From: Bryobacterales bacterium
GTDB lineage: Bacteria > Acidobacteriota > Terriglobia > Bryobacterales > UBA6623
Length of the DNA: 64,000 bases
Reading direction: 5' to 3'
Assembly: GCA_028819255.1 (NCBI GenBank)
Contig: JAPPMB010000064.1
Coordinates: 1-64,000 of the forward strand
In this document: positions 1-64,000 of the stretch, one piece after another
How the letters are laid out: each line of letters starts with the position of its first letter
Numbering within the stretch: the stretch's first letter is position 1
The notes under the pieces: model-generated
Database searches by the model: none
The model's input: the letters and a program-made list of their open reading frames with translations, nothing else
Told to the model about the DNA's origin: nothing
Translations under genes and position numbers: made by a program

Positions 1-1
1 T

Positions 2-699
2 TGCGAGCCGCGCGATCGCGTCGTAGGTCTCCTCCCATTGCTCGTTGGTGGCGACTGGGCCGAGGCTCTCCTGTGGGACGGCGACCGAAACGTCCATCTC
101 CCGCTGGTGGCCGAAGCGGAGCAGCCGGCAGATCCGGTCCCGCGATTTGCCGATCAGGAAGCCGGCTACGGCGTGGATCTCGTCGACGATGACCGTTCCC
201 GCCGTCTTGAGGACCTCCCTGCTGCGAGCCGCGGTGAGCAGGATGAACAGCGACTCCGGGGTGGTGACCAGGATGTGGGGAGGCCGACTGTTCAGCTTCC
301 GGCGGTCTGAGGCGGGCGTGTCGCCTGTGCGCAGGGCCGTCCGGATGGGCTGGAGTGAGACGCCCCGCTTCCCCGCCAACTCACGAATTTCGGCCAGCGG
401 GGCTTCCAGATTCCGGGCGATGTCGCTGCTGAGGGCCTTCAGCGGCGACACGTAGACCGCAACCGTGCGGTCCGCGAGATCGCCAGTGCGCGCCACCATG
501 ACCAGCCGGTCGAGGCAGATGAGAAAAGCGGCCAGGGTCTTGCCGGACCCCGTTGGGTACGAGATCAGGACGTCTCGCTGGACCCAATCGCCTTCCAGCC
601 CTCGCGCTGGGGCTCGGTCGGCACTCCGAACTTGCCTTTGAACCATTCCGCGACGAGCGGGTCGAAGCGATAGTCCAGCATCGCTATAGCGTCTGCCAT
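2..699 (-). pseudogene. Lhr-like DEAD/DEAH helicase, broken N-terminal part
   Basis: This reads as the start of an Lhr-family ATP-dependent helicase, cut by the left window edge. Translation from ATG at 699 gives MADAIAMLDYRFDPLVAEWF and then PQREGWKAI, but runs into TGA at 567-565. The next frame (codons with top position 1 modulo 3) carries the rest without a stop: Walker A SYPTGSGKTLAAF, YVSPLKALSSD, motif Ib ILVTTPESLF and the DEAH-like box VIVDEIHAVAG. The frame change lies near 575-590 and equals one lost base. After VAG the protein jumps directly to FLIGKSRDR and GHQREMDVSVAVP, which in intact relatives lie about 40 residues further on, beyond motif III (SAT). That segment, needed for coupling ATP hydrolysis to unwinding, appears deleted. 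A sequencing error could explain the frameshift but not the deletion. Family assignment is firm; the deletion is judged from remembered family sequences. Confidence 0.75.
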
Positions 700-1268
700 G
701 CGTTCAGGGCACTCTCCCGGCGGACTCGGCTTCGGCCCGCCTTTCCACTCTTGGGAAGCAGCGATGTCGCACGGCTCGGTCCCCGCTGGCGCTGCGACTC
801 AATGTACGGGGACTATATCGAACAGTGGCTGGAAACCGATTCTTCGGCACCGGGAGACGGTCCTCGCCGCCCTCTGTCAAAGGCCTGCGGAATCCCGGGC
901 CCGTCGGCGTGTGGCCGGCACGCATGGCGGCCCACACCGGGCCGCCTCGTTTCCTGCCGGACCTGGGCGCTGCGCCGGACCGACGAGGCGATCGGGGTCG
1001 TGGACAGGAGGCCGCGCCGGCAGTTGTCTAGGGAAAGCCCGGCAGTGGGCCGAGCTCTTCGCGTTGCTGGCCGAACTGTCTGGAGAACGGTCCAATCCAA
1101 CCAACAACCACTTCCCAGTCGGCTTCTCAAGTTAGCGCCCATGGGACTGCGCCTTGCGCTCCGGAGTCCCCTCGCAGGGCCATCGGACCGGACAATCCCG
1201 GCATGACTGCCCTCGGCCCCCGGAGTCCGCCCTTGGAACCGCATTCCCGGGCGCGAAATAATACTGGC
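700..1268. other. intergenic, no supported gene
   Basis: This stretch lies between the helicase start and the first sulfatase. Open frames exist on both strands, as expected from the high GC content, but none has a recognisable domain, a convincing ribosome binding site or a signal peptide. It must hold the divergent promoters of the two flanking genes, which I could not locate with confidence. Confidence 0.5.
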
Positions 1269-2684
1269 ATGCCTGCCCTGACCTCTCGTCGCGAATTCGC
1301 GACGCTGATCGCCGCCAGCGCCTTCGGGTGCTCGCGTTCCGAGCGGCCGCCCAATGTCCTCTTTGTGGCATCCGACGACCTGACCTCGACGCTCGGCTGC
1401 TACGGGCATCCTGACGTCAGGTCTCCGAACATCGATCGGTTGGCCGCCCGCGGAGTGCGCTTCGACAACGCCTACTGCCAGTTTCCGTTTTGCGGGCCCA
1501 GCCGCGCCTCCTTGCTGACCGGCCTGCGTCCGGACACCTCCGGAGTCGTCACCAACTCCAATGTGAACTTTCGGGAGAAGCACGCCGATGCCGTAACGCT
1601 GCCGCAGATGTTCAAGAACAACGGCTGGCGGTCGATGCGTGTGGGCAAGATGTTCCACATGGGCGTGCCGGGCGGCGTCGGCAGCATGAGACACCAGGAC
1701 CCGCCCTCCTGGGACGTCTCCATCAGCCCTCCCGGCGACGAGCACAACAGTGTCGGTCCGGGAGGCGACCCCAATCCGGATCTGCGTCACGGACTCAAGA
1801 TGCAGTGGGTCCAGACTGCCGACGCTTCGGGCCAGGCCGACAGTGCGGCTGCCGACACGGCCATTGAACTGCTCCGGGAATCGGCGGACGCCCCCTTCTT
1901 TCTGGGCCTCGGTTTCGTGCGGCCGCACACGCCGTTCGTGGCGCCGTCGAGTTTCTTCGACATGTACCCCTTGGAGGAAATTGAGCTGATCCGGAATCCG
2001 CCGGACGACCTCGATGACATTCCGGCGCCGGCCAAGAACCTCCGGCCGTTCCTCTGGCATCAGATGGGCATGAGCGAGGAGAACCAGCGCATCTCCCTGC
2101 GGGGCTACTACGCGTCCGTATCCTTCATGGACGAGCAGTTCGGGAGAGTGCTTGACGAACTCGATCACCTGGGTGTTGCGGACCGGACGATCGTCGTCTT
2201 CTTCGGAGACCACGGCTGGCATCTCGGCGAGCACACGCACTGGCAGAAAATGAGCCTGATGGAGGAATCGGTGAAGGCGCCCCTCATCATTGCGGCTCCA
2301 GGCGCCAGGGGAGCTGGCCGCTCGTCGAAGGCAATGGTCGAGTTCGTGGATTTCTTCCCAACGCTTGCAGATCTGTGCGGCCTGGAGCCTCCGGAGAACC
2401 TGGAGGGCGTCAGTCTGTCTCCTCTCTTGGATGATCCCGCGGGCAGCGTCAAGGACGCGGCGTACTCCCAGGTCCAATGGGAGGGCCGCATCTTCGGACG
2501 CACGGTGCGAACCGACCGTTATCGCTACATCCGCTGGGACGGGGATGGGGGAGGAGAGGAGCTCTACGACCACTCCAACGACCCCCGGGAGTTCACGAAC
2601 CTCGCTTCCGACGAATCGCGCGCCGAGGCTCTCGACCGGATGAGGACACTGCTCGATCGCGGGCCCGTCGGCCCCGCCGGGTGA
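1269..2684 (+). CDS. sulfatase, iduronate-2-sulfatase-like
   Basis: Predicted sulfuric ester hydrolase of the alkaline phosphatase superfamily, 471 aa from ATG 1269. The catalytic motif C75-G-P-S-R79 followed by ASLLTG matches C-x-(P/S)-x-R-x4-TG, whose cysteine is oxidised to formylglycine. Metal ligands are expected at D36-D37 (VASDDL) and in FFGDHGWHLGEH near the middle. The phrases CYGHPDVRSPNIDRLAARG and GLRPDTSGV are typical of the iduronate-2-sulfatase branch. The N-terminus TSRREFATLIAASAFGC has a twin-arginine-like RR and a cysteine at 21 that could be lipidated, so an exported or lipoprotein form is likely. An upstream in-frame ATG at 1203 would add 22 residues without a signal and is less likely. 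No sulfatase-maturating enzyme is seen in the window. The substrate is inferred only at family level. Confidence 0.9.
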   Translation: MPALTSRREFATLIAASAFGCSRSERPPNVLFVASDDLTSTLGCYGHPDVRSPNIDRLAARGVRFDNAYCQFPFCGPSRASLLTGLRPDTSGVVTNSNVNFREKHADAVTLPQMFKNNGWRSMRVGKMFHMGVPGGVGSMRHQDPPSWDVSISPPGDEHNSVGPGGDPNPDLRHGLKMQWVQTADASGQADSAAADTAIELLRESADAPFFLGLGFVRPHTPFVAPSSFFDMYPLEEIELIRNPPDDLDDIPAPAKNLRPFLWHQMGMSEENQRISLRGYYASVSFMDEQFGRVLDELDHLGVADRTIVVFFGDHGWHLGEHTHWQKMSLMEESVKAPLIIAAPGARGAGRSSKAMVEFVDFFPTLADLCGLEPPENLEGVSLSPLLDDPAGSVKDAAYSQVQWEGRIFGRTVRTDRYRYIRWDGDGGGEELYDHSNDPREFTNLASDESRAEALDRMRTLLDRGPVGPAG

Positions 2685-2976
2685 AATTGCCGAGCCTGGA
2701 TTCGCTGCCCAGCCGCCTGGCAATGGTCGGCTTGCCGATGCGGATGCCGGCGGGCACTGCCGCCGTGCCTGGCAACCGCCTGATTCGAATCGGCGCTTCG
2801 CGGTCTGGCGACGTTGCCGGGAAGATCCGGACCTGTCGGACTTGCACCGTCCGTGAAGGCGTCGCTTGACCTTGCTCAGCGTCTCCCGTGCCCGTCGGTT
2901 TACCTCTGTCCGGTCCGCTTCGATGGGCGATTTCCTTGGGCGCCGAGGGCGCTCGGCTCCCGTGGCGGCACCGACG
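2685..2976. other. convergent intergenic region
   Basis: Space between two convergent genes (sulfatase plus, receptor minus). An imperfect inverted repeat at about 2777-2795, built around GATTCGAATC with CGCC/GGCG flanks, could help end transcription from both sides, but there is no adjacent T-run. No gene is supported. Confidence 0.35.
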
Positions 2977-5697
2977 CTAGAAGCTGAGCTGGAGCAGGAA
3001 CCGGAAGGTTCGGCCGTCGTTCAGCGTGTTCGTGATCTGGCCGAAATTCGGGGACGTAAGGTTGCGGCCCGGCTCCGCGAACTGAGGGGAATTGAAGAAG
3101 TTGATCGATTCGGCGCGGAAGTCGATCGCGGCGTCGCCGCCCAGCGACCATGAGCGCGACAGGCTCAGGTTGATGTTGTTGATGGCGTCCTTGCGCAGAA
3201 CGTGGCGGCCAAGCGTGCCGGAAGCCTGACCCGGCGAGAGGAAGCCGAAGGCCGAGAACGGCATCATGTCACGCGACGTATCCGGGTTGTCGATCGCCCG
3301 GCCCAGCACGGATGGGTCGAGGAGATTCGGCCGGTCCCGTCCCGTGCCATCAACATTCCCGAACCCCGGTCCGTCGGAACCCGTGTCGACCACGAAAGGG
3401 GTGCCCGACTTGAGCAGCAGAACACCCGAAAACTGCCATCCGCCGATTGCGGTTCTCATCCATCCAGTCCGGGAGAGGCCCGGCAACTCGTAGCTGACCC
3501 GCGTGAGGAACGAGTGGGGTTGGTGGAACGAACTCAGGGCCCGCATCGTTCCGTGGACATCGAATTCGGACGGGCTTTGCCCCCACCAGGCGTCGGTACC
3601 CGAGGCCGTGTTGACGAAGTCGCCGCCCAGATCGATCGCCTTGCTGAACCAGTAGGACATGTCGAGCGCCATGCCGTGCCAGCGAGAAACCGCGAGGCGA
3701 GCCTTGGCCGCGTCGTAGTATCCGCGCGAACTGTTGAGCACACGTCGCACCTCGAAGTATCGGGAGTCCGCACGGCGCTCGTTGACGGTGCCCGTGGTGA
3801 GAGGGATGCCTTGGACGGGTCGCCCCCGGTTCGTGTTCCAGAGGTTCAGCAGTCGGATCGACCGGCTGCCGACATAGCCGACTTCAAGGTTCCAGTCGCG
3901 CGCCAGACTCAGTTGCCACTGGAAGTTGTACTGGTGGGAGTACGGCGACGCCAAATCTGGATCCAATTCGACGACGGTGCTCCGCGCGTTGGGGTTCAGC
4001 GCCCCCGGCTCCAGATTGGACAGCGGGTCAACCAGTCCCGGGGCTGTGATCACGACATTGATGTTGTCCGGGGGATTGAAGCGGGCCTGACTGTAGGTGA
4101 CCGGGAACACTTCGCCATAGTGAAGGCCGTAGGCCCCGCGCAAGACGCCCCGCCTGCCGCCGAGGCGGTAGGCGAATCCGAACCGGGGCGCCAGGTTGTT
4201 GCAATCGCAGTCGTACGGAATCCGGCTTCGCCGATTGATCTCCGAGGGCGCGAACGCGGGCTGGTAGCGCAGCCCGATCGTAAGAGTCAGCTCGGTCGTG
4301 GCCTGCCACTTGTCGCCCGCGTAGAAAGCCGCATCCCAGCTGCGGAATCCGCGCCCGATGTCTCCGACCGCCCTCATGAACTGGCTGGGCCGGCCGAGAC
4401 GGACGTTCCTGATGGTGTCATTGCCGAAGTTGTCGTTGAAGACGTATTCGCCGCGATGTCCGGCGCTCTCAAAGCCGTTGACCTGCCTCCGAACCGCTGC
4501 CACTCCTGCGGTCAGGTCGTGTTTCGCACGGCGGTGTCGCACTTGGCCTTCGTACCGGAACGTGTTCCGGGAGCGGTCAATCGGGATGATCGGGCCGGGT
4601 CCGAGAAACTGAAGTGCCGAAGAAATCCAGATCAGAGGCCCGACCGCCGAATCGTCCGGCACCAGGAGCGATCCGACCCGGTCGAATCCCGCAGATGTGT
4701 CCGTCGTGGTCACGGGGGACCAAGTTCGGCTCCAGGTGGCGCGTGCTCTGTGGTTCCTGGTGGTGGTGTCCGGGTTCTGTCCGCCTACGAGCTGGAACGC
4801 CTGCACGTGCTGTGCCGTGAACTGGTACGTGAGCACCAGGCGCGCGCGGTCTCCGGCGCCGACATCCAGGCGAGGAGCGAGAGAATCGTTGTCGATCGAC
4901 TGTGGCGAGTTCGTGTTGAGCGCGCGCGGGTCGATGTCCGGACGGTTGGGCAACTCTTCCGGAAAGGCCCCGAGCATCCGGCTGACAAAGGCCTGCGTCT
5001 GCGGCTCCACCGGCTCGCCCGTGACGGGGTCCCGGTCCAGCGGCGTTCGCTCGTCCGCCTGCGGCACCAGCACGTTCCCATTGACATTGCCTCGAACGCG
5101 CTTCTGGCTTCCGTCGAGACTGAGACCAATGTTGCGCCTGAGAGGGACCAGGATCTGGAAGCCGTAGTCATTCGAACGGGCGGGCTTGACGCTCCCGGCC
5201 TGGAAGAACGAGCGCGCGCTGAAGACGCTGTTGTTGTGCGTCTCGTAGATCCTGCCGTGGACTCCGGAAGGCGCAGCGTGGCTCTGATGCAGGGTGGAAG
5301 ACGGCGGGCTGCCGATCTCGGCGCCGAAGTAGCTGCTCTCGGCCCTGAACTCCCTCGTGATCGTCGCCGAGGCGCCGAGCCGTTCATTGAGTTCCCGCTG
5401 GACGGCGTTGTCAACCAGCGTGATCCTTACGTTCTCGTTGCGGCGGCTCTCACCTGCCGACGCGTCCGTCTGGCCGAGAAGATTGAGCTCTGTGCGGTCC
5501 GGTCCGGAGTTGTTCACAGGAGCGGCGTCCGCGCTCGGGCCTTCCGCCGCGGACGCTGACGCGGGTGCATTTCCCTCGGGCCGTCTTGAGCTCTCTTGGC
5601 GTTCAGCGCCGTCCGCGACCGAGGGAGCCATCGAGAGCAGTCCGGCGGTCCAGACCAGGATGTTGCGCTTTCCCAACATTTCCCCGACGAAACCCAT
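2977..5697 (-). CDS. TonB-dependent-receptor-like outer-membrane protein without the usual N-terminal domain
   Basis: Large outer-membrane beta-barrel protein of about 906 aa. The C-terminus ends in aromatic-rich strands and a final phenylalanine (FRFLLQLSF), the usual barrel-insertion signal. The second half has the repeating features of Acidobacterial Oar-like receptors: LTIGLRYQPAFAPS, NNLAPRFGFAYRLGG, HQYNFQWQLSLARDWNLEVG, IGGWQFSGVLLLKSGTPFVV and INFFNSPQFAEP. Unlike the other three receptors here it lacks the Ig-like carboxypeptidase-regulatory domain and the plug phrases VPGVSG/ILVDGVP. After a signal sequence (KRNILVWTAGLLSMAPSVADGA) comes a low-complexity Ala/Ser/Pro-rich linker and then barrel-like sequence. 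The start is ATG 5697, preceded by GGAG four bases upstream; an earlier in-frame ATG at 5781 would precede the signal peptide. It is either a shortened receptor or a barrel that uses a different plug. Confidence 0.8.
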   Translation of the reverse strand: MGFVGEMLGKRNILVWTAGLLSMAPSVADGAERQESSRRPEGNAPASASAAEGPSADAAPVNNSGPDRTELNLLGQTDASAGESRRNENVRITLVDNAVQRELNERLGASATITREFRAESSYFGAEIGSPPSSTLHQSHAAPSGVHGRIYETHNNSVFSARSFFQAGSVKPARSNDYGFQILVPLRRNIGLSLDGSQKRVRGNVNGNVLVPQADERTPLDRDPVTGEPVEPQTQAFVSRMLGAFPEELPNRPDIDPRALNTNSPQSIDNDSLAPRLDVGAGDRARLVLTYQFTAQHVQAFQLVGGQNPDTTTRNHRARATWSRTWSPVTTTDTSAGFDRVGSLLVPDDSAVGPLIWISSALQFLGPGPIIPIDRSRNTFRYEGQVRHRRAKHDLTAGVAAVRRQVNGFESAGHRGEYVFNDNFGNDTIRNVRLGRPSQFMRAVGDIGRGFRSWDAAFYAGDKWQATTELTLTIGLRYQPAFAPSEINRRSRIPYDCDCNNLAPRFGFAYRLGGRRGVLRGAYGLHYGEVFPVTYSQARFNPPDNINVVITAPGLVDPLSNLEPGALNPNARSTVVELDPDLASPYSHQYNFQWQLSLARDWNLEVGYVGSRSIRLLNLWNTNRGRPVQGIPLTTGTVNERRADSRYFEVRRVLNSSRGYYDAAKARLAVSRWHGMALDMSYWFSKAIDLGGDFVNTASGTDAWWGQSPSEFDVHGTMRALSSFHQPHSFLTRVSYELPGLSRTGWMRTAIGGWQFSGVLLLKSGTPFVVDTGSDGPGFGNVDGTGRDRPNLLDPSVLGRAIDNPDTSRDMMPFSAFGFLSPGQASGTLGRHVLRKDAINNINLSLSRSWSLGGDAAIDFRAESINFFNSPQFAEPGRNLTSPNFGQITNTLNDGRTFRFLLQLSF

Positions 5698-6122
5698 CTC
5701 ACTCCGTCTCGGTGCGTGCGAGGTTCGCATACTCCGCACGTCCGAATCCGGGTCGCAGGGATTGCCGGACCTCACCCGCACCTGCGAAAACCACGATTTG
5801 AGAATCCTGCAAACCCCGATCGTGCAGGCTTCCAGGATGCGTCGATTCTACCGCCGAACCGGGCCCGACCGCCTGACGCGCACCCCGTGTCGCCGCCCGG
5901 ACCTCTGCAAACAACCCGTCGTGGAGGCCGGCGTCCGGATCCTTTTCGTCTCTTCGCGTCAGTCGGTCCCGATTGGAGGCAGGGGGTCGCCTCAACGCGA
6001 TCCGTGGCGGCGGCGTCACGCAGGGATCCGCGCTCCGGGTACCGCAGCCGCTTGCCGGTGAGCCCGGCCAAGCCCATCGCCGTTGGGGCGGACCGGGATG
6101 TTCGACCGGCATGGCGCCCGCT
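5698..6122. other. intergenic, upstream region of receptor
   Basis: About 425 bases between the receptor start and the cupin stop, both on the minus strand. I see no conserved coding sequence. It should contain the receptor promoter, but no clear -35/-10 pair stands out. Confidence 0.4.
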
Positions 6123-6488
6123 TCACAGGCGTTTCAGGCGCCGGACCGTCTGCTCCGTGTCGAGGTTGCCCGTGTTGACCGTCGTGCGGGGCTCGAACAG
6201 CACTACCTCGCACGGCTCCTCGGCCACCGGCCTGTGCTCGACACCATGAGGAACGATGATGAATTCCCCGGCGCCGACGATTTGCGGGTCCTGGTCACGG
6301 AACTCCATCCTCAGGCGGCCCGAGGTCACGAGGAAGAGCTCGTCCTCGATGTCGTGGCTGTGCCAGACGAACGCGCCTTGCAGCTTGACCAGCTTGATCT
6401 GCATGTTGTTGATGTCGCCCGCGACCCGGGGTGACCAGGGTTCCTGAAAGGAGGCGAAGCCCTCCGCGAGGCTCTTCGTCGTAATCAT
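6123..6488 (-). CDS. small cupin-domain protein
   Basis: A 121-aa single-domain cupin. Cupin motif 1 is visible as WHSHDIEDELFLVTSGRLRM, giving metal ligands H43, H45 and E49 by the usual H-x-H-x3-4-E spacing, and motif 2 as VPHGVEHRPVA with the fourth ligand histidine. The N-terminal SPRVAGDINNMQIKLVKLQG and the length are typical of the widespread Cupin_2 proteins that bind a divalent metal, many of them isomerases or sensors of unknown substrate. No signal peptide is present, so it is probably cytoplasmic. It stands alone, with non-coding DNA on both sides. The specific reaction cannot be assigned. Confidence 0.85.
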   Translation of the reverse strand: MITTKSLAEGFASFQEPWSPRVAGDINNMQIKLVKLQGAFVWHSHDIEDELFLVTSGRLRMEFRDQDPQIVGAGEFIIVPHGVEHRPVAEEPCEVVLFEPRTTVNTGNLDTEQTVRRLKRL

Positions 6489-6964
6489 CTGTTACTCCGG
6501 CGTCTGTCAGCTTCTGAAGGAGCTCTTGCACGCCTGTGGCCCGCGATCGCAGCGCCGAGTCCGGACCCGGCGGCCATGAGCGTCGATCCGGGAAGGGACA
6601 TTCCGCGCAAGGTCTTTGCAGGCACGGTCGGCTCCCGCTGCATGCGTGGCTCCAAGGCGCATTGTGGCATTTGAGCGATTGCCGCAGACTCCGGCAATCC
6701 GATTCGCCCTCCCGTCGGCACGACCTCTTCATTCCCGCCTGCCACGTGCCGGCCGATGGCACCGCGGGCTAGCGACCGGTCGTTCTCGACTCATATGTAT
6801 TGGGGGGGGAGAAAGGCAGTGTCCACATTGGTTCCTCTGGCGCAATCCTCACCACATCGGAGCGAAAGAGCGGAGGTTGCCCGGAATGCGGTATCCCACG
6901 CCAAGGCTCTCAAGCGCACTTTCCTGGCCGCTCCGGTCCCTCCTGCGCGTAGCGGTCCGGACTG
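6489..6964. other. intergenic, no supported gene
   Basis: Nothing coding is convincing here. A run of eight G residues near 6804-6811 follows a short AT-richer patch (catatgtatt), unusual for the local composition. The region separates the cupin from a transposase-like remnant. Confidence 0.4.
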
Positions 6965-7315
6965 AACACCCCCGGCGCACTGTCGCCGCTCAGCCTCGGA
7001 TTGCGCCAGCCGCAGGCGGACTTCGTCGAATGCCTGCAGGGAACTCTAGGACGGTGTCGGCGGCTGCAGCACGTGCTCGATTGCCGGTCGGCGGCAGCAG
7101 AGCGGGCCGGCGGCAGCGGCAGATTGAGCTGAGTGGCAAACCGGGTCAGGGCCTCGCACAAGCGGCCCTTGGAATTGCGCCATCCCACCCGCTCGCACAA
7201 CCCGCGCTCCAAGGCCGGCCGTGACAGCCTGCCCGCCCGCAACTCGCGTTGAAATCACCTGACCGTCCTCGGGTCGAAGATGAGGAGCCCCAAACGCACT
7301 TCTCATGTTCCGCAA
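6965..7315 (-). pseudogene. DUF4338 (DruA/transposase-associated) N-terminal remnant
   Basis: Three consecutive pieces of one protein can be read in three different minus-strand frames: HLRPEDGQVISTR from about 7290, then RAGRLSRPALERGLCERVGW and RNSKGRLCEALTRFATQLNL, then AFDEVRLRLAQSEAERR near 7030-6985. The order and wording (reg-x-LSR-x-ALxRxLCERxGWRxxxGRL, then EVRLRLA) match my recollection of the N-terminal part of DUF4338 proteins, found as free-standing transposase-like genes and in the DruA component of Druantia. The changes of frame and lack of the C-terminal catalytic part mean it is dead. Its presence marks this intergenic region as a site of past mobile DNA. Identification rests on memory of the family and is moderate. 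Confidence 0.45.
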
Positions 7316-7436
7316 GACCGACGCGGCCCGAACTGAGTGTGACCGGTCGCTAGGTCGCTAGGGAAGGGGCCCCAGAGATCCGGTAGTACAATGCGTGAGC
7401 AAGCCGCGTCCGAGCACACGCCTCGCGGCTACGACG

Positions 7437-8675
7437 ATGCTGGAAGGCACGTTCCGATTTCTCGACCTATTCTGGGCATCATTCCTGCTGCTTGCCCCCA
7501 TGCTGCTCCTTGGGCTTTTTTTGGCGGGAGTCATCCATGTTCTCGTTTCCCGATCCGCGATCCTGAGATGGCTCAGCGGCGAGAACCTGCGGTCGGTCTG
7601 CGCAAGCGCCGCTGTCGGCGTGCCCGTGCCGTTGTGCAGCTGCTCCGTCGTGCCGGTGGTCAGGGAAATGCGGAGAAAGGGAGCTTCCCGGTCGTCCTGC
7701 ATTTCGTTCCTCATCACGGCACCTGAGACCGGCGCCGACTCGATTCTGGTGACGCACGCGTTCTTCGGATTCGTGGCGGCGATCGTCAGACCCGTCGCCA
7801 GCTTCGTCACGGCGGTCGTCACGGGCATGCTCTGCATCGGCCTGATCCGCGACGAGCGGCACGATCCGCGGCACGATGATTCCCACGGCGAAAACCATGG
7901 GCATCACGGGAGCGAGTGCGACCACTGTGGGCCCGACGACCACCACCACCACCCGCACGAGCCGCTGATGCCCGGTTCCAATGACTGCTACGTGAGTCCG
8001 CGGCAGCTCAAGGGGATGACGGTTCGTGGGATCCGCAGGATGTTCCGGAGGGGGCGCCGGCACCGGGACGGCGTACCGGAGACCGACGTTCCGAGTCTCG
8101 GCAAGGTAGTCAGGCACGTCTTCCGCTATGGATTCGTCGAAGTGGCGGATGACATCCTGTTCGCGCTGCTGGGGGGCATCGCACTGGGCGGGCTGCTCTA
8201 CATCGCCGTTCCGGAGAACTTGTTGTCCAGCGAGGTCGCTCGCTGGCTCTCCTATCCGGCGATGGTGGTGGTCGGAATTCCGCTCTACGTCTGCGCGTCC
8301 GCGAGCACGCCGGTCGCGGCGGCGCTGGTGGCCAAGGGCCTCAGCCCCGGCGCCGCGCTGATTCTGCTGATGACCGGTCCCGCCACCAATGCCGGGACCA
8401 TTGCAGTCGTTGTCCGCCAGTTCGGTGCGCGATTCGGATCCATCTATGTAGGGGGAGTCATTGTTACGACAACGATTCTCGGCATCGCGATCGACGCCCT
8501 GTTGATCGCCACGGGGCTGACACTGCCTGTGAGCCTTGCCCCTTCGGACTCGCCGGCGCTGCAACTGCTGGAGTGGACGGGAGCCTTCGCTCTGATTGGC
8601 TTGATCGCGTGGCGGCTCGGGGCTCGGATCCTCAGGACATCGGTGCCGGCCCTGCCCGCAAGCTCGTCAGGATAG
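7437..8675 (+). CDS. permease, SO_0444/ArsP-type metal efflux transporter
   Basis: Integral membrane protein of about 412 aa, a member of the ArsP_1/DUF318 permease family and probably the SO_0444 Cu/Zn efflux subgroup. Two bundles of hydrophobic helices are separated by a hydrophilic loop. The first ends in the hallmark PVPLCSCSVVPVVREMRRKG followed by SFLITAPETGADS; the second has the matching YVCASASTPVAAALVAKG and LLMTGPATNAGT. The central loop holds a strongly histidine-rich stretch around residues 140-180 (DHCGPDDHHHHPHEP plus HGENHGHHGSECDHC), likely to bind metal before transport. ATG 7437 is chosen because it starts just before the first helix; GTG 7395 in the same frame is an alternative. 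No metal regulator (ArsR/MerR) is adjacent. Export of a soft or divalent metal is inferred from family and loop. Confidence 0.85.
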   Translation: MLEGTFRFLDLFWASFLLLAPMLLLGLFLAGVIHVLVSRSAILRWLSGENLRSVCASAAVGVPVPLCSCSVVPVVREMRRKGASRSSCISFLITAPETGADSILVTHAFFGFVAAIVRPVASFVTAVVTGMLCIGLIRDERHDPRHDDSHGENHGHHGSECDHCGPDDHHHHPHEPLMPGSNDCYVSPRQLKGMTVRGIRRMFRRGRRHRDGVPETDVPSLGKVVRHVFRYGFVEVADDILFALLGGIALGGLLYIAVPENLLSSEVARWLSYPAMVVVGIPLYVCASASTPVAAALVAKGLSPGAALILLMTGPATNAGTIAVVVRQFGARFGSIYVGGVIVTTTILGIAIDALLIATGLTLPVSLAPSDSPALQLLEWTGAFALIGLIAWRLGARILRTSVPALPASSSG

Positions 8676-9129
8676 TTCGGAAGGAACATCGATCCGTCGC
8701 CGGGCAACCAGGGCGGAACATGCTCGCCGCTCCGCTCCGAACGTGCCCGCCAGACGAGCGGCACGGTTCCGGCCGTCACGCCCCGTCCGAAGTGAAGGGC
8801 ATGCCGCCGGGCCCGTTCGGATCCGGGTCGGGCGGGTGGCTCCTCGAGTCGAAACGATGCTGTGAGTCTGGATGTCTCTCGACCGACCCGTAAAGGGGAT
8901 GCGATGCTGCGGCGCCGAAGATCCCTTGCGGACTGGGGCAAGCCTGCTGACAAGGCAGGAAACGGGGGGTATCCTGCCCGCGGCGTTTCCGTGGCTGCCG
9001 GTGTGGTCGCGGACCTGAAGCGAATTCGTTCGTCAGAGCGGAATCCGGCCGTGCCCGTCCGCAGCATTTCCCGCCACGCAAGAGCGCAAAGCGGTCGCGT
9101 TTTCGGCCTATAATCCGTTAGGAGGCCGA
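8676..9129. other. intergenic, upstream of the PPC-domain operon
   Basis: About 450 bases with no supported gene. A perfect TATAAT occurs at 9109-9114, but it is only 6 bases before the Shine-Dalgarno AGGAGG (9120-9125) and lacks a matching -35, so its role as a promoter is doubtful. Confidence 0.4.
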
Positions 9130-11325
9130 TTGGATCGTCACCTGTTCAGCCGCACCCCGCGACCTTCCCGAACCAGGGGCCCTCTGTCGCTGTGCCTGCT
9201 GGCCGTGCTGTCCGCGACCGCTTCGGAACCGGCGGCCGAACAGGTCGCCATCAACCGGCCGACGGTAGCATCCGCGTTCCCTCTCAGCGTCCGGGCCGGG
9301 GAGGCTGCTGACGTCGCCTTCAGCGGGAACTACCTCGACCAGGTCCGGCGCATCCGTTGCGAATGCACCGACGTCAACGTCACGGTATTGTCGGGCAACC
9401 CGCTGGAGGTCCATGCCCGGATCGAGGCGAGCGCCTCCGCGTCGCCGGGTCCCCGCTTCCTGGCGGTTGAGACACCCAAGGGGCAGTCGAACCGGGTCAT
9501 GTTCCGAGTGACCGGCTGGCCCAGTGTCGTCGAGAGCGAGCCGAACGAGAGCTACCGGCAGGCGCAGCCGGTCCCCACGCCGGTGTTGATTGAGGGCCGG
9601 ATCGAGACAGTCCACGACTCGGACATGTTCCGCTTCCGCGCGGACGCGGGCGAGCGTCTGGCGTTCAACGTCCTCACGGGCCGGAGCAGGGCGCCGGGCC
9701 ATGTGGTCGCGATCCTGATGACCGCCTCCGGTCGCGTCCTGGACCGCAATCTCTCCCGCTTCGGGACGGATCCCTACCTGGACCACGTCTTCGCGGAGGC
9801 CGGGGAGTACATTCTGACCGTGATTCCGAGGCGCTTCTCCGACTTCTACACGATTCTGTTCGACGACACGAAGATCAACTGGCAGTACGAACTCGCGATC
9901 GGTCGCAGCCCGATCCTGTGGTCCCTGTTTCCAATGGGCGGAAGACGCGGATCCAGTGTGGAAACCGAACTCCGGGCGGACTTTCTGGACCCGGAATCCG
10001 AGCCGCAGTTCAGCAACGCCAAGCTCTCCGCTTCGCTGGAGCCTTGGCCGGACCCGTGCGGGTGCCGCTACAGGCTCAATGTGGACATTGCCGAGGACGC
10101 TCCGACCGGCGTCCACCACCTGACGTTTCCGGACCCGTCGGGCACGCTGATGCCGTTGGCATTCTCGGTTGGCGACTCTTCCGAGGCGATCGAGCGCGAA
10201 CCGAACGACGGGCTCCACGAGGCCCAGCGCATCTCGCTGCCGTTGGTGCTGAACGGGCGCATTGACGACCCCGGCGACATCGACGGGTTCCTCTTCACGG
10301 TCGACCAGTACGACGAGGTGGCGTTCGAGGTCGACGCCAAGGGCCTGGGCTCGCACATCACCGATCCGAACCTGACCTTGGTGCGGCCTGACGGCGAGCT
10401 GATCGACCGCGGGGACGATCGCTGTCGGCAGTGCGGCCAGTACTTCAACGCTGTCCGCAGGAAGCAGAAGCTTGACTCTAAGTTCTGGCACTACTTCCAG
10501 ACCGGGAACCCGAATGACGCCGACGCGGCCGGCGACTATGTCCTGCAGCTGCGGGACAACTCGGCGCGAGGGGGGCGGAACCACCCATATCGTCTGACGG
10601 TCCGAAAGAAGGTTCCGGGATTCCGTCTCGGCGTGCTCCAGGACAGCGTGCAGGGCCCGCTCGGCGGCGTTGCCGGGATCCCACTCATCCTCCGGCCCGA
10701 AGAGGGGTTCGCGGGCGGGGTTGCCGTCCGCGCTGCGGGCTTGCCCCCCGGTCTGGTTGCCGAGCCGCTCGAGTTGCGGACGGACGAGCCCGCGGGCGCA
10801 CTCGTGATCCGGCATCACGCCGATGCGGCGCAGCCTGAGGCGGTGACCGGGTGGGTCCAGGCGCATGTGCGCGTTCTCGGGACTGCGAGAATCAACGGCA
10901 AGGAAGTGGAGCGCGCCGCGGAACTGCCCTCCTTCTACACCGAGGACGGCGCAGGCTACAACGAAGTTCCGCGCACCGAGGTCCTGGTTTCGTTCGTCCA
11001 GCCGGCCGACTTCTCGCTCGGCATCGAGGAGCCCTTCCGGGGTTTCCGGATGGACCTCGCCAACGGCAACAGGGTCGACACTGAGGTCTCCGTGGCCCGG
11101 GCCGAAGGATTCGGGGCGCCCTTGGAGTTCGAGCCGGTTGAGTTCCCGCCGGGGCTGCGGCTTGAGGCGGAGCCCGAGGAGCAGGGCAAGGTCCGAATCG
11201 CGCTAATCGGGGAGCCGTCCCAGCTCGAAGCACGCTCGCACCGCATCGCCATTCGGGCCTCCGCAACCGCTGACGGCCGACGGACCACCGAAGTCACGCG
11301 CGGATTCGGCCTGCAGGTCAAGTAG
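9130..11325 (+). CDS. secreted protein with bacterial pre-peptidase C-terminal (PPC) domains
   Basis: Exported protein of 731 aa starting at TTG 9130, which follows AGGAGG at 9120-9125 with 4-base spacing. A signal peptide (GPLSLCLLAVLSATASEPAA) is followed by an Ig-like region and two PPC-type modules, recognisable by SEPNESYRQAQPVPTPVLIE plus GRIETVHDSDMFRFRADAG, and EREPNDGLHEAQRISLPLVL plus GRIDDPGDIDGFLFTVDQYD. The C-terminal third is a further set of beta-rich domains. Pairs of cysteines occur in CEC, CGC and CRQC, suggesting disulfides or a bound metal. The stop codon lies one base before the start of the next gene, so it is translated with the DUF1549/DUF1553 and DUF1501 proteins. This triad is common in Acidobacteriota and Planctomycetota; its function is unknown, probably extracellular polymer binding or processing. 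Confidence 0.85.
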   Translation: MDRHLFSRTPRPSRTRGPLSLCLLAVLSATASEPAAEQVAINRPTVASAFPLSVRAGEAADVAFSGNYLDQVRRIRCECTDVNVTVLSGNPLEVHARIEASASASPGPRFLAVETPKGQSNRVMFRVTGWPSVVESEPNESYRQAQPVPTPVLIEGRIETVHDSDMFRFRADAGERLAFNVLTGRSRAPGHVVAILMTASGRVLDRNLSRFGTDPYLDHVFAEAGEYILTVIPRRFSDFYTILFDDTKINWQYELAIGRSPILWSLFPMGGRRGSSVETELRADFLDPESEPQFSNAKLSASLEPWPDPCGCRYRLNVDIAEDAPTGVHHLTFPDPSGTLMPLAFSVGDSSEAIEREPNDGLHEAQRISLPLVLNGRIDDPGDIDGFLFTVDQYDEVAFEVDAKGLGSHITDPNLTLVRPDGELIDRGDDRCRQCGQYFNAVRRKQKLDSKFWHYFQTGNPNDADAAGDYVLQLRDNSARGGRNHPYRLTVRKKVPGFRLGVLQDSVQGPLGGVAGIPLILRPEEGFAGGVAVRAAGLPPGLVAEPLELRTDEPAGALVIRHHADAAQPEAVTGWVQAHVRVLGTARINGKEVERAAELPSFYTEDGAGYNEVPRTEVLVSFVQPADFSLGIEEPFRGFRMDLANGNRVDTEVSVARAEGFGAPLEFEPVEFPPGLRLEAEPEEQGKVRIALIGEPSQLEARSHRIAIRASATADGRRTTEVTRGFGLQVK

Positions 11326-11326
11326 T

Positions 11327-13894
11327 ATGCTCGGTTCGAGGGACGGAGTCATGCTTGCAACCGGAGGGCCTGCGCGGAGGTTCCGTGACGTCGGAGGGAG
11401 GCTTGCGGCGTGTCTGGGAGCGGTTGCAGGGCAGCTCCGTCTTGATGGTTCGGCCGGATTAAGGTGCGTGGCGGAGATCGCGGCGGCGGGCATGATGGCC
11501 GCTGCGATGCTCCTTCAAGGGGCGGCCCGCACAGGCCCGTCGGTCGAGCGTCTGAAGGTCGAGCCCGAAGTCGCGTTCATACGGGGACTTGGGAGCACAC
11601 ACACTCTCCTGTTCACGGCTGTGGACTCGCAGGGTTCCCGACGCGACGTGACGGCGTCAGTCTCCGTCACGGTGGACGCTCCGGATGTCGTGCGCGAATC
11701 TTCCGCCGGAGTCTTCGAGGCGCGGGACTTCGGCTTTGCAAGGATCAAAGCCCGGTATGGGGATCTCGAGGCGGCCGCGGCCGTGGTCGTGCAGCCCCGA
11801 AGCACCGCCCTCATTGACTTCGCCACGGAGGTGGCGCCGATCTTCTCTCAGCGCGGCTGCAACGGCACGAACTGCCACGGGGCGCTCAACGGCCAGAACG
11901 GTTTCAAGCTCTCGCTGTTCGGGTACGACCCTGACGCCGACTATGACGCTGTCGTTCACCAGTCCGAGGGCCGTCGAATCGATCGCGACGAACCCGAAAG
12001 TAGCCTGCTCCTGCAGAAGCCGACCTTCGAGGTTTCGCATGGGGGCGGGCATCTCATCCGGCGGGACGGCTTCGAGTACCAGACACTGCTCGACTGGATC
12101 CGCGACGGCATGCCGGAGCGTGCCGGCAGCGCGGCGCGTCTCCAGCGTATCGAGGTGTATCCGAAGGAGTTCACCATCCTGGAGGGCCCCGGATCCGTCC
12201 AGCAGATCGTCGTGATCGGCCATTACGGGGACGGCAGCCAGCAGGATCTGACGCGGCGGGTGCGCTACTCGTCAGCAGACGACCAGGTTCTCGATGTCTC
12301 CGAGACGGGGCAGGTAACCGCCAGGAGTCCCGGAGAAGGGACCGTGCTGGTCCGAACCCTCGGACAGGTGGCGGCCGTGCGCGTGGGCGTTGCGATGCCG
12401 CCGGCGGATGACGGCCCATCGGTCGAGCCGGCGAACTTCATCGACCAGATGGTGTTTGAGAAGCTCGCCAGGCTGAACGTTCCGCATTCGAGGCCCTCGA
12501 CCGACGCCGAGTTCATACGGCGCGTCCATCTGGACACGATCGGCGTTGTCCCAACGGCTGCGGAGACGCGCCGGTTCCTGAGCGACCCCTCCGATGACCG
12601 TCGGGCGCGGCTCGTCGATGACCTGCTCCGGCGTCCCGAGTACGCGGAGTTCTGGGCGGTGAAATGGGGCGACCTGTTCGCGAACTCCGTCCTGACGTCA
12701 AGTGACGGCACCGCATACCTGCAGGACTGGCTGCGGGGCGCCTTCGAGGACAACATGCCGTACGACGAGTTCGTCACGGCGATCCTCACCGCGACCGGAA
12801 GCACGTGGGAGGTGGGTGCCGTCAATTTCTTCTCGCGCTCGACCGAGGACGTCACCACCCTCGCATCGCAGGCGTTCCTCGGCCTCGGCATCGAATGCGC
12901 CCGCTGCCACGACCACCCGTCCGCGAAGTGGACGCGCGAGGACTTTCTCTCGATGGCGGCGTTCTTCTCGCAGCTGGCTGGAAAAGGCCGTCGCCCGCCC
13001 CCCGTGGAAGCGATCCGATACATCGAGTACGACAAGGAGTTCCGGCATCCGGAAACCAAACAGGTTGTGCGCCCGCGGTTCCTTGACGGCACGGAGCCCC
13101 TGATCCGCCCGCTGGAGGACCGCCGGGCCGTGCTGGCCCGGTGGATGACATCCGCGGAGAATCCATGGTTCGCGCGGGCCACCGTCAACCGCTTCTGGAA
13201 CCAGTTCATGGGCCGGCCGCTAGTCGATCCCGTGGACGACTTTCGACCGAGCAACCCGGCCACCAATCAGCCTCTCCTCGACAGGCTCGCGGAAGACTTC
13301 GTCGAGCACGGATACGATCTCCACCACCTGATCCGGACGATTGCGAACTCCAAGGCCTACCAGCTCTCGTCGGTCCCGGAGCCGGGCAACCGGGACGACG
13401 ACATCAACTACTCGCGGTACTACCTGAAGCGGCTGACGGCTGAGCAGCTCATCGATTCGATCGTGCAGGTCACCGGCGTGCCGCAGGACTACCTCGGGTA
13501 TTATCCGGGCGTTCGTGCGGTAAGTCTTGCCGATCCCGGCGTGCCTTCGGCATTCCTGGACATGTTCGATCGTCCCAAGCGGGATGCCGCGAAATGCGAG
13601 CGGAACGAGAGCGTTTCCCTGCGGCAGGCAATGCACATGCTGGTCGGGGACACGGTCAACGAGAAGATCCGGGCCAGTGCCGGGAGCGGACATCTGGCGA
13701 GACTTCTCCAGGAGGGCAGGTCCGACAGCGAGATCGTCGATCAGCTGTACCTGGCAGCATTGTCACGTCTTCCCCGACCGAACGAGAGGGACGACTGCCA
13801 GACCGTGATATCCCGGTCAGCCGATCGCTCGACTGGGCTGCAGAGCGTCCTCTGGGCGCTCCTGAGCACGAACGAGTTCCTATACAATCACTGA
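11327..13894 (+). CDS. DUF1549/DUF1553 protein with Ig-like domains and cytochrome-like motif
   Basis: An 855-aa exported protein. After a long N-terminus whose real hydrophobic segment is AEIAAAGMMAAAMLLQGAAR come a bacterial Ig-like (Big_2) domain, then a cytochrome-like patch (FSQRGCNGTNCHGALNG, near residue 178), a second Ig-like domain, DUF1549 (EKLARLNVPHSRPSTDAEFI through LGLGIECARCHDHPSAKWT) and DUF1553 (FARATVNRFWNQFMGRPLVD to the end). The heme-like motif is C-x4-C-H, as usual in this family, while ARCHDHP contains a second C-x-x-C-H (CARCH). The start ATG 11327 is one base after the preceding stop; later in-frame starts would give a more normal signal peptide. It precedes a DUF1501 gene, its usual partner. 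Biochemical role is unknown; planctomycetal homologues are thought to be secreted. Confidence 0.88.
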   Translation: MLGSRDGVMLATGGPARRFRDVGGRLAACLGAVAGQLRLDGSAGLRCVAEIAAAGMMAAAMLLQGAARTGPSVERLKVEPEVAFIRGLGSTHTLLFTAVDSQGSRRDVTASVSVTVDAPDVVRESSAGVFEARDFGFARIKARYGDLEAAAAVVVQPRSTALIDFATEVAPIFSQRGCNGTNCHGALNGQNGFKLSLFGYDPDADYDAVVHQSEGRRIDRDEPESSLLLQKPTFEVSHGGGHLIRRDGFEYQTLLDWIRDGMPERAGSAARLQRIEVYPKEFTILEGPGSVQQIVVIGHYGDGSQQDLTRRVRYSSADDQVLDVSETGQVTARSPGEGTVLVRTLGQVAAVRVGVAMPPADDGPSVEPANFIDQMVFEKLARLNVPHSRPSTDAEFIRRVHLDTIGVVPTAAETRRFLSDPSDDRRARLVDDLLRRPEYAEFWAVKWGDLFANSVLTSSDGTAYLQDWLRGAFEDNMPYDEFVTAILTATGSTWEVGAVNFFSRSTEDVTTLASQAFLGLGIECARCHDHPSAKWTREDFLSMAAFFSQLAGKGRRPPPVEAIRYIEYDKEFRHPETKQVVRPRFLDGTEPLIRPLEDRRAVLARWMTSAENPWFARATVNRFWNQFMGRPLVDPVDDFRPSNPATNQPLLDRLAEDFVEHGYDLHHLIRTIANSKAYQLSSVPEPGNRDDDINYSRYYLKRLTAEQLIDSIVQVTGVPQDYLGYYPGVRAVSLADPGVPSAFLDMFDRPKRDAAKCERNESVSLRQAMHMLVGDTVNEKIRASAGSGHLARLLQEGRSDSEIVDQLYLAALSRLPRPNERDDCQTVISRSADRSTGLQSVLWALLSTNEFLYNH

Positions 13895-13951
13895 CAGTCG
13901 GGAAGACGCCGGACTCTCGTCGGCTTTTCCGACCTGCCGGATCCGTAAGAG

Positions 13952-15265
13952 ATGCGAGGACGAGGCTACTACGGCGCGACGCCTCCAGGCCTGTGGGGGC
14001 GTCGCGAGTTCCTGCGCGTGGGCTCGCTGGGCGCGCTCGGTCTCGGTCTCAGCGACTATCTGCGGCTGAGTGCGGGGCAGCCAACCCCCGCCCGCGGGGA
14101 CGCCTGCATCATGATCGTCTTGGACGGGGGGCCGCCGCAGCACGAGACGTTCGACATGAAGCCGGACGCCCCGTCCGACGTGGCGGGGACCTTCCGGCCG
14201 ATTCCGACCAACGTTTCCGGGATCCGGATCTGCGAGCATCTCCCGCGGACTGCCATGCAGGCCGACAAGTTCGCCATCCTGCGCTCCGTGTACGGCGACA
14301 CCGCGATCCACTTCACCGGCGTCTACTACCTCATGACCGGGTTCATGCCGCTTCAGTCCGTGGACTTTCCAAGCCGCGGAGCGGTCGTCGCCAAGGAGCT
14401 GGGATCCCGAAACGGCTTGCCGCCGTACGTCCTGAACGCCACTCTGGATCACGCGGCGGGCCCAGGGTTCCTCGGCAGCGCATACTCGCCGTTCTGGGTG
14501 CGCAGCGACCCGAGTTCACCCGATTTCCGGATCGACGATCTGGAGATCCCGCTGGACATGGACTGGAGCGAGATTTCGGACCGACGGTGGCTGGTCAAGA
14601 GGCTCGACGCCCAATTCCGGGAGCGGGACACCAAGGGACTCTTTTCCGATCGAGAGCGGTTCTTCCAGGAGGCCGAGAGCATCATCCGCTCGCCGGCGGT
14701 CAAGACCGCATTTGACATTTCCGCCGAACCCGAGCGTCTCCGCAACCGGTACGGTCGCACGCCATTGGGCCAGGGCTGCCTTCTGGCGCGCAGGCTCGTC
14801 GAGGGCGGCGTGCGATTCGTCACCATCAACGCGGCCCGGGCGATCTGGGACACGCACTCCGACAACTTCAATCGCTGCGAGAAGGTCCTGCTTCCCGAAT
14901 TCGACGCGGCGTTCGCGACTCTCATGGAGGACATGCACCAGAGGGGGTTGCTGGAGTCGACGCTCGTCGTGGTTGCCGGCGAATTCGGGCGGACGCCGAA
15001 GATCAACCCGAATGCCGGACGCGACCACTGGCCCAAGGTGTTCTCCGCGGTGCTTGCGGGTGCAGGCGTCCAGGGCGGACAGGCGTACGGCTCGTCCGAC
15101 TCGGTCGGCGGCGAGCCCAGAGACAATCCCGTTTCGATGGAGGACCTGACCGCAACGATCTACGACCGCCTCGGCATCGATCCGGACAAGGAATACCACA
15201 CGCCAACGAACCGTCCAGTCCGCCTGGCGAATCGCGGCAAGCCCATAACGTCCCATCTGGTCTGA
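13952..15265 (+). CDS. DUF1501 protein, Tat-exported
   Basis: A 437-aa DUF1501 protein of the alkaline phosphatase/sulfatase fold. The twin-arginine signal is GRREFLRVGSLGALGLGLSD, so it folds before export to the periplasm. Fold-typical patches are IMIVLDGGPPQHETFDMKPD near the start, GQGCLLARRLVEGGVRFVTI in the middle, and VVVAGEFGRTPKINPNAGRD before the C-terminus. The sulfatase-type cysteine motif is absent, so it should not be called a sulfatase. It follows the DUF1549/DUF1553 gene by 57 bases on the same strand, completing the three-gene block that starts at 9130. Substrate and reaction are unknown. Confidence 0.88.
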   Translation: MRGRGYYGATPPGLWGRREFLRVGSLGALGLGLSDYLRLSAGQPTPARGDACIMIVLDGGPPQHETFDMKPDAPSDVAGTFRPIPTNVSGIRICEHLPRTAMQADKFAILRSVYGDTAIHFTGVYYLMTGFMPLQSVDFPSRGAVVAKELGSRNGLPPYVLNATLDHAAGPGFLGSAYSPFWVRSDPSSPDFRIDDLEIPLDMDWSEISDRRWLVKRLDAQFRERDTKGLFSDRERFFQEAESIIRSPAVKTAFDISAEPERLRNRYGRTPLGQGCLLARRLVEGGVRFVTINAARAIWDTHSDNFNRCEKVLLPEFDAAFATLMEDMHQRGLLESTLVVVAGEFGRTPKINPNAGRDHWPKVFSAVLAGAGVQGGQAYGSSDSVGGEPRDNPVSMEDLTATIYDRLGIDPDKEYHTPTNRPVRLANRGKPITSHLV

Positions 15266-15975
15266 CATTCGGGCGAGTGGCCCTGGCGGGTGCGCTCTTC
15301 ATATCCAGGATGGCGATTGGCACTCACCTTCCCCGCCTGCCTCAGTTCGGGATCACAGCGTGTCTCATGAGCCCGCGTCTCTCGTTCCAAACCGTACGTT
15401 CCGGCACTCTGGGTGGTGCACTTCGGAGTCAAGCCGGAGTCGCAGTCTCCGGCGAGGCCGCGACTTTGTCTGCACAGTCTGTGTGGGCCGGCAGCCCTCC
15501 TTCGAGCCCGTGTACGGCCGACGGCGGCGACCATCGCGAACAGGGTCTGTCGTTCGAGCACTTGCGGGAGACCGCCCAGAGGTCCCAGGAAGGAGTCGAG
15601 GGCGTCGCAGTCGCCAAGCGGGCGTCTCAGGTGTCCGAGCGGGTGGGTGCAACAGAGCGGTCCCGGAGGTGGTGCGGGCTCAACAGTTCCCGGCGGCATC
15701 GGCAAGGAATGGGGTGGTCCGGGTTGATCAGATAACTGGCCGGCGAAATCAAGGTGGAGTCTGCGGCTCCCCTCCCGTCTCCGTCCGCGAAGTCGTATTT
15801 GCTCCTTTGTTGTGCTGAGACAATGCCCCTGATTGCGCCAGTGGGGCACAGTCCTTGAGATTGGTGCGTTTGGAGTGGTGACAGGCACTGGAAGTGGCGA
15901 CGGAATCCCCACGGACCCGCCCGTTGGGTCTCATCTCGCGATGACACCCGGATGCAGGGCGCGGCAAACCTCCGA
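15266..15975. other. intergenic, no supported gene
   Basis: A long gap (about 710 bases) between the DUF1501 gene and the isomerase/epimerase remnant. Several open frames pass through it on both strands but none shows a domain or a plausible start. Given the pseudogene at its right end, it may be old coding DNA now beyond recognition. Confidence 0.45.
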
Positions 15976-16451
15976 TCAGAGACACAGGCGCCGCTTCCCG
16001 TATTCAAGGCAGGCAACGTTGTTGTCTTCCTCGATCCGGGGACGCTCGTCCAACGGACGCTGTTCAATGCGCTGGAGGGGCTTTCCGTGTCTGCGAACAT
16101 TCCTGAGCGCAGCTGCCAGATCCCGGCCCGGCACGCGCCCCATAGTGGTCCAGTACTCGTCGCGCAGGCACGAGATCTTCAGGGGTCGCGGTTAATCACT
16201 TCCAGTGTGAATCGTACTTTGGGACGCACCGTCCGGATTGCGTCCACCACGGCCTCCAGATCCAGGCAGCCCCCTCCGAACGGGACCTCGGCAAGCAGGA
16301 ATCCGTCCTCGTACGCCTCGACGCCCATGTCCTTGAGGTGTACGGCGGTCGCGTACGGGGCGAACGGTCCGGCTGTCTCGAGAGGATCCTCCAGCAGCGA
16401 TACCGGAAGCAATCCGACCGTGTCGCGGTCAGGCTGGCGCCCGATGTTCCG
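15976..16451 (-). pseudogene. sugar phosphate isomerase/epimerase (AP_endonuc_2), truncated and frameshifted
   Basis: The C-terminal half of a xylose-isomerase-like TIM-barrel protein. One minus-strand frame, open from 16451 down, reads SLLEDPLETAGPFAPYATAV, HLKDMGVEAYEDGFLLAEVP and FGGGCLDLEAVVDAIR, ending EVINRDP-TGA near 16180. If one C is added in the run GACCCC, the next frame continues with PLKISCLRDEYWTTMGRVPG and RDLAAALRNVRRHGKPLQRI to TGA 15978-15976. The join NRDPLK-(I/V)-x-CL-x-D-x-YW is the normal family sequence, so a single base is missing. The N-terminal half (about 130 residues) is gone: an in-frame TAA at 16454-16452 and the start region of the next gene replace it. HLKDM holds the usual barrel metal-ligand histidine. 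Dead whether or not the frameshift is a sequencing error. Confidence 0.75.
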
Positions 16452-16513
16452 TTACGCTGGAAAACTTGGCCGCAGCGACCGTGGTGCGGTCGATGGCCGC
16501 AAGGAGGGAATCC

Positions 16514-18646
16514 ATGGGTGATCTTGTCCAGTTGAGCATCGTGGACGGAGTAGGCGTGATCACGGTGCAAAACCCGCCGGTGAACGCGCTTAGTCCGGGC
16601 GTGCCGGAGGGCATCCTCGAGGGGGTCGAGAGCTTCGTGGCCGATGCGGGCGTGAACGCGATCGTCCTGATTGGCGGGGGCCGGACCTTCATTGCCGGAG
16701 CCGACATCAAGGAGTTCGGCAAGATCACTTCCGGACAGAAGAGGCGCGGGCCCGGCCTCATCTCGGTGATCGATGCTCTCGAGAATGCGGCGAAGCCCAC
16801 CGTGGCCGCGATTCACGGATTCGCCTTCGGCGGGGGCCTCGAGGCCGCCCAGGGCTGCCACTACCGGGTCGCGCTGCGATCGGCCCGGGTCGGCCAGCCG
16901 GAGGTCAAGCTCGGGATCATCCCCGGAGCGCACGGCACGCAGCGGCTTCCGCGCCTTGCCGGCGTCCGGAAGGCGCTGGAAATGTGCTCGCTGGGCAGTC
17001 CGATCTTCGCCGACGAGGCGCATCGGTTTGGAATCGTAGACCGCGTCATCGAGGGAGACGGGTACGAAGAGCTCCTCGCAGGGGCGGTGGCGTTCGCAGC
17101 GGAAAGAGCCTCGAGCGGAGAGCCGCACCCGAAGGCGAGCGAGAGCGACGCCAAGCTCGGCACGCCGGAGGAGGCGGCCCCCCTGTGCGATGCCGCCCGG
17201 GCGCTGGTGCGGAAGAAGCGGCGCGGACAGATGGCGCCCCTGAAGGCCATCGACGCCGTCGAGGCCGCCGTCTCGCTGCCGTTCTCAGAGGGAATCAAGC
17301 GCGAAGCCGAGATCTTCCGCGAGTGCCTCTTCTCCACCCAGTCGAAGGCCCTGATCCACGCCTTCTTCTCGGAACGGGCCGCGCGCAAGATTCCCGACGT
17401 GCCGAAGGACCATCCCTCGAGGCAGGTCCAGTCCGCCGCCGTGATCGGAGCCGGCACGATGGGCGGCGGGATCGCGATGTCCTACGTCAACGCGGGCATC
17501 CCGGTCCGGCTCGCCGAAGTGAGCCGGGAGGCACTCGATCGGGGCGTGGCGACGATCCGCAAGAACTATGAGCGGTCGGTCAGGGGCGGGCGCTTCACGG
17601 CGGAGTTCGTCGAGCAGCGGATGGCGATGATCACCCCCCAGCTCGACTGGGAGGGCTTCGGCGAAGCCGACATCATCGTTGAGGCTGTGTTCGAGAACAT
17701 GGCTCTGAAAAAGGAGATCTTCGGGCGAATCGACGGCGTGGCCCGGCCCGGAGCGGTGCTCGCGACGAACACTTCAACGTTGAGCGTGGACGAGATCGCC
17801 AGCGCGACATCGCGTCCCGAGGACGTCATCGGCCATCACTTCTTCAGCCCTGCGAACGTGATGCGCCTCCTTGAGATCGTGCGCGGCGCCAAGACGGGCA
17901 GGGAAGTCGTCGCGACTTCGATGGCGCTCGCCCGACGCCTCAGGAAGGTCGGCGTGCTCGTCGGCAACTGCCTGGGATTCGTGGGCAATCGCATGTTCCA
18001 CCCCTACCGCCGAGAGGCGCAGTTCCTCGCCGAGGAAGGAGCCAAGCCCGCGACAGTGGACCGGGTGCTGTACGACTTCGGGGCCGCGATGGGCCCGATG
18101 GCCGTAGGTGACCTGGCAGGGCTCGACGTGGGCATGCGAGTGCGCAAGGAGTCTCCCCAGATGTACCCGCCGGGTACGCGCCGTCCCGTAGCGGAGGATG
18201 CGCTGTGCGAACTGGGACGCTACGGTCAGAAGACGGGAGCTGGGTGGTATCGATACGGTGCGGACCGGAGCCGTCACGAGGATCCGGAGGTAGATGCGCT
18301 CCTGCGGCGGATCGCCGCCGAGAACGGCATCGAGCAGCGGGAGATACCGGAGGACGAGATCCTTGACCGTGTCGTCTACGCGCTCGTCAATGAAGGGGCA
18401 CGGATCCTGGAAGAGGGCTTTGCCCTGAGGTCGTCCGACATTGACGTGATCTACCTCTACGGCTACGGATTCCCACCCCAGAGGGGCGGGCCAATGTTCT
18501 ATGCCGACACAGTCGGCCTCGAAAAGGTCCTCGAGCGCGTCGAGGAGTTCCATCAGCGCCACGGGCACTGGTGGCGTCCCGCTCCCCTGCTGAGGGAACT
18601 TGCGCAGGCCGGGAGCAGTTTCGGAGAGTGGGACCGGTCGTGCTAG
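16514..18646 (+). CDS. bifunctional enoyl-CoA hydratase / 3-hydroxyacyl-CoA dehydrogenase
   Basis: A 710-aa fatty-acid beta-oxidation multifunctional enzyme (FadJ/MFE-1 type), expected in the cytoplasm. Residues 1-190 are a crotonase domain with oxyanion-hole sequence FIAGADIKEFG and catalytic glutamates in FGGGLEAAQGCHYRVALRSA and QPEVKLGIIPGAHGTQRLPR. From about residue 310 follows the NAD-binding Rossmann fold (AAVIGAGTMGGGIAMSYVNA), then the catalytic histidine region DVIGHHFFSPANVMRLLEIV, two 3HCDH C-terminal domains and the signature YGYGFPPQRGGPMFY. The hydration and NAD-dependent oxidation steps are thus fused. ATG 16514 follows AAGGAGGG (16501-16508), which settles the start over the upstream ATG 16466. 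No thiolase or acyl-CoA dehydrogenase gene is adjacent. Confidence 0.93.
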   Translation: MGDLVQLSIVDGVGVITVQNPPVNALSPGVPEGILEGVESFVADAGVNAIVLIGGGRTFIAGADIKEFGKITSGQKRRGPGLISVIDALENAAKPTVAAIHGFAFGGGLEAAQGCHYRVALRSARVGQPEVKLGIIPGAHGTQRLPRLAGVRKALEMCSLGSPIFADEAHRFGIVDRVIEGDGYEELLAGAVAFAAERASSGEPHPKASESDAKLGTPEEAAPLCDAARALVRKKRRGQMAPLKAIDAVEAAVSLPFSEGIKREAEIFRECLFSTQSKALIHAFFSERAARKIPDVPKDHPSRQVQSAAVIGAGTMGGGIAMSYVNAGIPVRLAEVSREALDRGVATIRKNYERSVRGGRFTAEFVEQRMAMITPQLDWEGFGEADIIVEAVFENMALKKEIFGRIDGVARPGAVLATNTSTLSVDEIASATSRPEDVIGHHFFSPANVMRLLEIVRGAKTGREVVATSMALARRLRKVGVLVGNCLGFVGNRMFHPYRREAQFLAEEGAKPATVDRVLYDFGAAMGPMAVGDLAGLDVGMRVRKESPQMYPPGTRRPVAEDALCELGRYGQKTGAGWYRYGADRSRHEDPEVDALLRRIAAENGIEQREIPEDEILDRVVYALVNEGARILEEGFALRSSDIDVIYLYGYGFPPQRGGPMFYADTVGLEKVLERVEEFHQRHGHWWRPAPLLRELAQAGSSFGEWDRSC

Positions 18647-18760
18647 AGCCGACGGCAGGCTTGGAGCCGTGGCTTCGCTGAATGCGCGTTGTCGTCGTCC
18701 CGGCTTGCTGACGCCCGAAGGGTCGGCAAGTTTCCGTCACGTCGGGGATTCCCGGCCCGT

Positions 18761-20590
18761 ATGCGACTATACGGCGCGATGCTCCGATTCGCGATCCGTT
18801 CCGTGAATGCACGTGTGGAGTGCTCCGCAGGTCGCTGTGGCCCAGCGCGCAAAGGCTGCCTGTTGGCAGTTGCCGCCGCCTCGGTGCTCTCCCTCCAGCC
18901 GGGAGTTCTTGGCCAGGCCGGTCCACCGGAGCTGATCCTCCACAACGGGAAGATTGTCACGGTCGACGAGGATTTCACGATCGTCGAGGCGATCGCTATC
19001 GACCGGGGCCGGATCGTCGCCGTAGGCCCGAACGCCGGCGTGCGGTCGCTGGCGGGCCCGCAGTCCCGGTCCGTCGACCTCGAGGGCAAGACCGTCCTTC
19101 CCGGACTCATCGACAGTCACACGCATCCGCTCGGAGCGGCGATGTACGAGTTCGATCATCCGGTGCCCGACATGGAGACGATCCCGGACGTCCTGGAGTA
19201 CTTTCGCCGACGGACGCAGGCCGTTCCCGAGGGCGGCTGGATCCGGCTCCAGCAGGTCTTCATCACACGGCTGAGAGAGCAGCGCTATCCGACCCGGGCC
19301 GAGCTCGACGAGGTCGCGCCGAACCATGCGGTCTACTTCCGTACCGGGCCCGACGCCTCTTTGAACTCCCTCGCCCTCCGCCTCAGCGGCATCGACCGCG
19401 AATACCGGATACCGAAGGGGCTGCTCGGACGGATCGAGCGCGACGGGAGCGGAGAGCCGACCGGGATCGTCCGCAGCGGCGCCCATCTGATCGCCTTCCG
19501 CGAAAGCCAGCGCCGGCCGACTAGAGACGACGAGCGGCGGCGGCTTCGGGAACTGCTCGCGGCCTACAACAAGGTCGGTCTGACGAGCATCGCGGACCGC
19601 AACGCGAGTCCCTCCGCGCTGGAGCTGTACGAAGATCTGCTGGAGGGCGGCGAGCTGACGGTCCGTGTCTTCGTGAGCCACGCCGTCAATGCGCAGGATT
19701 CCCTCGAGGACATCCGGGCCACCGTTGCAAAGCTGGTGCGCCATCCCCGGCATAGGCGCCACCCGATGCTGTGGCTGCGTGGAATCAAGTTCTTCATGGA
19801 CGGAGGCATGCTCACCGGGAGCGCGTACATGAGGGAGCCGTGGGGGGTGAGCAGCGTCTACTCGATTACGGACCCGACCTACCGCGGGCTGCGGTTCGTC
19901 CCGCCCGGCAAGGCCTACGCCATTGCGCGTCTTGCGCTCGCCAGTGGTCTCCAGCCGACCGCGCACTGCGTGGGCGACGGGGCAGTGCATGCGCTGATTG
20001 ACGCCTACGAGGAGATCAATGCCGAGTTCAGCGTGCGGGAGATGCGCCCCAGCATCACACACTCCAACTTCATGAGCCCGGAGGCCGTCCGGCGCATGTC
20101 CGAGATCGGCATCGTCGCGGATCTGCAGCCGGCTTGGCTCGAGCGGGACGGAGCAACACTTCTCAAGCAGTTCGGTGAAGCGCGTCTGGCATTCTTCCAG
20201 CCGTACAGGGCGCTTAGGGAAGCCGGCGTGGTGGTGGGCGGCGGCTCCGATCACATGCAGAAGATCGGCGGCATGCGCTCGATCAATCCGTACAACCCGT
20301 TCTTCGGGATGTGGATCACGCTGGTTCGGCAGCCGCGCTGGACGGACGGGGTCATGCAGCCCGAGCAGAGGCTGACCAGGGAGGAGGCGATCCGCCTCTA
20401 CACGATTGACAACGCGTACATCACCTTCAGCGAGACGGAGAAGGGTTCGCTGGAAGTCGGAAAGCTCGCGGATCTGATCGTCCTGGACCGGGACATCCTC
20501 GAGTGTCCCGTCGAGGACGTGAAGCGCATTCAGGTGGAGAGGACCTATCTCGGCGGCACGCTGGTCTACTCGGCGGAATCCGGGGGCTGA
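18761..20590 (+). CDS. exported amidohydrolase family 3 protein (YtcJ-like)
   Basis: A 609-aa metal-dependent amidohydrolase. The N-terminal hydrophobic stretch KGCLLAVAAASVLSLQPGVL ending GQAG suggests export. The mature part begins LILHNGKIVTVDEDFTIVEA, then the metal-binding H-x-H of VLPGLIDSHTHPLGAA, an internal KFFMDGGMLTGSAYM, the conserved TAHCVGDGAVHALIDAYEE, and the C-terminal composite domain with GSLEVGKLADLIVLDRDILE. This arrangement is typical of the Amidohydro_3/YtcJ group, which includes N-substituted formamide deformylases and many unassigned enzymes. ATG 18761 is preferred because it gives a signal-like N-terminus; ATG 18779 is also possible. It converges on the hydrolase gene downstream with 25 bases between stops. 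Confidence 0.85.
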   Translation: MRLYGAMLRFAIRSVNARVECSAGRCGPARKGCLLAVAAASVLSLQPGVLGQAGPPELILHNGKIVTVDEDFTIVEAIAIDRGRIVAVGPNAGVRSLAGPQSRSVDLEGKTVLPGLIDSHTHPLGAAMYEFDHPVPDMETIPDVLEYFRRRTQAVPEGGWIRLQQVFITRLREQRYPTRAELDEVAPNHAVYFRTGPDASLNSLALRLSGIDREYRIPKGLLGRIERDGSGEPTGIVRSGAHLIAFRESQRRPTRDDERRRLRELLAAYNKVGLTSIADRNASPSALELYEDLLEGGELTVRVFVSHAVNAQDSLEDIRATVAKLVRHPRHRRHPMLWLRGIKFFMDGGMLTGSAYMREPWGVSSVYSITDPTYRGLRFVPPGKAYAIARLALASGLQPTAHCVGDGAVHALIDAYEEINAEFSVREMRPSITHSNFMSPEAVRRMSEIGIVADLQPAWLERDGATLLKQFGEARLAFFQPYRALREAGVVVGGGSDHMQKIGGMRSINPYNPFFGMWITLVRQPRWTDGVMQPEQRLTREEAIRLYTIDNAYITFSETEKGSLEVGKLADLIVLDRDILECPVEDVKRIQVERTYLGGTLVYSAESGG

Positions 20591-20607
20591 CCCGAGCAGG
20601 GATTCCG
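20574..20607. terminator. probable bidirectional hairpin terminator
   Basis: Perfect 8-bp arms CGGAATCC (20574-20581) and GGATTCCG (20600-20607) enclose an 18-base G/C-rich loop that can pair further internally. It lies across the stop codon at 20590 and just before the convergent gene's stop at 20616, where a two-way terminator would be expected. No T-run follows, so it is a structural guess. Confidence 0.4.
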
Positions 20608-20615
20608 GCCGGCGG

Positions 20616-21767
20616 TCAGGGGTTTCGGGACCGCTCCGCCACCCACCGCGCCGCCTCTTGGTTCGCGGCCGTGATCAGGTCGATATTGGGCTGGTCGGGA
20701 GTCTCCATCTCGTCTAGGAGGCCCCGGCGGCGCGCCTTGTTGCGCTGGTACGCGCCGCAGAGGTGAAAGCCCACACATCCCGGGATCCGGAGCAGTCCCT
20801 CGAGGACCTGGGCGTACCAGGCGCCGTTGTTTGCCACGAAGCCGTCCTCGCCGGCTGGGCCGACCTTGGCCGCGTCCGCCAGCAGCACGGGTTTGCCCGT
20901 GCTCCTGTGCCACTCGTCGAGGTGGGCGATGGGATCCCGGAAGTCCTGGAACGAGAGGACGTCCACGAACGGCTCCGCCGCCTCCACGATCTCCCCCGCG
21001 AGCGGCGCGTTCGCCTCGTAGCGGTCGCCCAGGATCAGGTGATGGGGGTCGTACCGCCGAATAGCGTCGTGGGTCGTCCTGTAGTAGTTGGTTGCGAGAT
21101 CGGAGAGCTCTCTCCGGCCTGATGCGGTCTTGAGGCTCTCGGGGTCGAAGATCGGACCGCGCCACTCGTTCGCCGGCCGGTCATGCACCCAGGTCGGGCA
21201 GTCGCTGTAGAAGTACCCGATCAGGCTGGAGTCCTCGCTCAGCTCGGCGCAGTGCGACCGGGCGACGTAGTCCGCCCATTCCGCCCACTCCCGACTCCGA
21301 AAGTCGAAGTGGCGGGTGTGCTGCTCCCATTGATGGGATTCCGTGAACGGCAGCAAGTGACAGAACGGCATGCCCAGAGCCCGATACTCCTCGCCCGTGA
21401 ACGCGCGCGAGTGGCGCCACCTGCGGACCGTCACCTCCTGGACCCAGCCGACCGTGTTGAAGCCCCATCGCCTGAGATTCGGGGCCACGGACTCGCGGAT
21501 CCATCGCGTCGTGCTCCCGCCGTACTTTGCTCTCCAGATGTGGATGTTCTCCGGGTATCTGAGGCTTGCGGGATCGAGGTGATTCAGTCCCAGCGAAAAG
21601 AAACGCTCGCCCTCCGGCGTGAGAAGCCACCAGCGATCGTCACGCTTCGCCAGGCTGAAGAAGCCCTCTGGCTCGACCTGAGTCGTTGCCGTCGCCCGGA
21701 CCCGGTGGCCCAGGCCGGCGCAGACCGCCCCGGCGGACCCCAGCAGCTCCCTCCGCGAAAGTCTCAT
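20616..21767 (-). CDS. agarase-like glycoside hydrolase, Tat-exported
   Basis: A 383-aa exported protein. The N-terminus MRLSRRELLGSAGAVCAGLG is a twin-arginine signal. The body resembles beta-agarase-like hydrolases with a TIM-barrel fold: RWWLLTPEGERFFSLGLNHL near the start, then WGFNTVGW, LIGYFYSDCPTW, HLILGDRY, a strand-end FVDVLSFQDF, and KPVLLADAAK where a nucleophile/acid segment is expected. The matching catalytic glutamates cannot be pinned down by eye, and in the YFYSD segment relatives often show an acidic pair. It is the last gene of a minus-strand group with the diheme cytochrome, PQQ dehydrogenase and cyclase. A polysaccharide substrate is inferred; agar itself is not implied. 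Confidence 0.7.
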   Translation of the reverse strand: MRLSRRELLGSAGAVCAGLGHRVRATATTQVEPEGFFSLAKRDDRWWLLTPEGERFFSLGLNHLDPASLRYPENIHIWRAKYGGSTTRWIRESVAPNLRRWGFNTVGWVQEVTVRRWRHSRAFTGEEYRALGMPFCHLLPFTESHQWEQHTRHFDFRSREWAEWADYVARSHCAELSEDSSLIGYFYSDCPTWVHDRPANEWRGPIFDPESLKTASGRRELSDLATNYYRTTHDAIRRYDPHHLILGDRYEANAPLAGEIVEAAEPFVDVLSFQDFRDPIAHLDEWHRSTGKPVLLADAAKVGPAGEDGFVANNGAWYAQVLEGLLRIPGCVGFHLCGAYQRNKARRRGLLDEMETPDQPNIDLITAANQEAARWVAERSRNP

Positions 21768-21812
21768 GCTGTCCCTCGACGTTGTCCGGAGGATGGAATG
21801 AGTCGTGGCGGT

Positions 21813-22634
21813 CTACCTGCCCAGTTCGTCCAGGTACGCCACGATGGCGGCGATTTCAGTCGTCGTGTACACGTCACCGAGATTACGGGGCATGGACGAC
21901 CGCTTGCGCGATTGCTGCCTCCGAATCTCGCTCTTCGGCACTGATCTTAGAGGATTCGGCACCGAGGCGGCATCGAAGATGCGGATCCTGGATTCAGTCT
22001 CTCCGGCCAGCACGCCATCGATTCGCTCTCCGGAGCGAAGAACCAGCTGCACCTGCTCGAAGCCGAATGCGATCTCTGCCTCGGGCTCGAGGATGTCGCG
22101 TTTCAGCTGCGCCGCGGTCTTCGCCCGCGCTGCCAGCGCCAGGTTCGGTCCGACCGGGGTTCCCTTGCCGTCCAGCTCGTGACATACGCCGCAGCGATGC
22201 TCTCGGGTCAGGTCGAAGAACAGCTCCCTGCCTCGGGCGGCCTCCGCCGACAGGATCCTCGTCGCGGCGGCCTCGCCGGAGGGGTCCAGCTCCACGATGG
22301 CGTCCGCGCCTGTCGGCGGCGCTGTCGAGAGGCTGAGCACGTATGCGGTCACCGCCCAGACGGCCGAGTCGGCGATGACGCCCTTCCAGCCGGGCATGGC
22401 CGTTCCCGGCACTCCTTCGGCCGTGATGCGGTGCAGGTCCCGCGGGTCCCAGACACGGTCCCTCAGGGCCGGCCCTCGCGCCGACCGGCCCTCCGAGCCA
22501 TGGCAGTATCCGACCGCACAGCTCTTGCCGAAGATCTCGGATCCCTCGGCGATCATCTCGGCCGACGAGAGGTCCACGGACTCGGCTGCCTGCAGGGGAA
22601 TCGTGACGAGCAGTGCGACGGCGAGACGGATCAC
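21813..22634 (-). CDS. diheme c-type cytochrome, electron acceptor of the adjacent PQQ dehydrogenase
   Basis: A periplasmic cytochrome of 273 aa. It starts at GTG 22634, whose last two bases overlap the TGA stop of the dehydrogenase; GGGGAGGA lies just upstream, so the two are translationally coupled. A short signal peptide (IRLAVALLVTIPLQAAES) is followed by two cytochrome c domains. The first binding motif is SCAVGYCHG, an unusual C-x4-C-H, with methionine ligand likely in PGTAMPGW; the second is the normal CGVCH in HRCGVCHELDGKGTPVGPNL. The C-terminus (FGFEQVQLVLRSGERIDGVL) resembles the extension of cytochromes from Acidobacterial and Planctomycetal quinoprotein operons. Role inferred: carry electrons from PQQ to the respiratory chain. 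Confidence 0.85.
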   Translation of the reverse strand: MIRLAVALLVTIPLQAAESVDLSSAEMIAEGSEIFGKSCAVGYCHGSEGRSARGPALRDRVWDPRDLHRITAEGVPGTAMPGWKGVIADSAVWAVTAYVLSLSTAPPTGADAIVELDPSGEAAATRILSAEAARGRELFFDLTREHRCGVCHELDGKGTPVGPNLALAARAKTAAQLKRDILEPEAEIAFGFEQVQLVLRSGERIDGVLAGETESRIRIFDAASVPNPLRSVPKSEIRRQQSRKRSSMPRNLGDVYTTTEIAAIVAYLDELGR

Positions 22635-24328
22635 TTGGAATCCTCCCCGATTGCGAACACGAATATGCTGGATCCTGTCGGGAAATCCGCGGCCTCGGGC
22701 CAGAGCTGCGTCGTCAGTCCCGCCAGCGCGGAGCCCCAGCCACTGGGTGTGGCGATGAACTGCCGCCCGTCGACGGTGTAGGTGACCGCGGACCCGCGGT
22801 GGCCCGAGCCCGTCCGAAAGCTCCACAGCTCGCCTCCGGTCCTGTCGTCCAGTGCAATGAACCGGCCGGTCGCGTCACCGGTGAACACGAGCCCCCCCGC
22901 CGTGGCCAGCTGGGACGCCAGGAGGGGGTACTTGTGATCGTACTGCCACTTGCGCTCCCCCGTGACGGGGTCGTATGCCGAAAGGTGCGACCGGGCGTTT
23001 CCGTCCTGCGGATGCGCCATTTGGAAGTCGCCGCCGAAGAAGGGCATGCCCTCCTGGGGCTCCTCCCTGCGCACGGTCAGCGTCTGGCACCACTCCAGGC
23101 CGGTCGAGTAGAACCAGCCGGTGTCCGGGGAGTACGCTCCGTGATTCCAGCTCCGCCCGCCGCCTATGGCGGGGCAGATGAAGCTCGTCTCGCCCACGCG
23201 GGGCTCGTTGCGGCCGAGCAGCTCGCCGTCCGGACCGATGCCTGTGATCCAGTTCGAGGCTTCCACGAGGGGCCACGCGGCGATGAACTCGCCGTTCACG
23301 CGGTCCAGCAGCCACACGTGGCCGGACTTCGAGGGATTCAGAATCGTCTTGCGGGGCCTGCCGTCCACCTCGATGTCCAAAAGGACGATCTCATACGCCG
23401 TGTCGTAGTCCCAGACGTCGTGCGGAATCTGCTGATAGTGCCATTTCAGCTCGCCCGTGTCCGGGTCCAGCGCGACCACCGAGTCCGTGTAGAGGTTGTC
23501 TCCCTCCCTTTCCTCGCCGTAGAAGTCGGCCGCCGGGTTCCCGACCGCCCAGTAGAGGAGGTCGAGCTCCGGATCATAGGTGCCTGTGATCCAGGTCGAT
23601 CCTCCTCCATACCTCCACGAATCGCCCTCCCACGTGTCGTGGCCGGGTTCCCCCGGTCCCGGGATCGTCCAGAAGCGCCAGCGGTGGCGACCTGTCCGGG
23701 CGTCAAACGCATTCAGGTAGCCGCGGTGCGCGGAGTCCCCTCCTGTGACTCCGGTGATCACGACGTCCTTGACCACGAGCGGCGCCGACGTGATGTTGCA
23801 GCCGCATTGCCTGGCGTTCTCGACTTCGACCCTCCAGACCTCCTTGCCCGATTCGCGGTCGATCGCGACCACGTGATTGTCCAGCGTGCCCATGTAGACC
23901 AGGCCGTACGCCACGGCCACGCCGCGGTTCCACGGACCGTACAAGGTGGGGAACTGCTCCGGCTTCGCATAGGCGTAGCGCCAGAGCAGCTCGCCGGTCG
24001 CGGCATTCAGGGCGAAGACTTGGTTCCACGCAGTCGCGACATACATGACGCCGTCGACCACGATGGGTGCCGACTGCATCCCGCCGTCCGTGATGCCGCT
24101 CTCGAACGCCCACACGGGGCGGAGGGATTCGACATTCGATCGATCGATCTGGTCCAGTGGGCTGTAGCGCCAGCTGCGGTACGAACCGTAGTACGTCAGC
24201 CAGTTGGCCGTGTCCTCGTGCGCCCTGTTCAGGCGCTCCGCATCCACCTCCCCTGCGGGCGCGGCGGCGATGGAAAGGGTTGCGGCGGCCAGAAGGCGCC
24301 GAACGGCTGATAGGTTCCGTGATCTCAT
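22631..24328 (-). CDS. PQQ-dependent alcohol dehydrogenase-type quinoprotein
   Basis: A 565-aa eight-bladed beta-propeller quinoprotein. ATG 24328 gives a signal peptide (SAVRRLLAAATLSIAAAPAG); the longer open frame upstream is not coding. Repeated propeller phrases include SAPIVVDGVMYVATAWNQVF, LDPDTGELKWHYQQ and FTGDATGRFIALDDRTGGEL. The catalytic aspartate region is IPHDVWDYDTAYEIVLLDIE, and GGGSTWITGTYDPELDLLYW matches the ligand segment of alcohol dehydrogenases. Where many members have two adjacent cysteines forming a ring over PQQ, this protein has CGC (ARQCGCNITSAP), and at a different place. The electron acceptor is encoded separately by the overlapping diheme cytochrome gene. Substrate is unknown; a primary alcohol or sugar-derived alcohol is plausible. 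Confidence 0.88.
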   Translation of the reverse strand: MRSRNLSAVRRLLAAATLSIAAAPAGEVDAERLNRAHEDTANWLTYYGSYRSWRYSPLDQIDRSNVESLRPVWAFESGITDGGMQSAPIVVDGVMYVATAWNQVFALNAATGELLWRYAYAKPEQFPTLYGPWNRGVAVAYGLVYMGTLDNHVVAIDRESGKEVWRVEVENARQCGCNITSAPLVVKDVVITGVTGGDSAHRGYLNAFDARTGRHRWRFWTIPGPGEPGHDTWEGDSWRYGGGSTWITGTYDPELDLLYWAVGNPAADFYGEEREGDNLYTDSVVALDPDTGELKWHYQQIPHDVWDYDTAYEIVLLDIEVDGRPRKTILNPSKSGHVWLLDRVNGEFIAAWPLVEASNWITGIGPDGELLGRNEPRVGETSFICPAIGGGRSWNHGAYSPDTGWFYSTGLEWCQTLTVRREEPQEGMPFFGGDFQMAHPQDGNARSHLSAYDPVTGERKWQYDHKYPLLASQLATAGGLVFTGDATGRFIALDDRTGGELWSFRTGSGHRGSAVTYTVDGRQFIATPSGWGSALAGLTTQLWPEAADFPTGSSIFVFAIGEDSK

Positions 24329-24420
24329 TGCTCTTCGACCCGATGCTGACACGATAACGGCGGGCCCGACGGCGCCGACCCTGCTTTCCCGCCACGCGAG
24401 GGCTGGTCCTGGCTCCGCGA

Positions 24421-25365
24421 CTACTCCTGCTCCTGATCTCCGTTCGGCACGTACGCAATCGCACGCGACGGGCTGCCGGACTGATCCACGATCTTCAGCG
24501 GAAGTGCGACGTAGTAGGCCCCGCGGGCCGGAAGAGCACCGAGATTGGTCAGCAGTTCCTCCCAGCTCATGCCGTGCTGCAGCCCCGCCACGTGCGTAGG
24601 CAGCCCGTCCTGTACCGGTCCCATCGAGGCGCCGTCCGTGCCGAGATGCCAGACGCCCTTGCCGTGCAGGTATTCGACCGCTTCCGGCGTCGGCGCGGGC
24701 CAGCCCGGCGCCGACTTGAGCACGAGCGGCTCGAAGGTGAACCGCATGCCGTCCGGCAGCGGCTTGTAGTACGTGTCCGAGTAGCCGCTGTGGAACAGGA
24801 CGACCTCGCCGGCCTGGATTTCGCCCATCTCGGCCTCCCAGGCTTGGATGCGCTCGACGGTGATCGGCGCGGACCGGCCCGGCTCCGCCGCGTCGCGGAT
24901 GTCGGTCACGTCGATCACGGCGGCGAACCCCATCATCCGGCTCAGCGGGTACTTGTCCCCGGTCAGGGATCCCATGGGGCCAGCATGGGGCAGGCCGCTG
25001 TCCGGCGGAGGGACGAAATGGGCGGGAAAGTCCGTCTGCGTGCCGGTGTGCTCGTCGATGACGAAGCGCTGGGAGTAGTACGGCGCCGCACTCGGGGTGT
25101 CGGCGGTGCCGTACTCGTTGGTCAGGATCTCGAACCAATTGTTGGTCCATCGGGCAAAGGGCGGGTTCGCGCCCCAGTGGGCGGGCAGGCTCTCGGACAC
25201 CAGCACGGTCAGGTCAACGATCCGGGAATCCCCTGCCAGGGCCGAGGGGCTCTGGACGCCCTCGGCCGAGGCCGCGGCGCCCGATGCGGGGTTCGACGGC
25301 CCCGGTGTCGGCGCACAGCTCGCCAGCACTAGGGCAATGGCGGGAAGCAGGGCGGAACGCAGCAT
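24421..25365 (-). CDS. cyclase family lipoprotein (kynurenine-formamidase-like fold)
   Basis: A 314-aa metal-dependent hydrolase of the cyclase family (Pfam Cyclase). The N-terminus MLRSALLPAIALVLASCAPT has a lipobox (LASC), predicting a membrane-anchored lipoprotein, while most relatives are cytoplasmic. The signature usually read as H-x-G-T-H-x-D-x-P-x-H appears here as HTGTQTDFPAH: the second histidine, a metal ligand in kynurenine formamidase, is glutamine. Other conserved parts are present: DLTVLVSESLPAHWG, VVLFHSGYSDTYY, HLGTDGASMGP and HVAGLQHGMSWEELLTNL. It is the first gene of the minus-strand group with the PQQ dehydrogenase, 92 bases upstream of it. Ester or lactone hydrolysis near the membrane is possible, but the substrate is unassigned. 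Confidence 0.82.
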   Translation of the reverse strand: MLRSALLPAIALVLASCAPTPGPSNPASGAAASAEGVQSPSALAGDSRIVDLTVLVSESLPAHWGANPPFARWTNNWFEILTNEYGTADTPSAAPYYSQRFVIDEHTGTQTDFPAHFVPPPDSGLPHAGPMGSLTGDKYPLSRMMGFAAVIDVTDIRDAAEPGRSAPITVERIQAWEAEMGEIQAGEVVLFHSGYSDTYYKPLPDGMRFTFEPLVLKSAPGWPAPTPEAVEYLHGKGVWHLGTDGASMGPVQDGLPTHVAGLQHGMSWEELLTNLGALPARGAYYVALPLKIVDQSGSPSRAIAYVPNGDQEQE

Positions 25366-25428
25366 GGCTTGAACCTCAGATTCGGGTGTTCGGATGTCTC
25401 GGCATCACGTCGCCGAAGCGGGAATGCA

Positions 25429-26244
25429 CTATCGCGACGAGTTCGTCAACCGGCTGTCGCGACGGACGGCTGCGCGACAGACACAGTAGTACAGTAGCGC
25501 ACGACGAGTGAAGGAGTCGTCGAATTCCCGTCGCTGGCGCGCTGCCGCGGTGTAGAGGGACGCAATGCGGTCCAGATGCCTCGGGCTGAACTTGTGGAAG
25601 GTGCCCTTCGGGGCGCGTCTCAGCATCGCCCGCAAGGATTCGATGCCGTTGGCGTGCACGTCACGTTTGGCATACTCCTTCAGCTAGTGCTGGACTGCGT
25701 CGCCTTCGAACGGCAGCGTCTGGTAAGCAGTCACGTCGTCCGTCTAGACCGTGGCCTCGGAGTCCGCGTGGTCGCTCACATACCCTTGCAGCCTCTCCTT
25801 GTCGGTCGATTCCACCTTGGCCGCCACCCGATTGGTTTCGCGATCCCTCGCGCCCACCACAGTGGTCTTCCCGACCGCGCCCCTGCCCGTTCCTCCCAGC
25901 TCCCTGCGCTGGGTGTTCGACATGTTGCGACGCTTCCCGCACATGCACGTCTCGTCGGCCTCAACCGGTCCGCCGAACGGACCGACGCGCTCCGTCAGCG
26001 CCAGGCGTGATCGGTTGGCCATTTGGTTCGTCATGAACGGGAACATCGCCAGTGCCCGGTCCTAGTAGCCGATTTTCGAGCACTCCCTGACCGTACCCGA
26101 CCGGACGCTGAACCGCTCGCAACCGCAAGCCTTCTCGGTACGGCGGAACGGCATGGCCTTGTGCTGGGATCCCCGCTGGAAGATCCGCGACCCGCCAGAC
26201 GAACCGCACACCCGGACGGCCAGCGTTGCCTGATGAACCACCCG
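25429..26244 (-). pseudogene. IS1595 (ISXO2-like) transposase with three in-frame amber codons
   Basis: A nearly complete ISXO2-like DDE transposase in one uninterrupted minus-strand frame, except for three TAG codons. A zinc-ribbon-like N-terminus (VRVCGSSGGSRIF, then CGCERFSVRSGTVRECSKIGY) leads into TAG at 26064-26062. The core GPFGGPVEADETCMCGKRRN, RRELGGTGRGAVGKTTVVGA and ESTDKERLQGYVSDHADSEA follows, with D/E catalytic residues expected in EADE. A second TAG (25746-25744) replaces the tyrosine of the family phrase YTDD, and a third (25686-25684) lies just before LKEYAKRDVHANGIESLRAM. About 20-25 residues also seem missing before NQMANRS. No frameshift and no TAA or TGA occurs in 816 bases. 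Nearby real genes end in TAG, so read-through is unlikely and the element is dead. Confidence 0.8.
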
Positions 26245-26357
26245 TCAGCTCTTCCGCTACTCGGAGTTCGGCGCATGATGGCCCTTAGTCTGACGCCTTT
26301 GCGATGCGATTTTCCCGGTGTATTTGCTCGGTTGATTACGCCGTTCTTCTAGTAGAA

Positions 26358-26400
26358 AAGTGCCGATCAGTCAGGCGGAGAATCAGCGATCTTGGCACTT
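26358..26400. repeat. spaced inverted repeat between two IS relics
   Basis: AAGTGCC-GATC (26358-26368) is matched in inverse by GATC-tt-GGCACTT (26388-26400), with a 19-base spacer. It lies to the right of the IS1595 relic and left of the IS110 relic and could be a terminal repeat or a terminator. The partner end was not found. Confidence 0.4.
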
Positions 26401-26532
26401 GACCCTATATCAGAGAGGTGCCCAAGAGAGCATTGACCTCCGGAATCTCGGATCCTTTCTCTTCAGTGCTGCAGCTGGCGCAAGCCGTTGCTGCGGCAGG
26501 TAACAGATTCCTCCCCGCTCTGTGCGAGGAGA

Positions 26533-26566
26533 CTGCCGGAGGGAGTTGGCCAACTCCCTCCGGCAG
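26533..26566. repeat. perfect 34-bp palindrome upstream of IS110 transposase
   Basis: The arms CTGCCGGAGGGAGTTGG (26533-26549) and CCAACTCCCTCCGGCAG (26550-26566) are exact inverse complements with no spacer. As RNA this would fold into a 15-16 bp hairpin. It is 134 bases before the IS110 transposase start, in the element's presumed guide-RNA region. No T-run follows, so an ordinary terminator is less likely. Confidence 0.85.
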
Positions 26567-26700
26567 CGGCGGGCTGGACCGTTTTCCCCTCGGATTGGAA
26601 GTCCTTAATCTAGCTTGGCCGGCCCGCCGCACCCATTCCTGCGCGACCTAAACGGAACCGTGGGTAAGGTCCCGAGTCAAGAAAGGACAGGAACGCAGGA

Positions 26701-27687
26701 ATGAACGAACCCAGCCCCATCGTAGTCGCCGGCAGAGATGTCGGCAAGTCGAAGCTCGACGTCCACCTCCTCGATGGCGGCGTCGATCGTGTGTTCAGGA
26801 ACGACAAGTGCGGCCGCCGCGTCGTGCGCAATTGGCTGCTTCGGCACGGCGTGACCTGCGCCGTCTTTGGGCCTGCCGGGCGCTGCCACCGCAACCTCCA
26901 CCAGTGCCTCGCTGATGTCGGCATCGAAACCGTCCTGGTCAATCCGCTGCGCTCGCGGCGCTTCGCCGAAGCCCTCGGCCGGCTGGCGAAGAACGACCGC
27001 GTGGATGCCGGCATCCTGGCTCGCTTCGGCCTGCTCGACGACCTTGCGGCGACCCCGCCCCGGGCGGAGAACCTCCGGCAGCTCAGCGACTTGCTCGCTC
27101 TCCGCCGCAAGCTCCTCGACCAGCTCGGCGCCCTCCGCAAGCTCCGAGCCGAACTCGATCCGCAGACCACCGAGTGCTCCGCCGCAGCCAGGGAGGCCCA
27201 CCAGGCCGGCATCGCCGCAGACGCTGTCCTCTCGCGCCGCGCCGACAGCATCGGGTCGGTCCCCGGCTGCGGTCGCCTCACGGCAGCCTGCCTGTTCGCC
27301 GACATGCCCGAGCTCGGCACGCCCGGTCGCCGCCACGCGGCCTCGCTGCTGGGCCTGGCCCCCCAACGACCGCGACTCCGGACGGCACGTGGGCGGCCGC
27401 GCCAACTCCCGGCGAGTCCTTTCCATGGCGACCCTATCCGCGATCCGCTGGGAGTCCGGCTCCCAGGCCCGCTTCCGGCGCCTCATCGCCCGCGGCAGGC
27501 CCACAAGGTGGCTAAGGTGGCCGTCATGCGCAGGCCCGCCTGCCTGCTCGATACGCTGCTCCGCGACGACCGCCTCTGGCAGGCCGAACCGCCCTGCCCA
27601 GCCCTGCAGGCCGCCGCCTGTTCCCGGACTCCGGGGCCAGATCCCTGCAGAGGGACCCTTCACAGCCCTATTGTCAGCAGACAAGCC
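26701..27687 (+). pseudogene. IS110-family transposase with two compensating frameshifts
   Basis: A DEDD-type IS110 transposase relic. From ATG 26701 the frame gives the N-terminal RuvC-like domain (VVAGRDVGKSKLDVHLLDGG, VNPLRSRRFAEALGRLAKND, RVDAGILARFG) and the C-terminal Transposase_20 start (SIGSVPGCGRLTAACLFADM, ASLLGLAP). At a run of six C residues near 27361 the family sequence moves to another frame: NDRDSGRHVGGRANSRRVLS and MATLSAIRWESGSQARFRRL. Near 27500, in GGCAGGCCCACAAGG, it returns to the first frame: HKVAKVAVMRRPACLLDTLL. Thus one C is gained and one lost. The serine of the C-terminal site (SVPG region) is present. ATG follows a weak GGAACG upstream. The open frame runs past the element to 27819, antisense to the sulfatase. 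Non-functional as read, unless these are assembly errors. Confidence 0.8.
27626..27686 (+). repeat. IS110 right-end sequence, copy A
   Basis: About 60 bases (beginning GGACTCCGGGGCC and containing GGACCCTTCACAGCCCTATT) that recur in inverted orientation at 62330-62390 with a few substitutions and one gap. It is the 3' non-coding or C-terminal end of the IS110 relic. Confidence 0.7.
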
Positions 27688-27705
27688 CTACTGTCAACAG
27701 ACAAG

Positions 27706-29238
27706 CTAAATCTGCCATTCACGGGCGATCTGGTCGTTCTCATCCGCGGTAATCAGCCAGTCCAGCAGTTGCCCCTTCAAATCCCGGACGATTGCCCCGT
27801 AGGCCGGATCGTCGAATAGGTTCGTCCATTCGCCCGGATCGTCCTCTAGGTCGTACAGCTCTCCACCGTGGCCGACGTAGTAGTTCATCTTCCAGCGGTG
27901 CGTTCGGATCATTTTGGCGTCGGGATGGCGCACTCCGCCAACACCCTTGCCGGGAGTGAAGAAGTACCCCTCGTCCCCGTTGGTTATGACTTCGGGCATG
28001 ATGTTCTCGGAAAACTGGGCCTGCCGGGGCTCGTAGAGGCTCCTCTCGCCGGCCACGAGAGGAGCGAAGCTTCGCCCTTGGACGTGATCCGGGACAGGTA
28101 GCCCACAGAGCTCCAGGACGCTCGGAAGAACGTCGACCGCCTCGACGAGTTCCGAGTACACCCCTGGCCGGATCCGTCCGGGCCAGCTCACCAGCAGTGG
28201 GGTCCGGACGGAGTGCTCGAAGAAGACGTTCTTTCCGAACAGCCCGTGCTCTAGCATCTGGTCGCCGTGGTCCGACGTCACGATGACGATGGTGTTCTCC
28301 GCCTGCCCCGCACGTTCGAGTTCCCGGAGCGTCGCACCCACTTCCTCGTCTAGCCAAGTCATGTCCCCGTAGTAGCTCCGGTACATCCACAACAGGCGTT
28401 GCCGGTCGATGTTGTACCTCGGGGACCCGCGCAGAACCATCTTCTGTACCGGAAGGGGAAGCCGCTGGATGTATTCGAGCCCCACAGCCTTCGGCAGAGG
28501 AATGTCTACATCGTTGTAAAGAGCATCGTATGGCTCTGGGATGGTGTGTGGCGCATGCGGCTTGAAGTACGACGAGAAGAGAAAGAACGGTCGATCGGAC
28601 GACGCCAAAGATTGAAGAACATTCCGCGTCTCCCGGCTGGTCCAGGCCGTGGGCGTGTACTCTTTAGCGACGACTGCCCGAAACGGATTCCCGCCAACCG
28701 GAATGCCGCTAGCCGTCGTCTGGTAGTGAACGTTTGCATTTGGGTCAGCGTCGTTCCTCCAGCGAACATAGTCGGAATAACGATCAGTGCGGCGGATGCC
28801 GTCGTCGAGAAGGACTCTGTCGAAACCGGTCGATCGCGCGTGTTCTGCCGTTGGCGGATGGAAGTGCAGCTTGCCGACCGAGCCGGTGGCGTAGCCGGCG
28901 TCCGTAAGCAGGCGCTGGACCATAGGCTCGGGCTGCTGGTAGGGCGTGTAGTTGACTCGATTCCTGTGGGAGTGCGGATAGCGTCCCGTAAAGAAGCTCA
29001 GGCGCGAGGGAACGCAGACAGGAGCCTGGACGCACGCCTGCGTGAGGTTGGCCGAGCGAGAGGCCAGAGAGTCGAGGTTTGGAGTCCGAATGATCCCGTT
29101 GCCGTTAGCGCCGAGGCAGTCGAATCGCCACTGGTCAAGCATGATGAACAGCAGGTTCGGACGGGCGGCCGAAGGAACTTGAGCGGCAGCACCCGCAGTT
29201 CCGGCCTGCACGAAGGCTCGACGTGTGATGGGCGACAT
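27706..29238 (-). CDS. sulfatase, arylsulfatase-type, Tat-exported
   Basis: A 510-aa type I sulfatase. The N-terminus ITRRAFVQAGTAGAAAQVPS is a twin-arginine signal, so export is expected. Active-site motif C75-V-P-S-R79 with LSFFTGRYPHSHRNR follows the formylglycine consensus. Metal ligands are in LLFIMLDQWRFDCLG and VTSDHGDQMLEHGLFGKNVF. The C-terminal part (GELYDLEDDPGEWTNLFDDP) is the usual substrate-side subdomain. ATG 29238 is 82 bases from the stop of the receptor upstream on the same strand, so sulfatase and receptor probably form one uptake-and-desulfation unit. The IS110 element ends within about 20 bases of this gene's stop but leaves it intact. Confidence 0.92.
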   Translation of the reverse strand: MSPITRRAFVQAGTAGAAAQVPSAARPNLLFIMLDQWRFDCLGANGNGIIRTPNLDSLASRSANLTQACVQAPVCVPSRLSFFTGRYPHSHRNRVNYTPYQQPEPMVQRLLTDAGYATGSVGKLHFHPPTAEHARSTGFDRVLLDDGIRRTDRYSDYVRWRNDADPNANVHYQTTASGIPVGGNPFRAVVAKEYTPTAWTSRETRNVLQSLASSDRPFFLFSSYFKPHAPHTIPEPYDALYNDVDIPLPKAVGLEYIQRLPLPVQKMVLRGSPRYNIDRQRLLWMYRSYYGDMTWLDEEVGATLRELERAGQAENTIVIVTSDHGDQMLEHGLFGKNVFFEHSVRTPLLVSWPGRIRPGVYSELVEAVDVLPSVLELCGLPVPDHVQGRSFAPLVAGERSLYEPRQAQFSENIMPEVITNGDEGYFFTPGKGVGGVRHPDAKMIRTHRWKMNYYVGHGGELYDLEDDPGEWTNLFDDPAYGAIVRDLKGQLLDWLITADENDQIAREWQI

Positions 29239-29320
29239 GACTCGGGACCTCCTCGTTTGGATCGGCGCGACCGTCCAAACGCAACCATCTCCGACCTTGG
29301 GTCCGGATGCGATCGCGAGT

Positions 29321-32300
29321 CTACCAGAGAAGCTTCACACCCAGCTGGATCTGGCGCGGCGCATTCGCCTGGCGCGTGATACGACCGAAATTTCGGTTGT
29401 TGACAGCCGTGTTCGGGCTAGCGAAGACCGGGGTGTTCGTGAAGTTGAAGAACTCGCCCCGCACCTGGAGGGCCAGTTGCTCCGTGAACGAGAAGTTCTT
29501 GAAGACGGAGAAGTCCCAGTTGGTCGTCGCGGGGCGCCGGATGTCCGGTAAGAACCGGCCAGTATTGCCGAACGTGAAGGGCTCCGGCTGCGAGAACACC
29601 GAGGTGTCAAAGTACCTGTCCAGGCGCTCCACCACCGGGCCGGGGAGCTTTCCGCTCCGGCCATTGTTGTTCGGCCGCAAGTATCCGTTGCCGGCCCGCG
29701 CCGTGTTCGACGCAGTGGGTCGCAGAGGGAATCCGGTACTCAGGGTGATGATGCCATTGAGCTGCCAACCTCCCAGCACCGCGTCCGCCACTGGATTCCA
29801 GCCCGCTCCCTTGGCCCGCCCACGGCCGAACGGCAGGTCGTAGACATAGCTCAAGACGAAGCGCTGGGAGATATCGTTGCCCGAGATCGACCGGTCTGCC
29901 TTACGATCGTAAATATTCTGGGTGTTCGTCCCCGTTCCGGCGGCGAAGATGCCAGACCAGGTGTCGATGAGCTTGGCGTTGGTGTAGGCAACCAGAAGGC
30001 TCAGCCCAGCGGAAAAGCGCTTTTGCACCTTCAACTGGAAGGAGTGGTAGATCGAGTCTGCCCCGCTAGCGAACATCTTCCCCAGCCGTGTGTACTGGGG
30101 GTACTCTCTCAGGAGGAATCCCCGAGGCACGGTGTTGCGAGATAGCGCACCGATGTTAATGACCCCGGCGAACGGATTAGGGACTCTCTCCAAGAGGCCT
30201 GAACCCAGGCGCAGCTGCTCCTCCGTCAGTTGGTTGAGGTTGATCCCGCTCTCGCCGGCAAGGTTCAGCTGCGTCGTGCGATTGGCACTGTACGCGGCCT
30301 CGACGGACATGTCGCCTGGCAGCTGGTACTGCAGGTTGAAGTTCCACACGTGCATCATTGGGATCTTGGTGTCCTGCCAGTACCCGTTGACGTTGCCTCC
30401 GACGCCGGTCAGCAGTCCGAGGGAACTGCCAAGGGCCGGAATCAGGCCGTCCGGGAAGGGATCATCGATCGTGTTGTTCGGAAACACCCCGATCATGCCC
30501 AGAAACTCTGTGTCGCTCCGAAAGCCCAGGTTGCCGACCGAACCGCCTGCCCCCATCTGCGACGGAGCGTAGAAGAGCCCGTAGGCGGAGCGCAGAACCA
30601 GGCGGTCGGTAGCTTGGTAGGCGAGCCCGACTCGCGGAGCGAAGTTGTTGTAGTCCGTGTCGAACTGCGCCCGTTGCACGCCGTCCACACCAACAAACAC
30701 CAAGCCGCCCAACAGGTCCGGGAGACCCGCCGGCCCGGCAAGGGGTGACGGCACGTCGGGATTGAACCAGTTCATGCGATTGTGGCGTGCTGTGCGAGCC
30801 GCGTCCACTTCCCACCGCAAGCCGAGGTTCAAAGTGAGTTTCGACGTGGGTTTGTAGTCGTCGTTGATGTAGAGGGCGTAGTAGTGGTTGGACGAGCTGA
30901 CGCCCTTGAAGGCTTTCGTGTAGGTCCCGCCGCCATAGCCGAGAAGCATGCTAGCCAGGCCGTCTCCAGCGACGTTGCTCGCCCGTGTGGGATCGGGCCC
31001 TTGCGTGGGAGCCCTATTGAAACTGTACGTGCCGTTCATCCGCCCGTACTCGCTGTTGTGCACCTGGAGGAAGCGCCACTCGCCGCCAAACTTGACCGAG
31101 TGTCTGCTCAGGATCTTCGTCGCGTGCGCGGAGTACGGGTGCGTCTCGAACGAGTTCCGGCGGAAGTTGGGCCCTCCGTCCCCGAGCCTCCGGTAGCCGA
31201 GCGGCGCGAATCCCGGAAACTCAATCCCGTCCCCCAGGTCTCGAATGTAGTTCGGCATGCCGAGGTTGGTCACGGGGTCGAATCCGAAGCTGTACGGCCG
31301 CCATGGCAAGTGCATGCGGCTGACGCCTGCCCGGAAGTTGAGCAGCAAGGTTGGACTGACGGTCCACGTGTAGTCGAACGCCGCGCCAATCGAGTGCTGC
31401 GGCGCGAAGCGCCCACCATTGGCGATTGCGATGTCGTCCGGAAAGACGATCAGGGGATTGTCGTCGAACTTCCGTCGGGAGACGCGGAAAAAGAAACGCT
31501 GGTCTTGATTGATGACCTGGTCGTACTTGACCTCCCACTTGTTGACGTCGAGTGGGTCCGAACCGGCAGTGATCCAGTTGTTGACGGCGGTATGCTGCGC
31601 CCCCGCTCGATTGGCTTGGGGATAGTACTGGACCACGTTCCGCGAAACGGTGGCGATGCGGCTGGCCGGTATCGTGTTCCCTTGGAATGCATCCCTTTCG
31701 AAACGGCCTCCGGCCGCGTCACGAGTCGTCAAGGGATCGAAGACCCTGATCAGGCTGCCGCTCGAGTTCAGTGTCTCGGAAAAATCTCCTGCTCGCTGCA
31801 GAGCGGTGGGCACTGTAGCAATCTGGGTGGCGGCCCGTCGTTCGCGAAGACCCTCGTAACCAAAGAAGAAGAACGACTTGTCACGGCCGTCCAGCATCTT
31901 CGGGATCATGATGGGCCCTCCAACGGTTGCGCCGAACTGGTTTCGTTTGAAATTGCCAAGCGGCACACCGTTGCGATTGGCGAAGAAGTTGTTCGAGTCA
32001 AGCTTGGAATTCCGCAGAAACTCAAATGCCGAACCGTGGACTTCATTGGTGCCTGACTTGTAGACCATGTTTATAACGCTTCCACCGCTGCGGCCGAATT
32101 CTGCCGAATAGTTGTTCGTCTGGACTTTGAACTCCTGTACCGAATCTACGGACGGAAGCACGGTGAATCCCTGAATTGGATTGACGAGCGGAGGAGAGGA
32201 CGGGACGCCGTCAACGAGAATCTCGTTTGTGCCGGGCCGACCGCCATTGACCAGAATCCGTCCGCCGTTGAACACGTCCGAAATCCGGCCGGACACTCCG

Positions 32301-32776
32301 GGAACCAGCAGCGCCAGTCGGTATGGATTGCGTGAATTCAGAGGAAGATTGATTATCTTCTGGTTGTCGATCACTTGGCCCATTGACGACGTGGTTGACT
32401 CGAGCAACGGGGCTTCCGCGGAAACTTCGACTACTTCCGTGACCGCACCCACCTCAAGAACTATCTGGATTTGCGCCGTCTGTTCGACGGCGAGCTCCAG
32501 ACCGGTTCGCTCGACTCGTTTGAAGCCCTCCGCTTCAACCGTGACTCGGTAAGGGCCTGGCTGAAGCGATGGTGCGACAAAGCGGCCGGCAGCGTTCGAC
32601 TCCGTAACGAACTCGGCATTGGTGGCCGTGTTGATGACCATTACGGCTGCACCAGGGATGACCGCGTCGGTTGGATCGGTCACTGTTCCCTGTAGGGTCG
32701 CGGTGATGGTCTGCGGCACGGCCACCGGTGCACAGACCGTCAGAAGAACCGCAACGGCGGACAGGCTTCTTCGCAT
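29321..32776 (-). CDS. TonB-dependent receptor, Oar-like, with carboxypeptidase-regulatory domain
   Basis: A 1151-aa outer-membrane receptor. After the signal peptide (RRSLSAVAVLLTVCAPVAVP) comes an Ig-like carboxypeptidase-regulatory domain (TATLQGTVTDPTDAVIPGAA, RFVAPSLQPGPYRVTVEAEG), then a plug domain (INLPLNSRNPYRLALLVPGV, NEILVDGVPSSPP, VDSVQEFKVQTNNYSAEFGR) and a barrel ending QIQLGVKLLW. It should import large ligands, using TonB energy. Start ATG 32776 is preceded by GGGGGT at a suitable distance; the 56 residues before it in the open frame lie upstream of the signal peptide. It is followed on the same strand by a sulfatase, hinting at a sulfated glycan or similar ligand. Confidence 0.92.
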   Translation of the reverse strand: MRRSLSAVAVLLTVCAPVAVPQTITATLQGTVTDPTDAVIPGAAVMVINTATNAEFVTESNAAGRFVAPSLQPGPYRVTVEAEGFKRVERTGLELAVEQTAQIQIVLEVGAVTEVVEVSAEAPLLESTTSSMGQVIDNQKIINLPLNSRNPYRLALLVPGVSGRISDVFNGGRILVNGGRPGTNEILVDGVPSSPPLVNPIQGFTVLPSVDSVQEFKVQTNNYSAEFGRSGGSVINMVYKSGTNEVHGSAFEFLRNSKLDSNNFFANRNGVPLGNFKRNQFGATVGGPIMIPKMLDGRDKSFFFFGYEGLRERRAATQIATVPTALQRAGDFSETLNSSGSLIRVFDPLTTRDAAGGRFERDAFQGNTIPASRIATVSRNVVQYYPQANRAGAQHTAVNNWITAGSDPLDVNKWEVKYDQVINQDQRFFFRVSRRKFDDNPLIVFPDDIAIANGGRFAPQHSIGAAFDYTWTVSPTLLLNFRAGVSRMHLPWRPYSFGFDPVTNLGMPNYIRDLGDGIEFPGFAPLGYRRLGDGGPNFRRNSFETHPYSAHATKILSRHSVKFGGEWRFLQVHNSEYGRMNGTYSFNRAPTQGPDPTRASNVAGDGLASMLLGYGGGTYTKAFKGVSSSNHYYALYINDDYKPTSKLTLNLGLRWEVDAARTARHNRMNWFNPDVPSPLAGPAGLPDLLGGLVFVGVDGVQRAQFDTDYNNFAPRVGLAYQATDRLVLRSAYGLFYAPSQMGAGGSVGNLGFRSDTEFLGMIGVFPNNTIDDPFPDGLIPALGSSLGLLTGVGGNVNGYWQDTKIPMMHVWNFNLQYQLPGDMSVEAAYSANRTTQLNLAGESGINLNQLTEEQLRLGSGLLERVPNPFAGVINIGALSRNTVPRGFLLREYPQYTRLGKMFASGADSIYHSFQLKVQKRFSAGLSLLVAYTNAKLIDTWSGIFAAGTGTNTQNIYDRKADRSISGNDISQRFVLSYVYDLPFGRGRAKGAGWNPVADAVLGGWQLNGIITLSTGFPLRPTASNTARAGNGYLRPNNNGRSGKLPGPVVERLDRYFDTSVFSQPEPFTFGNTGRFLPDIRRPATTNWDFSVFKNFSFTEQLALQVRGEFFNFTNTPVFASPNTAVNNRNFGRITRQANAPRQIQLGVKLLW

Positions 32777-33130
32777 AGCAGTACCCCCTTCGAGCGAGAC
32801 CGTCAGGTCGTGTTGTGGACGCTCGCGTAGTATGCTCAGTATATGGTAGGAGACAAGACAAAGCCACCGAGTATTGCTCGATTCCGCTAAGAAGTAGGCG
32901 TTCCGGGAGACAAGCGGTTCCAAATCCAGCAGACGCGTGCGCAATCAATATCCGGGTCGGCGAAACGGAGTGGCCAGCGGGCTAGATCTGCCACCAGCCA
33001 CAACGCCGCGAAGAAAAGTTTTTCTCCCTGCGTGGTCAATCCGAATGAGTGCAGGAGCCCCTTCGCAGAGCGTCTGAGCATCCATGAGTCTAGGCCGCAG
33101 CCCCCGATCCGAACGGATCCGGCCTGCCGT
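32777..33130. other. intergenic, upstream of receptor
   Basis: No gene is supported. On the minus strand TTGTCT (32856-32851) and CATACT (32834-32829), 16 bases apart, are a weak promoter candidate about 50 bases before the receptor's start codon. The left part of a decayed DUF1016 gene begins near 33131. Confidence 0.35.
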
Positions 33131-34105
33131 TCACAATGAGGATTATATTGATTGATTGGAAGCCACATCGTGGAAGTCGAGCAGCACTGAATGGAATGCA
33201 CCGACTATGGTGAGGAGGTCATCAAGCAGCTCTCAGCTGACCTCACTGCGCGATACGGCCGAGGATCTTCGCTTCGAAACGTATGGAGGATGAGGGCTTT
33301 CTACCGCACGTGGCCGTTTCTGCCGACGGTGTCGGCGGAAACTTCGTTGGCCAAGATCGCGTCACGCTTTCCCCTACCGTGGTCCGCCTACATGCGCCTT
33401 CTCTCGGTCAAGAACATGCATGCCCGCGAATTCTACGAGACGGAAGCCCTGCGCGGAGGATGGTCAGTTCGTCAGCTTGACCGACAAGTCAATTCCCAAT
33501 TCTACGAGCGCACCGCTTTGTCCAAGGACAAGGCCGCCATGTTGATCCAAGGGCAGCAGACACTGCCCGACGGCGCCGTGCTTCCCGAGGAGGAAATCAA
33601 GGACCCGTATGTCCTCGAATTCCTAGGTTTCAAGGACGAGTATTCGGAGAGCGATCTCGAAGAAGCGCTGATCCGGCGTTTAGAGACCTTCCTTTTGGAA
33701 CTGGGTGTAGACTTCTGCTTCATGGGCAGGCAACGGCGCCTTCGCATCGGGAATGAGTGGTATCGGATGGATCTCCTGTTCTTCCACCGGAGCCTTCGAT
33801 GCCTGGTCGTCATCGGCTTGAGGATCGGAAGGCTCATCCATGCCGACGCCGGTCAAATGCACCTCGATCTCAATTACGTGCGGAAACACTGGGTCCATGA
33901 AGGTGAAAATCCGCCCGTCGGGCTGATCCTCTATGCTCAGAAGGATGAAGCCGTCGCCCGGTATGCTCTCGAAGGGCTTCCGAACAAGGTGATGGCAGCC
34001 GAGTATCGAACAACCCTGCCGAACGAGGACATCTTGGCAGCGGAAATCGACCGCACGTGGGAGGCACTCCGTGTGCGCAGCTTGTTGACTGCGACAGGAA
34101 AGTAG
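33131..34105 (+). pseudogene. DUF1016 (YhcG-type PD-(D/E)XK) nuclease, decayed
   Basis: An open frame from ATG 33191 (304 aa) reads as a DUF1016 protein: YGEEVIKQLSADLTARYGRG, FYRTWPFLP, LLSVKNMHAREFYETEALRG, VRQLDRQVNSQFYERTALSK, and a nuclease-like C-terminus. Upstream in the same frame the family sequence continues as LIGSHIVEVEQH, but is cut by TGA at 33188-33190 (normally glycine) and TGA at 33149-33151 (normally tryptophan, YWLIG), so about 50 N-terminal residues are lost. In the nuclease motif the family's E-x-K (usually VxIELK) reads VVIGLR, removing catalytic residues, while RMDLLFFHRSLRCLVV is otherwise well kept. It could still express a truncated protein from 33191, but catalysis is unlikely. 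DUF1016 proteins are often linked to mobile DNA and defence. Confidence 0.75.
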
Positions 34106-34190
34106 CGAATCTGTCAGGCGGAATTGGGGAATCTCGGTATTCTTGTAGGTGATCGCGTTTGGAAACGTGCGTGTGCTGACCTCGACCTTG

Positions 34191-37100
34191 ATGAACTGGC
34201 GAACCGGGCTGCACGCGGCGCGTGCTCTCGCGGCTGCTCTCTTCGCAGTCGCCACTTGGATCTCCCAGGTCAGCCCGGCGAGTGCGGCAAAGAGTGCCCC
34301 TGATCCGCTCGAGACGTCGTTTCGGGAGCGGATGAAGCCGTTCTTGCAGAAGAACTGCCTTCTTTGTCACAACGAGGACACGGCCATGTCGGGAGTCCGC
34401 CTCGACGAACTCAGCGGCGCTGTCGAAGAGCGGCGCCTCAAGCTGTGGGAGCTGGTCCACGAACGGATCGGGGACGGGACCATGCCCCCTGAAGGAGCTC
34501 CGCAGCCGGATCCGGCGGAGCGGAAGAGAGCACTCGAGTGGATCTCCGCCGCGCTGGATGCGGCACGCTCCCGCCCGACCCCGAAGAACGGCAACGTCCG
34601 GCGACTCACCGTGTCCCAGTACCGCAACACCCTCCGCAGCCTCCTCCTGCTGGAAGACGAATTGACGGACACACTGCCGCCGGACGCGGTGTCGGAGGAC
34701 GGGTTCGTCAACAATTCCAGCACGCTCGAGTTCTCTCCTCTTCAGATGGAGGCCTACCTCGAAATCGCCTCGGATGCGCTCGACCGGGCGATTGTCGATC
34801 CCGACTCGAGGCCCTCGATCCAGCGCTTTCGCGTGGATCTGGGTCGCGGAGTCAACCCGGACCCTCTTCCCGACAAGCTCATTCTCGGAGCGAACAGCCT
34901 GCTCCTGGAGACTCCGGACTACGTCGTCACCGAGCCCGTCCCCGTCAAGCCGTTCGCCTTCGACCCGCGTCCCATGAGGACCAGGTACCGCTTCATCGAG
35001 GGCTACAAGGGAAACGCCACCGTGCGGGGCTGGAGAGACTTCGACAGCATCTACCACTCAGTCTTCGCAGGCATGCGCGGCAGCCGCGGCTACCCCAAGG
35101 GCAGTCCGTACCAGAGCGTTCCCGAGGGACTGCTGCTGCGGCCGGCCATCCCGTCGGACGAGATCTTCGGGAGCGGCGGGACCTACGGTCCGAAAGCGAA
35201 CTTCAAGATCTCTCTCAGGGAGCTCCCGCACTTCGGGAGATTCCGGGTCACCGTGACGGCCTCCAGGTACGACGACGGGCTGCTGCTCGACCCGGCGGAC
35301 CGTCCGCGGGATCCCGACGCCCGAGGGGCTGTCGTTTCCCACGACCCGGCAAAGCCGACGACCGTGCGGATCGGCAGGAGCGGGATCTATCAGGTCGACC
35401 TCTACGAGGCCGATCTCAAAGAACTGCCGGTTCCGGCTCCTGCGTCCCGCCTGACCGAAGGGCTTTCCGGATCGTGGCCGCTCGACGGCGACGGTCCCGG
35501 TCGACTCGAGGGCGACGCCCGATACGTGAATTCGCCGTTCGGAATGGCCGCGTCCTTCGACGGCGAGGACGACGGTTTGGTCATTCCGCGGGACGAGGCG
35601 CCGGATGTGGGCGCCGGCGACTTCACCGTCGCGGCGTGGGTCCGCCCGAGACAGCTTCGGACAGCCGGCCTCGTCGCCCTCGGAACGTACGGGTGGACTC
35701 ACGGCTGGTACCTCGAGGCTTTCGGCAACAAGGGCGCGATCCGGATCGAGACGACCGGACCGGACAGGGAGTCGAACGGCGGGGTCGCGTCGCCGGAGGG
35801 TGTCCTCCGAAACCGTGCCTGGCAGCACGTGGCCGCCGTGGTCCGTCGATCGGACGGCCAGTCAATGCTCTACGTGAACGGATACCGGGTGGCCAAGGGA
35901 ACAATCGGGCCGGCGGAGCTCGGCAATCCGAGCCTGGACCTGTATCTCGGGCGGATCCCGGAGGGGCCGCAGTTCCGAGGCGAGCTTGACGAGGTGCGCA
36001 TCTTCGGACGGGCGCTCGACGAGTCCGAGCTGCAGACTCTCGTAGAGCCCGGTCGCGAGTTCGCCCTGCCGCCGTCTGAGAAAGCCCAGGAAGTGAACCT
36101 GGTTCTGGGCGGCCGGGAGTTTTCCAAGGCACTGGACCGTCCGGCCTTTCTGGCGGCAAGGCTGGCCGAGGGGCCCTTGCGCATCGAGGCCGCGCTCACC
36201 GGAGTCAAGGATCTCGAGCGGATCGTTCTGACTCCGCTCTCCGATGACGATGCGGTTGCCCGGCGGTTTCTTGCGTTCGAGAGGCGCACGCCCCGTGTCG
36301 GAGTTCATCTCGGCCTGCGTCGTGACTGCGGCAGCACGTTGAATCCGGTCGGCCCCCCGCAAGAGGTGCCAGGCACCGGCCTTGCCAGGTACGTGTTCGA
36401 GGGTGCCATCAGCAACTATCCAAGCCCGGATGTCGAGAAGGACAACGGCAACTATCTGGCAGGCATACGGGAGATCGCAGTCCGCAGCGAGTACACCGAC
36501 GGCAGGGACATGCCCCGGCTGCTGATTCGCTCGGTGGAGTTCGAGGGCCCGCTCCACGAGACCTGGCCGCCCGAGTCCCATCGGAACATCTTCGTGGACT
36601 CCGCCCGCAGGAGCGACTCGCGGGCCTACGCACGGGAAATCCTCCGCTCGTTCGCCGGCCGCGCATTCCGGCGTCCCGCAACCGACTCCGAGGAGACGGC
36701 GCTGATGCGCGTGTTCCAGGATTCGCTGGAGTCCGGGCGCGGTTTCCGCAGGAGCATCTCCGATGCACTGCAGGTAGCACTGACTTCCCCCCAGTTTCTG
36801 TTTCTGGTGGAGAGCAGCGCCACGCCCGAGCCGGAACCGCTGGACGAAACGGAGCTGGCCTCCAAGCTGGCCTACTTTCTGTGGAACGGCCCTCCCGACC
36901 GCACCACGCGAGACCTCGCCGAGCGCGGCCGGCTTCGCGAGAGCCTGGATGCCGAGGTGTCCCGGATGATCGCGGACTCTCGATTCTCCGCCTTCGTTGG
37001 CGAGTTTGCATCCCGGTGGCTCGGTCTCGAAAAGTTCGATGTGCTTGAGCCGGAACGCAAGCGATTCCCGAAGCTCACCCGCGAAACCCGCGCTCACCTG

Positions 37101-37826
37101 CGCAGGGAACCGGGGGAGCTTCTGCAGTACGTTTTTCGAAACAATCTACCCACCCGTCAGCTGATCGAGTCGGAATTCGTGATGGCGAACGAGGTGGTCG
37201 CCGGCTACTACGGACTGGGTGGCCGGACCGACAGCGGGTTCAAGTTTGTTCCCGTGCGCCACGGCCGGTCCGATCTGGGAGGTCTGCTGACGCAGGCCGC
37301 GATCATGGCCGGCCTGTCGGACGGCCGGGAGTCGAATCCGGTCAAGCGCGGTGCCTGGCTGGCCCGCAAGATCATCGCCGAGCCGCCCGACCCTCCGCCT
37401 CCCAATGTTCCGGACCTGAACGAGGAAACGGAGGGCCTGCCGCTCCGGGAGCGCCTCGAAAGGCACCGGAGCCAGCCCGGCTGTGCGCAGTGCCATTCCA
37501 GGATCGATCCTTGGGGCGTGCCGTTCGAAGAGCTGGATGCGGGCGGGCTGGCGAAGACCGAGCAGGTTGACGCCCGATCCGTCTTGCCGGACGGAACCGA
37601 GGTGTCGGGACTCCGGGATCTGAAGCGCTACCTCAGCGAGGACCGGATCGACCAGGTGGCATTCAGTCTCCTGAAACACCTCGCGACCTACGCGAACGGC
37701 CGAAGCCTGACGCACAATGAGCTAAACTATCTCAGGCAGGACGGCATGCGTCTGGCGGCTGGCGGGTACCGGACCCAGGACATGGTCCGGTACGTCGTGG
37801 GGAGCAAACTGTTCCTGGAGAAGTAG
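34191..37826 (+). CDS. DUF1592-family cytochrome-containing protein with inserted LamG domain
   Basis: About 1211 aa, exported (signal [20 protein letters not shown], cleaved near ASAA). Domain order by sequence: cytochrome c-like PSCyt1 with CLLCH (near residue 57) and [16 protein letters not shown]1587 ([20 protein letters not shown]); an unassigned beta-rich part; a concanavalin-like LamG domain ([58 protein letters not shown]) around residues 420-620; DUF1595 ([20 protein letters not shown]); DUF1592 ([20 protein letters not shown]); DUF1588 with a second CAQCH (near 1096) and [13 protein letters not shown]; and DUF1585 ([20 protein letters not shown]). ATG 34191 is chosen for the signal peptide; GTG 34149 in frame is possible. 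It is 32 bases before the DUF1552 gene, its standard partner. Function is unknown; a periplasmic heme enzyme or polymer-degrading complex is likely. Confidence 0.87.
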
Positions 37827-37858
37827 GCCCAAACGAGTCTCGACCTGCGGAGCAACCG

Positions 37859-39199
37859 ATGAGCACCTCTCTCAAGATTGACCGTCGCGCATTCCTGCAC
37901 GGACTGGGGGGCGCGACCTTGGCGCTTCCCGTGCTGGACGCGATGGGCGCGGAGGTCACGCAAGAGTTGCCCCGGCGCTTCTGCGCGCTGTACACCGCCA
38001 ACGGCATGTCGCTCCCGAAGGCCGAGCACGGGATCGACGAATGGAGCTGGTTTCCGTCCGCCGAAGCGGATGGAGAGTTCGTGTTCGGCCGGTCCACGGA
38101 GCCGCTGGAGCCCTACCGCGAACAGCTCAGCTTCCTCGGCGGGCTGTATCATCCCTCCGGAACCAAGGCCGACCCGCACACATGCTCCGACATGTGGCTC
38201 ACCGGAGCGCCGCTGCACAACCCCAAGCCCGGAACCTACAACACGGTCGCCCTCGACCAGGTGGTGGCCCTGCACACCAAGCACTACTGCCGGCAGCCCT
38301 CGCTCGTGCTCTCGATCGACGCAGGGACCGGATTTCTTTCCCGAACCGGCACGATCTCCTACAACCTGGAGGGCAGGCCGATTCCCGCGGAGAACAATCC
38401 CCGGCGGATCTTCAACCGCCTCTTTCGAGGGGACAGGGATTCGCTCGAGTCCGAGCGCGACAAGCTGAACCGCCGGATCAAGCTGGTTGACGCCGTCGCC
38501 GAGAGCGCCCGCTCACTCAACAGACGCCTCGGAAAATCCGACCGCGTGCGGATGGACGAGTACATGACCTCGCTCGACGAGGTGGAGTCGAGGCTGATCG
38601 CGTCGGAGCGCTGGATCGACATTCCGCTCAAGAAGCAGGACTACTCGCACCTGAATCTGGACGCGACGTCGGAAGGGGATCCGGCCGAGTACTACCGCAC
38701 GATGTTCGACCTGATCGCCCTGGCGTTCGACGCGGACATCACCCGTTCCGTCGCGTTCATGCTGAACCGCGAGGACGGCATGGGAATCAGCGACACCTTC
38801 CCGCTGAAGCTCGGCCTCTCGAGCACACATCACAAGCTCTCGCACGCGACGGACAAGGAAGGGCAGAGGCAGTTCGCCGAGTACGACCGGTTCCTGAGCC
38901 GCCAGCTGTTGCACTTCCTGAATCGGATGTCCGAGTATCGCGACCGCGAGGGGACCGTACTGGACAACACGATCGTCCTGTACGGGAGCGGCGCAAGCAC
39001 AACCCACTATCCGCGGAACCTCCCGACCATGCTGATGGGCGGATCGAGGATGGGCCTGAAGCACGGCACCTACTGGCGCGATGGAGAGACTCGGATGTCC
39101 AACATGTACCTGAGCATCCTGCGATCCCTCGGCGTCGAGGAGGAAGGCTTCGCCGACAGCACGAGCACGCTCCACGACTCGATCTTTAGCCGCGCGTAG
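37859..39199 (+). CDS. DUF1552 protein, Tat-exported
   Basis: A 446-aa DUF1552 protein. The N-terminus [20 protein letters not shown] is a twin-arginine signal. Family hallmarks are [20 protein letters not shown], the MWLTGAPL segment followed by [20 protein letters not shown], the SYRxxG-type region [20 protein letters not shown], and the C-terminal [20 protein letters not shown]. The fold is related to DUF1501 and the alkaline phosphatase superfamily. It sits directly after the DUF1592-family gene (32-base gap); the two are nearly always neighbours in Acidobacteriota, Planctomycetota and Myxococcota and probably work together in the periplasm. The reaction is unknown. Confidence 0.9.
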
Positions 39200-39208
39200 T
39201 CGCGCGGC
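39189..39208. terminator. hairpin embracing the DUF1552 stop codon
   Basis: Perfect 8-bp arms GCCGCGCG and CGCGCGGC with loop TAGT, the loop holding the TAG stop (39197-39199). It would make a very stable RNA hairpin at the end of the DUF1592-DUF1552 pair. No T-run follows. Confidence 0.45.
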
Positions 39209-39868
39209 GTCGGGGCGAGCCGGCTCCGTATTCGTACGTCCCCGGGGCCTGATCCCGGACGTTTTCGATCCGTGGATTGGACGCGAATCCTGCAGTCGGG
39301 AGCCGCGGAGGCCGCCATCGCCGCCAAAGATCTTTCCAGCAGAATCCGGCTGGCGCCCGGTTGCTTCGGGAAATTGGGGGAATGGATTCGCGGACTCAGA
39401 GGCGGACGCCGTCGAGGCTTGTCGCCGCAGGTTCGACATTCCGGCCGCCGCCCTTCAGCCGGCACGTCCCGGTGAAAGTGTGGAAAGCGCGGTTCAGGGA
39501 GCCGAACGAGATCCGCACGAAGTTCGGGCTCCCCAGCCTCGCTGCGCGTCGACTGCAGTGACTCGGAGCCGAGTTGCGGTGCTCCGGACCCGCAAGCGTC
39601 GTCGGCCGCGGGGCAGTGCCCTCACGGTCGAGCGCGGCGCCCGGCAGCGCCGCCGCAGGAGGCCAGCCAATGCCTCTCGATCTCCCCGGCGGGTCCGGGT
39701 TGGCTCCAGCGACAATGCTCCGACACGGAACGGCCGATTGGCTTGCGAGTTGGCGTTCGGGATCCTATGCTGATACCAACGTGGGGAGTTCGCGGGCCGT
39801 GGGGGGCTCACGCGAGTAGCCAAGTCAGGGGCAGCCGGGGGAGTCTCCGGCGGTAGGAGGATATCGGA
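39209..39868. other. intergenic, upstream of tandem receptors
   Basis: About 660 bases without a supported gene. Its right end carries the probable promoter and Shine-Dalgarno (GGAGG, 39856-39860) of the next receptor. Confidence 0.45.
39743..39771 (+). promoter_or_regulatory. candidate sigma-70-type promoter of receptor gene
   Basis: TTGCGA (39743-39748) and TATGCT (39766-39771) are separated by exactly 17 bases. Each matches four of six consensus positions, and start of transcription near 39779 would leave a leader of about 90 bases before ATG 39869. In GC-rich DNA such matches are suggestive only. Confidence 0.3.
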
Positions 39869-42800
39869 ATGCACTGCACCGGTTTCGCGTTCGGGCGCTT
39901 GTCCCGAACGGCACTCTTGATTGCGGCGGCCGTTGCCGCGTACTCCCAGACCCAAACAGCGACCGTGCGGGGCACTGTTTCCGATGCCTCAGGGGCGGTT
40001 ATTCCCGGAGCCGTGCTGACGCTCACGAACGTCGACCAGAACCGGCCCTGGGAGGGCCAGGCGAACGCCTCTGGCGCGTACGTCTTTCAGCAGATCCCGC
40101 CCGGCAACTACTCGCTCTCGGTCGAAGCGGAGGGCTTCAAGCGCTACGAGCGGCCGAGGTTCATCCTCCAGGTTGCACAGGTCGCCGAGATCGACATCTC
40201 CCTCGAGGTAGGCGACGTGACCGAGGTTGTCGAGATCTCGGCGGAAGCGCCGCTGCTGGCCACCGCGACGTCCGACCTTGGCGAGGTCGTCAACTCCCGA
40301 ACCGCGGAATCGCTGCCGCTCAACGGCAGGAACGTCCTGCAGCTGATCGGCCTCACGCCGGGCATCAACACCACACGGAACTTCCGCAACGCGACCAGCG
40401 GCAACGGGTCGATCTCGGCCGTGGCGTTTTCGGCCAACGGCGGACGCAACGTCGCCAACTCGATCATGCTGGACGGCTCTTCCCAGGAGGTCATGGGCTT
40501 CAACCAGCCCTCCTATATCCCGTCGCCCGACACGCTGCAGGAGTTCAAGGTGCAGACGAACGCGTTCTCCGCGCAGTACGGGCGGACTGCGGGCGCCGTA
40601 GTCAACATGGTCACCCGCTCCGGAGGGAGCGAGTTCCACGGGGTTGTCTACGAGTTCCTCCGCAATGACAAGCTCCAGGCCAACAACTGGTTCGCGAACG
40701 CGAACGGGCGGGACCGGGCGCCCTTCCGCTTCAACCAGTTCGGCGGAACGCTCGGCGGTCCGCTGACGGCTTCGAGGCAGCGACTGTTCTTCTTCCAGAG
40801 CGTGGAGTTCCGCCGGCAGGTGAACCCGGCCTCCGTCACGCAGTCCGTGCCCACCCCGCGGATGAAGCAGGGGGACTTCAGCGAGGACAATCGGGTCGTC
40901 CACGATCCCCTGACGCTACGCGAGAACGGAACCAGGGATCCGTTCCCCGGCAACGTGGTGCCGGCCTCGCGGCACAACACGACCGCGCTCAACCTCCTCT
41001 CGTACTACCCGGAGCCGACGGCGCCAGGGATCCGGAACAACTTCTTCTCGCAGCTGGGATCCCGCCCGAACACGTGGGACACGTCCACGAAGGTCGACTA
41101 CCGCGTCAACGACCGCAACAACCTCTTCGTGCGCATCTCCCTCAACAAGGTGATCAACACCCTGCCCAGCCGCTGGAACAACATCGGCTCACCCGCCTCG
41201 GGCTGGAACGGCGGGATCAACCGCTCCTACACGCTGGACGACACACACCTCTGGAACGGCTGGGTCATGCACGGCAACTACGGCTACTCCTACCATGCGA
41301 ATCCCCGCCGGTACATCGAAGAGGATGTCTCGCAGGCGTCCCTCGGTCTGCCGGCCGCCCTTGACGGCCAGACGCAGTTCCCGGTCTTCCCCCGGGTCCA
41401 GGTCCAGGACTTCCAGCAGATGGGCAACAACGCGTTCTGGTACATCGGCAACAAGTTCGAGTCCCACACCTGGGTAGGGGACATGTCCCGGCTGTTCGGT
41501 GACCACACCATCAAGTTCGGCGGGGTCTTCCGTCTGAACCGCGTCTCGAACCATCGGCCCGCGGACCCGGCCGGCTTCTACCAGTTCACCCGGGGCTGGA
41601 CGCGGGAGAGGTTCAACCGCGGCCGGCAAGGCAACTCGGTTGCCAGCATGCTGCTCGGCTACCTGAACGGGGGGCGAATCCGCTTCGAGCCTGCACTGTC
41701 GCAGCAGACCCCGTACTGGGGGTTCTACATCCAGGACGACTGGCGCTTCTCTGACAAGCTCACGATCAACATCGGACTCCGCTGGGATCAGGACCGTCCG
41801 ATCACCGAGCGCTACAACCGGGCCGGCTGGTTTGACTTCGATGCCTCCCAGCCGGACCTCGCGCTGAGCACTCCGGGCCTGGAAAGGCCCGTCGTCGGCG
41901 GCCTGCAGTTCGCCGGCGCAGGAGGCAATCCGCGCCACATCAAGAACTACGACAACAACAACGTCGCGCCCCGGCTCGGTCTTGCCTACAAGCTGACGGA
42001 GAAGCTTGTCATCCGGACCGGAGCGGGCGTCTTCTTCAATCCGACGACGGGCTTCGGGCCGGGAACGGCGACCGCAGGAGCGGTCAGCTTCAATTCGGTC
42101 TCGCCGGTCGTCGGGAGCCAGGACGGCGGGCGCACCCCGTTCACGGACATTGCGGATCCCTTCCGGCTGGGCTTCAATGCGCCCACGAATGGGGCCGAGG
42201 GGCTCGCAACGTTCCTCGGGCAGAGTCCGGCGGCCATCGTGCGCACCGACAGAACTCCCTACTCGATCCAGTGGAACTTCAACATCCAGTATGAGCTTCC
42301 CGAGAGCTGGCTGTTCGACCTCGCCTATGCCGGCAACTCCGGGGTCAAGCTGCTCGGGTCGGGAGTGCAGTTCAACCAGCTGCCCAACGAACACCAGTCC
42401 CTCGGCGACCGCCTGACCGACCGCGTGGACAATCCGTTCTTCGGCGTGATTCCGAGCAACCTGGCACTCGGCCGGCGTACGATCGCCTACGGCCAGCTGC
42501 TCCGGCCGTACCCGCACTTCTCAGGCGTGAACACTCCCCGAGGATACGAGTTCAAGTCCAACTACCACGCCCTGCAGGTCAAGGTCCGCAAGCGCTACAG
42601 CAGCGGCCTCCAGCTCCTCGGCGCCTACACCTGGTCGAAGATGATCGACGACGTCAGTTCGGTCGCGGGCTTTGTCGGCGCCCAGAACCCCGGCTACACG
42701 AACCACTACGACAAGCGTCTGGACCGGTCGCTGTCGGGTCTGGATGTCGCCCATCGGCTGGTCATCAACTACCAGTACGAGCTGCCGTTCGGCAAGGGCA

Positions 42801-43315
42801 AGGCCCTGCTGAACCGCGGCGGCCTGGCGAACCAGATCCTCGGCGGCTGGAACATCAACGGCGTGACGACGTACCAGAGCGGGCTGCCGGTCGGAATCAC
42901 CTCGAGATTCAACAACCTCAACTCCTATGGAGGCCGGCAGACGCCGAATCGCGTGCTGGACCAGAACCCGTTGACTGAAGGCGCGGTCACGGAGCGGCTC
43001 GGGGGGCGCTTCTCCGGCAGGCCCTACTTCAACGCGAGCGCGTTCGAGCAGCCGGAGCCTTTCATGTTCGGGAACATGGGGAACTTCCTCCCTGATGCGC
43101 GGGAACCGGCCTACGTCAACTGGGACGTCTCGATCCTGAAGGACTTCCCGTTCAACGAGAGGGTCCGCCTCCAGTTCCGGGCGGAATTCTTCAACTTCTT
43201 CAACCACACCGTGTTCCGGCGCCCGAACACCAGCTTCGGGAACCCCAATTTCGGCAACATAACTGCCGCGGAGGCTGCGCGGATCGGGCAGCTGGGACTC
43301 AAGCTGTACTTCTAG
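39869..43315 (+). CDS. TonB-dependent receptor, Oar-like, with carboxypeptidase-regulatory domain
   Basis: A 1148-aa outer-membrane receptor. ATG 39869 follows GGAGG by 8 bases. Signal peptide SRTALLIAAAVAAYSQ, then an Ig-like regulatory domain (TVRGTVSDASGAVIPGAVLT, YVFQQIPPGNYSLSVEAEGF), a plug domain (ESLPLNGRNVLQLIGLTPGI, NSIMLDGSSQEVMGFNQPSY, LQEFKVQTNAFSAQYGRTAG), and a long barrel with GFYIQDDWRFSDKLTINIGL and NNVAPRLGLAYKLTEKLVIR, ending GQLGLKLYF with terminal phenylalanine. The middle region conserves the Oar-like pattern of alternating aromatic strands. It is the first of two tandem receptors on the plus strand, separated by 419 bases and a strong hairpin, so each is probably transcribed alone. 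Ligand unknown. Confidence 0.92.
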   Translation: MHCTGFAFGRLSRTALLIAAAVAAYSQTQTATVRGTVSDASGAVIPGAVLTLTNVDQNRPWEGQANASGAYVFQQIPPGNYSLSVEAEGFKRYERPRFILQVAQVAEIDISLEVGDVTEVVEISAEAPLLATATSDLGEVVNSRTAESLPLNGRNVLQLIGLTPGINTTRNFRNATSGNGSISAVAFSANGGRNVANSIMLDGSSQEVMGFNQPSYIPSPDTLQEFKVQTNAFSAQYGRTAGAVVNMVTRSGGSEFHGVVYEFLRNDKLQANNWFANANGRDRAPFRFNQFGGTLGGPLTASRQRLFFFQSVEFRRQVNPASVTQSVPTPRMKQGDFSEDNRVVHDPLTLRENGTRDPFPGNVVPASRHNTTALNLLSYYPEPTAPGIRNNFFSQLGSRPNTWDTSTKVDYRVNDRNNLFVRISLNKVINTLPSRWNNIGSPASGWNGGINRSYTLDDTHLWNGWVMHGNYGYSYHANPRRYIEEDVSQASLGLPAALDGQTQFPVFPRVQVQDFQQMGNNAFWYIGNKFESHTWVGDMSRLFGDHTIKFGGVFRLNRVSNHRPADPAGFYQFTRGWTRERFNRGRQGNSVASMLLGYLNGGRIRFEPALSQQTPYWGFYIQDDWRFSDKLTINIGLRWDQDRPITERYNRAGWFDFDASQPDLALSTPGLERPVVGGLQFAGAGGNPRHIKNYDNNNVAPRLGLAYKLTEKLVIRTGAGVFFNPTTGFGPGTATAGAVSFNSVSPVVGSQDGGRTPFTDIADPFRLGFNAPTNGAEGLATFLGQSPAAIVRTDRTPYSIQWNFNIQYELPESWLFDLAYAGNSGVKLLGSGVQFNQLPNEHQSLGDRLTDRVDNPFFGVIPSNLALGRRTIAYGQLLRPYPHFSGVNTPRGYEFKSNYHALQVKVRKRYSSGLQLLGAYTWSKMIDDVSSVAGFVGAQNPGYTNHYDKRLDRSLSGLDVAHRLVINYQYELPFGKGKALLNRGGLANQILGGWNINGVTTYQSGLPVGITSRFNNLNSYGGRQTPNRVLDQNPLTEGAVTERLGGRFSGRPYFNASAFEQPEPFMFGNMGNFLPDAREPAYVNWDVSILKDFPFNERVRLQFRAEFFNFFNHTVFRRPNTSFGNPNFGNITAAEAARIGQLGLKLYF

Positions 43316-43332
43316 CCCGCCTCGCCGGGACC

Positions 43333-43363
43333 ATGCCCCGCAGCGGCACCGGCTGCGGGGCAT
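43333..43363 (+). terminator. strong hairpin after receptor gene
   Basis: Perfect 12-bp arms ATGCCCCGCAGC (43333-43344) and GCTGCGGGGCAT (43352-43363) with a 7-base loop, 18 bases after the receptor's stop codon. Position and strength fit an intrinsic terminator or RNA 3'-end stabiliser, though the following bases (TCATGCT) are not a T-run. Confidence 0.6.
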
Positions 43364-43734
43364 TCATGCTCATGCAGGCGCCTGCAGGCGGGCCTCCGCG
43401 CGATGGGCCCTCTCCGCTGCCCAAGGAGCCTGTCGCTCCCTCGTTCGGACTGCGGACGCGCGGCCGATGACGCCCTCAATTCCCGGGCGACCAGGCCTCC
43501 ATGACCATCGTCCCTTGCAATCCCGACAGCGACATCGCGAGAAACCGTGTGCCGAACCGGGGGATGCCTGTCCGGCCTTCTCTATGAACCGGGTTTCGCA
43601 ACGTGTATAGTGTGGGCAAGCGGATGGACCGGGTCTCGGTCAAGCGATCCCGGACTCGCGCCCAGTGAGGTTCTCTAGGGGATCTCCGCAAGACGTGGCC
43701 GGTCGAATTCGCCCCAACAAGGAGGGGGTGCCCT
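43364..43734. other. intergenic between tandem receptors
   Basis: About 370 bases, no supported gene. TATAGT occurs near 43609 without a clear -35. A strong Shine-Dalgarno (AAGGAGGGGG, from 43719) precedes the TTG start of the next gene. Confidence 0.4.
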
Positions 43735-46700
43735 TTGACCAGACAGTTCTTCGTCGCGCTCTGCATCGCTGCATGCCTGCAGATTCCAGGCGCGATCTTC
43801 GCCCAGACTTCCGCGGGGTCCATCTCCGGACTTGTCTCGGACACGTCGGGAGCAGTGATTCCCGGCGTCACCCTGGAAGTGACCGACATCGAGCGCAACG
43901 TGACGTTCGAGACCTCCACGAACGAGGCCGGCTTCTATGTGGTGACACCACTGCCGCCGGGCGAATACCGCATCACCGCCGAAAGCGAGGGATTCCGGCG
44001 CTACATCCTGGAGCCCTTCCCGATCGCGACGCAGCAGAAGGCCGGCCTGGACATCGAGCTGGAACTCGGCCAGGTCACGGAATCGATCACGGTCGAAGGC
44101 ACGGCGCAGCTGATCGAGGCCACCAACTCAACTCTTAGCGGGGTCGTCGAGAACAGGCAGATCATGGATCTCCCGCTGAACGGGCGCAACGTGTATTCGC
44201 TCGCGGTGCTGACACCCGGCGTCTTCACGCGCGACCCGGCTCGCGGAAAGTTCCGCGAGGGCTTCCATTCGATCGGGATCTTCCAGGTAAACGGCGGCCG
44301 GGACTCGAGCAACATGATCATGATGGACGGCGTTCCGGTGACGATGAACTCGAACACCAACAACATGAACGCCAACAGCGCCCTGCCGACCATCGAGGGC
44401 ATCGAGGAGTTCCGCATCCAGACCAACTCCTACTCGGCGGAGTACGGCCGCAGCGGCGGGGGCGTGCTTACCATGTCCACGAAATCGGGGACGAACGAGC
44501 TGCACGGCACGGCGTTCAACTTTCTCCGCAACAACAAGATGGACTCGAACAACTTCTTCGCGAACAGGGCCGGAAACGACCTTGGCACCTTCCAGCGCAA
44601 CGAGTTCGGCTTCAGCGTCGGCGGCCCGATCATCCGGAACAGGACGTTCTTCTTCGAAGCCTACGAGGGCCGCCGCCAGCGAACCCAGGCGGTTCGGCTG
44701 CTGACGCTGCCCACTGCCCTGCAGAGGGCCGGCGACTTCTCGGAGACGCTCAACACGAGGGGCGAGGTGCGAACGATCTACGATCCGTTCTCGACGACCG
44801 AGGTCCCCGGCAGCTCTGGCGAGTTCTACAGGGATCCGTTCCCGGGGAACAGAATTCCGAACGCCATGATGGATCCGGTCGCGCTTACCACCGCGAGCTA
44901 CTACGGGGCGGAGCCGAACGTGCCGGGTCAGCCGTTCACGGGCCGGAACAACTTCCAGTTCGCCGGCGGGCGGCCGAACAACTCGAACCGCAACGTGTTC
45001 AAGGTGGACCACCTGTTCGGGCAGAACCAGCGGATCTTCGTGCGCCACACCGTGTTGGACGTGATCAGTTCGGCGCCCGAGCTGTGGGAGGGGCCCGGCT
45101 GCCCGGACGGCGGCTGCTTCACCAACAACGAGGCGCTCAACAACGCGGCGCTGTCGTACAACAACACGCTGACACCGACTTCGCTGCTCAGCCTGCGGTA
45201 CGGTTTCGCACGATCGATCCTCGACCGGGGCTCGTGGTTCCAGGGTTTCTCGCCGTCCGAACTCGGACTCCCGAAGCACCTTGAGAACGGAGCGGACCTG
45301 CTGGTCTTCCCGGAGTTCAGGATCTCGGAGATGACGGCTCCGGGCCTCAGGCACCACTGGAACTTCCGGTCCGCCAACATGTCCCACACCCTCAACGCCA
45401 CCTACTCGAAGGTCATTGGAAGCCACAGCCTCAAGGCTGGCGGCGAGTGGCGGGTGAATCTCATCAACCACATGCAGGCATCGTGGCAGATGTTCTATCA
45501 CTTCACTGCGGGAATGACCCAGGGCCCGGATCCGAGAAAGGTCTCGGCGAACGCCGGATTCGGCTACGCCTCCTTCCTGCTTGGGACGGGCAACAGCGGC
45601 CGGATCAACAACAGGATTCGGCCCGCGTTCTCCAGCAAGTCCTTCGGCGGCTACGTTCAGGACGACTGGAAGGTCTCGCGAAAGCTCACCCTCAACATCG
45701 GCGTGCGCTGGGATGCGGAGACGGGCCTGACGGAGCGCTACGATCGCTTCTCCGTCTTCGACCCGGATGTCCGGAGCCCGCTCGCGGAGCCCTCGGGCCT
45801 CGACCTTCGGGGTGGCTGGCGCTTTCCGAACGTGGACCTGCCGTCGGGGCGGAACCTCCGCAACCCTGAGTGGAACAACTTCGCACCTCGCTTGGGCCTC
45901 GCCTACCAGGCACTTCAGGGAACGGTCATCCGGATCGGCTACGGCATGTTCTTCGCGATGGCCCCGTGGGGCGCCAACTACTACCCGACCTCCCCGTATG
46001 CGACGACCACCCCCTGGCTGGCCTCCTTGGACGGCGTGACTCCGAACAACCTGCTGAGGGATCCGATCCCGGACGGCGTCATCCTGCCCCCGGGCTCGAG
46101 CGGCGGCATGCTGGCAGGAAACGGCCTGAATGCGAACGGACCGATCCCGTCGGTCATGCGCACGCCGTACAACCAGCAGTGGAACTTCACGATCGCCCAG
46201 CAGCTCGGACCGCGAACCGCCCTGGAAGTGGCGTACGCCGGAAACAAGGGGACCCACATTCCGTTCCGCCACGGGTGGCAGATGGACCAGCTGGATCCGG
46301 TCCACATCAATCCGGATTCCGGAATCCTCGACCTGGTTGACAACCCGCTGCACGGACTCGTGCCGGCCGGGGTGATGTCGCGGCCGAAAGTCCAGCGCGG
46401 CCAGCTACTGACTCCCTATCCGCAGTACCCGGGGGCCGTCGTCTCCGCTCCGGGATGGGGAAACACCACCTATCACTCCCTGCAGGCCAAGTTCACCAAG
46501 CGGTTCGAAGGCGGCGGGAACGCGGTTGTCGCCTATACGTTCTCGAAGCTGATTTCAGACGGCAGCGACAACGCCTGGACTTCGGCGCTGTGGAGAAACT
46601 ACTACTGTCGGCGGTGCGACAGGTCGATCTCCCCCTATGACCAGCGCCACCGTCTCATCACGAGCTACACCTACGAGCTGCCGTTCGGCAATGGAAAGCG

Positions 46701-47199
46701 GTTCGGGACCGGCTGGACGGGCGCGCTGAATGCGGTCCTGGGCCAGTGGCAGGTCAACGGGATCCTGACCCTGAACAGCGGCCTGCCGCTTCGGTTCAGC
46801 GTGCCGGGCAACACCAGCTTCTCGTTCGGCGGCCGCCAGTATCCGGACACGACGGGCCGCGATGCAAGGATCGACCACAACAACTTCGATCCGACGACCG
46901 AGACCTGGTTCGACACGGACCAGTTCTCGATTCCCGAACGCTTCACCTTCGGCACGCTGGGCCGGGTGCATCCGAATCTGCGGGCTGACTTTGTTGAGAC
47001 GCTCGACCTTTCGATCTTCAAGAACTTCAAGTTCCGGGAGCGGCTGACCGTACAGTTCCGGGCGGAATGGTTCAACGCCTTCAACCACCCGATCTTCAAC
47101 AACCCGGGCACACAGGTCGGAAGAGGCGGCTTCGGCCGGATTGCGTCTCAGGCGAACCTGCCGCGACAGACCCAGCTGGCGTTGAAGGTCATCTTCTGA
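43735..47199 (+). CDS. TonB-dependent receptor, Oar-like, with carboxypeptidase-regulatory domain
   Basis: A 1154-aa outer-membrane receptor starting at TTG 43735, chosen because AAGGAGGGGG lies 6-7 bases upstream and the signal peptide (FFVALCIAACLQIPGAIFAQ) follows at once. An Ig-like regulatory domain (GSISGLVSDTSGAVIPGVTL, FYVVTPLPPGEYRITAESEG) precedes the plug (MDLPLNGRNVYSLAVLTPGV, NMIMMDGVPVTMNSNTNN, IEEFRIQTNSYSAEYGRSGG) and the barrel (GYVQDDWKVSRKLTLNIGVR, NNFAPRLGLAYQALQGTVIR), ending TQLALKVIF. Overall similarity to the preceding receptor is moderate, so they look like paralogues with different ligands rather than a recent copy. A terminator-like hairpin follows the stop. Confidence 0.92.
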   Translation: MTRQFFVALCIAACLQIPGAIFAQTSAGSISGLVSDTSGAVIPGVTLEVTDIERNVTFETSTNEAGFYVVTPLPPGEYRITAESEGFRRYILEPFPIATQQKAGLDIELELGQVTESITVEGTAQLIEATNSTLSGVVENRQIMDLPLNGRNVYSLAVLTPGVFTRDPARGKFREGFHSIGIFQVNGGRDSSNMIMMDGVPVTMNSNTNNMNANSALPTIEGIEEFRIQTNSYSAEYGRSGGGVLTMSTKSGTNELHGTAFNFLRNNKMDSNNFFANRAGNDLGTFQRNEFGFSVGGPIIRNRTFFFEAYEGRRQRTQAVRLLTLPTALQRAGDFSETLNTRGEVRTIYDPFSTTEVPGSSGEFYRDPFPGNRIPNAMMDPVALTTASYYGAEPNVPGQPFTGRNNFQFAGGRPNNSNRNVFKVDHLFGQNQRIFVRHTVLDVISSAPELWEGPGCPDGGCFTNNEALNNAALSYNNTLTPTSLLSLRYGFARSILDRGSWFQGFSPSELGLPKHLENGADLLVFPEFRISEMTAPGLRHHWNFRSANMSHTLNATYSKVIGSHSLKAGGEWRVNLINHMQASWQMFYHFTAGMTQGPDPRKVSANAGFGYASFLLGTGNSGRINNRIRPAFSSKSFGGYVQDDWKVSRKLTLNIGVRWDAETGLTERYDRFSVFDPDVRSPLAEPSGLDLRGGWRFPNVDLPSGRNLRNPEWNNFAPRLGLAYQALQGTVIRIGYGMFFAMAPWGANYYPTSPYATTTPWLASLDGVTPNNLLRDPIPDGVILPPGSSGGMLAGNGLNANGPIPSVMRTPYNQQWNFTIAQQLGPRTALEVAYAGNKGTHIPFRHGWQMDQLDPVHINPDSGILDLVDNPLHGLVPAGVMSRPKVQRGQLLTPYPQYPGAVVSAPGWGNTTYHSLQAKFTKRFEGGGNAVVAYTFSKLISDGSDNAWTSALWRNYYCRRCDRSISPYDQRHRLITSYTYELPFGNGKRFGTGWTGALNAVLGQWQVNGILTLNSGLPLRFSVPGNTSFSFGGRQYPDTTGRDARIDHNNFDPTTETWFDTDQFSIPERFTFGTLGRVHPNLRADFVETLDLSIFKNFKFRERLTVQFRAEWFNAFNHPIFNNPGTQVGRGGFGRIASQANLPRQTQLALKVIF

Positions 47200-47214
47200 G
47201 CCTGCCGGGAGGGA

Positions 47215-47245
47215 GAACCGGGCGCTTGTCTCGAGTGCCCGGTTC
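47215..47245 (+). terminator. strong hairpin after receptor gene
   Basis: Arms GAACCGGGCGCT (47215-47226) and AGTGCCCGGTTC (47234-47245) pair over 12 positions with one G-U, around a 7-base loop, 16 bases after the stop. Same arm length, loop length and placement as the hairpin after the previous receptor, although the sequence differs. Confidence 0.6.
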
Positions 47246-47801
47246 CGGTGCCTTCCCTGACGGGGCTGGGGTGGCGTTGACGTCTCCGTCACGGCTTAAT
47301 TCGACGCCTTGGATCGCGGATTGCCCGCAGTGACTGGACCAGCGGTCCGGTCCTGACGTCGCACGGTCAATCGGAGGAGATCCCGTGCCACCGCGGCCCG
47401 GGGCGTCCCGGTGATGCCTCGGAGCCTCTTCAGAAGAGCCGCCAGGCCGGCTTCTTCCTCCTTCTCGACGTACGTCTCCACGCTCCGAGGCATTGCGGAG
47501 CCGTCTGCCGAGCCGAGCGTGCCTCGATGATTCCGCCGCGCCGCGTGGCGCGACCACATTCACCCGATTGCGCGGCCGGTCAGCGGGCGCGGTGTGCCAA
47601 ACTCTTTCCGATCAACGCACTCTTGCCCCGGCGGCCTCCGCCCCTCGCTGCGGGGCCCGGTTCGAGCCAGCCTGCGAACGGGCGCAACTTCAGGCCCCGG
47701 CCGCCGCTCCCTCTACGGGGACCGGGGCGCCGTGTGCCATTTTCGATGCCCATTGACAACTAGCGCATCAACATCCGATTCGCGGGAGACGGACCGAGAG
47801 A
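47246..47801. other. intergenic, with one doubtful small open frame
   Basis: About 550 bases between the receptor and the convergent aminotransferase. On the minus strand 47493-47296 could encode a 65-aa protein (MPRSVETYVEKEEEAGLAAL, then RDLLRLTVRRQDR) with a helical, non-repetitive composition, but without a homologue I recognise or a good ribosome binding site. The rest holds nothing I can support. Confidence 0.3.
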
Positions 47802-49133
47802 CTAGTTCAGGACCGCTTCGACCGACTCCGCTAGAATCTCGACAATCCGGTCGAGTTGGGTGTGCGTCGTCACGAAGGGCGGGGCAATGCAGAAGACATC
47901 TCCCCGCAATCGGCTGAACAGTCCCCGTTTGCGAGCTTCTTCACCGATTCTCTCGCCGACACCGGCCGCTGGGTCGAATTCCGCCTTGGTGCACCGGTCC
48001 TTGACGAATTCGACGGCGCACATCAGGCCCAGGCCGCGGATTTCGCCCACATGCGGATGGTCGTCAAGCGCGGCCCCGAGACCGGCGAGGAGGTACGCCC
48101 CCTTTTCCTCAGCCTGCTCCACAAGGCCCTCGGCCTCGAGGATCTCGATGTTTCGCAGAGCGACAGCGCAGCCGACCGGGTGTGCACTGTAGGTATACGC
48201 ATGCATCCATGGCGTGCTGCCCCGGTCCAGCACTGACGCGATCTCCTCCCGGACGCCCACCCCTCCGAGCGGGAAGTATCCGGACGTGATCGCCTTGGCG
48301 AACTGGACGATGTCAGGCTCCACGCCCCAGTGATCCAGCGCGAACCACCTGCCGGTTCGGCCAAATCCGGTGATAACTTCGTCTGCCACGAGCAGGACCT
48401 CGTACTGGTCGCAGATCTCCCGGATCCGCGGAAAGTAGTCGTCCTGGGGAACGATCACTCCACCAGCTCCCTGGACCGGTTCGGCAATGACCATGGCCAC
48501 TGTTTCCGCGCCCTCGCGCAGAATGGCGTGCTCGAGTTCGTTGGCTGCCGCAACGCCCGGGCTCACGCCTGTCTGCGCCTCGTAGCGGTAAGGGTAGGGA
48601 GACGGAATATGCACGAACCCGGGCACCCTAGGTTCGAACAGGGGCCAGTAGCCGGAGATCCCGGTCGCGCTCATTGCGGCGAGAGTCACACCGTGGTACC
48701 CCCACTGCCGCGAGATGACCTTCGTCTTTGCGGGGCGTCCCTTGAGCTTCCAGTAAGACCGAGCAGCCTTGAAGCTCGTCTCGCTGGCCTCGCCGCCACC
48801 CGAGGTAAAGAAGAACCGGCTGATCGACGGATAGGTCAAGCCGGCCAGCTTCTCAGCGAGTTCAATGGCCCGCGCGTTGGAGCTGCCAGCATAGCCCGAG
48901 CAGTATGCGAGGCTTCCCATTTGGCGCTTGGCGGCATTGGCGAGTTCTTCACGTCCGTGCCCGACGACCACGTTCCAGAGGCCGGAGAGACCGTCGATGC
49001 ACGTGTGGCCGTCAACATCCGTGAGCATCGCCCCCTTTCCTCTTATCCAGACGTGGCCGGCGCGGTGGGTCCGGGGACTGTGCAGAGGATGAATGAGGTG
49101 ATCGAGATCGCGAGACAGAAGGGAGGAGGACAC
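47802..49133 (-). CDS. class III (omega) aminotransferase
   Basis: A 443-aa PLP-dependent aminotransferase of fold type I, class III, cytoplasmic. The PLP lysine is K280 in VQFAKAITSGYFPLGGVGVR; D251 in LLVADEVITGFGRTGRWFAL binds the pyridine nitrogen; SGGGEASETSFKAARSYWKL near residue 112 forms the phosphate-binding turn; FFTSGG and QWGYHGVTLAAMSATG are typical of the beta-alanine/omega-amino acid:pyruvate and putrescine-type group. The start is GTG 49133, preceded by purine-rich sequence; alternatives downstream would cut conserved N-terminal residues. Neighbours give no pathway: a selenoprotein gene diverges on its right. Amine donor and acceptor cannot be assigned by sequence alone. Confidence 0.9.
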   Translation of the reverse strand: MSSSLLSRDLDHLIHPLHSPRTHRAGHVWIRGKGAMLTDVDGHTCIDGLSGLWNVVVGHGREELANAAKRQMGSLAYCSGYAGSSNARAIELAEKLAGLTYPSISRFFFTSGGGEASETSFKAARSYWKLKGRPAKTKVISRQWGYHGVTLAAMSATGISGYWPLFEPRVPGFVHIPSPYPYRYEAQTGVSPGVAAANELEHAILREGAETVAMVIAEPVQGAGGVIVPQDDYFPRIREICDQYEVLLVADEVITGFGRTGRWFALDHWGVEPDIVQFAKAITSGYFPLGGVGVREEIASVLDRGSTPWMHAYTYSAHPVGCAVALRNIEILEAEGLVEQAEEKGAYLLAGLGAALDDHPHVGEIRGLGLMCAVEFVKDRCTKAEFDPAAGVGERIGEEARKRGLFSRLRGDVFCIAPPFVTTHTQLDRIVEILAESVEAVLN

Positions 49134-49432
49134 AGCGTATGCATTATCGCCGGCCGGTCCTCTGACTACACGGGTGAACCGTGTCCGAGTCCTTCGCCGG
49201 AACCTTCCATCCGGCCCGGAGGAAACACTTTCGGACGTCGGCAGTTGCCTTGGTCAGAGTGAGCGGCTGGACGGCAACGCTTGGCCCGTTTACGGCCCCG
49301 CGGTCGAGGCTGCGGCCCCGACCCGCTTGCTCGATGCCCGCCTGCCTCAGCGTGCCGGGCCGATTCCGATTGCACGTGGGTTGCTGGGCCTCCCGGCCAG
49401 GGCGCGGAGTGCCGCCCTGCATATAGTGGATT
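49134..49432. other. divergent promoter region of aminotransferase and selenoprotein
   Basis: About 300 bases between two divergently read genes. A TATAGT at 49422-49427 sits only 5 bases before the GTG start of the selenoprotein gene, so it would imply leaderless transcription; no -35 supports this. Nothing else is recognised. Confidence 0.35.
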
Positions 49433-49981
49433 GTGGCCTACATCGAAACCATCGCCCCTGACAGGGCCCGCGGAGCCTTGCTTGTTCAGTACGAAATGGC
49501 GGAGCTCCGAGCGGGAAAGGTCTGGAACATCCTGCGGATCATGAGTCCTAATCCGGGGGTGCTGAGCGCCTCGATGGCCCTTTACCTGCAGGTGATGCAT
49601 GGACCGTCCCCCCTCACCAGGGGTCAGCGCGAAATGCTGGCCGTGACGGTCTCCAAGGCAAACGCCTGCCACTATTGAGTGGATGCGCACTGGCACGACC
49701 TCCGGGCTGAGGTCGATCGCGGACTTGCCGACAGGGTGCGGGAGGACTGGCGCAGCGCCGGCCTGGACCGTGCTACGGTGGCCCTCCTGGCGTACGCGGA
49801 AAAGCTCACGCTTTCCCCAGCTTCGTCGACTGCCGGCGACGTCGACAGGCTGCGCGATGCGGGCTGGGATGACCGTGCCATCCACGACGCCGCCCAGGTC
49901 GTCGCCTACTTCAACTACATCAATCGAGTCGCCGACGGCCTCGGGGTTGATCCCGAGCCCGATTCCGGAACCAAAGCGTGA
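49433..49981 (+). CDS. AhpD-like/carboxymuconolactone-decarboxylase-family selenoprotein (CxxU)
   Basis: A 182-aa peroxidase-related AhpD-fold protein whose reading frame contains a single TGA (49676-49678). Before it: RARGALLVQYEMAELRAGKV and SPLTRGQREMLAVTVSKANA; after it: VDAHWHDLRAEV, LLAYAEKLTLSP and VVAYFNYINRVADGLGVDPE. In this family the join is C-x-x-C-x-x-(A/H)-H; here it is A-C79-H-Y-U82-V-D-A-H86, so the TGA replaces the catalytic cysteine exactly. Both halves are in one frame and together give the normal family length. A hairpin 18 bases after the TGA fits a bacterial SECIS, and tRNA-Sec is encoded at 60.9 kb. The likely role is thiol/selenol-dependent peroxide or related reductase, using C79/U82. 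Start GTG 49433 is the most upstream option that keeps the family N-terminus (YIETIAPDRA). Confidence 0.88.
49697..49714 (+). promoter_or_regulatory. candidate bacterial SECIS hairpin
   Basis: Perfect 6-bp stem GACCTC/GAGGTC with loop CGGGCT. The stem begins 18 bases after the in-frame TGA and the loop guanines lie 26-28 bases from it, inside the window reported for SelB-bound bacterial SECIS elements (an apical-loop G about 16-37 bases downstream of UGA). It lies within coding sequence, as is normal in bacteria. Confidence 0.65.
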
Positions 49982-50056
49982 ATCGCCGGACGGCCGCCCC
50001 CGGCCGGCAAGGCCGGCCCAGACGTTGAGGCATGTGCGCCCTCCTGGGCCGCGGCC

Positions 50057-50362
50057 TCAGTTTCCGACCACAAGCTTGTTGACAACTCTCTTGATGCCCT
50101 TGATCGAGGCCATTCTTCCAGCCCGGCTCTTCAATTTCGCCGAGCGGACGGTGCCTTCGATCGTCACCACGCCGTCTGCCACCTGCACCTTCAGGGCTCG
50201 AATGCGCAGAGAGGGATTGTTGTTGAGCTTGCGGTTGATTCGATCGTGCAGCAGGCCGTCGTCAACGGCTCCGGCCCCAAAGGCCGGCACCGCGACGATT
50301 CCCATCAGGATCCTTCGCCTCGCCTGATCCACTTGCCGATGCACCCCCTTGCGGCTCCTCAT
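50057..50362 (-). CDS. BON-domain protein
   Basis: A 101-aa protein with one BON domain filling its C-terminal 65 residues: LHDRINRKLNNNPSLRIRAL, KVQVADGVVTIEGTVRSAKL and GIKRVVNKLVVGN. The alternation of a short helix and three strands around V-x-V-x-DGVVTIEG-x-V is diagnostic. The N-terminus has a short hydrophobic stretch (ILMGIVAVPAFGAGA) that may be a signal, consistent with the usual periplasmic, membrane- or phospholipid-associated place of BON proteins. Its ATG overlaps the TGA of era (ATGA, 50362-50359), so it is translated as the last gene of the phoH-ybeY-era operon. Function in this setting is unknown. Confidence 0.85.
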   Translation of the reverse strand: MRSRKGVHRQVDQARRRILMGIVAVPAFGAGAVDDGLLHDRINRKLNNNPSLRIRALKVQVADGVVTIEGTVRSAKLKSRAGRMASIKGIKRVVNKLVVGN

Positions 50363-51255
50363 CCGCTGCCCAGAATCCGGTGGAAGTCAAGGTCTTCGAC
50401 GAACCTGCGCTTGTTGCGCCAGTTGCGACGCACCTTGACAAACACTTCCAAGTGTACGCTTCGCTGGAACTTGGCCTCCAGCGTCTGGCGCGCCTTGCTG
50501 GCAAGCTGCTTCATCTTCTGACCGTCCTTTCCGATCAGGATGGCCTTCTGGCCGTTCCGTTCCACCACGACCGACGCCGAGATGCGCAGCTTCTTCCGGG
50601 TTTCCCTCCAACGGTCGATCAGCACCGCGACGGCATACGGCAGCTCATCGTGGGTCTCTCTCAGGATTCGCTCCCGAATCACTTCCGAGGCCAGAAACCT
50701 CTCCGGCTGGTCGGTCAGCTGTCCGGCCGGATAGTACTGCGGGGCCTCCGGCAAGCGGACGAAGATCTCCGTGAGGACCCTGTCGAGGTTGATTCGCTTG
50801 GTCGCGGAGACCGGGACATAGCCGTCGAAATCGTGCCACTGGCGGCAACGGTCCAGATAGGGAAGCAGATTCTCCTTTCTGGCGACCTTGTCCACCTTGT
50901 TCGCCAGGAGCAGGACAGGCAGACGGAGCCGCTTCACGATCGCGACCGCCCGCTCATCCGAGGCGTCCGGATCTGCGCTCGCGTCGACCATCAGGAGCAC
51001 GGCATGGCAGCCCTGCGTGGCGCGCACGACTTCACGCATCATCCGCTTTCCCAGATGTTTGGTCGGTTCATGCACGCCGGGGCTGTCGACGAAGACGATC
51101 TGTCCGCGCCGTTCGCTCAGCACGCCCTGAATCGCGTCCCGTGTTGTCTGCGCGCGACGGCTGGTGATGGAAACCTTCGTGCCGACCAATGCATTAAGCA
51201 AGGTAGACTTTCCTACATTGGGCTTGCCTAGGATTGCGACGAAGCCTGCCTTCAT
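50359..51255 (-). CDS. era: GTPase Era
   Basis: A 298-aa essential ribosome-assembly GTPase acting on 16S rRNA and the 30S subunit, cytoplasmic and membrane-associated. G1 is G10-KPNVGKST; switch regions and G3 read VFVDSPGVHEPTKHLGKRMM; G4 is LLLANKVDKVARKENLLPYL; G5 is VPVSATK. The C-terminal KH domain carries YAVAVLIDRWRETRKKLRIS and AILIGKDGQKMKQLASKARQ, with VHLEVFVKVRRNWR. Length and order match the family exactly. It is third in a minus-strand operon phoH-ybeY-era, 80 bases after ybeY, and its TGA overlaps the start of a BON-domain gene. ATG 51255 is the only sensible start. Confidence 0.97.
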   Translation of the reverse strand: MKAGFVAILGKPNVGKSTLLNALVGTKVSITSRRAQTTRDAIQGVLSERRGQIVFVDSPGVHEPTKHLGKRMMREVVRATQGCHAVLLMVDASADPDASDERAVAIVKRLRLPVLLLANKVDKVARKENLLPYLDRCRQWHDFDGYVPVSATKRINLDRVLTEIFVRLPEAPQYYPAGQLTDQPERFLASEVIRERILRETHDELPYAVAVLIDRWRETRKKLRISASVVVERNGQKAILIGKDGQKMKQLASKARQTLEAKFQRSVHLEVFVKVRRNWRNKRRFVEDLDFHRILGSG

Positions 51256-51336
51256 TACTGCACTCTCTTGCCTGTCACGGAACCGGTCTGCGGCTCCTCC
51301 GGGTCGCGCCAGCCCGAACCGCGCCCAACTCGCGCC

Positions 51337-51792
51337 TCAGTCGCGTTCCCGCGTGATGAGCCCGGTCGGAAGTCCGAGTTTCCGGCGCAGCCGCTCCTCG
51401 GCCTCGCGCATCTCGCCTTCGTCCGCCTCGTGGTCATAGCCGTTCAGGTGCAGCATTCCGTGCAGGGCAAGAGTGTTGATCTCGGTCTCGATGGAGTGGC
51501 CATGCTCCTCCGCGTGCCGTGCCGCTTCAGAGGCCGAGATCATCACGTCACCAAGGTATCCGTCCTCGCCGTCCGGAAACGACAGCACGTCCGTGGTCTG
51601 TGCAACCCCCCGAAACCTGAGGTTCGCTTGCCGCACGGCCTCGTCGGAGCCGACGACGACGGAGAACTGTCTCCCGCTTGCCAGGTGCCGCGCCATGCCG
51701 GCCAGGAACACCCGGACGCGGCCCTCGTCGAACCTGACCGTGCCCTGGCGGTTCTCGAAGTGCCAGGGCTCTGGGTCGAGGGTGGCGGACAC
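51337..51792 (-). CDS. ybeY: endoribonuclease YbeY
   Basis: A 151-aa zinc-dependent endoribonuclease involved in 16S rRNA 3'-end maturation and ribosome quality control, cytoplasmic. The zinc site is unmistakable: LALHGMLHLNGYDHEADEGE supplies H-x3-H-x5-H. Upstream lie the conserved RFRGVAQTTDVLSFPDGEDG and LGDVMISASEAARHAEEHG. The start is GTG 51792; a later start would lose conserved N-terminal strand residues. It follows phoH by 9 bases and precedes era by 80, the arrangement found in most bacteria. Confidence 0.96.
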   Translation of the reverse strand: MSATLDPEPWHFENRQGTVRFDEGRVRVFLAGMARHLASGRQFSVVVGSDEAVRQANLRFRGVAQTTDVLSFPDGEDGYLGDVMISASEAARHAEEHGHSIETEINTLALHGMLHLNGYDHEADEGEMREAEERLRRKLGLPTGLITRERD

Positions 51793-51801
51793 GGATCCGG
51801 A

Positions 51802-52803
51802 TCAGGCATCCCGCATGGGACGGTGCCGCCCGGGTGATCCCTGGGGAGATCCGAGAAGCCCCCTGTTGTACCGGTCGTAGGCCCGGATGATTCGCTGAAC
51901 CAGCCCGTGCCGCACGACATCGTTCTCATCGAAGTGGATGAATCGCACGCCCTTCACGTCCGCAAGCACGTCGATCGCCTCGATCAGTCCGCTCCGCTTG
52001 CCGGACGGCAGATCGATTTGGGTGATGTCCCCCGTGATGGCTGCCTTGGATCCGAAACCCAGCCGCGTGATGAACATCTTCATTTGCTCGGCCGTTGCGT
52101 TCTGCGCTTCGTCCAGAATGATGAAGCTCTCGTTCAGCGAGCGCCCGCGCATGAAGGCGAGCGGAGCGACCTCGATCGATCCGTTCGTTAGGCTGCGCTC
52201 GACGCGCTCGGCATCAAGCAGGTCCTGCAGCGCATCGTAGAGCGGTCTCAGGTAGGGATCGACCTTCTGTTGCAGGGTGCCGGGAAGGAATCCTAGGCGC
52301 TCGCCGGCCTCCACCGCCGGCCGGGCCAGCACAATGCGCCGGACCTGCTTCGAGACAAGGGCCGAGATTGCGTAGGCAACTGCGAGATAGGTCTTGCCGG
52401 TGCCGGCCGGGCCGATGCCGAACACCATGTCGGACCGGTCCATGGCGTCCATGTATCGAAGCTGGTTGAGGCTGCGGGGAGTCACCGACTTGCGGCCGCA
52501 CAAGCGCCCGCGGCTGCTCTGCACCAGCGCCTTGAAGCTGATTTCGGGATCCGCCGTGGCAACCCGCAGGAAGTCGCGCACGTCCCCGTTGCTGAACCGC
52601 TGCCCTTCGCCCAGGAGGGTGAGGTAGTCCGCGATGATGTCGTCCGCCCGACGAACCTGCGCCTCCTCTCCCTCGATCTCCAGGCTGTCCGCGGTGAGGT
52701 GGGCCGTCACGCCCAAGGACCGCTCCAGGAGTAGCAGATTCTCATCCCGAGTGCCCACCAATGCCTGGATGCCTTGGTTGACGGTGATTGATGCCTTGCT
52801 CAA
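51802..52803 (-). CDS. phoH: PhoH-like ATPase
   Basis: A 333-aa PhoH-family ATPase, cytoplasmic, thought to act with YbeY in RNA metabolism. Walker A is [20 protein letters not shown]; Walker B and sensor are [20 protein letters not shown]; other conserved parts are [20 protein letters not shown] and [20 protein letters not shown]. The N-terminal 90 residues form the KH-like region ([20 protein letters not shown]). TTG 52803 is chosen: it begins the conserved sequence and follows AGGA, whereas the open frame upstream to 53265 overlaps the neighbouring oxidoreductase and is not coding. First gene of phoH-ybeY-era-BON. Confidence 0.94.
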
Positions 52804-52874
52804 TTGGATCCTAACTTGTCTCTCGTGCAGGTTACGCGGTCGCCTCTTCGCGGCGGACCGCCGGTCGGTGCGGG

Positions 52875-54227
52875 CTACACCTGTTCGCGCACCACGTACG
52901 GCTCTCGGTAGGTGCGACTCAAGAGCGCGTTTCCCTCGTCGTCCCCGACGATCCTCTCGGCTGCTCCGTCGAATTCGACCTGGCGCCTGAGCCGGTAGGA
53001 GATGTTGCCCAGATGGGCCATCAGCGACGACTTGTGGCCTTCTTCCACATCGGCGGTCAGGCGCGACGGATCGCGGCTCCTCACCGCGGCGACGAAGTTG
53101 TCGAAGTGCGGCTGGTTGCGGATCTTGTCGGTCGGGTGTTCCGCGAACGGCCCCGGCTCCTTCTTCTGCCCCAGGAACGTGTAGTACGCACCGTAGTGCG
53201 GCATGACCATGTAGCCTTCCGAGCCGTAGAACATGAGTCCGGTGCAGATGCCGTGCGTCGGCCACCGCTCACCGATGCCGGATTCCACGTTCGAGATCCA
53301 CGGACGGATCTCGAAGTTCAGGTACAGGTTCCTGCCGGCGTACTCGTAGCAGACGGTCTGGGCGTTCGGAGTCTCCTGGGCGTCGTCGTGGACGAACATG
53401 CCGCCCATGGAGTGGACCCTGCTGGGATGCGTGTCGAGGTCGAGCGCCCAGCGCATGATGTCCAGTTGATGGACGCCCTGGTTGCCCAGTTCACCGTTGC
53501 CGTAGTCCCACTGCCAGTGCCACCTGTTGTGCAGGCGCAGGTTGCTGAACGGCCTGTCGCGAGCCGGACCTTTCCACAGGTCGTAGTGGATGCCGCGCGG
53601 GACCGGCCCTTCGACGTGCGGGCCGATGGAACGCCGCCACTTGTACGCCAGCCCACGGGCCAGATACACCTTCCCGATCACCCCCTCCTTCAGGCGTCGG
53701 ACGCCTTCGATGATTTCGGGGCTCGAGCGATTCTGAGTGCCGTGCTGCACGACCCGGCCGTAGCGGCGCGCGGCCTTGACAGCCTGTCTTCCCTCGAACG
53801 CGTTGTGCGAGAGAGGCTTCTCCACATAGACATCCTTGCCGGCCTGGCAGGCCCAGATCGTCCCGAGCGAGTGCCAGTGGTTCGGTGTCGCGTAGAAGAC
53901 CGCGTCGATCGAGTTGTCCTCGAGCAGCCTGCGGATGTCGTGAAACACCGCAGGCCGATTGCCCGTGCGGTCGGAATGGTCCCTGAGCCGATCGGCCAGC
54001 ACCGACTCGTCGATGTCGCACAGCGCCGCGATCTCTACGTTTTCGGACTCGAGATTCTCGAGCGCCCTGATGTGGGATCTTCCACGGCCCCGCAGTCCGA
54101 TCACGGCGGCTCGCACACGGTCGTTCGGGCTCTTGCTGCTGGCTGCGAGGGCCGGGGCTCCCAGCACGGCCGCCGAAACGAATGCTCTCCTCGACTTGGG
54201 GGCGGCCGGACTGGCGTTTCGTTCCAC
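52875..54227 (-). CDS. Gfo/Idh/MocA-family oxidoreductase, Tat-exported
   Basis: A 450-aa NAD(P)-dependent oxidoreductase of the Gfo/Idh/MocA family. The N-terminus SRRAFVSAAVLGAPALAAS is a twin-arginine signal, implying export in folded, cofactor-bound form as in glucose-fructose oxidoreductase. The Rossmann fold is AAVIGLRGRGRSHIRALENL (G-x-x-G-x-G); the catalytic lysine lies in DVYVEKPLSHNAFEGRQAVK. A long C-terminal beta-sheet domain includes WQWDYGNGELGNQGVHQLD, conserved in secreted members of Acidobacteriota and Planctomycetota. The start is GTG 54227. It lies 62 bases after the DUF1501 gene on the same strand. A sugar or inositol-like substrate is inferred from family only. Confidence 0.88.
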   Translation of the reverse strand: MERNASPAAPKSRRAFVSAAVLGAPALAASSKSPNDRVRAAVIGLRGRGRSHIRALENLESENVEIAALCDIDESVLADRLRDHSDRTGNRPAVFHDIRRLLEDNSIDAVFYATPNHWHSLGTIWACQAGKDVYVEKPLSHNAFEGRQAVKAARRYGRVVQHGTQNRSSPEIIEGVRRLKEGVIGKVYLARGLAYKWRRSIGPHVEGPVPRGIHYDLWKGPARDRPFSNLRLHNRWHWQWDYGNGELGNQGVHQLDIMRWALDLDTHPSRVHSMGGMFVHDDAQETPNAQTVCYEYAGRNLYLNFEIRPWISNVESGIGERWPTHGICTGLMFYGSEGYMVMPHYGAYYTFLGQKKEPGPFAEHPTDKIRNQPHFDNFVAAVRSRDPSRLTADVEEGHKSSLMAHLGNISYRLRRQVEFDGAAERIVGDDEGNALLSRTYREPYVVREQV

Positions 54228-54289
54228 CTAGCGAGACTATAGCGAACGGGCGGACACCCGTCCGACGCTCCTTTCGTGGTCGACTCTCC

Positions 54290-55738
54290 TCAGGCGAGCA
54301 CTTCCTTGATGACGTGCCCGTGCACGTCAGTAAGCCGAAAGTCGCGGCCGCCGAAGCGGAAGGAGAGCTTGGTGTGGTCGATGCCAAGAAGGTGGAGAAC
54401 CGTTGCGTGCAGGTCGTGCACGGTGCGGATTCCCTCGATCGCGTGGTACCCGTACTCGTCCGTGGCGCCGTAGATCGTGCCCCGCTTCACGCCGCCGCCC
54501 GCCAGCCACAGGCTGAAGCCGAACGGATTGTGGTCGCGACCGTTGGTCCCCTGCACGAACGGCGTGCGGCCGAACTCGCCGGAGAAGATGACCAGCGTCT
54601 CGTCAAGAAGCCCTCTCGTCTTGAGGTCCTGCAGGAGGCCCGCCACCGGCTGGTCGACCGCAAACGCATTGCGGGTGTGCCCGATGATCAGGTCGGTGTG
54701 CTGGTCCCAGGGATTGGAGGAGTTTCCCGTGCCGCGATTGCGGCCATCCACCATGGTCAGCTCGACGAATCGGACGCCGCGTTCGATGAGTCGGCGGGCG
54801 GTCAGGCACTGAAGCGCGTAGTTGCGCTTCGGCGGAAACGTGGAGTCTAGGCCGTAGAGCCTGCGCGTGGCCGGCGTCTCGTCCCGGATGTCGACCAGTT
54901 CGGGAACGGCGGACTGCATGTAGTATGCCGTCTCATAGTTCTTGATCGCCGCCTCCACCTGCGGGTGGCCTGCGGTTCGGTCCAGGTACATCGAATCCAG
55001 AGACCGGATGAAGTCCAGGCGCCGCCGTTGCTTCGAGTCGTCTTCCTTCGGGCGGATGTTGGCCAGCGGCTCCTCGGCGCCGGGATACAGGAAGGAACCC
55101 TGGTGCTCGGCCGGCAGGAATCCGCTGCTGAACATGTTGATTCCGCCGAGGGGGATGCCCCCGGAGCCGATCACGACGAAGCCGGGAAGGTCCCGGGACC
55201 CGCTTCCGAGGCCGTAGGTCACCCACGCGCCCATCGACGGGAAGCCGGTGAACGGCTGGCCGCAGTGGAAGTAGAAGTTGCCCTGGGCATGCTCCATGAA
55301 CTTGGCGGTCATGGACCGGATCACGGCCAAGTCGTCGACGCAGGTCGCGATGTGGGGGAACAGGTCGCTGACCGGGATGCCCGATTCGCCGTAGCGGTGG
55401 AAGTCCCACGGCGAGGGCATGATGTTGCCATCCTGGTTGAACATCGTCCGAGCGGTCTCGAACGGCATCGGCTGCCCCGCTTCCTCGGCCAGGCGCGGTT
55501 TCGGGTCGAACGAGTCGATGTGGGACAGACCGCCCGACATGTAGCAAAAGATGACGTTCTTGACTTTCGGCGCGAAATGCGGGCCCACGGATCCGCCGTC
55601 CCCGGCGACGGCACCGTAGGCGGGATCCGACATCAGGCCGGAAAGCGCCAGCATCCCGAATCCGGTGGAGGTGGTGCGCAGCATCTCCCGCCTCGAGATC
55701 GGCGGGCGCGGGCGCGGGTGGAAGCGCGGGTCAACCAT
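54290..55738 (-). CDS. DUF1501 protein, Tat-exported
   Basis: A 482-aa DUF1501 protein. The N-terminus ISRREMLRTTSTGFGMLALS is a twin-arginine signal. Conserved patches are VIFCYMSGGLSHIDSFDPKP, KFMEHAQGNFYFHCGQPF, TARRLIERGVRFVELTMVDG, LVIFSGEFGRTPFVQGTNGR and the C-terminal LHATVLHLLGIDHTKLSFRF. It differs from the DUF1501 protein at 13952 in length and wording and belongs to the branch usually paired with a PSD1-type (PSCyt1/DUF1549/DUF1553) protein; no such partner is adjacent here. Probably an exported phosphatase-superfamily enzyme of unknown substrate. ATG 55738 gives the complete signal. Confidence 0.88.
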   Translation of the reverse strand: MVDPRFHPRPRPPISRREMLRTTSTGFGMLALSGLMSDPAYGAVAGDGGSVGPHFAPKVKNVIFCYMSGGLSHIDSFDPKPRLAEEAGQPMPFETARTMFNQDGNIMPSPWDFHRYGESGIPVSDLFPHIATCVDDLAVIRSMTAKFMEHAQGNFYFHCGQPFTGFPSMGAWVTYGLGSGSRDLPGFVVIGSGGIPLGGINMFSSGFLPAEHQGSFLYPGAEEPLANIRPKEDDSKQRRRLDFIRSLDSMYLDRTAGHPQVEAAIKNYETAYYMQSAVPELVDIRDETPATRRLYGLDSTFPPKRNYALQCLTARRLIERGVRFVELTMVDGRNRGTGNSSNPWDQHTDLIIGHTRNAFAVDQPVAGLLQDLKTRGLLDETLVIFSGEFGRTPFVQGTNGRDHNPFGFSLWLAGGGVKRGTIYGATDEYGYHAIEGIRTVHDLHATVLHLLGIDHTKLSFRFGGRDFRLTDVHGHVIKEVLA

Positions 55739-55931
55739 CGTCGTGATTACGAAATCACTATAGCCTACGAGGGGGCGGAACCTTCCCGTGATTCTCGATC
55801 GGGAACAGCTCCACGGCGATCAGGACTCCCTGTCACAGTGAACTCCATGACGGAATCCCGAAGTCGCGCTCGGTTTTGCCGATCGCTCAAGACCGCGCAG
55901 CCTGCCCGTATGGAGATGTCTCCGGCTGCGG

Positions 55932-57086
55932 TCAGAGTCCTCCCGCGGCGCGCCACCTGTCCATCCTCTCGGGCGTCAGCCGGAAGCGGCGAATGTCCCA
56001 CGGCGGATCCCGTCCAAGGCAGAGTTCGGCCATCACCTTGCCGACGACGCCGCAGAACTTGAACCCGTGGCCGGAGAAGCCCGCCGCGACGAACACTCTG
56101 TCGTGGGAGGGGTGGCGGTCCAGGATGAAGTCTCCGTCCGGGCTGTTGGTGAACATGCACGCCGCCGCCTTCGTGCGGGGGCCGTTCGCCCGCGGGAAAT
56201 ACTCGGCGATGCCCTCCCGGAGCACGCGCTCGTCCTCCGGGCGGCACGTGCGGTCCAGCTTGCCCGGATCGTCCACTCCTTGCCGAAGATGATGGAACTT
56301 GCCGATCTTGAAGCCCTCGGATTCGTGGTTGGGGAACCCGTAGAAGAGCCCCAGCGGCGCATCCAGGACGAAGACCGGGAATCGCTCCGGTTCGAACTCG
56401 GACCGGCCGAAAGGCTCCGTCCAGAGCATCACCTGCCGCTCCGGCCTGCAGAAGCGGCGCAACGACATTGCGAGGCCCCCGGTCCACGCGCCGGCCGTGA
56501 TCACCAGACGCTTGGCCTCGTGCGTTCCGCGCTCGCTCCTGACCCTGACGCCCCGCGCTCCGCTCTCCCATCCCAGGACCTTCGTCTCCAGCAGAATCTC
56601 GGCCCCGCGCCGGCGCGCCATCTCGGCATGTGCGGCGATGGCAGTCTCGGACAGCAGGTAGCCTCCCCTGCGTTGGTAGACCGCCCGCATCGAGTGGGGG
56701 AGTCGGTAGCCGGGGAACCGGCGATTGACCTCCCGGCCATCCAGCTCCTCGAACTCCAGACCGTGAAGTAGGCACGACCTTCTCGATCCCTGAACGTTCC
56801 AGCTGGTCTCCAGCCCGATATCGAGGCCGCCGGTGATGTGCAGGAGCTTCCGCCCCGACATCTCCTCGAGCTCCTGCCAGTATCGGTATGCGGACCGCAC
56901 CAGTGGCACGTACTCGCTGCCTTCCGCGTAGGCCAGCCGGATGATCCGGGTCGAGCCGTGTGACGAACCGTACGCATGCGGAATCCCGAACTGCTCAAGG
57001 CCGAGAACGTTGCATCCGCTGCTGGCGAGGTGGTAGAGAGTGGCGCTGCCCATGCCTCCGGCGCCGATCACGATTACGTCGTGCAT
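55932..57086 (-). CDS. SolA/sarcosine-oxidase-like FAD-dependent amine oxidase
   Basis: A 384-aa FAD enzyme of the monomeric sarcosine oxidase / N-methyl-tryptophan oxidase family. The dinucleotide-binding start is DVIVIGAGGMGSATLYHLAS; the next segment, EQFGIPHAYGSSHGSTRIIR, is strongly conserved in this family. The C-terminal KAAACMFTNSPDGDFILDRH carries the cysteine that in relatives is covalently bound to FAD, followed by VAAGFSGHGFKFCGVVGKVM. The reaction expected is oxidative demethylation or deamination of a secondary amine with production of hydrogen peroxide. No signal peptide is present, so it is cytoplasmic. It lies 8 bases after the quinohemoprotein dehydrogenase and is probably cotranscribed, although that enzyme is periplasmic. 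Confidence 0.9.
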   Translation of the reverse strand: MHDVIVIGAGGMGSATLYHLASSGCNVLGLEQFGIPHAYGSSHGSTRIIRLAYAEGSEYVPLVRSAYRYWQELEEMSGRKLLHITGGLDIGLETSWNVQGSRRSCLLHGLEFEELDGREVNRRFPGYRLPHSMRAVYQRRGGYLLSETAIAAHAEMARRRGAEILLETKVLGWESGARGVRVRSERGTHEAKRLVITAGAWTGGLAMSLRRFCRPERQVMLWTEPFGRSEFEPERFPVFVLDAPLGLFYGFPNHESEGFKIGKFHHLRQGVDDPGKLDRTCRPEDERVLREGIAEYFPRANGPRTKAAACMFTNSPDGDFILDRHPSHDRVFVAAGFSGHGFKFCGVVGKVMAELCLGRDPPWDIRRFRLTPERMDRWRAAGGL

Positions 57087-57094
57087 AGCGCGCC

Positions 57095-59239
57095 CTATAG
57101 CCCGTCGCGGGTCCTGGCAAGCGCATGCAGCTTGAGCACCTGCACGTCATCAAGCAGTTCCCGGAACGCCGGCATCCCGTTGCCTCCGGTCAGGACGGCT
57201 TCGGCGAATTGCGACGCTGTGAGCCTCGTTCCGAACAGGTTCGGTCCGCTGCCGCCGCCGGACTTGTGGCAGCCAACGCACCGCGTCCGGTACAGTGCCG
57301 CCGCCTCCTCCAGGGCGGCTGCGTCGCCGACGAAGGGATTCGCGGATTCCCGGGCGCCGCCGGCTCCGCTTCCGGATGCCGGTTGGAGAGGCTCCGCTGT
57401 CGGGATGGGCTCGCCGCCCTCGGTCGCCTCAAAGCCATATCCGGGGAGGACCCGACCGCCCAGCGTGTGTCCGGGCTCGCCGACGCGGGGCAGCGAGCCT
57501 TCGAGCGTCGTCAGGTTCGTGCCGGGCGCGATCCGCGCCGGGCCGCCTCCCCCAAGCGCGAAGACCCAAATGTTTCCCGCCTTCGGCTCCGTGTAATAGA
57601 ACGTCATGTCGCCGCCGATGCCCCCCGACGGAACCGCCACGTACTGGGTGCCGTCGAGCTCGTAGGTGATCGGGCTGCCGATGATTCCCGAACCGGTCTG
57701 GAACCGCCAGAGGACTGTTCCCGTGCGGGCGTCCAGCGCCATGAAGTAGCCACGCATGTCGCCCGTGAACACGAGACCGCTCGACGTGGCCACGGATCCG
57801 GCCCAGAACGGCGCCGGACTTGTCTGACGCCAAAGGACCTTCCGGCCCACCACGTCAAAGGCGAGAAAATTGCCGGGTTCCTCGCTGGTCAGGTACTGCT
57901 GGTAGTCCGCCCCGAGGTACCATTCGCCGTCCGTCGGCGGCTCGAAGGTGCCCTCTTCCCAAAACTTGTATCCCATGGCCCACTGGTTGGACATGAAGTA
58001 CAGGACCTTCCGCGCCGGGTCGTACGACAGCGGCTGCCAGTCGATGGCCCCTTCCAGGCTGGGAATGATGGGTCCGACCTCGGGGCCCCCGGACTCGGCG
58101 ATCATGTCCGGGTTGACGATCGGGCGTCCTGTCTCCGGATCAAGGCCCGTCGCCCACGTGATCCCCGGAACGATCGGGTCGCCGTAGAGGAACTTGCCGC
58201 TGGTCCGGTCAAGGGCGTAGAAGAATCCGTTCTTGTCGTGGTGGAAGAGCGCCTTCACCGGGCCGTGGCCGACCAGTTCCAGATCCGCCAGCACCGGCGT
58301 GCTGACCGCATCGTAGTCCCAGCAGTCCCAGGGGGTGTACTGGAATCCCCAGGCGATCGCACCGGAGTCTGCGTCGATCGCGACGGTGGCGGCCGTCCAC
58401 TCGTTGTCCCCCTTGCGGACTTGGCAGTTCCACGGGGCCGCGTTGCCCGTGTTCCAGTACACGAGCTCCAGCTGCGGGTCGTAGACGCCGGTGGTCCATG
58501 TCGAACCTCCCCCGTGCTTCCAGGTGTCCCCCGGCCATGTCTCGTTGCCCGGCTCGCCGGGGCCCGGGATGGTGTAGGCCGTCCAGCGCGGCGCTCCGGA
58601 CTGTGCGTCGAACGCCTTGACGAAACCGCGGATTCCGAACTCGCCGCCCGCGATTCCGGTGAGCACCATGTCCTTCACGACGAGGGGGGCGCCGGTGATG
58701 CTGTATCCCTGCCGCCAATCGATGACACGCGCTTCCCACACCACGCTGCCGCTGTGCCTGTCGAGCGCTACGAGACGGGCGTCCATCGTGCCGACAAAGA
58801 CCAGGTCCCCATGCAGCGCGACGCCCCGGTTGATCGAACCGCAGCAGTAGACGCGCTCCGCGGCATCCGGAATCTCCGGGTCGTAGCTCCAGATCCTTCC
58901 GCCGGTTCGCGCGTCGATTGCGAACACGCGGGAGCCGTCGGCCGAAACGTAGAGTATGCCGTCTCGAATGAGAGGCGTGGCCTCGAGTCCGCGATTCTCA
59001 CCGCCGGTGGCGAACACCCACACGGGATGCAGTTGGTCCACGTTCGCCGGCGTGATCTGGTCAAGTTCCACGAATCGATGGGCGTGGTAGTCGCGCCCGT
59101 ACATCAGCCAGTCGCTCGTGTTCGACGCGGCTCCTTCCAGGTCGGATGTCCCGACCGGCTGTCCGGACAGGCCCGCCGTCAGCAAACAGCATGCTGCGGC
59201 CGCGCAGCAGATCCGGGAGAGGTGCTTGCGGATCAACAT
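57095..59239 (-). CDS. quinohemoprotein alcohol dehydrogenase (PQQ propeller plus cytochrome c)
   Basis: A 714-aa periplasmic quinohemoprotein. Signal peptide RICCAAAACCLLTAGLSGQP is followed by an eight-bladed PQQ propeller (residues about 40-580) and a C-terminal cytochrome c domain with CVGCH and methionine ligand in GGNGMPAFRELLDD. Adjacent cysteines in ERVYCCGSINRGVALHGDLV form the vicinal disulfide that stacks on PQQ; the catalytic aspartate is in TPWDCWDYDAVSTPVLADLE; HGGGSTWTTGVYDPQLELVY lines the cofactor. The linker (about 580-640) is Gly/Ala/Pro-rich. Substrate oxidation and first electron transfer are thus in one chain, in contrast to the split quinoprotein/cytochrome pair at 21.8-24.3 kb. 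The alcohol substrate is unknown. Confidence 0.93.
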   Translation of the reverse strand: MLIRKHLSRICCAAAACCLLTAGLSGQPVGTSDLEGAASNTSDWLMYGRDYHAHRFVELDQITPANVDQLHPVWVFATGGENRGLEATPLIRDGILYVSADGSRVFAIDARTGGRIWSYDPEIPDAAERVYCCGSINRGVALHGDLVFVGTMDARLVALDRHSGSVVWEARVIDWRQGYSITGAPLVVKDMVLTGIAGGEFGIRGFVKAFDAQSGAPRWTAYTIPGPGEPGNETWPGDTWKHGGGSTWTTGVYDPQLELVYWNTGNAAPWNCQVRKGDNEWTAATVAIDADSGAIAWGFQYTPWDCWDYDAVSTPVLADLELVGHGPVKALFHHDKNGFFYALDRTSGKFLYGDPIVPGITWATGLDPETGRPIVNPDMIAESGGPEVGPIIPSLEGAIDWQPLSYDPARKVLYFMSNQWAMGYKFWEEGTFEPPTDGEWYLGADYQQYLTSEEPGNFLAFDVVGRKVLWRQTSPAPFWAGSVATSSGLVFTGDMRGYFMALDARTGTVLWRFQTGSGIIGSPITYELDGTQYVAVPSGGIGGDMTFYYTEPKAGNIWVFALGGGGPARIAPGTNLTTLEGSLPRVGEPGHTLGGRVLPGYGFEATEGGEPIPTAEPLQPASGSGAGGARESANPFVGDAAALEEAAALYRTRCVGCHKSGGGSGPNLFGTRLTASQFAEAVLTGGNGMPAFRELLDDVQVLKLHALARTRDGL

Positions 59240-59359
59240 GCCGGAACCATTTTCTCAGGTCGCCCCGGAGCGAATCGCCCCCGGTCGGCGGCGGAGTGTT
59301 GCCGGCTCCGCACCGCGGTCACCTCTCTGACGTCGTGCCGTTCTGCCCGCCGCCCGGCT

Positions 59360-60838
59360 TCACCCTTCGTTGTGCCATTCGATCTGCTTCATGTCTGTCT
59401 TCGGCGGCGGAGGCCAGTGATGGCCGCGCTGGCTGGAGAGTCCTCGATTCGGTCCGGGGCGGAACCGGCGCTGCGGCCTTCCAACGAGCGTCCCCTCGTG
59501 CGCCCACTCCTCGTCCCCACCGTAGAGTTGGCTGACCAGAATCCCGGTCAGCTCGTCCAGCACTTCGCGGTGGTTTTCGGACAGGACGAGATTCCTTGTC
59601 TCGAGCGGATCCGAATCCAGGTCAAAGAGCTGGCTCACATTGCCGGCCGGGTAGTAGATCAGCTTGAAGCGACCCTTGCGAACCATCCGCGTCGCGTGAT
59701 CTCCCTCGCCCACTTCGCCGTAGAGCCACTCGCGTTGCCGCGTTCCCAGCATCGACAGCCCTTCTACGCTGTCCGGGGTCTCGATGCCGGCCAGGTCCAG
59801 AAGTGTCGGCATCACGTCCTGCCAGCCCACCAGCCGGTCTTCCACGCCATGGTGGCCGACCCGGCCGTCTCCCGCCGGGCCGACGAGAATCATCGGAACA
59901 TTCGACGACGGCTCGTAGAACAGCCTCTTGGCCCACATGCCGTACCGCCCGAGCATATCCCCGTGGTCCGAGGTGAAGCAGATCGCCGTGTCGTCCAGCA
60001 AGCCCTCCTCGCGAAGCGTGCCCACGACCACGCGGAGCTGATGGTCGATGTGCGTGCAGAGCGCATAGAACGCGCGCGTGGCGGCCCGCGTCTCAGCGGC
60101 TCCGATGTGGGCCGCGCGTGTCCGAACAGCCTGCAGCAGGTAGGGCAGTTCTCCCTCGCACCATGAACCGCTGGCCGGTTGCCGCAAGTCCGTACGTCGG
60201 TACATGTCGAGATACGTGTCGACGGGGACGAGCGGGGGATGGGGGTGTCGGTACGAGAGAAACCAGAAGGCCGGCCTGAGTGGATCGCGCCGCTTGATCG
60301 TTCGGACCATTTGCTGGGTGGCCCAGTTGGTGGCGTGCGTCTCCTCGGGGAGATGCCACGACCGCGTGAGGTAGTCGTTGTTGCTCATGCCGTGGTCAAA
60401 CTGCCTTCCGGCATAACCGCGGTCGGCAAGAAACCCCTCATAGTCGTCGGTCACGCCGTACTGGGTTCTGCCCTCCTCGTCCAAGATCACCTCGTCGAAG
60501 CCGATCCGGCTTCGCTGCGGGTACACGTGCAGCTTGCCCACGGCACAGGCCTGATAGCCGGCGTTCCGGAACGTCTGGGCCATGGTGGGGAGGTTCGGCA
60601 TCGGCATGGTCTCGCCGAAGTCCCGGTCGCCATGGGACCGCGGGCTGACTCCCGTCATGAGCGTCCGGCGAGCCGGGATGCAGACCGGGCATTCCGAGTA
60701 AGCGTTGCGGAACCGGACCCCGCTCCTAGCAAGCTCGTCCAGCGTCGGAGTCCGAATTTCCGGATGACCCGCCGCACCCAGCAGTTCGGCCGACCAGTGG
60801 TCGGTGGAGATCAGGAGGACATTGGGGCGATTCGCCAT
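59360..60838 (-). CDS. sulfatase without a recognisable signal peptide
   Basis: A 492-aa type I sulfatase. ATG 60838 gives MANRPNVLLISTDHWSAELL at once, with no signal peptide; the open frame extends upstream to 60895 but adds only Arg-rich residues. The formylglycine motif is C53-I-P-A-R57 with RTLMTGVSPRSHG; metal ligands lie in ISTDHWSAELLGAAGHPE and CFTSDHGDMLGRYGMWAKRL. The phrase AVGKLHVYPQRSRIGFDEVI is common to this branch and to the exported sulfatase at 27.7 kb. A cytoplasmic sulfatase may act on small imported sulfated molecules. It sits 66 bases from tRNA-Sec, on the same strand and just downstream of it. Confidence 0.9.
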   Translation of the reverse strand: MANRPNVLLISTDHWSAELLGAAGHPEIRTPTLDELARSGVRFRNAYSECPVCIPARRTLMTGVSPRSHGDRDFGETMPMPNLPTMAQTFRNAGYQACAVGKLHVYPQRSRIGFDEVILDEEGRTQYGVTDDYEGFLADRGYAGRQFDHGMSNNDYLTRSWHLPEETHATNWATQQMVRTIKRRDPLRPAFWFLSYRHPHPPLVPVDTYLDMYRRTDLRQPASGSWCEGELPYLLQAVRTRAAHIGAAETRAATRAFYALCTHIDHQLRVVVGTLREEGLLDDTAICFTSDHGDMLGRYGMWAKRLFYEPSSNVPMILVGPAGDGRVGHHGVEDRLVGWQDVMPTLLDLAGIETPDSVEGLSMLGTRQREWLYGEVGEGDHATRMVRKGRFKLIYYPAGNVSQLFDLDSDPLETRNLVLSENHREVLDELTGILVSQLYGGDEEWAHEGTLVGRPQRRFRPGPNRGLSSQRGHHWPPPPKTDMKQIEWHNEG

Positions 60839-60903
60839 GGCGGTGTGTCGCGGCGCGGCTCGGGGCGCGCGGTTCCGCCCGCATCTGCCCGCCAAGCGAT
60901 TGC

Positions 60904-60998
60904 TGGCGGAAGCTAGTGGGAGTCGAACCCACCCTTGACGCGGAGCGCCAAACAGCGGTTTTGAAGACCGGGCCCGACACCGGCCGGGATTAGCTTCC
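60904..60998 (-). tRNA. selC: tRNA-Sec (anticodon TCA), CCA encoded
   Basis: Selenocysteine tRNA, about 95 bases including encoded CCA. The 8-bp acceptor stem GGAAGCTA/TAGCTTCC (60998-60991 and 60915-60908) is followed by discriminator G and CCA. The anticodon loop CTTCAAA carries TCA (60964-60962), reading UGA. A long variable arm can form a 7-bp stem (TTGGCGC with GCGTCAA, one G-U) and the T arm is GTGGG-TTCGACT-CCCAC. The 8-bp acceptor stem, long extra arm and UCA anticodon together identify tRNA-Sec. It implies SelA/SelB/SelD elsewhere in the genome and supports the in-frame TGA of the AhpD-like gene at 49.4 kb. Confidence 0.96.
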
Positions 60999-61325
60999 GT
61001 GGCTCGATTCTAGCAATCGCCCGGTCCGGTCATGTGATGGGTCTGGTGCCTCGACGCGCTGGACGCCGGAGTCAGGTGTCGCGACGGCCCACGGAATGGG
61101 GGCACGGAGGCTGCCGGCGGATCGAAGGGCCGCGAACGGCAGGCGATTCCTCCGGATTGCCGGAAAGGCGTTGAGCCCCAAGCGAGAGGTTCGGACGGGC
61201 CCACGCGCCTGGTTCCCGGAGCGACGACAACCTTCAGGCACGCAGGCCCACCCGGTACCGGTCGGGAACGAGCAGTCATGTGCGAGCGCCGGTTTTGTAA
61301 CAGCGCGAGTCTCGGCTGGTGTGGC
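60999..61325. other. intergenic, upstream of selC
   Basis: About 330 bases between tRNA-Sec and the VapC stop, both on the minus strand. Open frames here are GC-driven and have no recognisable domain. It presumably contains the selC promoter. Confidence 0.45.
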
Positions 61326-61760
61326 TCATTTCCGGGGAGGGAGCGTCTTGGCGGCGCGTTCGAGTGGCGAAATCAGCCTAACCGCGGGAAAGTACGTGCG
61401 GTATCGCCGAACATCCCTCGTGAGGATCGCCAGCCCGTCGACTTCCGCATGTGCTCCGATGTAGAAGTCCGGGAGGGGTGACGACCGCAAGCCACCGGCC
61501 TGGCGGTACTTGAGGAAAGCCCTTCCAGCCGCGAATGCCGCACCGTAAGGGAGTTGTAGGCGCGTCAGCAGCAAGGAATCCAGCTCTTGATCCAACGCCG
61601 CCACGTCTTGGAACGCGAGGAAGGTCTCCGCGTAGATCAACGGGTTGATTCCCGCCAGACCCGCTGTTCGCGCTTCCGCGAGCGCATTCTCGGACCAAGG
61701 CCGCCAAGTCTCGTCGTCTGTGAAGACGTCCAGCAGGACGTTCGTGTCCACAAGGATCAC
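61326..61760 (-). CDS. VapC-type PIN-domain toxin
   Basis: A 144-aa PIN-domain ribonuclease, the toxin of a type II toxin-antitoxin pair. The four acidic residues that bind metal are visible: D5 in MILVDTNVLLDVF, E45 in NPLIYAETFLAF, D98 in SSPLPDFYIGAHAEVDGLA and D116 in ILTRDVRRYRTYF. Its ATG overlaps the TGA of the antitoxin gene by four bases (61760-61757), the usual coupling in vapBC operons. Targets of such toxins are often tRNA or rRNA; the target here is unknown. Location 330 bases from tRNA-Sec may be chance. Confidence 0.92.
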   Translation of the reverse strand: MILVDTNVLLDVFTDDETWRPWSENALAEARTAGLAGINPLIYAETFLAFQDVAALDQELDSLLLTRLQLPYGAAFAAGRAFLKYRQAGGLRSSPLPDFYIGAHAEVDGLAILTRDVRRYRTYFPAVRLISPLERAAKTLPPRK

Positions 61761-62017
61761 CTATTCTTGGCCCCCCGGGTCAGTTGCATGATTTCGTCGG
61801 TGGTACGCCCAGTCGTCGCGACGCCGCGCGCACTTCGAAGCCGCTTGCTCATCAGGTCTCTGAAGCTCAAGGCCGGACGGATCAGAGCCCCGTCATCCAA
61901 TTCCTCGAAGACAACTTCGGTATTCGGCAGGAGGCCGAGTCTCTGCCTGAGGCCCACCGGAATGGTGACTTGTCCTTTGGATGTAATTCGCATCTCAGAA
62001 TTCTTACTATAGGACAC
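61757..62017 (-). CDS. VapB-type antitoxin, SpoVT/AbrB domain
   Basis: An 86-aa antitoxin with an N-terminal AbrB/MazE swapped-hairpin DNA-binding domain (MRITSKGQVTIPVGLRQRLG, LPNTEVVFEELDDGALIRPA) and a flexible C-terminal tail (RSARGVATTGRTTDEIMQLT) that should neutralise VapC. The complex normally binds its own promoter and represses it. GTG 62017 gives the longest form; ATG 61993 begins directly at the conserved RITSKGQVTIP and is equally plausible. The stop overlaps the VapC start. Confidence 0.92.
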   Translation of the reverse strand: MSYSKNSEMRITSKGQVTIPVGLRQRLGLLPNTEVVFEELDDGALIRPALSFRDLMSKRLRSARGVATTGRTTDEIMQLTRGAKNR

Positions 62018-62091
62018 CTGACATTGCTCCCTGGCACACCAAGGTGCATCAATTCGAATCGGGATGAAATACTGAAAGTGCCCAACTGCGC

Positions 62092-62289
62092 CTACGGCAG
62101 CGCGGTCCGAGCCCCTCGAATCGCCGACCGGCGACGCTTCGGCGGCTTGCGGAACTCCACCTTCACGGTTCGCGTGACCGCCTTGGCGATTTCCTCGAAC
62201 GTCGCATCGACGCGCAGGTCCTCCTCCTGCTCAGTCCTGGAGGGTTGGTAGGAGTGGTCGATCAGCCGGACGGTAGGTGGCGGGGGCTG
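62092..62289 (-). pseudogene. small conserved-looking open frame, start lost
   Basis: A minus-strand frame open from 62289 to TAG 62094-62092 reads VRLIDHSYQPSRTEQEEDLR, then VDATFEEIAKAVTRTVKVEF and RKPPKRRR. The acidic middle, YQPS phrase and basic tail recall small proteins (about 60-70 aa) often found beside insertion sequences, but I cannot name the family. No ATG, GTG or TTG lies at a sensible N-terminus, and an IS110 end fragment lies 40 bases upstream, so it was probably cut off by that element. Confidence 0.4.
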
Positions 62290-62329
62290 CTACTTGGGCA
62301 CGGTTCGGACTATTTGCGCCCATCGCATT

Positions 62330-62390
62330 GCTTGTTTGTTGAGAATAGGGCTGTGAAGGGTCCCTTCTGAGGGATCCGGCCCCGGACTCC
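62330..62390 (-). repeat. IS110 right-end sequence, copy B (solo fragment)
   Basis: Inverted copy of 27626-27686. Read on the minus strand it starts GGAGTCCGGGGCC and includes GGACCCTTCACAGCCCTATT, differing by a few substitutions and one gap. No transposase accompanies it, so it is a fragment left by an element that was lost or deleted. It begins 22 bases after the stop of the SMP-30 lactonase gene. Confidence 0.7.
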
Positions 62391-62411
62391 GGAGCCGGGA
62401 GGGTCTTGACA

Positions 62412-63473
62412 TCAGGTGATGTGTGCACCCTGGGCCTCGACGTAGACGGCGTAGAGGCTCTGGCTTGCCGTCATGAACAAGCGGTTGCGCTTGACGCCCC
62501 CGAAGCAGACGTTCGAGCAGATTTCCGGGAGCCTGATCAGGCCGATGCGATCCCCGTTGGGCGCAAACACGTGAACGCCGTCGTACCCGTCGCCGACCCA
62601 GCCGGCCGACGACCAGACGTTGCCGTCCGTGTCGCAGCGGATTCCGTCCGCGTTCCCGGCCTGCTCGAAGCCGTCCATCTTCATCGAGACGAATCTGCGC
62701 CCGTTGCGGAGCGACCGGCCGTTGTCGACGTCCCAGACCTTGATCTCGCGCTCGGCTTCCGGATAGTGGGACGCGCCCGTGTCTGCGACGTAGAGCAGCT
62801 TGTAGTCGGGGGAGAAGCAAAGGCCGTTGGGTTTGAAGATGTCGTCTGCGACCAGCTCCATTTTGCCGCTGCCGCCGTCGATCCGGTAGACCGCTTCCTT
62901 GATCTCCAGTGGTCCCTTGTTGCCTTCGTAGTGCATCAGGCTGCCGTAGCCGGGATCGGTGAACCAGACATTGCCGTCCGGATCCACCACAACGTCGTTC
63001 GGGGCGTTCAGCCGCTTGCCCTGCCAGCTGTCGGCTAGGACCGTCACGGAGCCATCGTGCTCGTAGCGCACCAGGCGGCGGTTGCCGTGCTCGCAGGAAA
63101 GCTGGCGGCCCTCCCAGTCGAACGTGTTGCCGTTGGAGTTCCCGGAGGGGTTCCGGAATACGCTGACATGGCCGTCGTCGTCCAGCCAGCGCAGCTGCAC
63201 GTTGTTCGGGATGTCGGAATAGACCAGATATCGGCCGACGGCGTTCCACGCCGGACCCTCGGCCCAGAGTGTGCCGACGTGCAGCCGCTGAATCGGGGTG
63301 TTCCCCAGCTTGTACTTGTTGAATCGCTCGTCCAACGCGACGATGTCGGGGTCCGGGTACCGGGTCGGCGTGACGTTCGTCCAGTCGCGTTCGGCCTTCA
63401 TTCCGCACGGAACGGCTACGGCCGCTGCCAGAGCGGTTGCGAACTCCCGGCGTGTGGGTGCAGGCTTGTCCAT
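62412..63473 (-). CDS. SMP-30/gluconolactonase-family protein, Tat-exported
   Basis: A 353-aa six-bladed propeller lactonase. The N-terminus TRREFATALAAAVAVPCG is a twin-arginine signal. Family marks are GTLWAEGPAWNAVGRYLVYS (metal-ligand glutamate in EGPAW), FRNPSGNSNGNTFDWEGRQL, the metal-binding RLNAPNDVVVDPDGNVWFTD and KPNGLCFSPDYKLLYVADTG, and GNADGIRCDTDGNVWSSAGW. Such enzymes open sugar lactones such as gluconolactone using a divalent metal. Placement near quinoprotein dehydrogenases, which make lactones from sugars, is suggestive, though they are not in the same operon. An IS110 end fragment follows its stop codon at 22 bases without damaging the gene. Confidence 0.9.
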   Translation of the reverse strand: MDKPAPTRREFATALAAAVAVPCGMKAERDWTNVTPTRYPDPDIVALDERFNKYKLGNTPIQRLHVGTLWAEGPAWNAVGRYLVYSDIPNNVQLRWLDDDGHVSVFRNPSGNSNGNTFDWEGRQLSCEHGNRRLVRYEHDGSVTVLADSWQGKRLNAPNDVVVDPDGNVWFTDPGYGSLMHYEGNKGPLEIKEAVYRIDGGSGKMELVADDIFKPNGLCFSPDYKLLYVADTGASHYPEAEREIKVWDVDNGRSLRNGRRFVSMKMDGFEQAGNADGIRCDTDGNVWSSAGWVGDGYDGVHVFAPNGDRIGLIRLPEICSNVCFGGVKRNRLFMTASQSLYAVYVEAQGAHIT

Positions 63474-63678
63474 AGAAATGACACTTTACCAGAGCGGCGT
63501 GCCAGCACCTGCGCCCGCCGGCACCTTGGCTGCGCGGTGTCTCATGACGCCCGTCGCAAGGCCTCTTCCGCCAAGGCGCGGGCGCTCGGCCGGGATCCTT
63601 CGATCGCCGCTGCGCGGAACCATGGGCGGCACGCCTAGACCCGCTTGAGGGTGGGAGGCCGCGCCTCCAGCCGCACCC

Positions 63679-64000
63679 TTACAGCAGGCGGAAGCTGACT
63701 TGGATCTGTGCGAGCACCTTCACCGGCTTGCCGTCCTTCTTTCCGGGCGAGAACTTCCACTGCTTGACGGCCTCGACCGCCTTCTCGTCCAGGCCCAGGC
63801 CCAGGCTGCGGAGCACGCGGATGTTGTGCGCGAGTCCGTCTTCCCAGACTTCAACGGCGAGCATCACGATGCCTTGGTACTTGGCCTTCCGGGCCTCTTC
63901 GGAGTACTCGGGCTCGACCTTGTAGAGGAGCCTCGGCTGGCTTACGCCACCGCCAATCCTGAAGACTCCGCCACCGATGCCTCCGCCGGATCCCGGGCCT
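63679..64000 (-). CDS. TonB-family energy transducer, C-terminal part (runs off window)
   Basis: The last 106 residues of a TonB-family protein, cut by the right window edge. A Gly-rich linker (GSGGGIGGGVFRIGGGVSQP) leads into the TonB C-terminal domain: LLYKVEPEYSEEARKAKYQG, VMLAVEVWEDGLAHNIRVLR, GLGLDEKAVEAVKQWKFSPG and a final strand AQIQVSFRLL. The P-E-Y-[ST]-E-E-A-R-K-A-K-Y-Q-G pattern is typical of Acidobacterial TonB proteins. The N-terminal membrane helix would lie outside the window. It would energise the outer-membrane receptors found here, though it is not next to any of them. Confidence 0.9.
   Translation of the reverse strand, partial: GPGSGGGIGGGVFRIGGGVSQPRLLYKVEPEYSEEARKAKYQGIVMLAVEVWEDGLAHNIRVLRSLGLGLDEKAVEAVKQWKFSPGKKDGKPVKVLAQIQVSFRLL

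What the first reader, a model, noticed from the sequence alone, without database searches (positions are those of the whole stretch)
49433..49981. AhpD-like selenoprotein with a CxxU active site
Seen: one frame runs from 49433 to 49981 with a single TGA at 49676-49678 between ACHY and VDAHWHD. Both sides are conserved AhpD/CMD-family sequence and the TGA replaces the catalytic cysteine. A 6-bp hairpin sits 18 bases downstream. Known: Sec in place of a redox cysteine has been reported in AhpD-like proteins, and bacterial SECIS elements lie just after UGA. Inferred: a true selenoprotein that automatic annotation would split into two short genes.
Basis: partly seen in the sequence, partly recalled or inferred. 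Interest (0 to 1): 0.88.

Follow-up and report, generated by a model that had tools for sequence, protein, structure and literature searches.

The report
AhpD-like selenoprotein with CxxU active site
This is a real bacterial redox enzyme of the AhpD family in which an in-frame UGA codon is read as selenocysteine at the active site; it belongs to an already catalogued selenoprotein family, and relatives elsewhere sit in operons that suggest it takes electrons from a central metabolic enzyme complex.

Summary
The finding holds. Window 49433-49981 encodes a 182-aa AhpD-like protein (TIGR01926, 132 bits) interrupted only by TGA at 49676-49678, in the motif C79-H-Y-U82. The 45 distinct homologous sequences compared (43-77% identity; Acidobacteriota, Planctomycetota, Chloroflexota, Actinomycetota) all carry TGA at that codon; more distant relatives carry Cys. 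This rules out a sequencing error or local nonsense mutation. The genome has selA, selB, selD and tRNA-Sec, the last inside the window (60904-60998, minus strand). The downstream hairpin (49696-49715) meets the published bacterial SECIS rules and is conserved far beyond what the protein requires: 39 of 45 sequences form all 6 pairs, against 7.1 ± 2.4 expected, and the loop Arg codon is CGG or CGT, never CGC. The predicted fold matches AhpD-like crystal structures (D. radiodurans DR1765, Z 24). One point I did not find in the library: in seven actinomycetotal genomes the Sec-AhpD gene directly follows E1beta and lipoyl-E2 genes of a 2-oxoacid dehydrogenase, pointing to lipoyl-E2 as electron donor. 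That link is inferred for the window's organism, where the genes are not adjacent.

The parts
49433..49981 (+). Sec-containing AhpD-like (TIGR01926) coding sequence, 182 aa, GTG start, terminal TGA
   Evidence: TIGR01926 132 bits; single copy in genome; alignment; fold
49676..49678 (+). Sec codon UGA (U82), second position of the CxxU redox motif
   Evidence: TGA at the aligned codon in 45 of 45 distinct close homologous sequences; Cys in remote ones
49667..49669 (+). Cys79 codon (TGC), partner of Sec82 in CxxU
   Evidence: Cys79 invariant in all 38 aligned members
49696..49715 (+). bSECIS hairpin: 7-bp stem, 6-nt loop CGGGCU, loop starts 24 nt after UGA
   Evidence: rules from PMC13188914
60904..60998 (-). 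tRNA-Sec (selC), anticodon TCA, in the same window
   Evidence: ARAGORN; Rfam RF01852 71.2 bits, over the cut-off of 47

Best explanation
A genuine selenoprotein. SelB carrying Sec-tRNA binds the hairpin just downstream of UGA82, and the ribosome inserts selenocysteine there instead of terminating. The product is an all-helical AhpD-like thiol/selenol oxidoreductase with a C79-x-x-U82 centre, and with Glu67 and His86 conserved as probable proton-relay residues. By homology it reduces peroxides, or a partner peroxidase, through a selenenylsulfide intermediate. The likeliest electron donor is the lipoyl group of a 2-oxoacid dehydrogenase E2, recharged by E3 with NADH. Shown computationally: the Sec codon, the SECIS element, the machinery and the fold. 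Inferred: catalysis, substrate and donor. The confidence given is for the selenoprotein claim; for the peroxide/thiol reductase function it is about 0.65 and for the lipoyl-E2 donor about 0.4.
For: Single in-frame TGA inside a TIGR01926 protein. TGA in all 45 distinct close homologous sequences from four phyla, and in every congener that has the gene. Sec sequences of this group form one supported clade (99/97). selA, selB, selD and tRNA-Sec over cut-off. selB present in all Bryobacterales genomes with a TGA-bearing AhpD-like gene; none of the 9 genomes without selB has one (Fisher p 0.008, genomes not independent). selB over cut-off in 27 of 34 genomes of homologues from other phyla, with further fragments at contig edges in fragmented MAGs. 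Hairpin: all 6 pairs in 39 of 45 sequences against 7.1 +/- 2.4 (max 17 in 2000 trials) under synonymous-codon resampling; C-G to U-A compensation in three sequences; loop Arg codon CGT/CGG in 43 of 43 although CGC is 53% of Arg codons. AlphaFold pLDDT 95; matches 2prr, 2oyo, 6k40, 3c1l, 2pfx at Z 24-25. Donor: E1beta-E2-AhpD(U) adjacency in 7 actinomycetotal genomes, with gene ends abutting or overlapping. The window's genome has two E2 genes. M. tuberculosis AhpD is reduced by lipoyl E2 (reviewed in PMC8945050).
Against: No protein-level or selenium-incorporation data. In the window's genome the gene is not next to E2; its neighbours are an aminotransferase and BON/era/ybeY/phoH, and only two congeners examined share that neighbourhood. 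TIGR01926 proteins have no settled physiological substrate. One fold neighbour (Bmp8, 6ohi) is a debrominase, so the substrate need not be a peroxide.
Confidence: 0.96

Rival explanations
1. Pseudogene or sequencing error: the TGA is a nonsense mutation or a miscall of TGC/TGT.
For: A single-base change would turn TGC or TGT into TGA; the window alone cannot exclude it.
Against: The same TGA is present in all 45 distinct close homologous sequences across four phyla and in all eight congeners that have the gene, with protein conservation on both sides.
Confidence: 0.01
2. Two genes: termination at TGA followed by re-initiation at the GTG directly after it (49679), giving two separate polypeptides.
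For: The codon after TGA here is GTG, so an ORF caller finds two ORFs.
Against: In 35 of 45 homologues the next codon is ACG, ATT, ATA, ACC, CTG and so on, not ATG/GTG/TTG. The break falls inside the helix carrying the active site. It would not explain the SECIS-type constraint.
Confidence: 0.01
3. UGA is recoded to another residue (for example Trp, as in code 4) or is simply leaky.
For: In-frame UGA within a conserved protein.
Against: The same gene ends in TGA. The scan of the window found no other convincing internal TGA. Full Sec machinery is present, and the aligned residue elsewhere is Cys, not Trp.
Confidence: 0.01
4. The protein is a Sec enzyme, but with a function other than peroxide reduction or lipoyl-linked electron transfer, for example reductive dehalogenation like Bmp8, or thioredoxin-linked disulfide reduction.
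For: Bmp8 debrominase (6ohi/6ohj, Z 19.7) has the same fold and a catalytic Cys82. The window's gene has no E2 neighbour.
Against: The closest solved relatives are AhpD-like peroxidase-related proteins (27-37% identity; Bmp8 18-19%). DR1765 CxxC mutants complement an H2O2-sensitive strain poorly (PMC8945050). E2 operons occur in relatives.
Confidence: 0.3

Closest known systems
AhpD-like selenoprotein, TIGR01926 / COG2128, CxxU (PMC1088965; PMC2398784 'AhpD-like 1'; PMC13188914 table)
   Same: Same protein family by HMM (TIGR01926), same CxxU motif with Sec as the second redox residue, SECIS hairpin downstream.
   Different: Nothing essential. This is a member from a Bryobacterales (Acidobacteriota) genus; the 2026 review does not mention Acidobacteriota.
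D. radiodurans DR1765 (6k40) and D. geothermalis 2oyo, AhpD-like CxxC proteins
   Same: Same fold (Z 24-25) and 35-37% identity; conserved Cys at both redox positions.
   Different: They use Cys where this protein uses Sec.
M. tuberculosis AhpD (1knc, 1gu9)
   Same: CxxC-type centre and an AhpD core fold; its lipoyl-E2 donor is the model for the mechanism proposed here.
   Different: Distant (Z 12.3, 11-12% identity), a different AhpD subfamily; the window protein scores far below the TIGR00777 cut-off (20.9 against 191.95 bits).
NF041238 AhpD_rel_CFYUT (seleno)protein
   Same: AhpD-related selenoprotein with CxxU.
   Different: About twice as long; the window protein scores 58.8 against a cut-off of 175 and is not a member.
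HCPFU AhpD-like Sec proteins of the same order (L079-L097)
   Same: Sec at the same codon and a SECIS-like hairpin.
   Different: About 29-42% identity, a different hairpin (GCCGC-GGTC-GCGGC), and a separate place in the tree.

Membership tests
Bacterial selenoprotein | In-frame UGA aligned with Sec or Cys in homologues | tested here: met
   45 of 45 close homologous sequences TGA, remote ones TGC/TGT
Bacterial selenoprotein | SelA, SelB, SelD and tRNA-Sec in the genome | tested here: met
   SelA 437 bits, SelB 358 bits, SelD 280 bits, tRNA-Sec 71 bits, all over cut-off
[quoted passage not shown]
   7 bp, 6-nt loop CGGGCU, 24 nt, -10.2 kcal/mol; conserved beyond the synonymous null
Bacterial selenoprotein | Selenium incorporated in the expressed protein | not testable with these tools
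   Needs 75Se labelling or mass spectrometry
TIGR01926 peroxidase-related (AhpD-like) | Score over the curated cut-off of 81.8 bits | tested here: met
   132.4 bits, residues 7-177 of 182
TIGR01926 peroxidase-related (AhpD-like) | AhpD-like helical fold with CxxC/U centre | tested here: met
   AlphaFold pLDDT 95; Z 24-25 to 2prr, 2oyo, 6k40, 3c1l, 2pfx
NF041238 AhpD_rel_CFYUT | Score over the curated cut-off of 175 bits | tested here: not met
   58.8 bits
TIGR00777 AhpD proper | Score over the curated cut-off of 191.95 bits | tested here: not met
   20.9 bits
AhpD-type peroxidase / lipoyl-E2-linked reductase | Peroxide or AhpC-type substrate reduced with lipoyl-E2 as donor | not testable with these tools
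   Only indirect: E1beta-E2-AhpD(U) gene adjacency in 7 actinomycetotal genomes

The most novel reading that the evidence does not exclude
Sec-AhpD proteins of this clade are dedicated selenium-boosted outlets for electrons from lipoyl-E2 of a 2-oxoacid dehydrogenase: in Actinomycetota they are encoded as a third gene after E1beta and E2, and the Acidobacteriota protein uses an unlinked E2. This would make central carbon metabolism the direct power source of a selenoenzyme antioxidant system.
Probability: 0.4. Interest if true: 0.5.

Novelty: new member of a known kind. Interest (0 to 1): 0.33.

Why it matters
It adds a well-supported selenoprotein from an uncultured Bryobacterales genus that a standard ORF call would split in two. 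The clade's near-invariant SECIS within coding sequence, and its operon link to lipoyl-E2, give a concrete and testable hypothesis for the unknown electron donor of AhpD-like selenoproteins.

Tried and rejected
Rfam scan of the locus found no relevant family. Searched the genome for a second copy of the gene: none. Looked for tRNA-Sec linkage in congeners: none within the stretches fetched, so the closeness of tRNA-Sec in the window is probably coincidental. Looked for conserved operon partners in Planctomycetota: no convincing functional partner among the recurrent neighbours. NF009084 was queried by mistake and its result was not used. Classic covariation is weak because the hairpin sequence is nearly invariant (3 double-changed cells), so the synonymous-codon null was used instead. 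A coding-composition scan for other internal TGAs in the window gave no further convincing selenoprotein.

Full report
Observation. The frame 49433-49981 (plus strand, GTG start) contains one internal TGA at 49676-49678 and ends in TGA at 49979-49981. Reading the internal TGA as Sec gives a 182-aa protein with C79-H-Y-U82-V-D-A-H86. A mechanical ORF list breaks it into 81 and 100 aa. Neither half alone reaches the Pfam CMD cut-off, but the joined protein does (38.9 against 23 bits), with the match running across the TGA.

Family. The joined protein scores 132 bits (cut-off 81.8) to NCBIfam TIGR01926, 'peroxidase-related enzyme', over residues 7-177. It falls well below the cut-offs of classical AhpD (TIGR00777) and of the longer selenoprotein family NF041238. 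All 38 aligned relatives match TIGR01926. AlphaFold gives pLDDT 95 and pTM 0.90, and the model matches AhpD-like crystal structures 2prr, 2oyo, 6k40, 3c1l and 2pfx at Z 24-25 and M. tuberculosis AhpD at Z 12. Glu67, Cys79, Sec/Cys82 and His86 are invariant among the 38. Glu67 and His86 stand at the spacing of the proton-relay Glu118 and His137 of M. tuberculosis AhpD; that correspondence is from my own knowledge and was not checked by superposition.

The codon. The homologues fetched from genome contigs at 43-77% identity (Acidobacteriota, Planctomycetota, Chloroflexota, Actinomycetota) carry TGA at this codon, except L051, a fragment that does not cover it. More remote ones carry TGC or TGT. 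In the window's own genus, 8 of 10 other genomes have the gene; the matched frame carries TGA in all eight, and the codon was aligned to position 82 directly in five. In 35 of 45 homologues the codon after TGA is not a start codon, which excludes re-initiation as the general mechanism. The Sec sequences of this group form one supported clade (99/97) apart from the Cys relatives.

Machinery. The genome (98% complete) has SelA (437 bits), SelB (358 bits), SelD (280 bits) and one tRNA-Sec (71 bits), all above cut-off. The tRNA-Sec lies in the window at 60904-60998 on the minus strand. Among 61 Bryobacterales genomes, the 25 with a TGA-bearing AhpD-like match all have selB (split into two fragments in G020), and none of the 9 genomes without selB has one (Fisher p = 0.008, genomes not independent). 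In other phyla, 27 of 34 genomes holding a TGA homologue have selB over cut-off; some of the rest have only contig-edge fragments.

SECIS. The hairpin at 49696-49715 has a 7-bp stem and a 6-nt loop CGGGCU beginning 24 nt after UGA, with an MFE of -10.2 kcal/mol. It meets the published bSECIS constraints (PMC13188914). To separate RNA selection from protein conservation, I resampled synonymous codons of 45 homologues under their own codon usage. Observed: 39 of 45 with all six pairs. Expected: 7.1 +/- 2.4, with a maximum of 17 in 2000 trials. The Arg codon in the loop is CGT or CGG in all 43 sequences that have Arg there, never CGC, although CGC makes up 53% of Arg codons in these genes; this is the G[G/U] rule of the bSECIS loop. 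Three sequences have a compensatory C-G to U-A change. In L040 the protein has diverged to DFGLES, yet a hairpin remains.

Mechanism. Sec insertion at U82 is as well supported as sequence data allow. For function, the closest studied protein is DR1765 of D. radiodurans, whose loss gives H2O2 sensitivity that CxxC mutants complement poorly (PMC8945050). M. tuberculosis AhpD is reduced by lipoyl-E2 (same paper, citing Bryk 2002). In seven actinomycetotal genomes the Sec-AhpD gene abuts or overlaps the end of an E2 gene (lipoyl, E3-binding and acyltransferase domains), itself preceded by E1beta. In L117/L041 the E2 lies about 600 nt upstream. I found no mention of this link in the papers searched. 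In the window's genome the gene is not next to E2, though two E2 genes exist. The donor is therefore an inference (about 0.4).

Known or new. AhpD-like CxxU selenoproteins were found in the Sargasso Sea (27 sequences, PMC1088965) and in GOS ('AhpD-like 1', COG2128, 299 sequences, PMC2398784), and the 2026 review lists 'AhpD-like protein, TIGR01926, CxxU' (PMC13188914). This is a new member of that known kind.

Noticed in passing
window 60904-60998 (-): The genome's tRNA-Sec gene lies 11 kb from the selenoprotein gene; it was not found near the gene in the congener stretches examined.
   Followed up: partly
L011, L012, L017, L026, L111, L113-L116, L118, L121 (upstream of the AhpD match): E1beta - lipoyl E2 - Sec-AhpD gene order in Actinomycetota with abutting or overlapping gene ends. 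L011 is labelled Acidobacteria, but its genes are closest to actinomycetotal ones, so the record is probably misnamed.
   Followed up: yes
L079-L097 (around the aligned codon): A second, separate AhpD-like Sec group in the same order with motif HCPFU/HCVFU and its own GC-rich hairpin (GCCGC-GGTC-GCGGC) shortly after UGA.
   Followed up: partly
L122-L134, L137: A further TGA-bearing AhpD-like paralogue group in relatives of the actinomycetotal genome, with motif CHYU followed by HHRRGLRR and hairpin GGCGC-GGTCT-GCGCC, whose loop resembles that of E. coli fdhF (own knowledge).
   Followed up: no
L108 2268-4532 (-): SelD in this genome is a 754-aa protein with an N-terminal NADH-dehydrogenase-like part (Ndh-SelD fusion type) and Cys rather than Sec in the SelD active site.
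   Followed up: no
window 51802 (-): phoH and ybeY are adjacent in the same frame, separated by one TGA; this looks like read-through coding in a scan but is an ordinary gene boundary.
   Followed up: yes

What the first reader, a model, noticed from the sequence alone, without database searches (positions are those of the whole stretch)
60904..60998. selC (tRNA-Sec) lies in the same window as a selenoprotein gene
The sequence forms an 8-bp acceptor stem, long variable arm and TCA anticodon with encoded CCA. This independently supports Sec decoding in this organism. Selenoprotein use is patchy in Acidobacteriota, and tRNA-Sec is 11 kb from its likely customer.
Basis: partly seen in the sequence, partly recalled or inferred. 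Interest (0 to 1): 0.72.

Follow-up and report, generated by a model that had tools for sequence, protein, structure and literature searches.

The report
Ordinary selenocysteine tRNA and its enzyme
A soil-type Acidobacteriota genome carries a genuine selenocysteine tRNA gene lying 11 kb from a genuine selenium-containing peroxidase-like enzyme gene; the neighbourhood looks accidental, but the tRNA's promoter seems placed unusually close to the tRNA, so that it may be made almost without a leader.

Summary
Window 60904-60998, minus strand, is a tRNA-Sec gene: ARAGORN finds it, Rfam RF01852 scores 71.2 bits against a cut-off of 47, and the runner-up in the genome scores 46.7. It has an 8/5 acceptor/T arm, a 6-bp D stem with a 4-nt loop, anticodon TCA, G73 and encoded CCA. 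The genome has selA, selB and an Ndh-SelD fusion, none of them in the window.
The customer is real: an AhpD-like CxxU protein (49433-49981, TGA at 49676). 41 of 48 relatives covering the site have TGA, 7 have Cys, and a hairpin under strong synonymous constraint follows.
The proximity is incidental. In the genus, tRNA-Sec occurs in 11 of 11 genomes and the Sec gene in 9 of 11. They share a contig in 2 of 9; in one genome they are at least 118 kb apart. Three other candidate Sec genes lie elsewhere. All this is known biology.
One unforeseen lead: a -10-like hexamer sits 6-9 nt before the mature tRNA-Sec in 30 of 38 Bryobacterales genes, against 3 of 34 other tRNAs of this genome. This suggests near-leaderless transcription, untested.

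The parts
60904..60998 (-). selC, tRNA-Sec (anticodon TCA), CCA encoded
   Evidence: ARAGORN; RF01852 71.2 bits; pairing; 11 of 11 genomes of the genus
61007..61012 (-). -10-like hexamer TAGAAT, preceded by TGC (extended -10), 8 nt before G1 of the tRNA; predicted promoter of selC
   Evidence: inference, no transcript data
49433..49981 (+). AhpD-like (peroxidase-related, CMD fold) selenoprotein gene, GTG start, motif CHYU (CxxU)
   Evidence: Pfam CMD 38.9 bits; TIGR01926 132.5 bits, cut-off 81.8; 41 of 48 relatives have TGA at the site
49676..49678 (+). in-frame TGA read as selenocysteine
49697..49714 (+). predicted bacterial SECIS hairpin, GACCUC-CGGGCU-GAGGUC
   Evidence: 97.2% of cells paired, 3 cells changed on both sides, slid versions 23-53%; Leu codon CTC 47 of 47, Arg codon CGG/CGT 46 of 46; a single-sequence fold is not better than shuffles

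Best explanation
60904-60998(-) is the single tRNA-Sec gene (selC) of an Acidobacteriota genome of the order Bryobacterales that decodes UGA as selenocysteine by the ordinary bacterial route. Inferred from the families involved: SerRS charges the tRNA with serine, SelA converts it using selenophosphate made by an Ndh-SelD fusion protein, and SelB carries Sec-tRNA to UGA codons followed by a SECIS hairpin. One such codon is in the AhpD-like CxxU gene 11 kb away, whose hairpin starts 18 nt after the UGA. The tRNA serves several Sec genes across the genome, and its closeness to this one is an accident of local gene order. Shown: the tRNA, the machinery genes, the conserved UGA and the constrained hairpin. 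Inferred: that the UGA is actually read as Sec, and the enzyme's redox function.
For: tRNA. Machinery: selB C77 358.5 bits (cut-off 242.25), selA C96 528.4 (267.9), selD C30 279.9 (125) as a 754-aa protein with N-terminal TIGR03169 and a CRGC motif. Sec gene: 49 loci found, 48 cover the site, 41 TGA and 7 Cys, the Cys ones at most 43% identical; all 8 genus relatives that have the gene also have TGA. SECIS. Other Sec genes: peroxiredoxin FTGGU (L148), peroxiredoxin-like UPFC (L154), formate dehydrogenase SCNRTUH (L158). Independence of position: of the 9 genus genomes with both genes, 2 have them on one contig (11 kb here, 19 kb in G008); G009 at least 118 kb, G010 at least 70 kb, G007 at least 29 kb, G003 at least 20 kb, G005 at least 13 kb; G001 and G006 unresolved (at least 4 and 5 kb); 2 genomes keep tRNA-Sec without the Sec gene (minimum distances worked out by hand). 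era stands beside the AhpD-like gene in 3 of 9, whereas a sulfatase gene and a homologue of the 62290 ORF flank tRNA-Sec in 11 of 11 (with the window itself).
Against: No expression, selenium-labelling or mass-spectrometry data exist here. The hairpin does not stand out in a single-sequence fold (z -0.25, -1.02 and -0.11 for three lengths), and only 1 of its 6 pairs shows a change on both sides, in 3 cells. A second profile, TIGR04369 (SelD-related fusion, 'not SelD'), matches the SelD fusion over nearly its whole length at 494.7 bits, but below its cut-off of 700. Conserved order between the window and G008 leaves open a weak local linkage in part of the genus.
Confidence: 0.95

Rival explanations
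1. The proximity is functional: selC and the AhpD-like Sec gene form a conserved selenium locus that is co-inherited or co-regulated.
For: Same order and orientation in the window and in G008 (11 and 19 kb). With four candidate Sec genes in 6.7 Mb, the chance that one lies within 11 kb is about 1% (hand estimate).
Against: Different contigs in 7 of 9 genus genomes, with minimum separations up to 118 kb; housekeeping genes (era, ybeY-like, phoH) and unrelated genes lie between; the genes face each other; 2 of 11 genomes keep tRNA-Sec without the gene; among 49 loci with a homologue, ARAGORN finds a tRNA-Sec within the fetched flank in 1 (L055), though many of those loci are short.
Confidence: 0.04
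2. The gene is an allo-tRNA or another tRNA-Sec look-alike that inserts serine or cysteine.
For: Allo-tRNAs are reported from Acidobacteria (PMC7609411, passages seen).
Against: By those passages allo-tRNAs have a 12-bp acceptor domain in 8/4 or 9/3 form; here it is 13 bp, 8/5. selA, selB and selD are present, and conserved UGA codons with constrained hairpins exist.
Confidence: 0.02
3. The tRNA is a decayed or contaminant copy.
For: The two basal anticodon-stem pairs are mismatched. G006 carries a second tRNA-Sec on a 6.1-kb contig that looks foreign, so such contamination exists in this group.
Against: Here it sits deep in a long contig (C59, at least 153 kb by the match coordinates) with flanks shared by all 11 genus genomes; all other pairs are intact; G000 is 98.16% complete with 0.75% contamination.
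Confidence: 0.01

Closest known systems
Bacterial tRNA-Sec (selC), 8/5 type; Rfam RF01852
   Same: 8-bp acceptor, 5-bp T stem, 6-bp D stem with 4-nt loop, long variable arm, UCA anticodon, G73, CCA (defining features from passages of PMC7609411)
   Different: Only 4 of 6 anticodon-stem pairs of the Rfam model form; the -10-like element lies 8 nt from the mature 5' end
AhpD-like selenoprotein, CxxU (TIGR01926; COG2128/PF02627 forms)
   Same: CxxU motif, CMD/AhpD core, TIGR01926 over its cut-off. PMC13188914 lists 'AhpD-like protein TIGR01926 CxxU', and PMC2398784 lists AhpD-like 1 and 2, both CxxU (passages)
   Different: Nothing of substance; it is a new sequence
Ndh-SelD fusion selenophosphate synthetase
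   Same: N-terminal pyridine-nucleotide oxidoreductase fused to SelD with a CxxC (CRGC) motif, as described in PMC2398784 (passages)
   Different: Nothing noted
Leaderless tRNAs of Nanoarchaeum equitans
   Same: Promoter placed so that transcription would begin at or near nucleotide 1
   Different: There leaderless tRNAs make up for the lack of RNase P in an archaeon (PMC10941002, passage); here only tRNA-Sec, in a bacterium whose RNase P RNA is present (283.8 bits), and only predicted

Membership tests
Bacterial tRNA-Sec | covariance-model score over the gathering cut-off | tested here: met
   71.2 against 47 bits
Bacterial tRNA-Sec | 13-bp acceptor domain in 8/5 form | tested here: met
   8 of 8 and 5 of 5 pairs
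Bacterial tRNA-Sec | 6-bp D stem with 4-nt loop (SelA recognition) | tested here: met
   CCCGGC-CGGT-GTCGGG
Bacterial tRNA-Sec | UCA anticodon, long variable arm, G73 | tested here: met
Bacterial tRNA-Sec | selA, selB, selD in the same genome | tested here: met
   each over its curated cut-off
Bacterial tRNA-Sec | charged with serine and converted to Sec | not testable with these tools
   needs biochemistry
Allo-tRNA | 12-bp acceptor domain, 8/4 or 9/3 | tested here: not met
   8/5
AhpD-like selenoprotein (CxxU) | family profile over its cut-off | tested here: met
   TIGR01926 132.5 against 81.8 bits; Pfam CMD 38.9 against 23
AhpD-like selenoprotein (CxxU) | in-frame TGA aligned with Cys of homologues, homology on both sides | tested here: met
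   41 TGA and 7 Cys of 48
AhpD-like selenoprotein (CxxU) | bacterial SECIS downstream of the UGA | tested here: met
   single-sequence fold unremarkable
AhpD-like selenoprotein (CxxU) | selenium in the protein | not testable with these tools
   needs 75Se labelling or mass spectrometry
Conserved selC-selenoprotein locus | linkage kept across the genus | tested here: not met
   same contig in 2 of 9; at least 118 kb apart in G009
Leaderless tRNA | promoter -10 about 6 nt before nucleotide 1 | tested here: inconclusive
   hexamer at 6-9 nt in 30 of 38 Bryobacterales genes, 8 nt in the window; no transcript data

The most novel reading that the evidence does not exclude
In Bryobacterales tRNA-Sec, unlike the other tRNAs, is transcribed from a promoter whose -10 element lies 6-9 nt before the mature 5' end, so the transcript starts at or within about three nucleotides of G1. 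The 8-bp acceptor stem would then be set largely by the transcription start, not by RNase P, and the tRNA might keep a 5' triphosphate or need only a trim of 1-3 nt. In E. coli, by contrast, the long stem was put down to abnormal RNase P cleavage (title of Burkard and Soll 1988, seen only as a reference).
Probability: 0.4. Interest if true: 0.45.

Novelty: new member of a known kind. Interest (0 to 1): 0.22.

Why it matters
As found, it is a clean example of bacterial Sec decoding in the Acidobacteriota, and it shows that closeness of selC to a Sec gene should not be read as linkage without a synteny test. If the promoter lead holds, a bacterium would define the unusual 5' end of tRNA-Sec by transcription initiation although it has RNase P. 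That would bear on how the long acceptor stem, the main mark by which SelB tells this tRNA apart (PMC7609411, passages), is produced.

Tried and rejected
Functional linkage of selC with the AhpD-like gene was tested by synteny across the genus and rejected.

A 9-bp inverted repeat flanking the tRNA in the window (about 60896-60904 and 61011-61019) looked like a leader-trailer stem of the precursor. It is absent from the flanks of the other genus genes printed, so it is taken as private or chance.

Other in-frame TGA candidates in the window: the crude scan listed 8 places; only 49676 was followed to homologues across it. The rest look like shadow frames or ordinary stop codons by their surroundings and were not tested one by one.

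A blastn search of the tRNA in E. coli genomes gave no match, so no E. coli selC promoter could be compared. A tRNAscan-SE or Secmarker run was not available; RF01852 and ARAGORN stood in.

Print searches on leaderless tRNA and the selC promoter; only titles, abstracts and the passages were seen. None showed a near-leaderless bacterial tRNA-Sec. Subscription papers are not held, so this does not show that none is in print.

In the promoter test the groups were: 38 Bryobacterales-order tRNA-Sec genes (37 loci besides the window, taken; G006's foreign-looking copy L137 and duplicate loci left out), 34 other tRNA genes of this genome with enough upstream sequence (from the loci; one search listed 43 matches), and 29 of the 30 fetched tRNA-Sec loci from other Acidobacteriota. 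The hexamer weights were my own; one search used plain patterns instead. The 38 are related: 11 are of one genus, and counted by genus it is 13 of 19. The 38 are not all the tRNA-Sec genes found in these relatives: 49 of 61 genomes had one.

Full report
What was claimed.

The tRNA. ARAGORN finds one tRNA in the 64-kb window, tRNA-SeC (tca), at exactly these coordinates on the minus strand. Rfam RF01852 matches end to end with 71.2 bits, cut-off 47. In the whole genome (6.7 Mb, 174 contigs, 98.16% complete) the next match is 46.7 bits, as expected of long-arm tRNAs. The pairing was checked base by base: acceptor 8 of 8, T stem 5 of 5, D stem 6 of 6 with a 4-nt loop, anticodon TCA, G73, CCA encoded; only the two basal pairs of the 6-bp anticodon stem fail.

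The machinery. selB (358.5 bits), selA (528.4) and selD (279.9) are each present over their curated cut-offs, on three other contigs. selD is the C-terminal part of a 754-aa protein with an N-terminal pyridine-nucleotide oxidoreductase (TIGR03169, 482.1 bits, cut-off 310) and a CRGC motif. This is the Ndh-SelD fusion with CxxC described in PMC2398784 (passages). A 'not SelD' fusion profile, TIGR04369, also matches but stays below its cut-off, 494.7 of 700.

The customer. At 49433-49981(+) lies a GTG-started frame with one in-frame TGA (49676) in a CHYU motif. Read through, it matches Pfam CMD (38.9 bits) and TIGR01926 (132.5 bits). A scan of genome contigs gave 49 loci; 48 cover the site, of which 41 have TGA and 7 have a Cys codon. 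The Cys forms are the distant ones, at most 43% identical. After the TGA a hairpin GACCUC-6 nt-GAGGUC is kept: on 49 aligned sequences (47 distinct) 97.2% of cells pair, against 23 to 53% for slid versions, with 3 cells changed on both sides, all in one pair. Thirteen more distant TGA sequences were left out of that alignment; they visibly carry a differently spelled hairpin at a similar place (read by eye). Codon choice is telling: the Leu codon in the stem is CTC in 47 of 47, against 280 of 722 Leu codons elsewhere in the same proteins; the Arg codon at the loop is CGG or CGT in 46 of 46, against 244 of 718 elsewhere. A single-sequence fold by itself does not stand out.

Other customers. In the same genome a peroxiredoxin has TGA in FTGGU, a peroxiredoxin-like protein has UPFC, and a formate dehydrogenase has SCNRTUH. 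So the tRNA has at least four candidate customers, only one of them near. No systematic selenoprotein search of the genome was made; three families were looked at.

Is the closeness meaningful? In the genus, tRNA-Sec is present in 11 of 11 genomes and its neighbours, a sulfatase gene and a homologue of the 62290 ORF, are fixed in all 11. The AhpD-like Sec gene is present in 9 of 11. In 2 of the 9 the two genes share a contig (11 kb here, 19 kb in G008). From contig lengths they are at least 118 kb apart in G009, 70 in G010, 29 in G007, 20 in G003 and 13 in G005; G001 and G006 cannot be resolved. era stands beside the Sec gene in 3 of 9. The closeness is therefore local gene order, not a unit.

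How common is the trait? Among 61 relatives (this genome included), all of the same order, 54 have a match over Rfam's cut-off, but 5 of these reach only about 47-50 bits, as other long-arm tRNAs do; 49 have one of 68 bits or more. In an even sample of 247 Acidobacteriota genomes, 143 have tRNA-Sec at E <= 1e-11. 'Patchy' is right, but the trait is not rare.

A lead outside the finding. On the minus strand the tRNA is preceded by TGCTAGAAT, an extended -10 element, with 8 nt between the hexamer and G1 (61007-61012). A TANNNT hexamer lies 6-9 nt before the mature 5' end in 30 of 38 tRNA-Sec genes of the order (13 of 19 genera by majority), in 3 of 34 other tRNAs of this genome, and in 8 of 29 tRNA-Sec genes of other Acidobacteriota. 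A weighted score gave 30 of 39 against a shuffled mean of 3.2 and maximum of 8 (there one foreign-looking gene was still included). With the usual spacing of about 6 nt (recalled), transcription would start at G1 or up to 3 nt before it. RNase P RNA is present (283.8 bits), so its loss is not the reason. This is a prediction from sequence alone. Relatedness within the genus inflates the count, 6 of 19 genera do not show it, and the other-tRNA control comes from one genome only.

Verdict. Novelty is low: a new member of known kinds. The promoter placement is the only part I would follow.

Noticed in passing
window 61007-61012 (-), upstream of tRNA-Sec: Extended -10-like element only 8 nt before the mature tRNA; the 6-9 nt placement is shared by 30 of 38 Bryobacterales tRNA-Sec genes but only 3 of 34 other tRNAs of this genome.
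   Followed up: partly
window about 60896-60904 and 61011-61019: 9-bp inverted repeat (GCGATTGCT / AGCAATCGC) flanking the tRNA gene, not seen in the other genus genomes.
   Followed up: yes
L137 1321-1419 (G006:C189): A second, quite different tRNA-Sec on a 6.1-kb contig of G006 (7% contamination), closer in look to the Planctomycetota gene in L055; probably a contaminant contig.
   Followed up: partly
G053:C100:257-347 and G053:C126:70431-70521: Two high-scoring tRNA-Sec genes (68.9 and 64.6 bits) in one genome of the order.
   Followed up: no
L158 and L161 (G000:C78:60833-65602): The Sec formate dehydrogenase lacks the first 49 profile positions; a match to profile positions 1-48 lies about 3 kb downstream, with a NuoEF-like reading frame near. 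Possibly a split catalytic subunit.
   Followed up: no
L108-L126 (order relatives): A distinct, more distant AhpD-like CxxU group (often NHCPFU motif) with its own hairpin after the TGA, GCCGC-loop-GCGGC, is common in other genera of the order.
   Followed up: no
window 60904-60998: The two basal anticodon-stem pairs of tRNA-Sec are mismatched (C-T, C-C), with the same bases in the other genus genes.
   Followed up: partly
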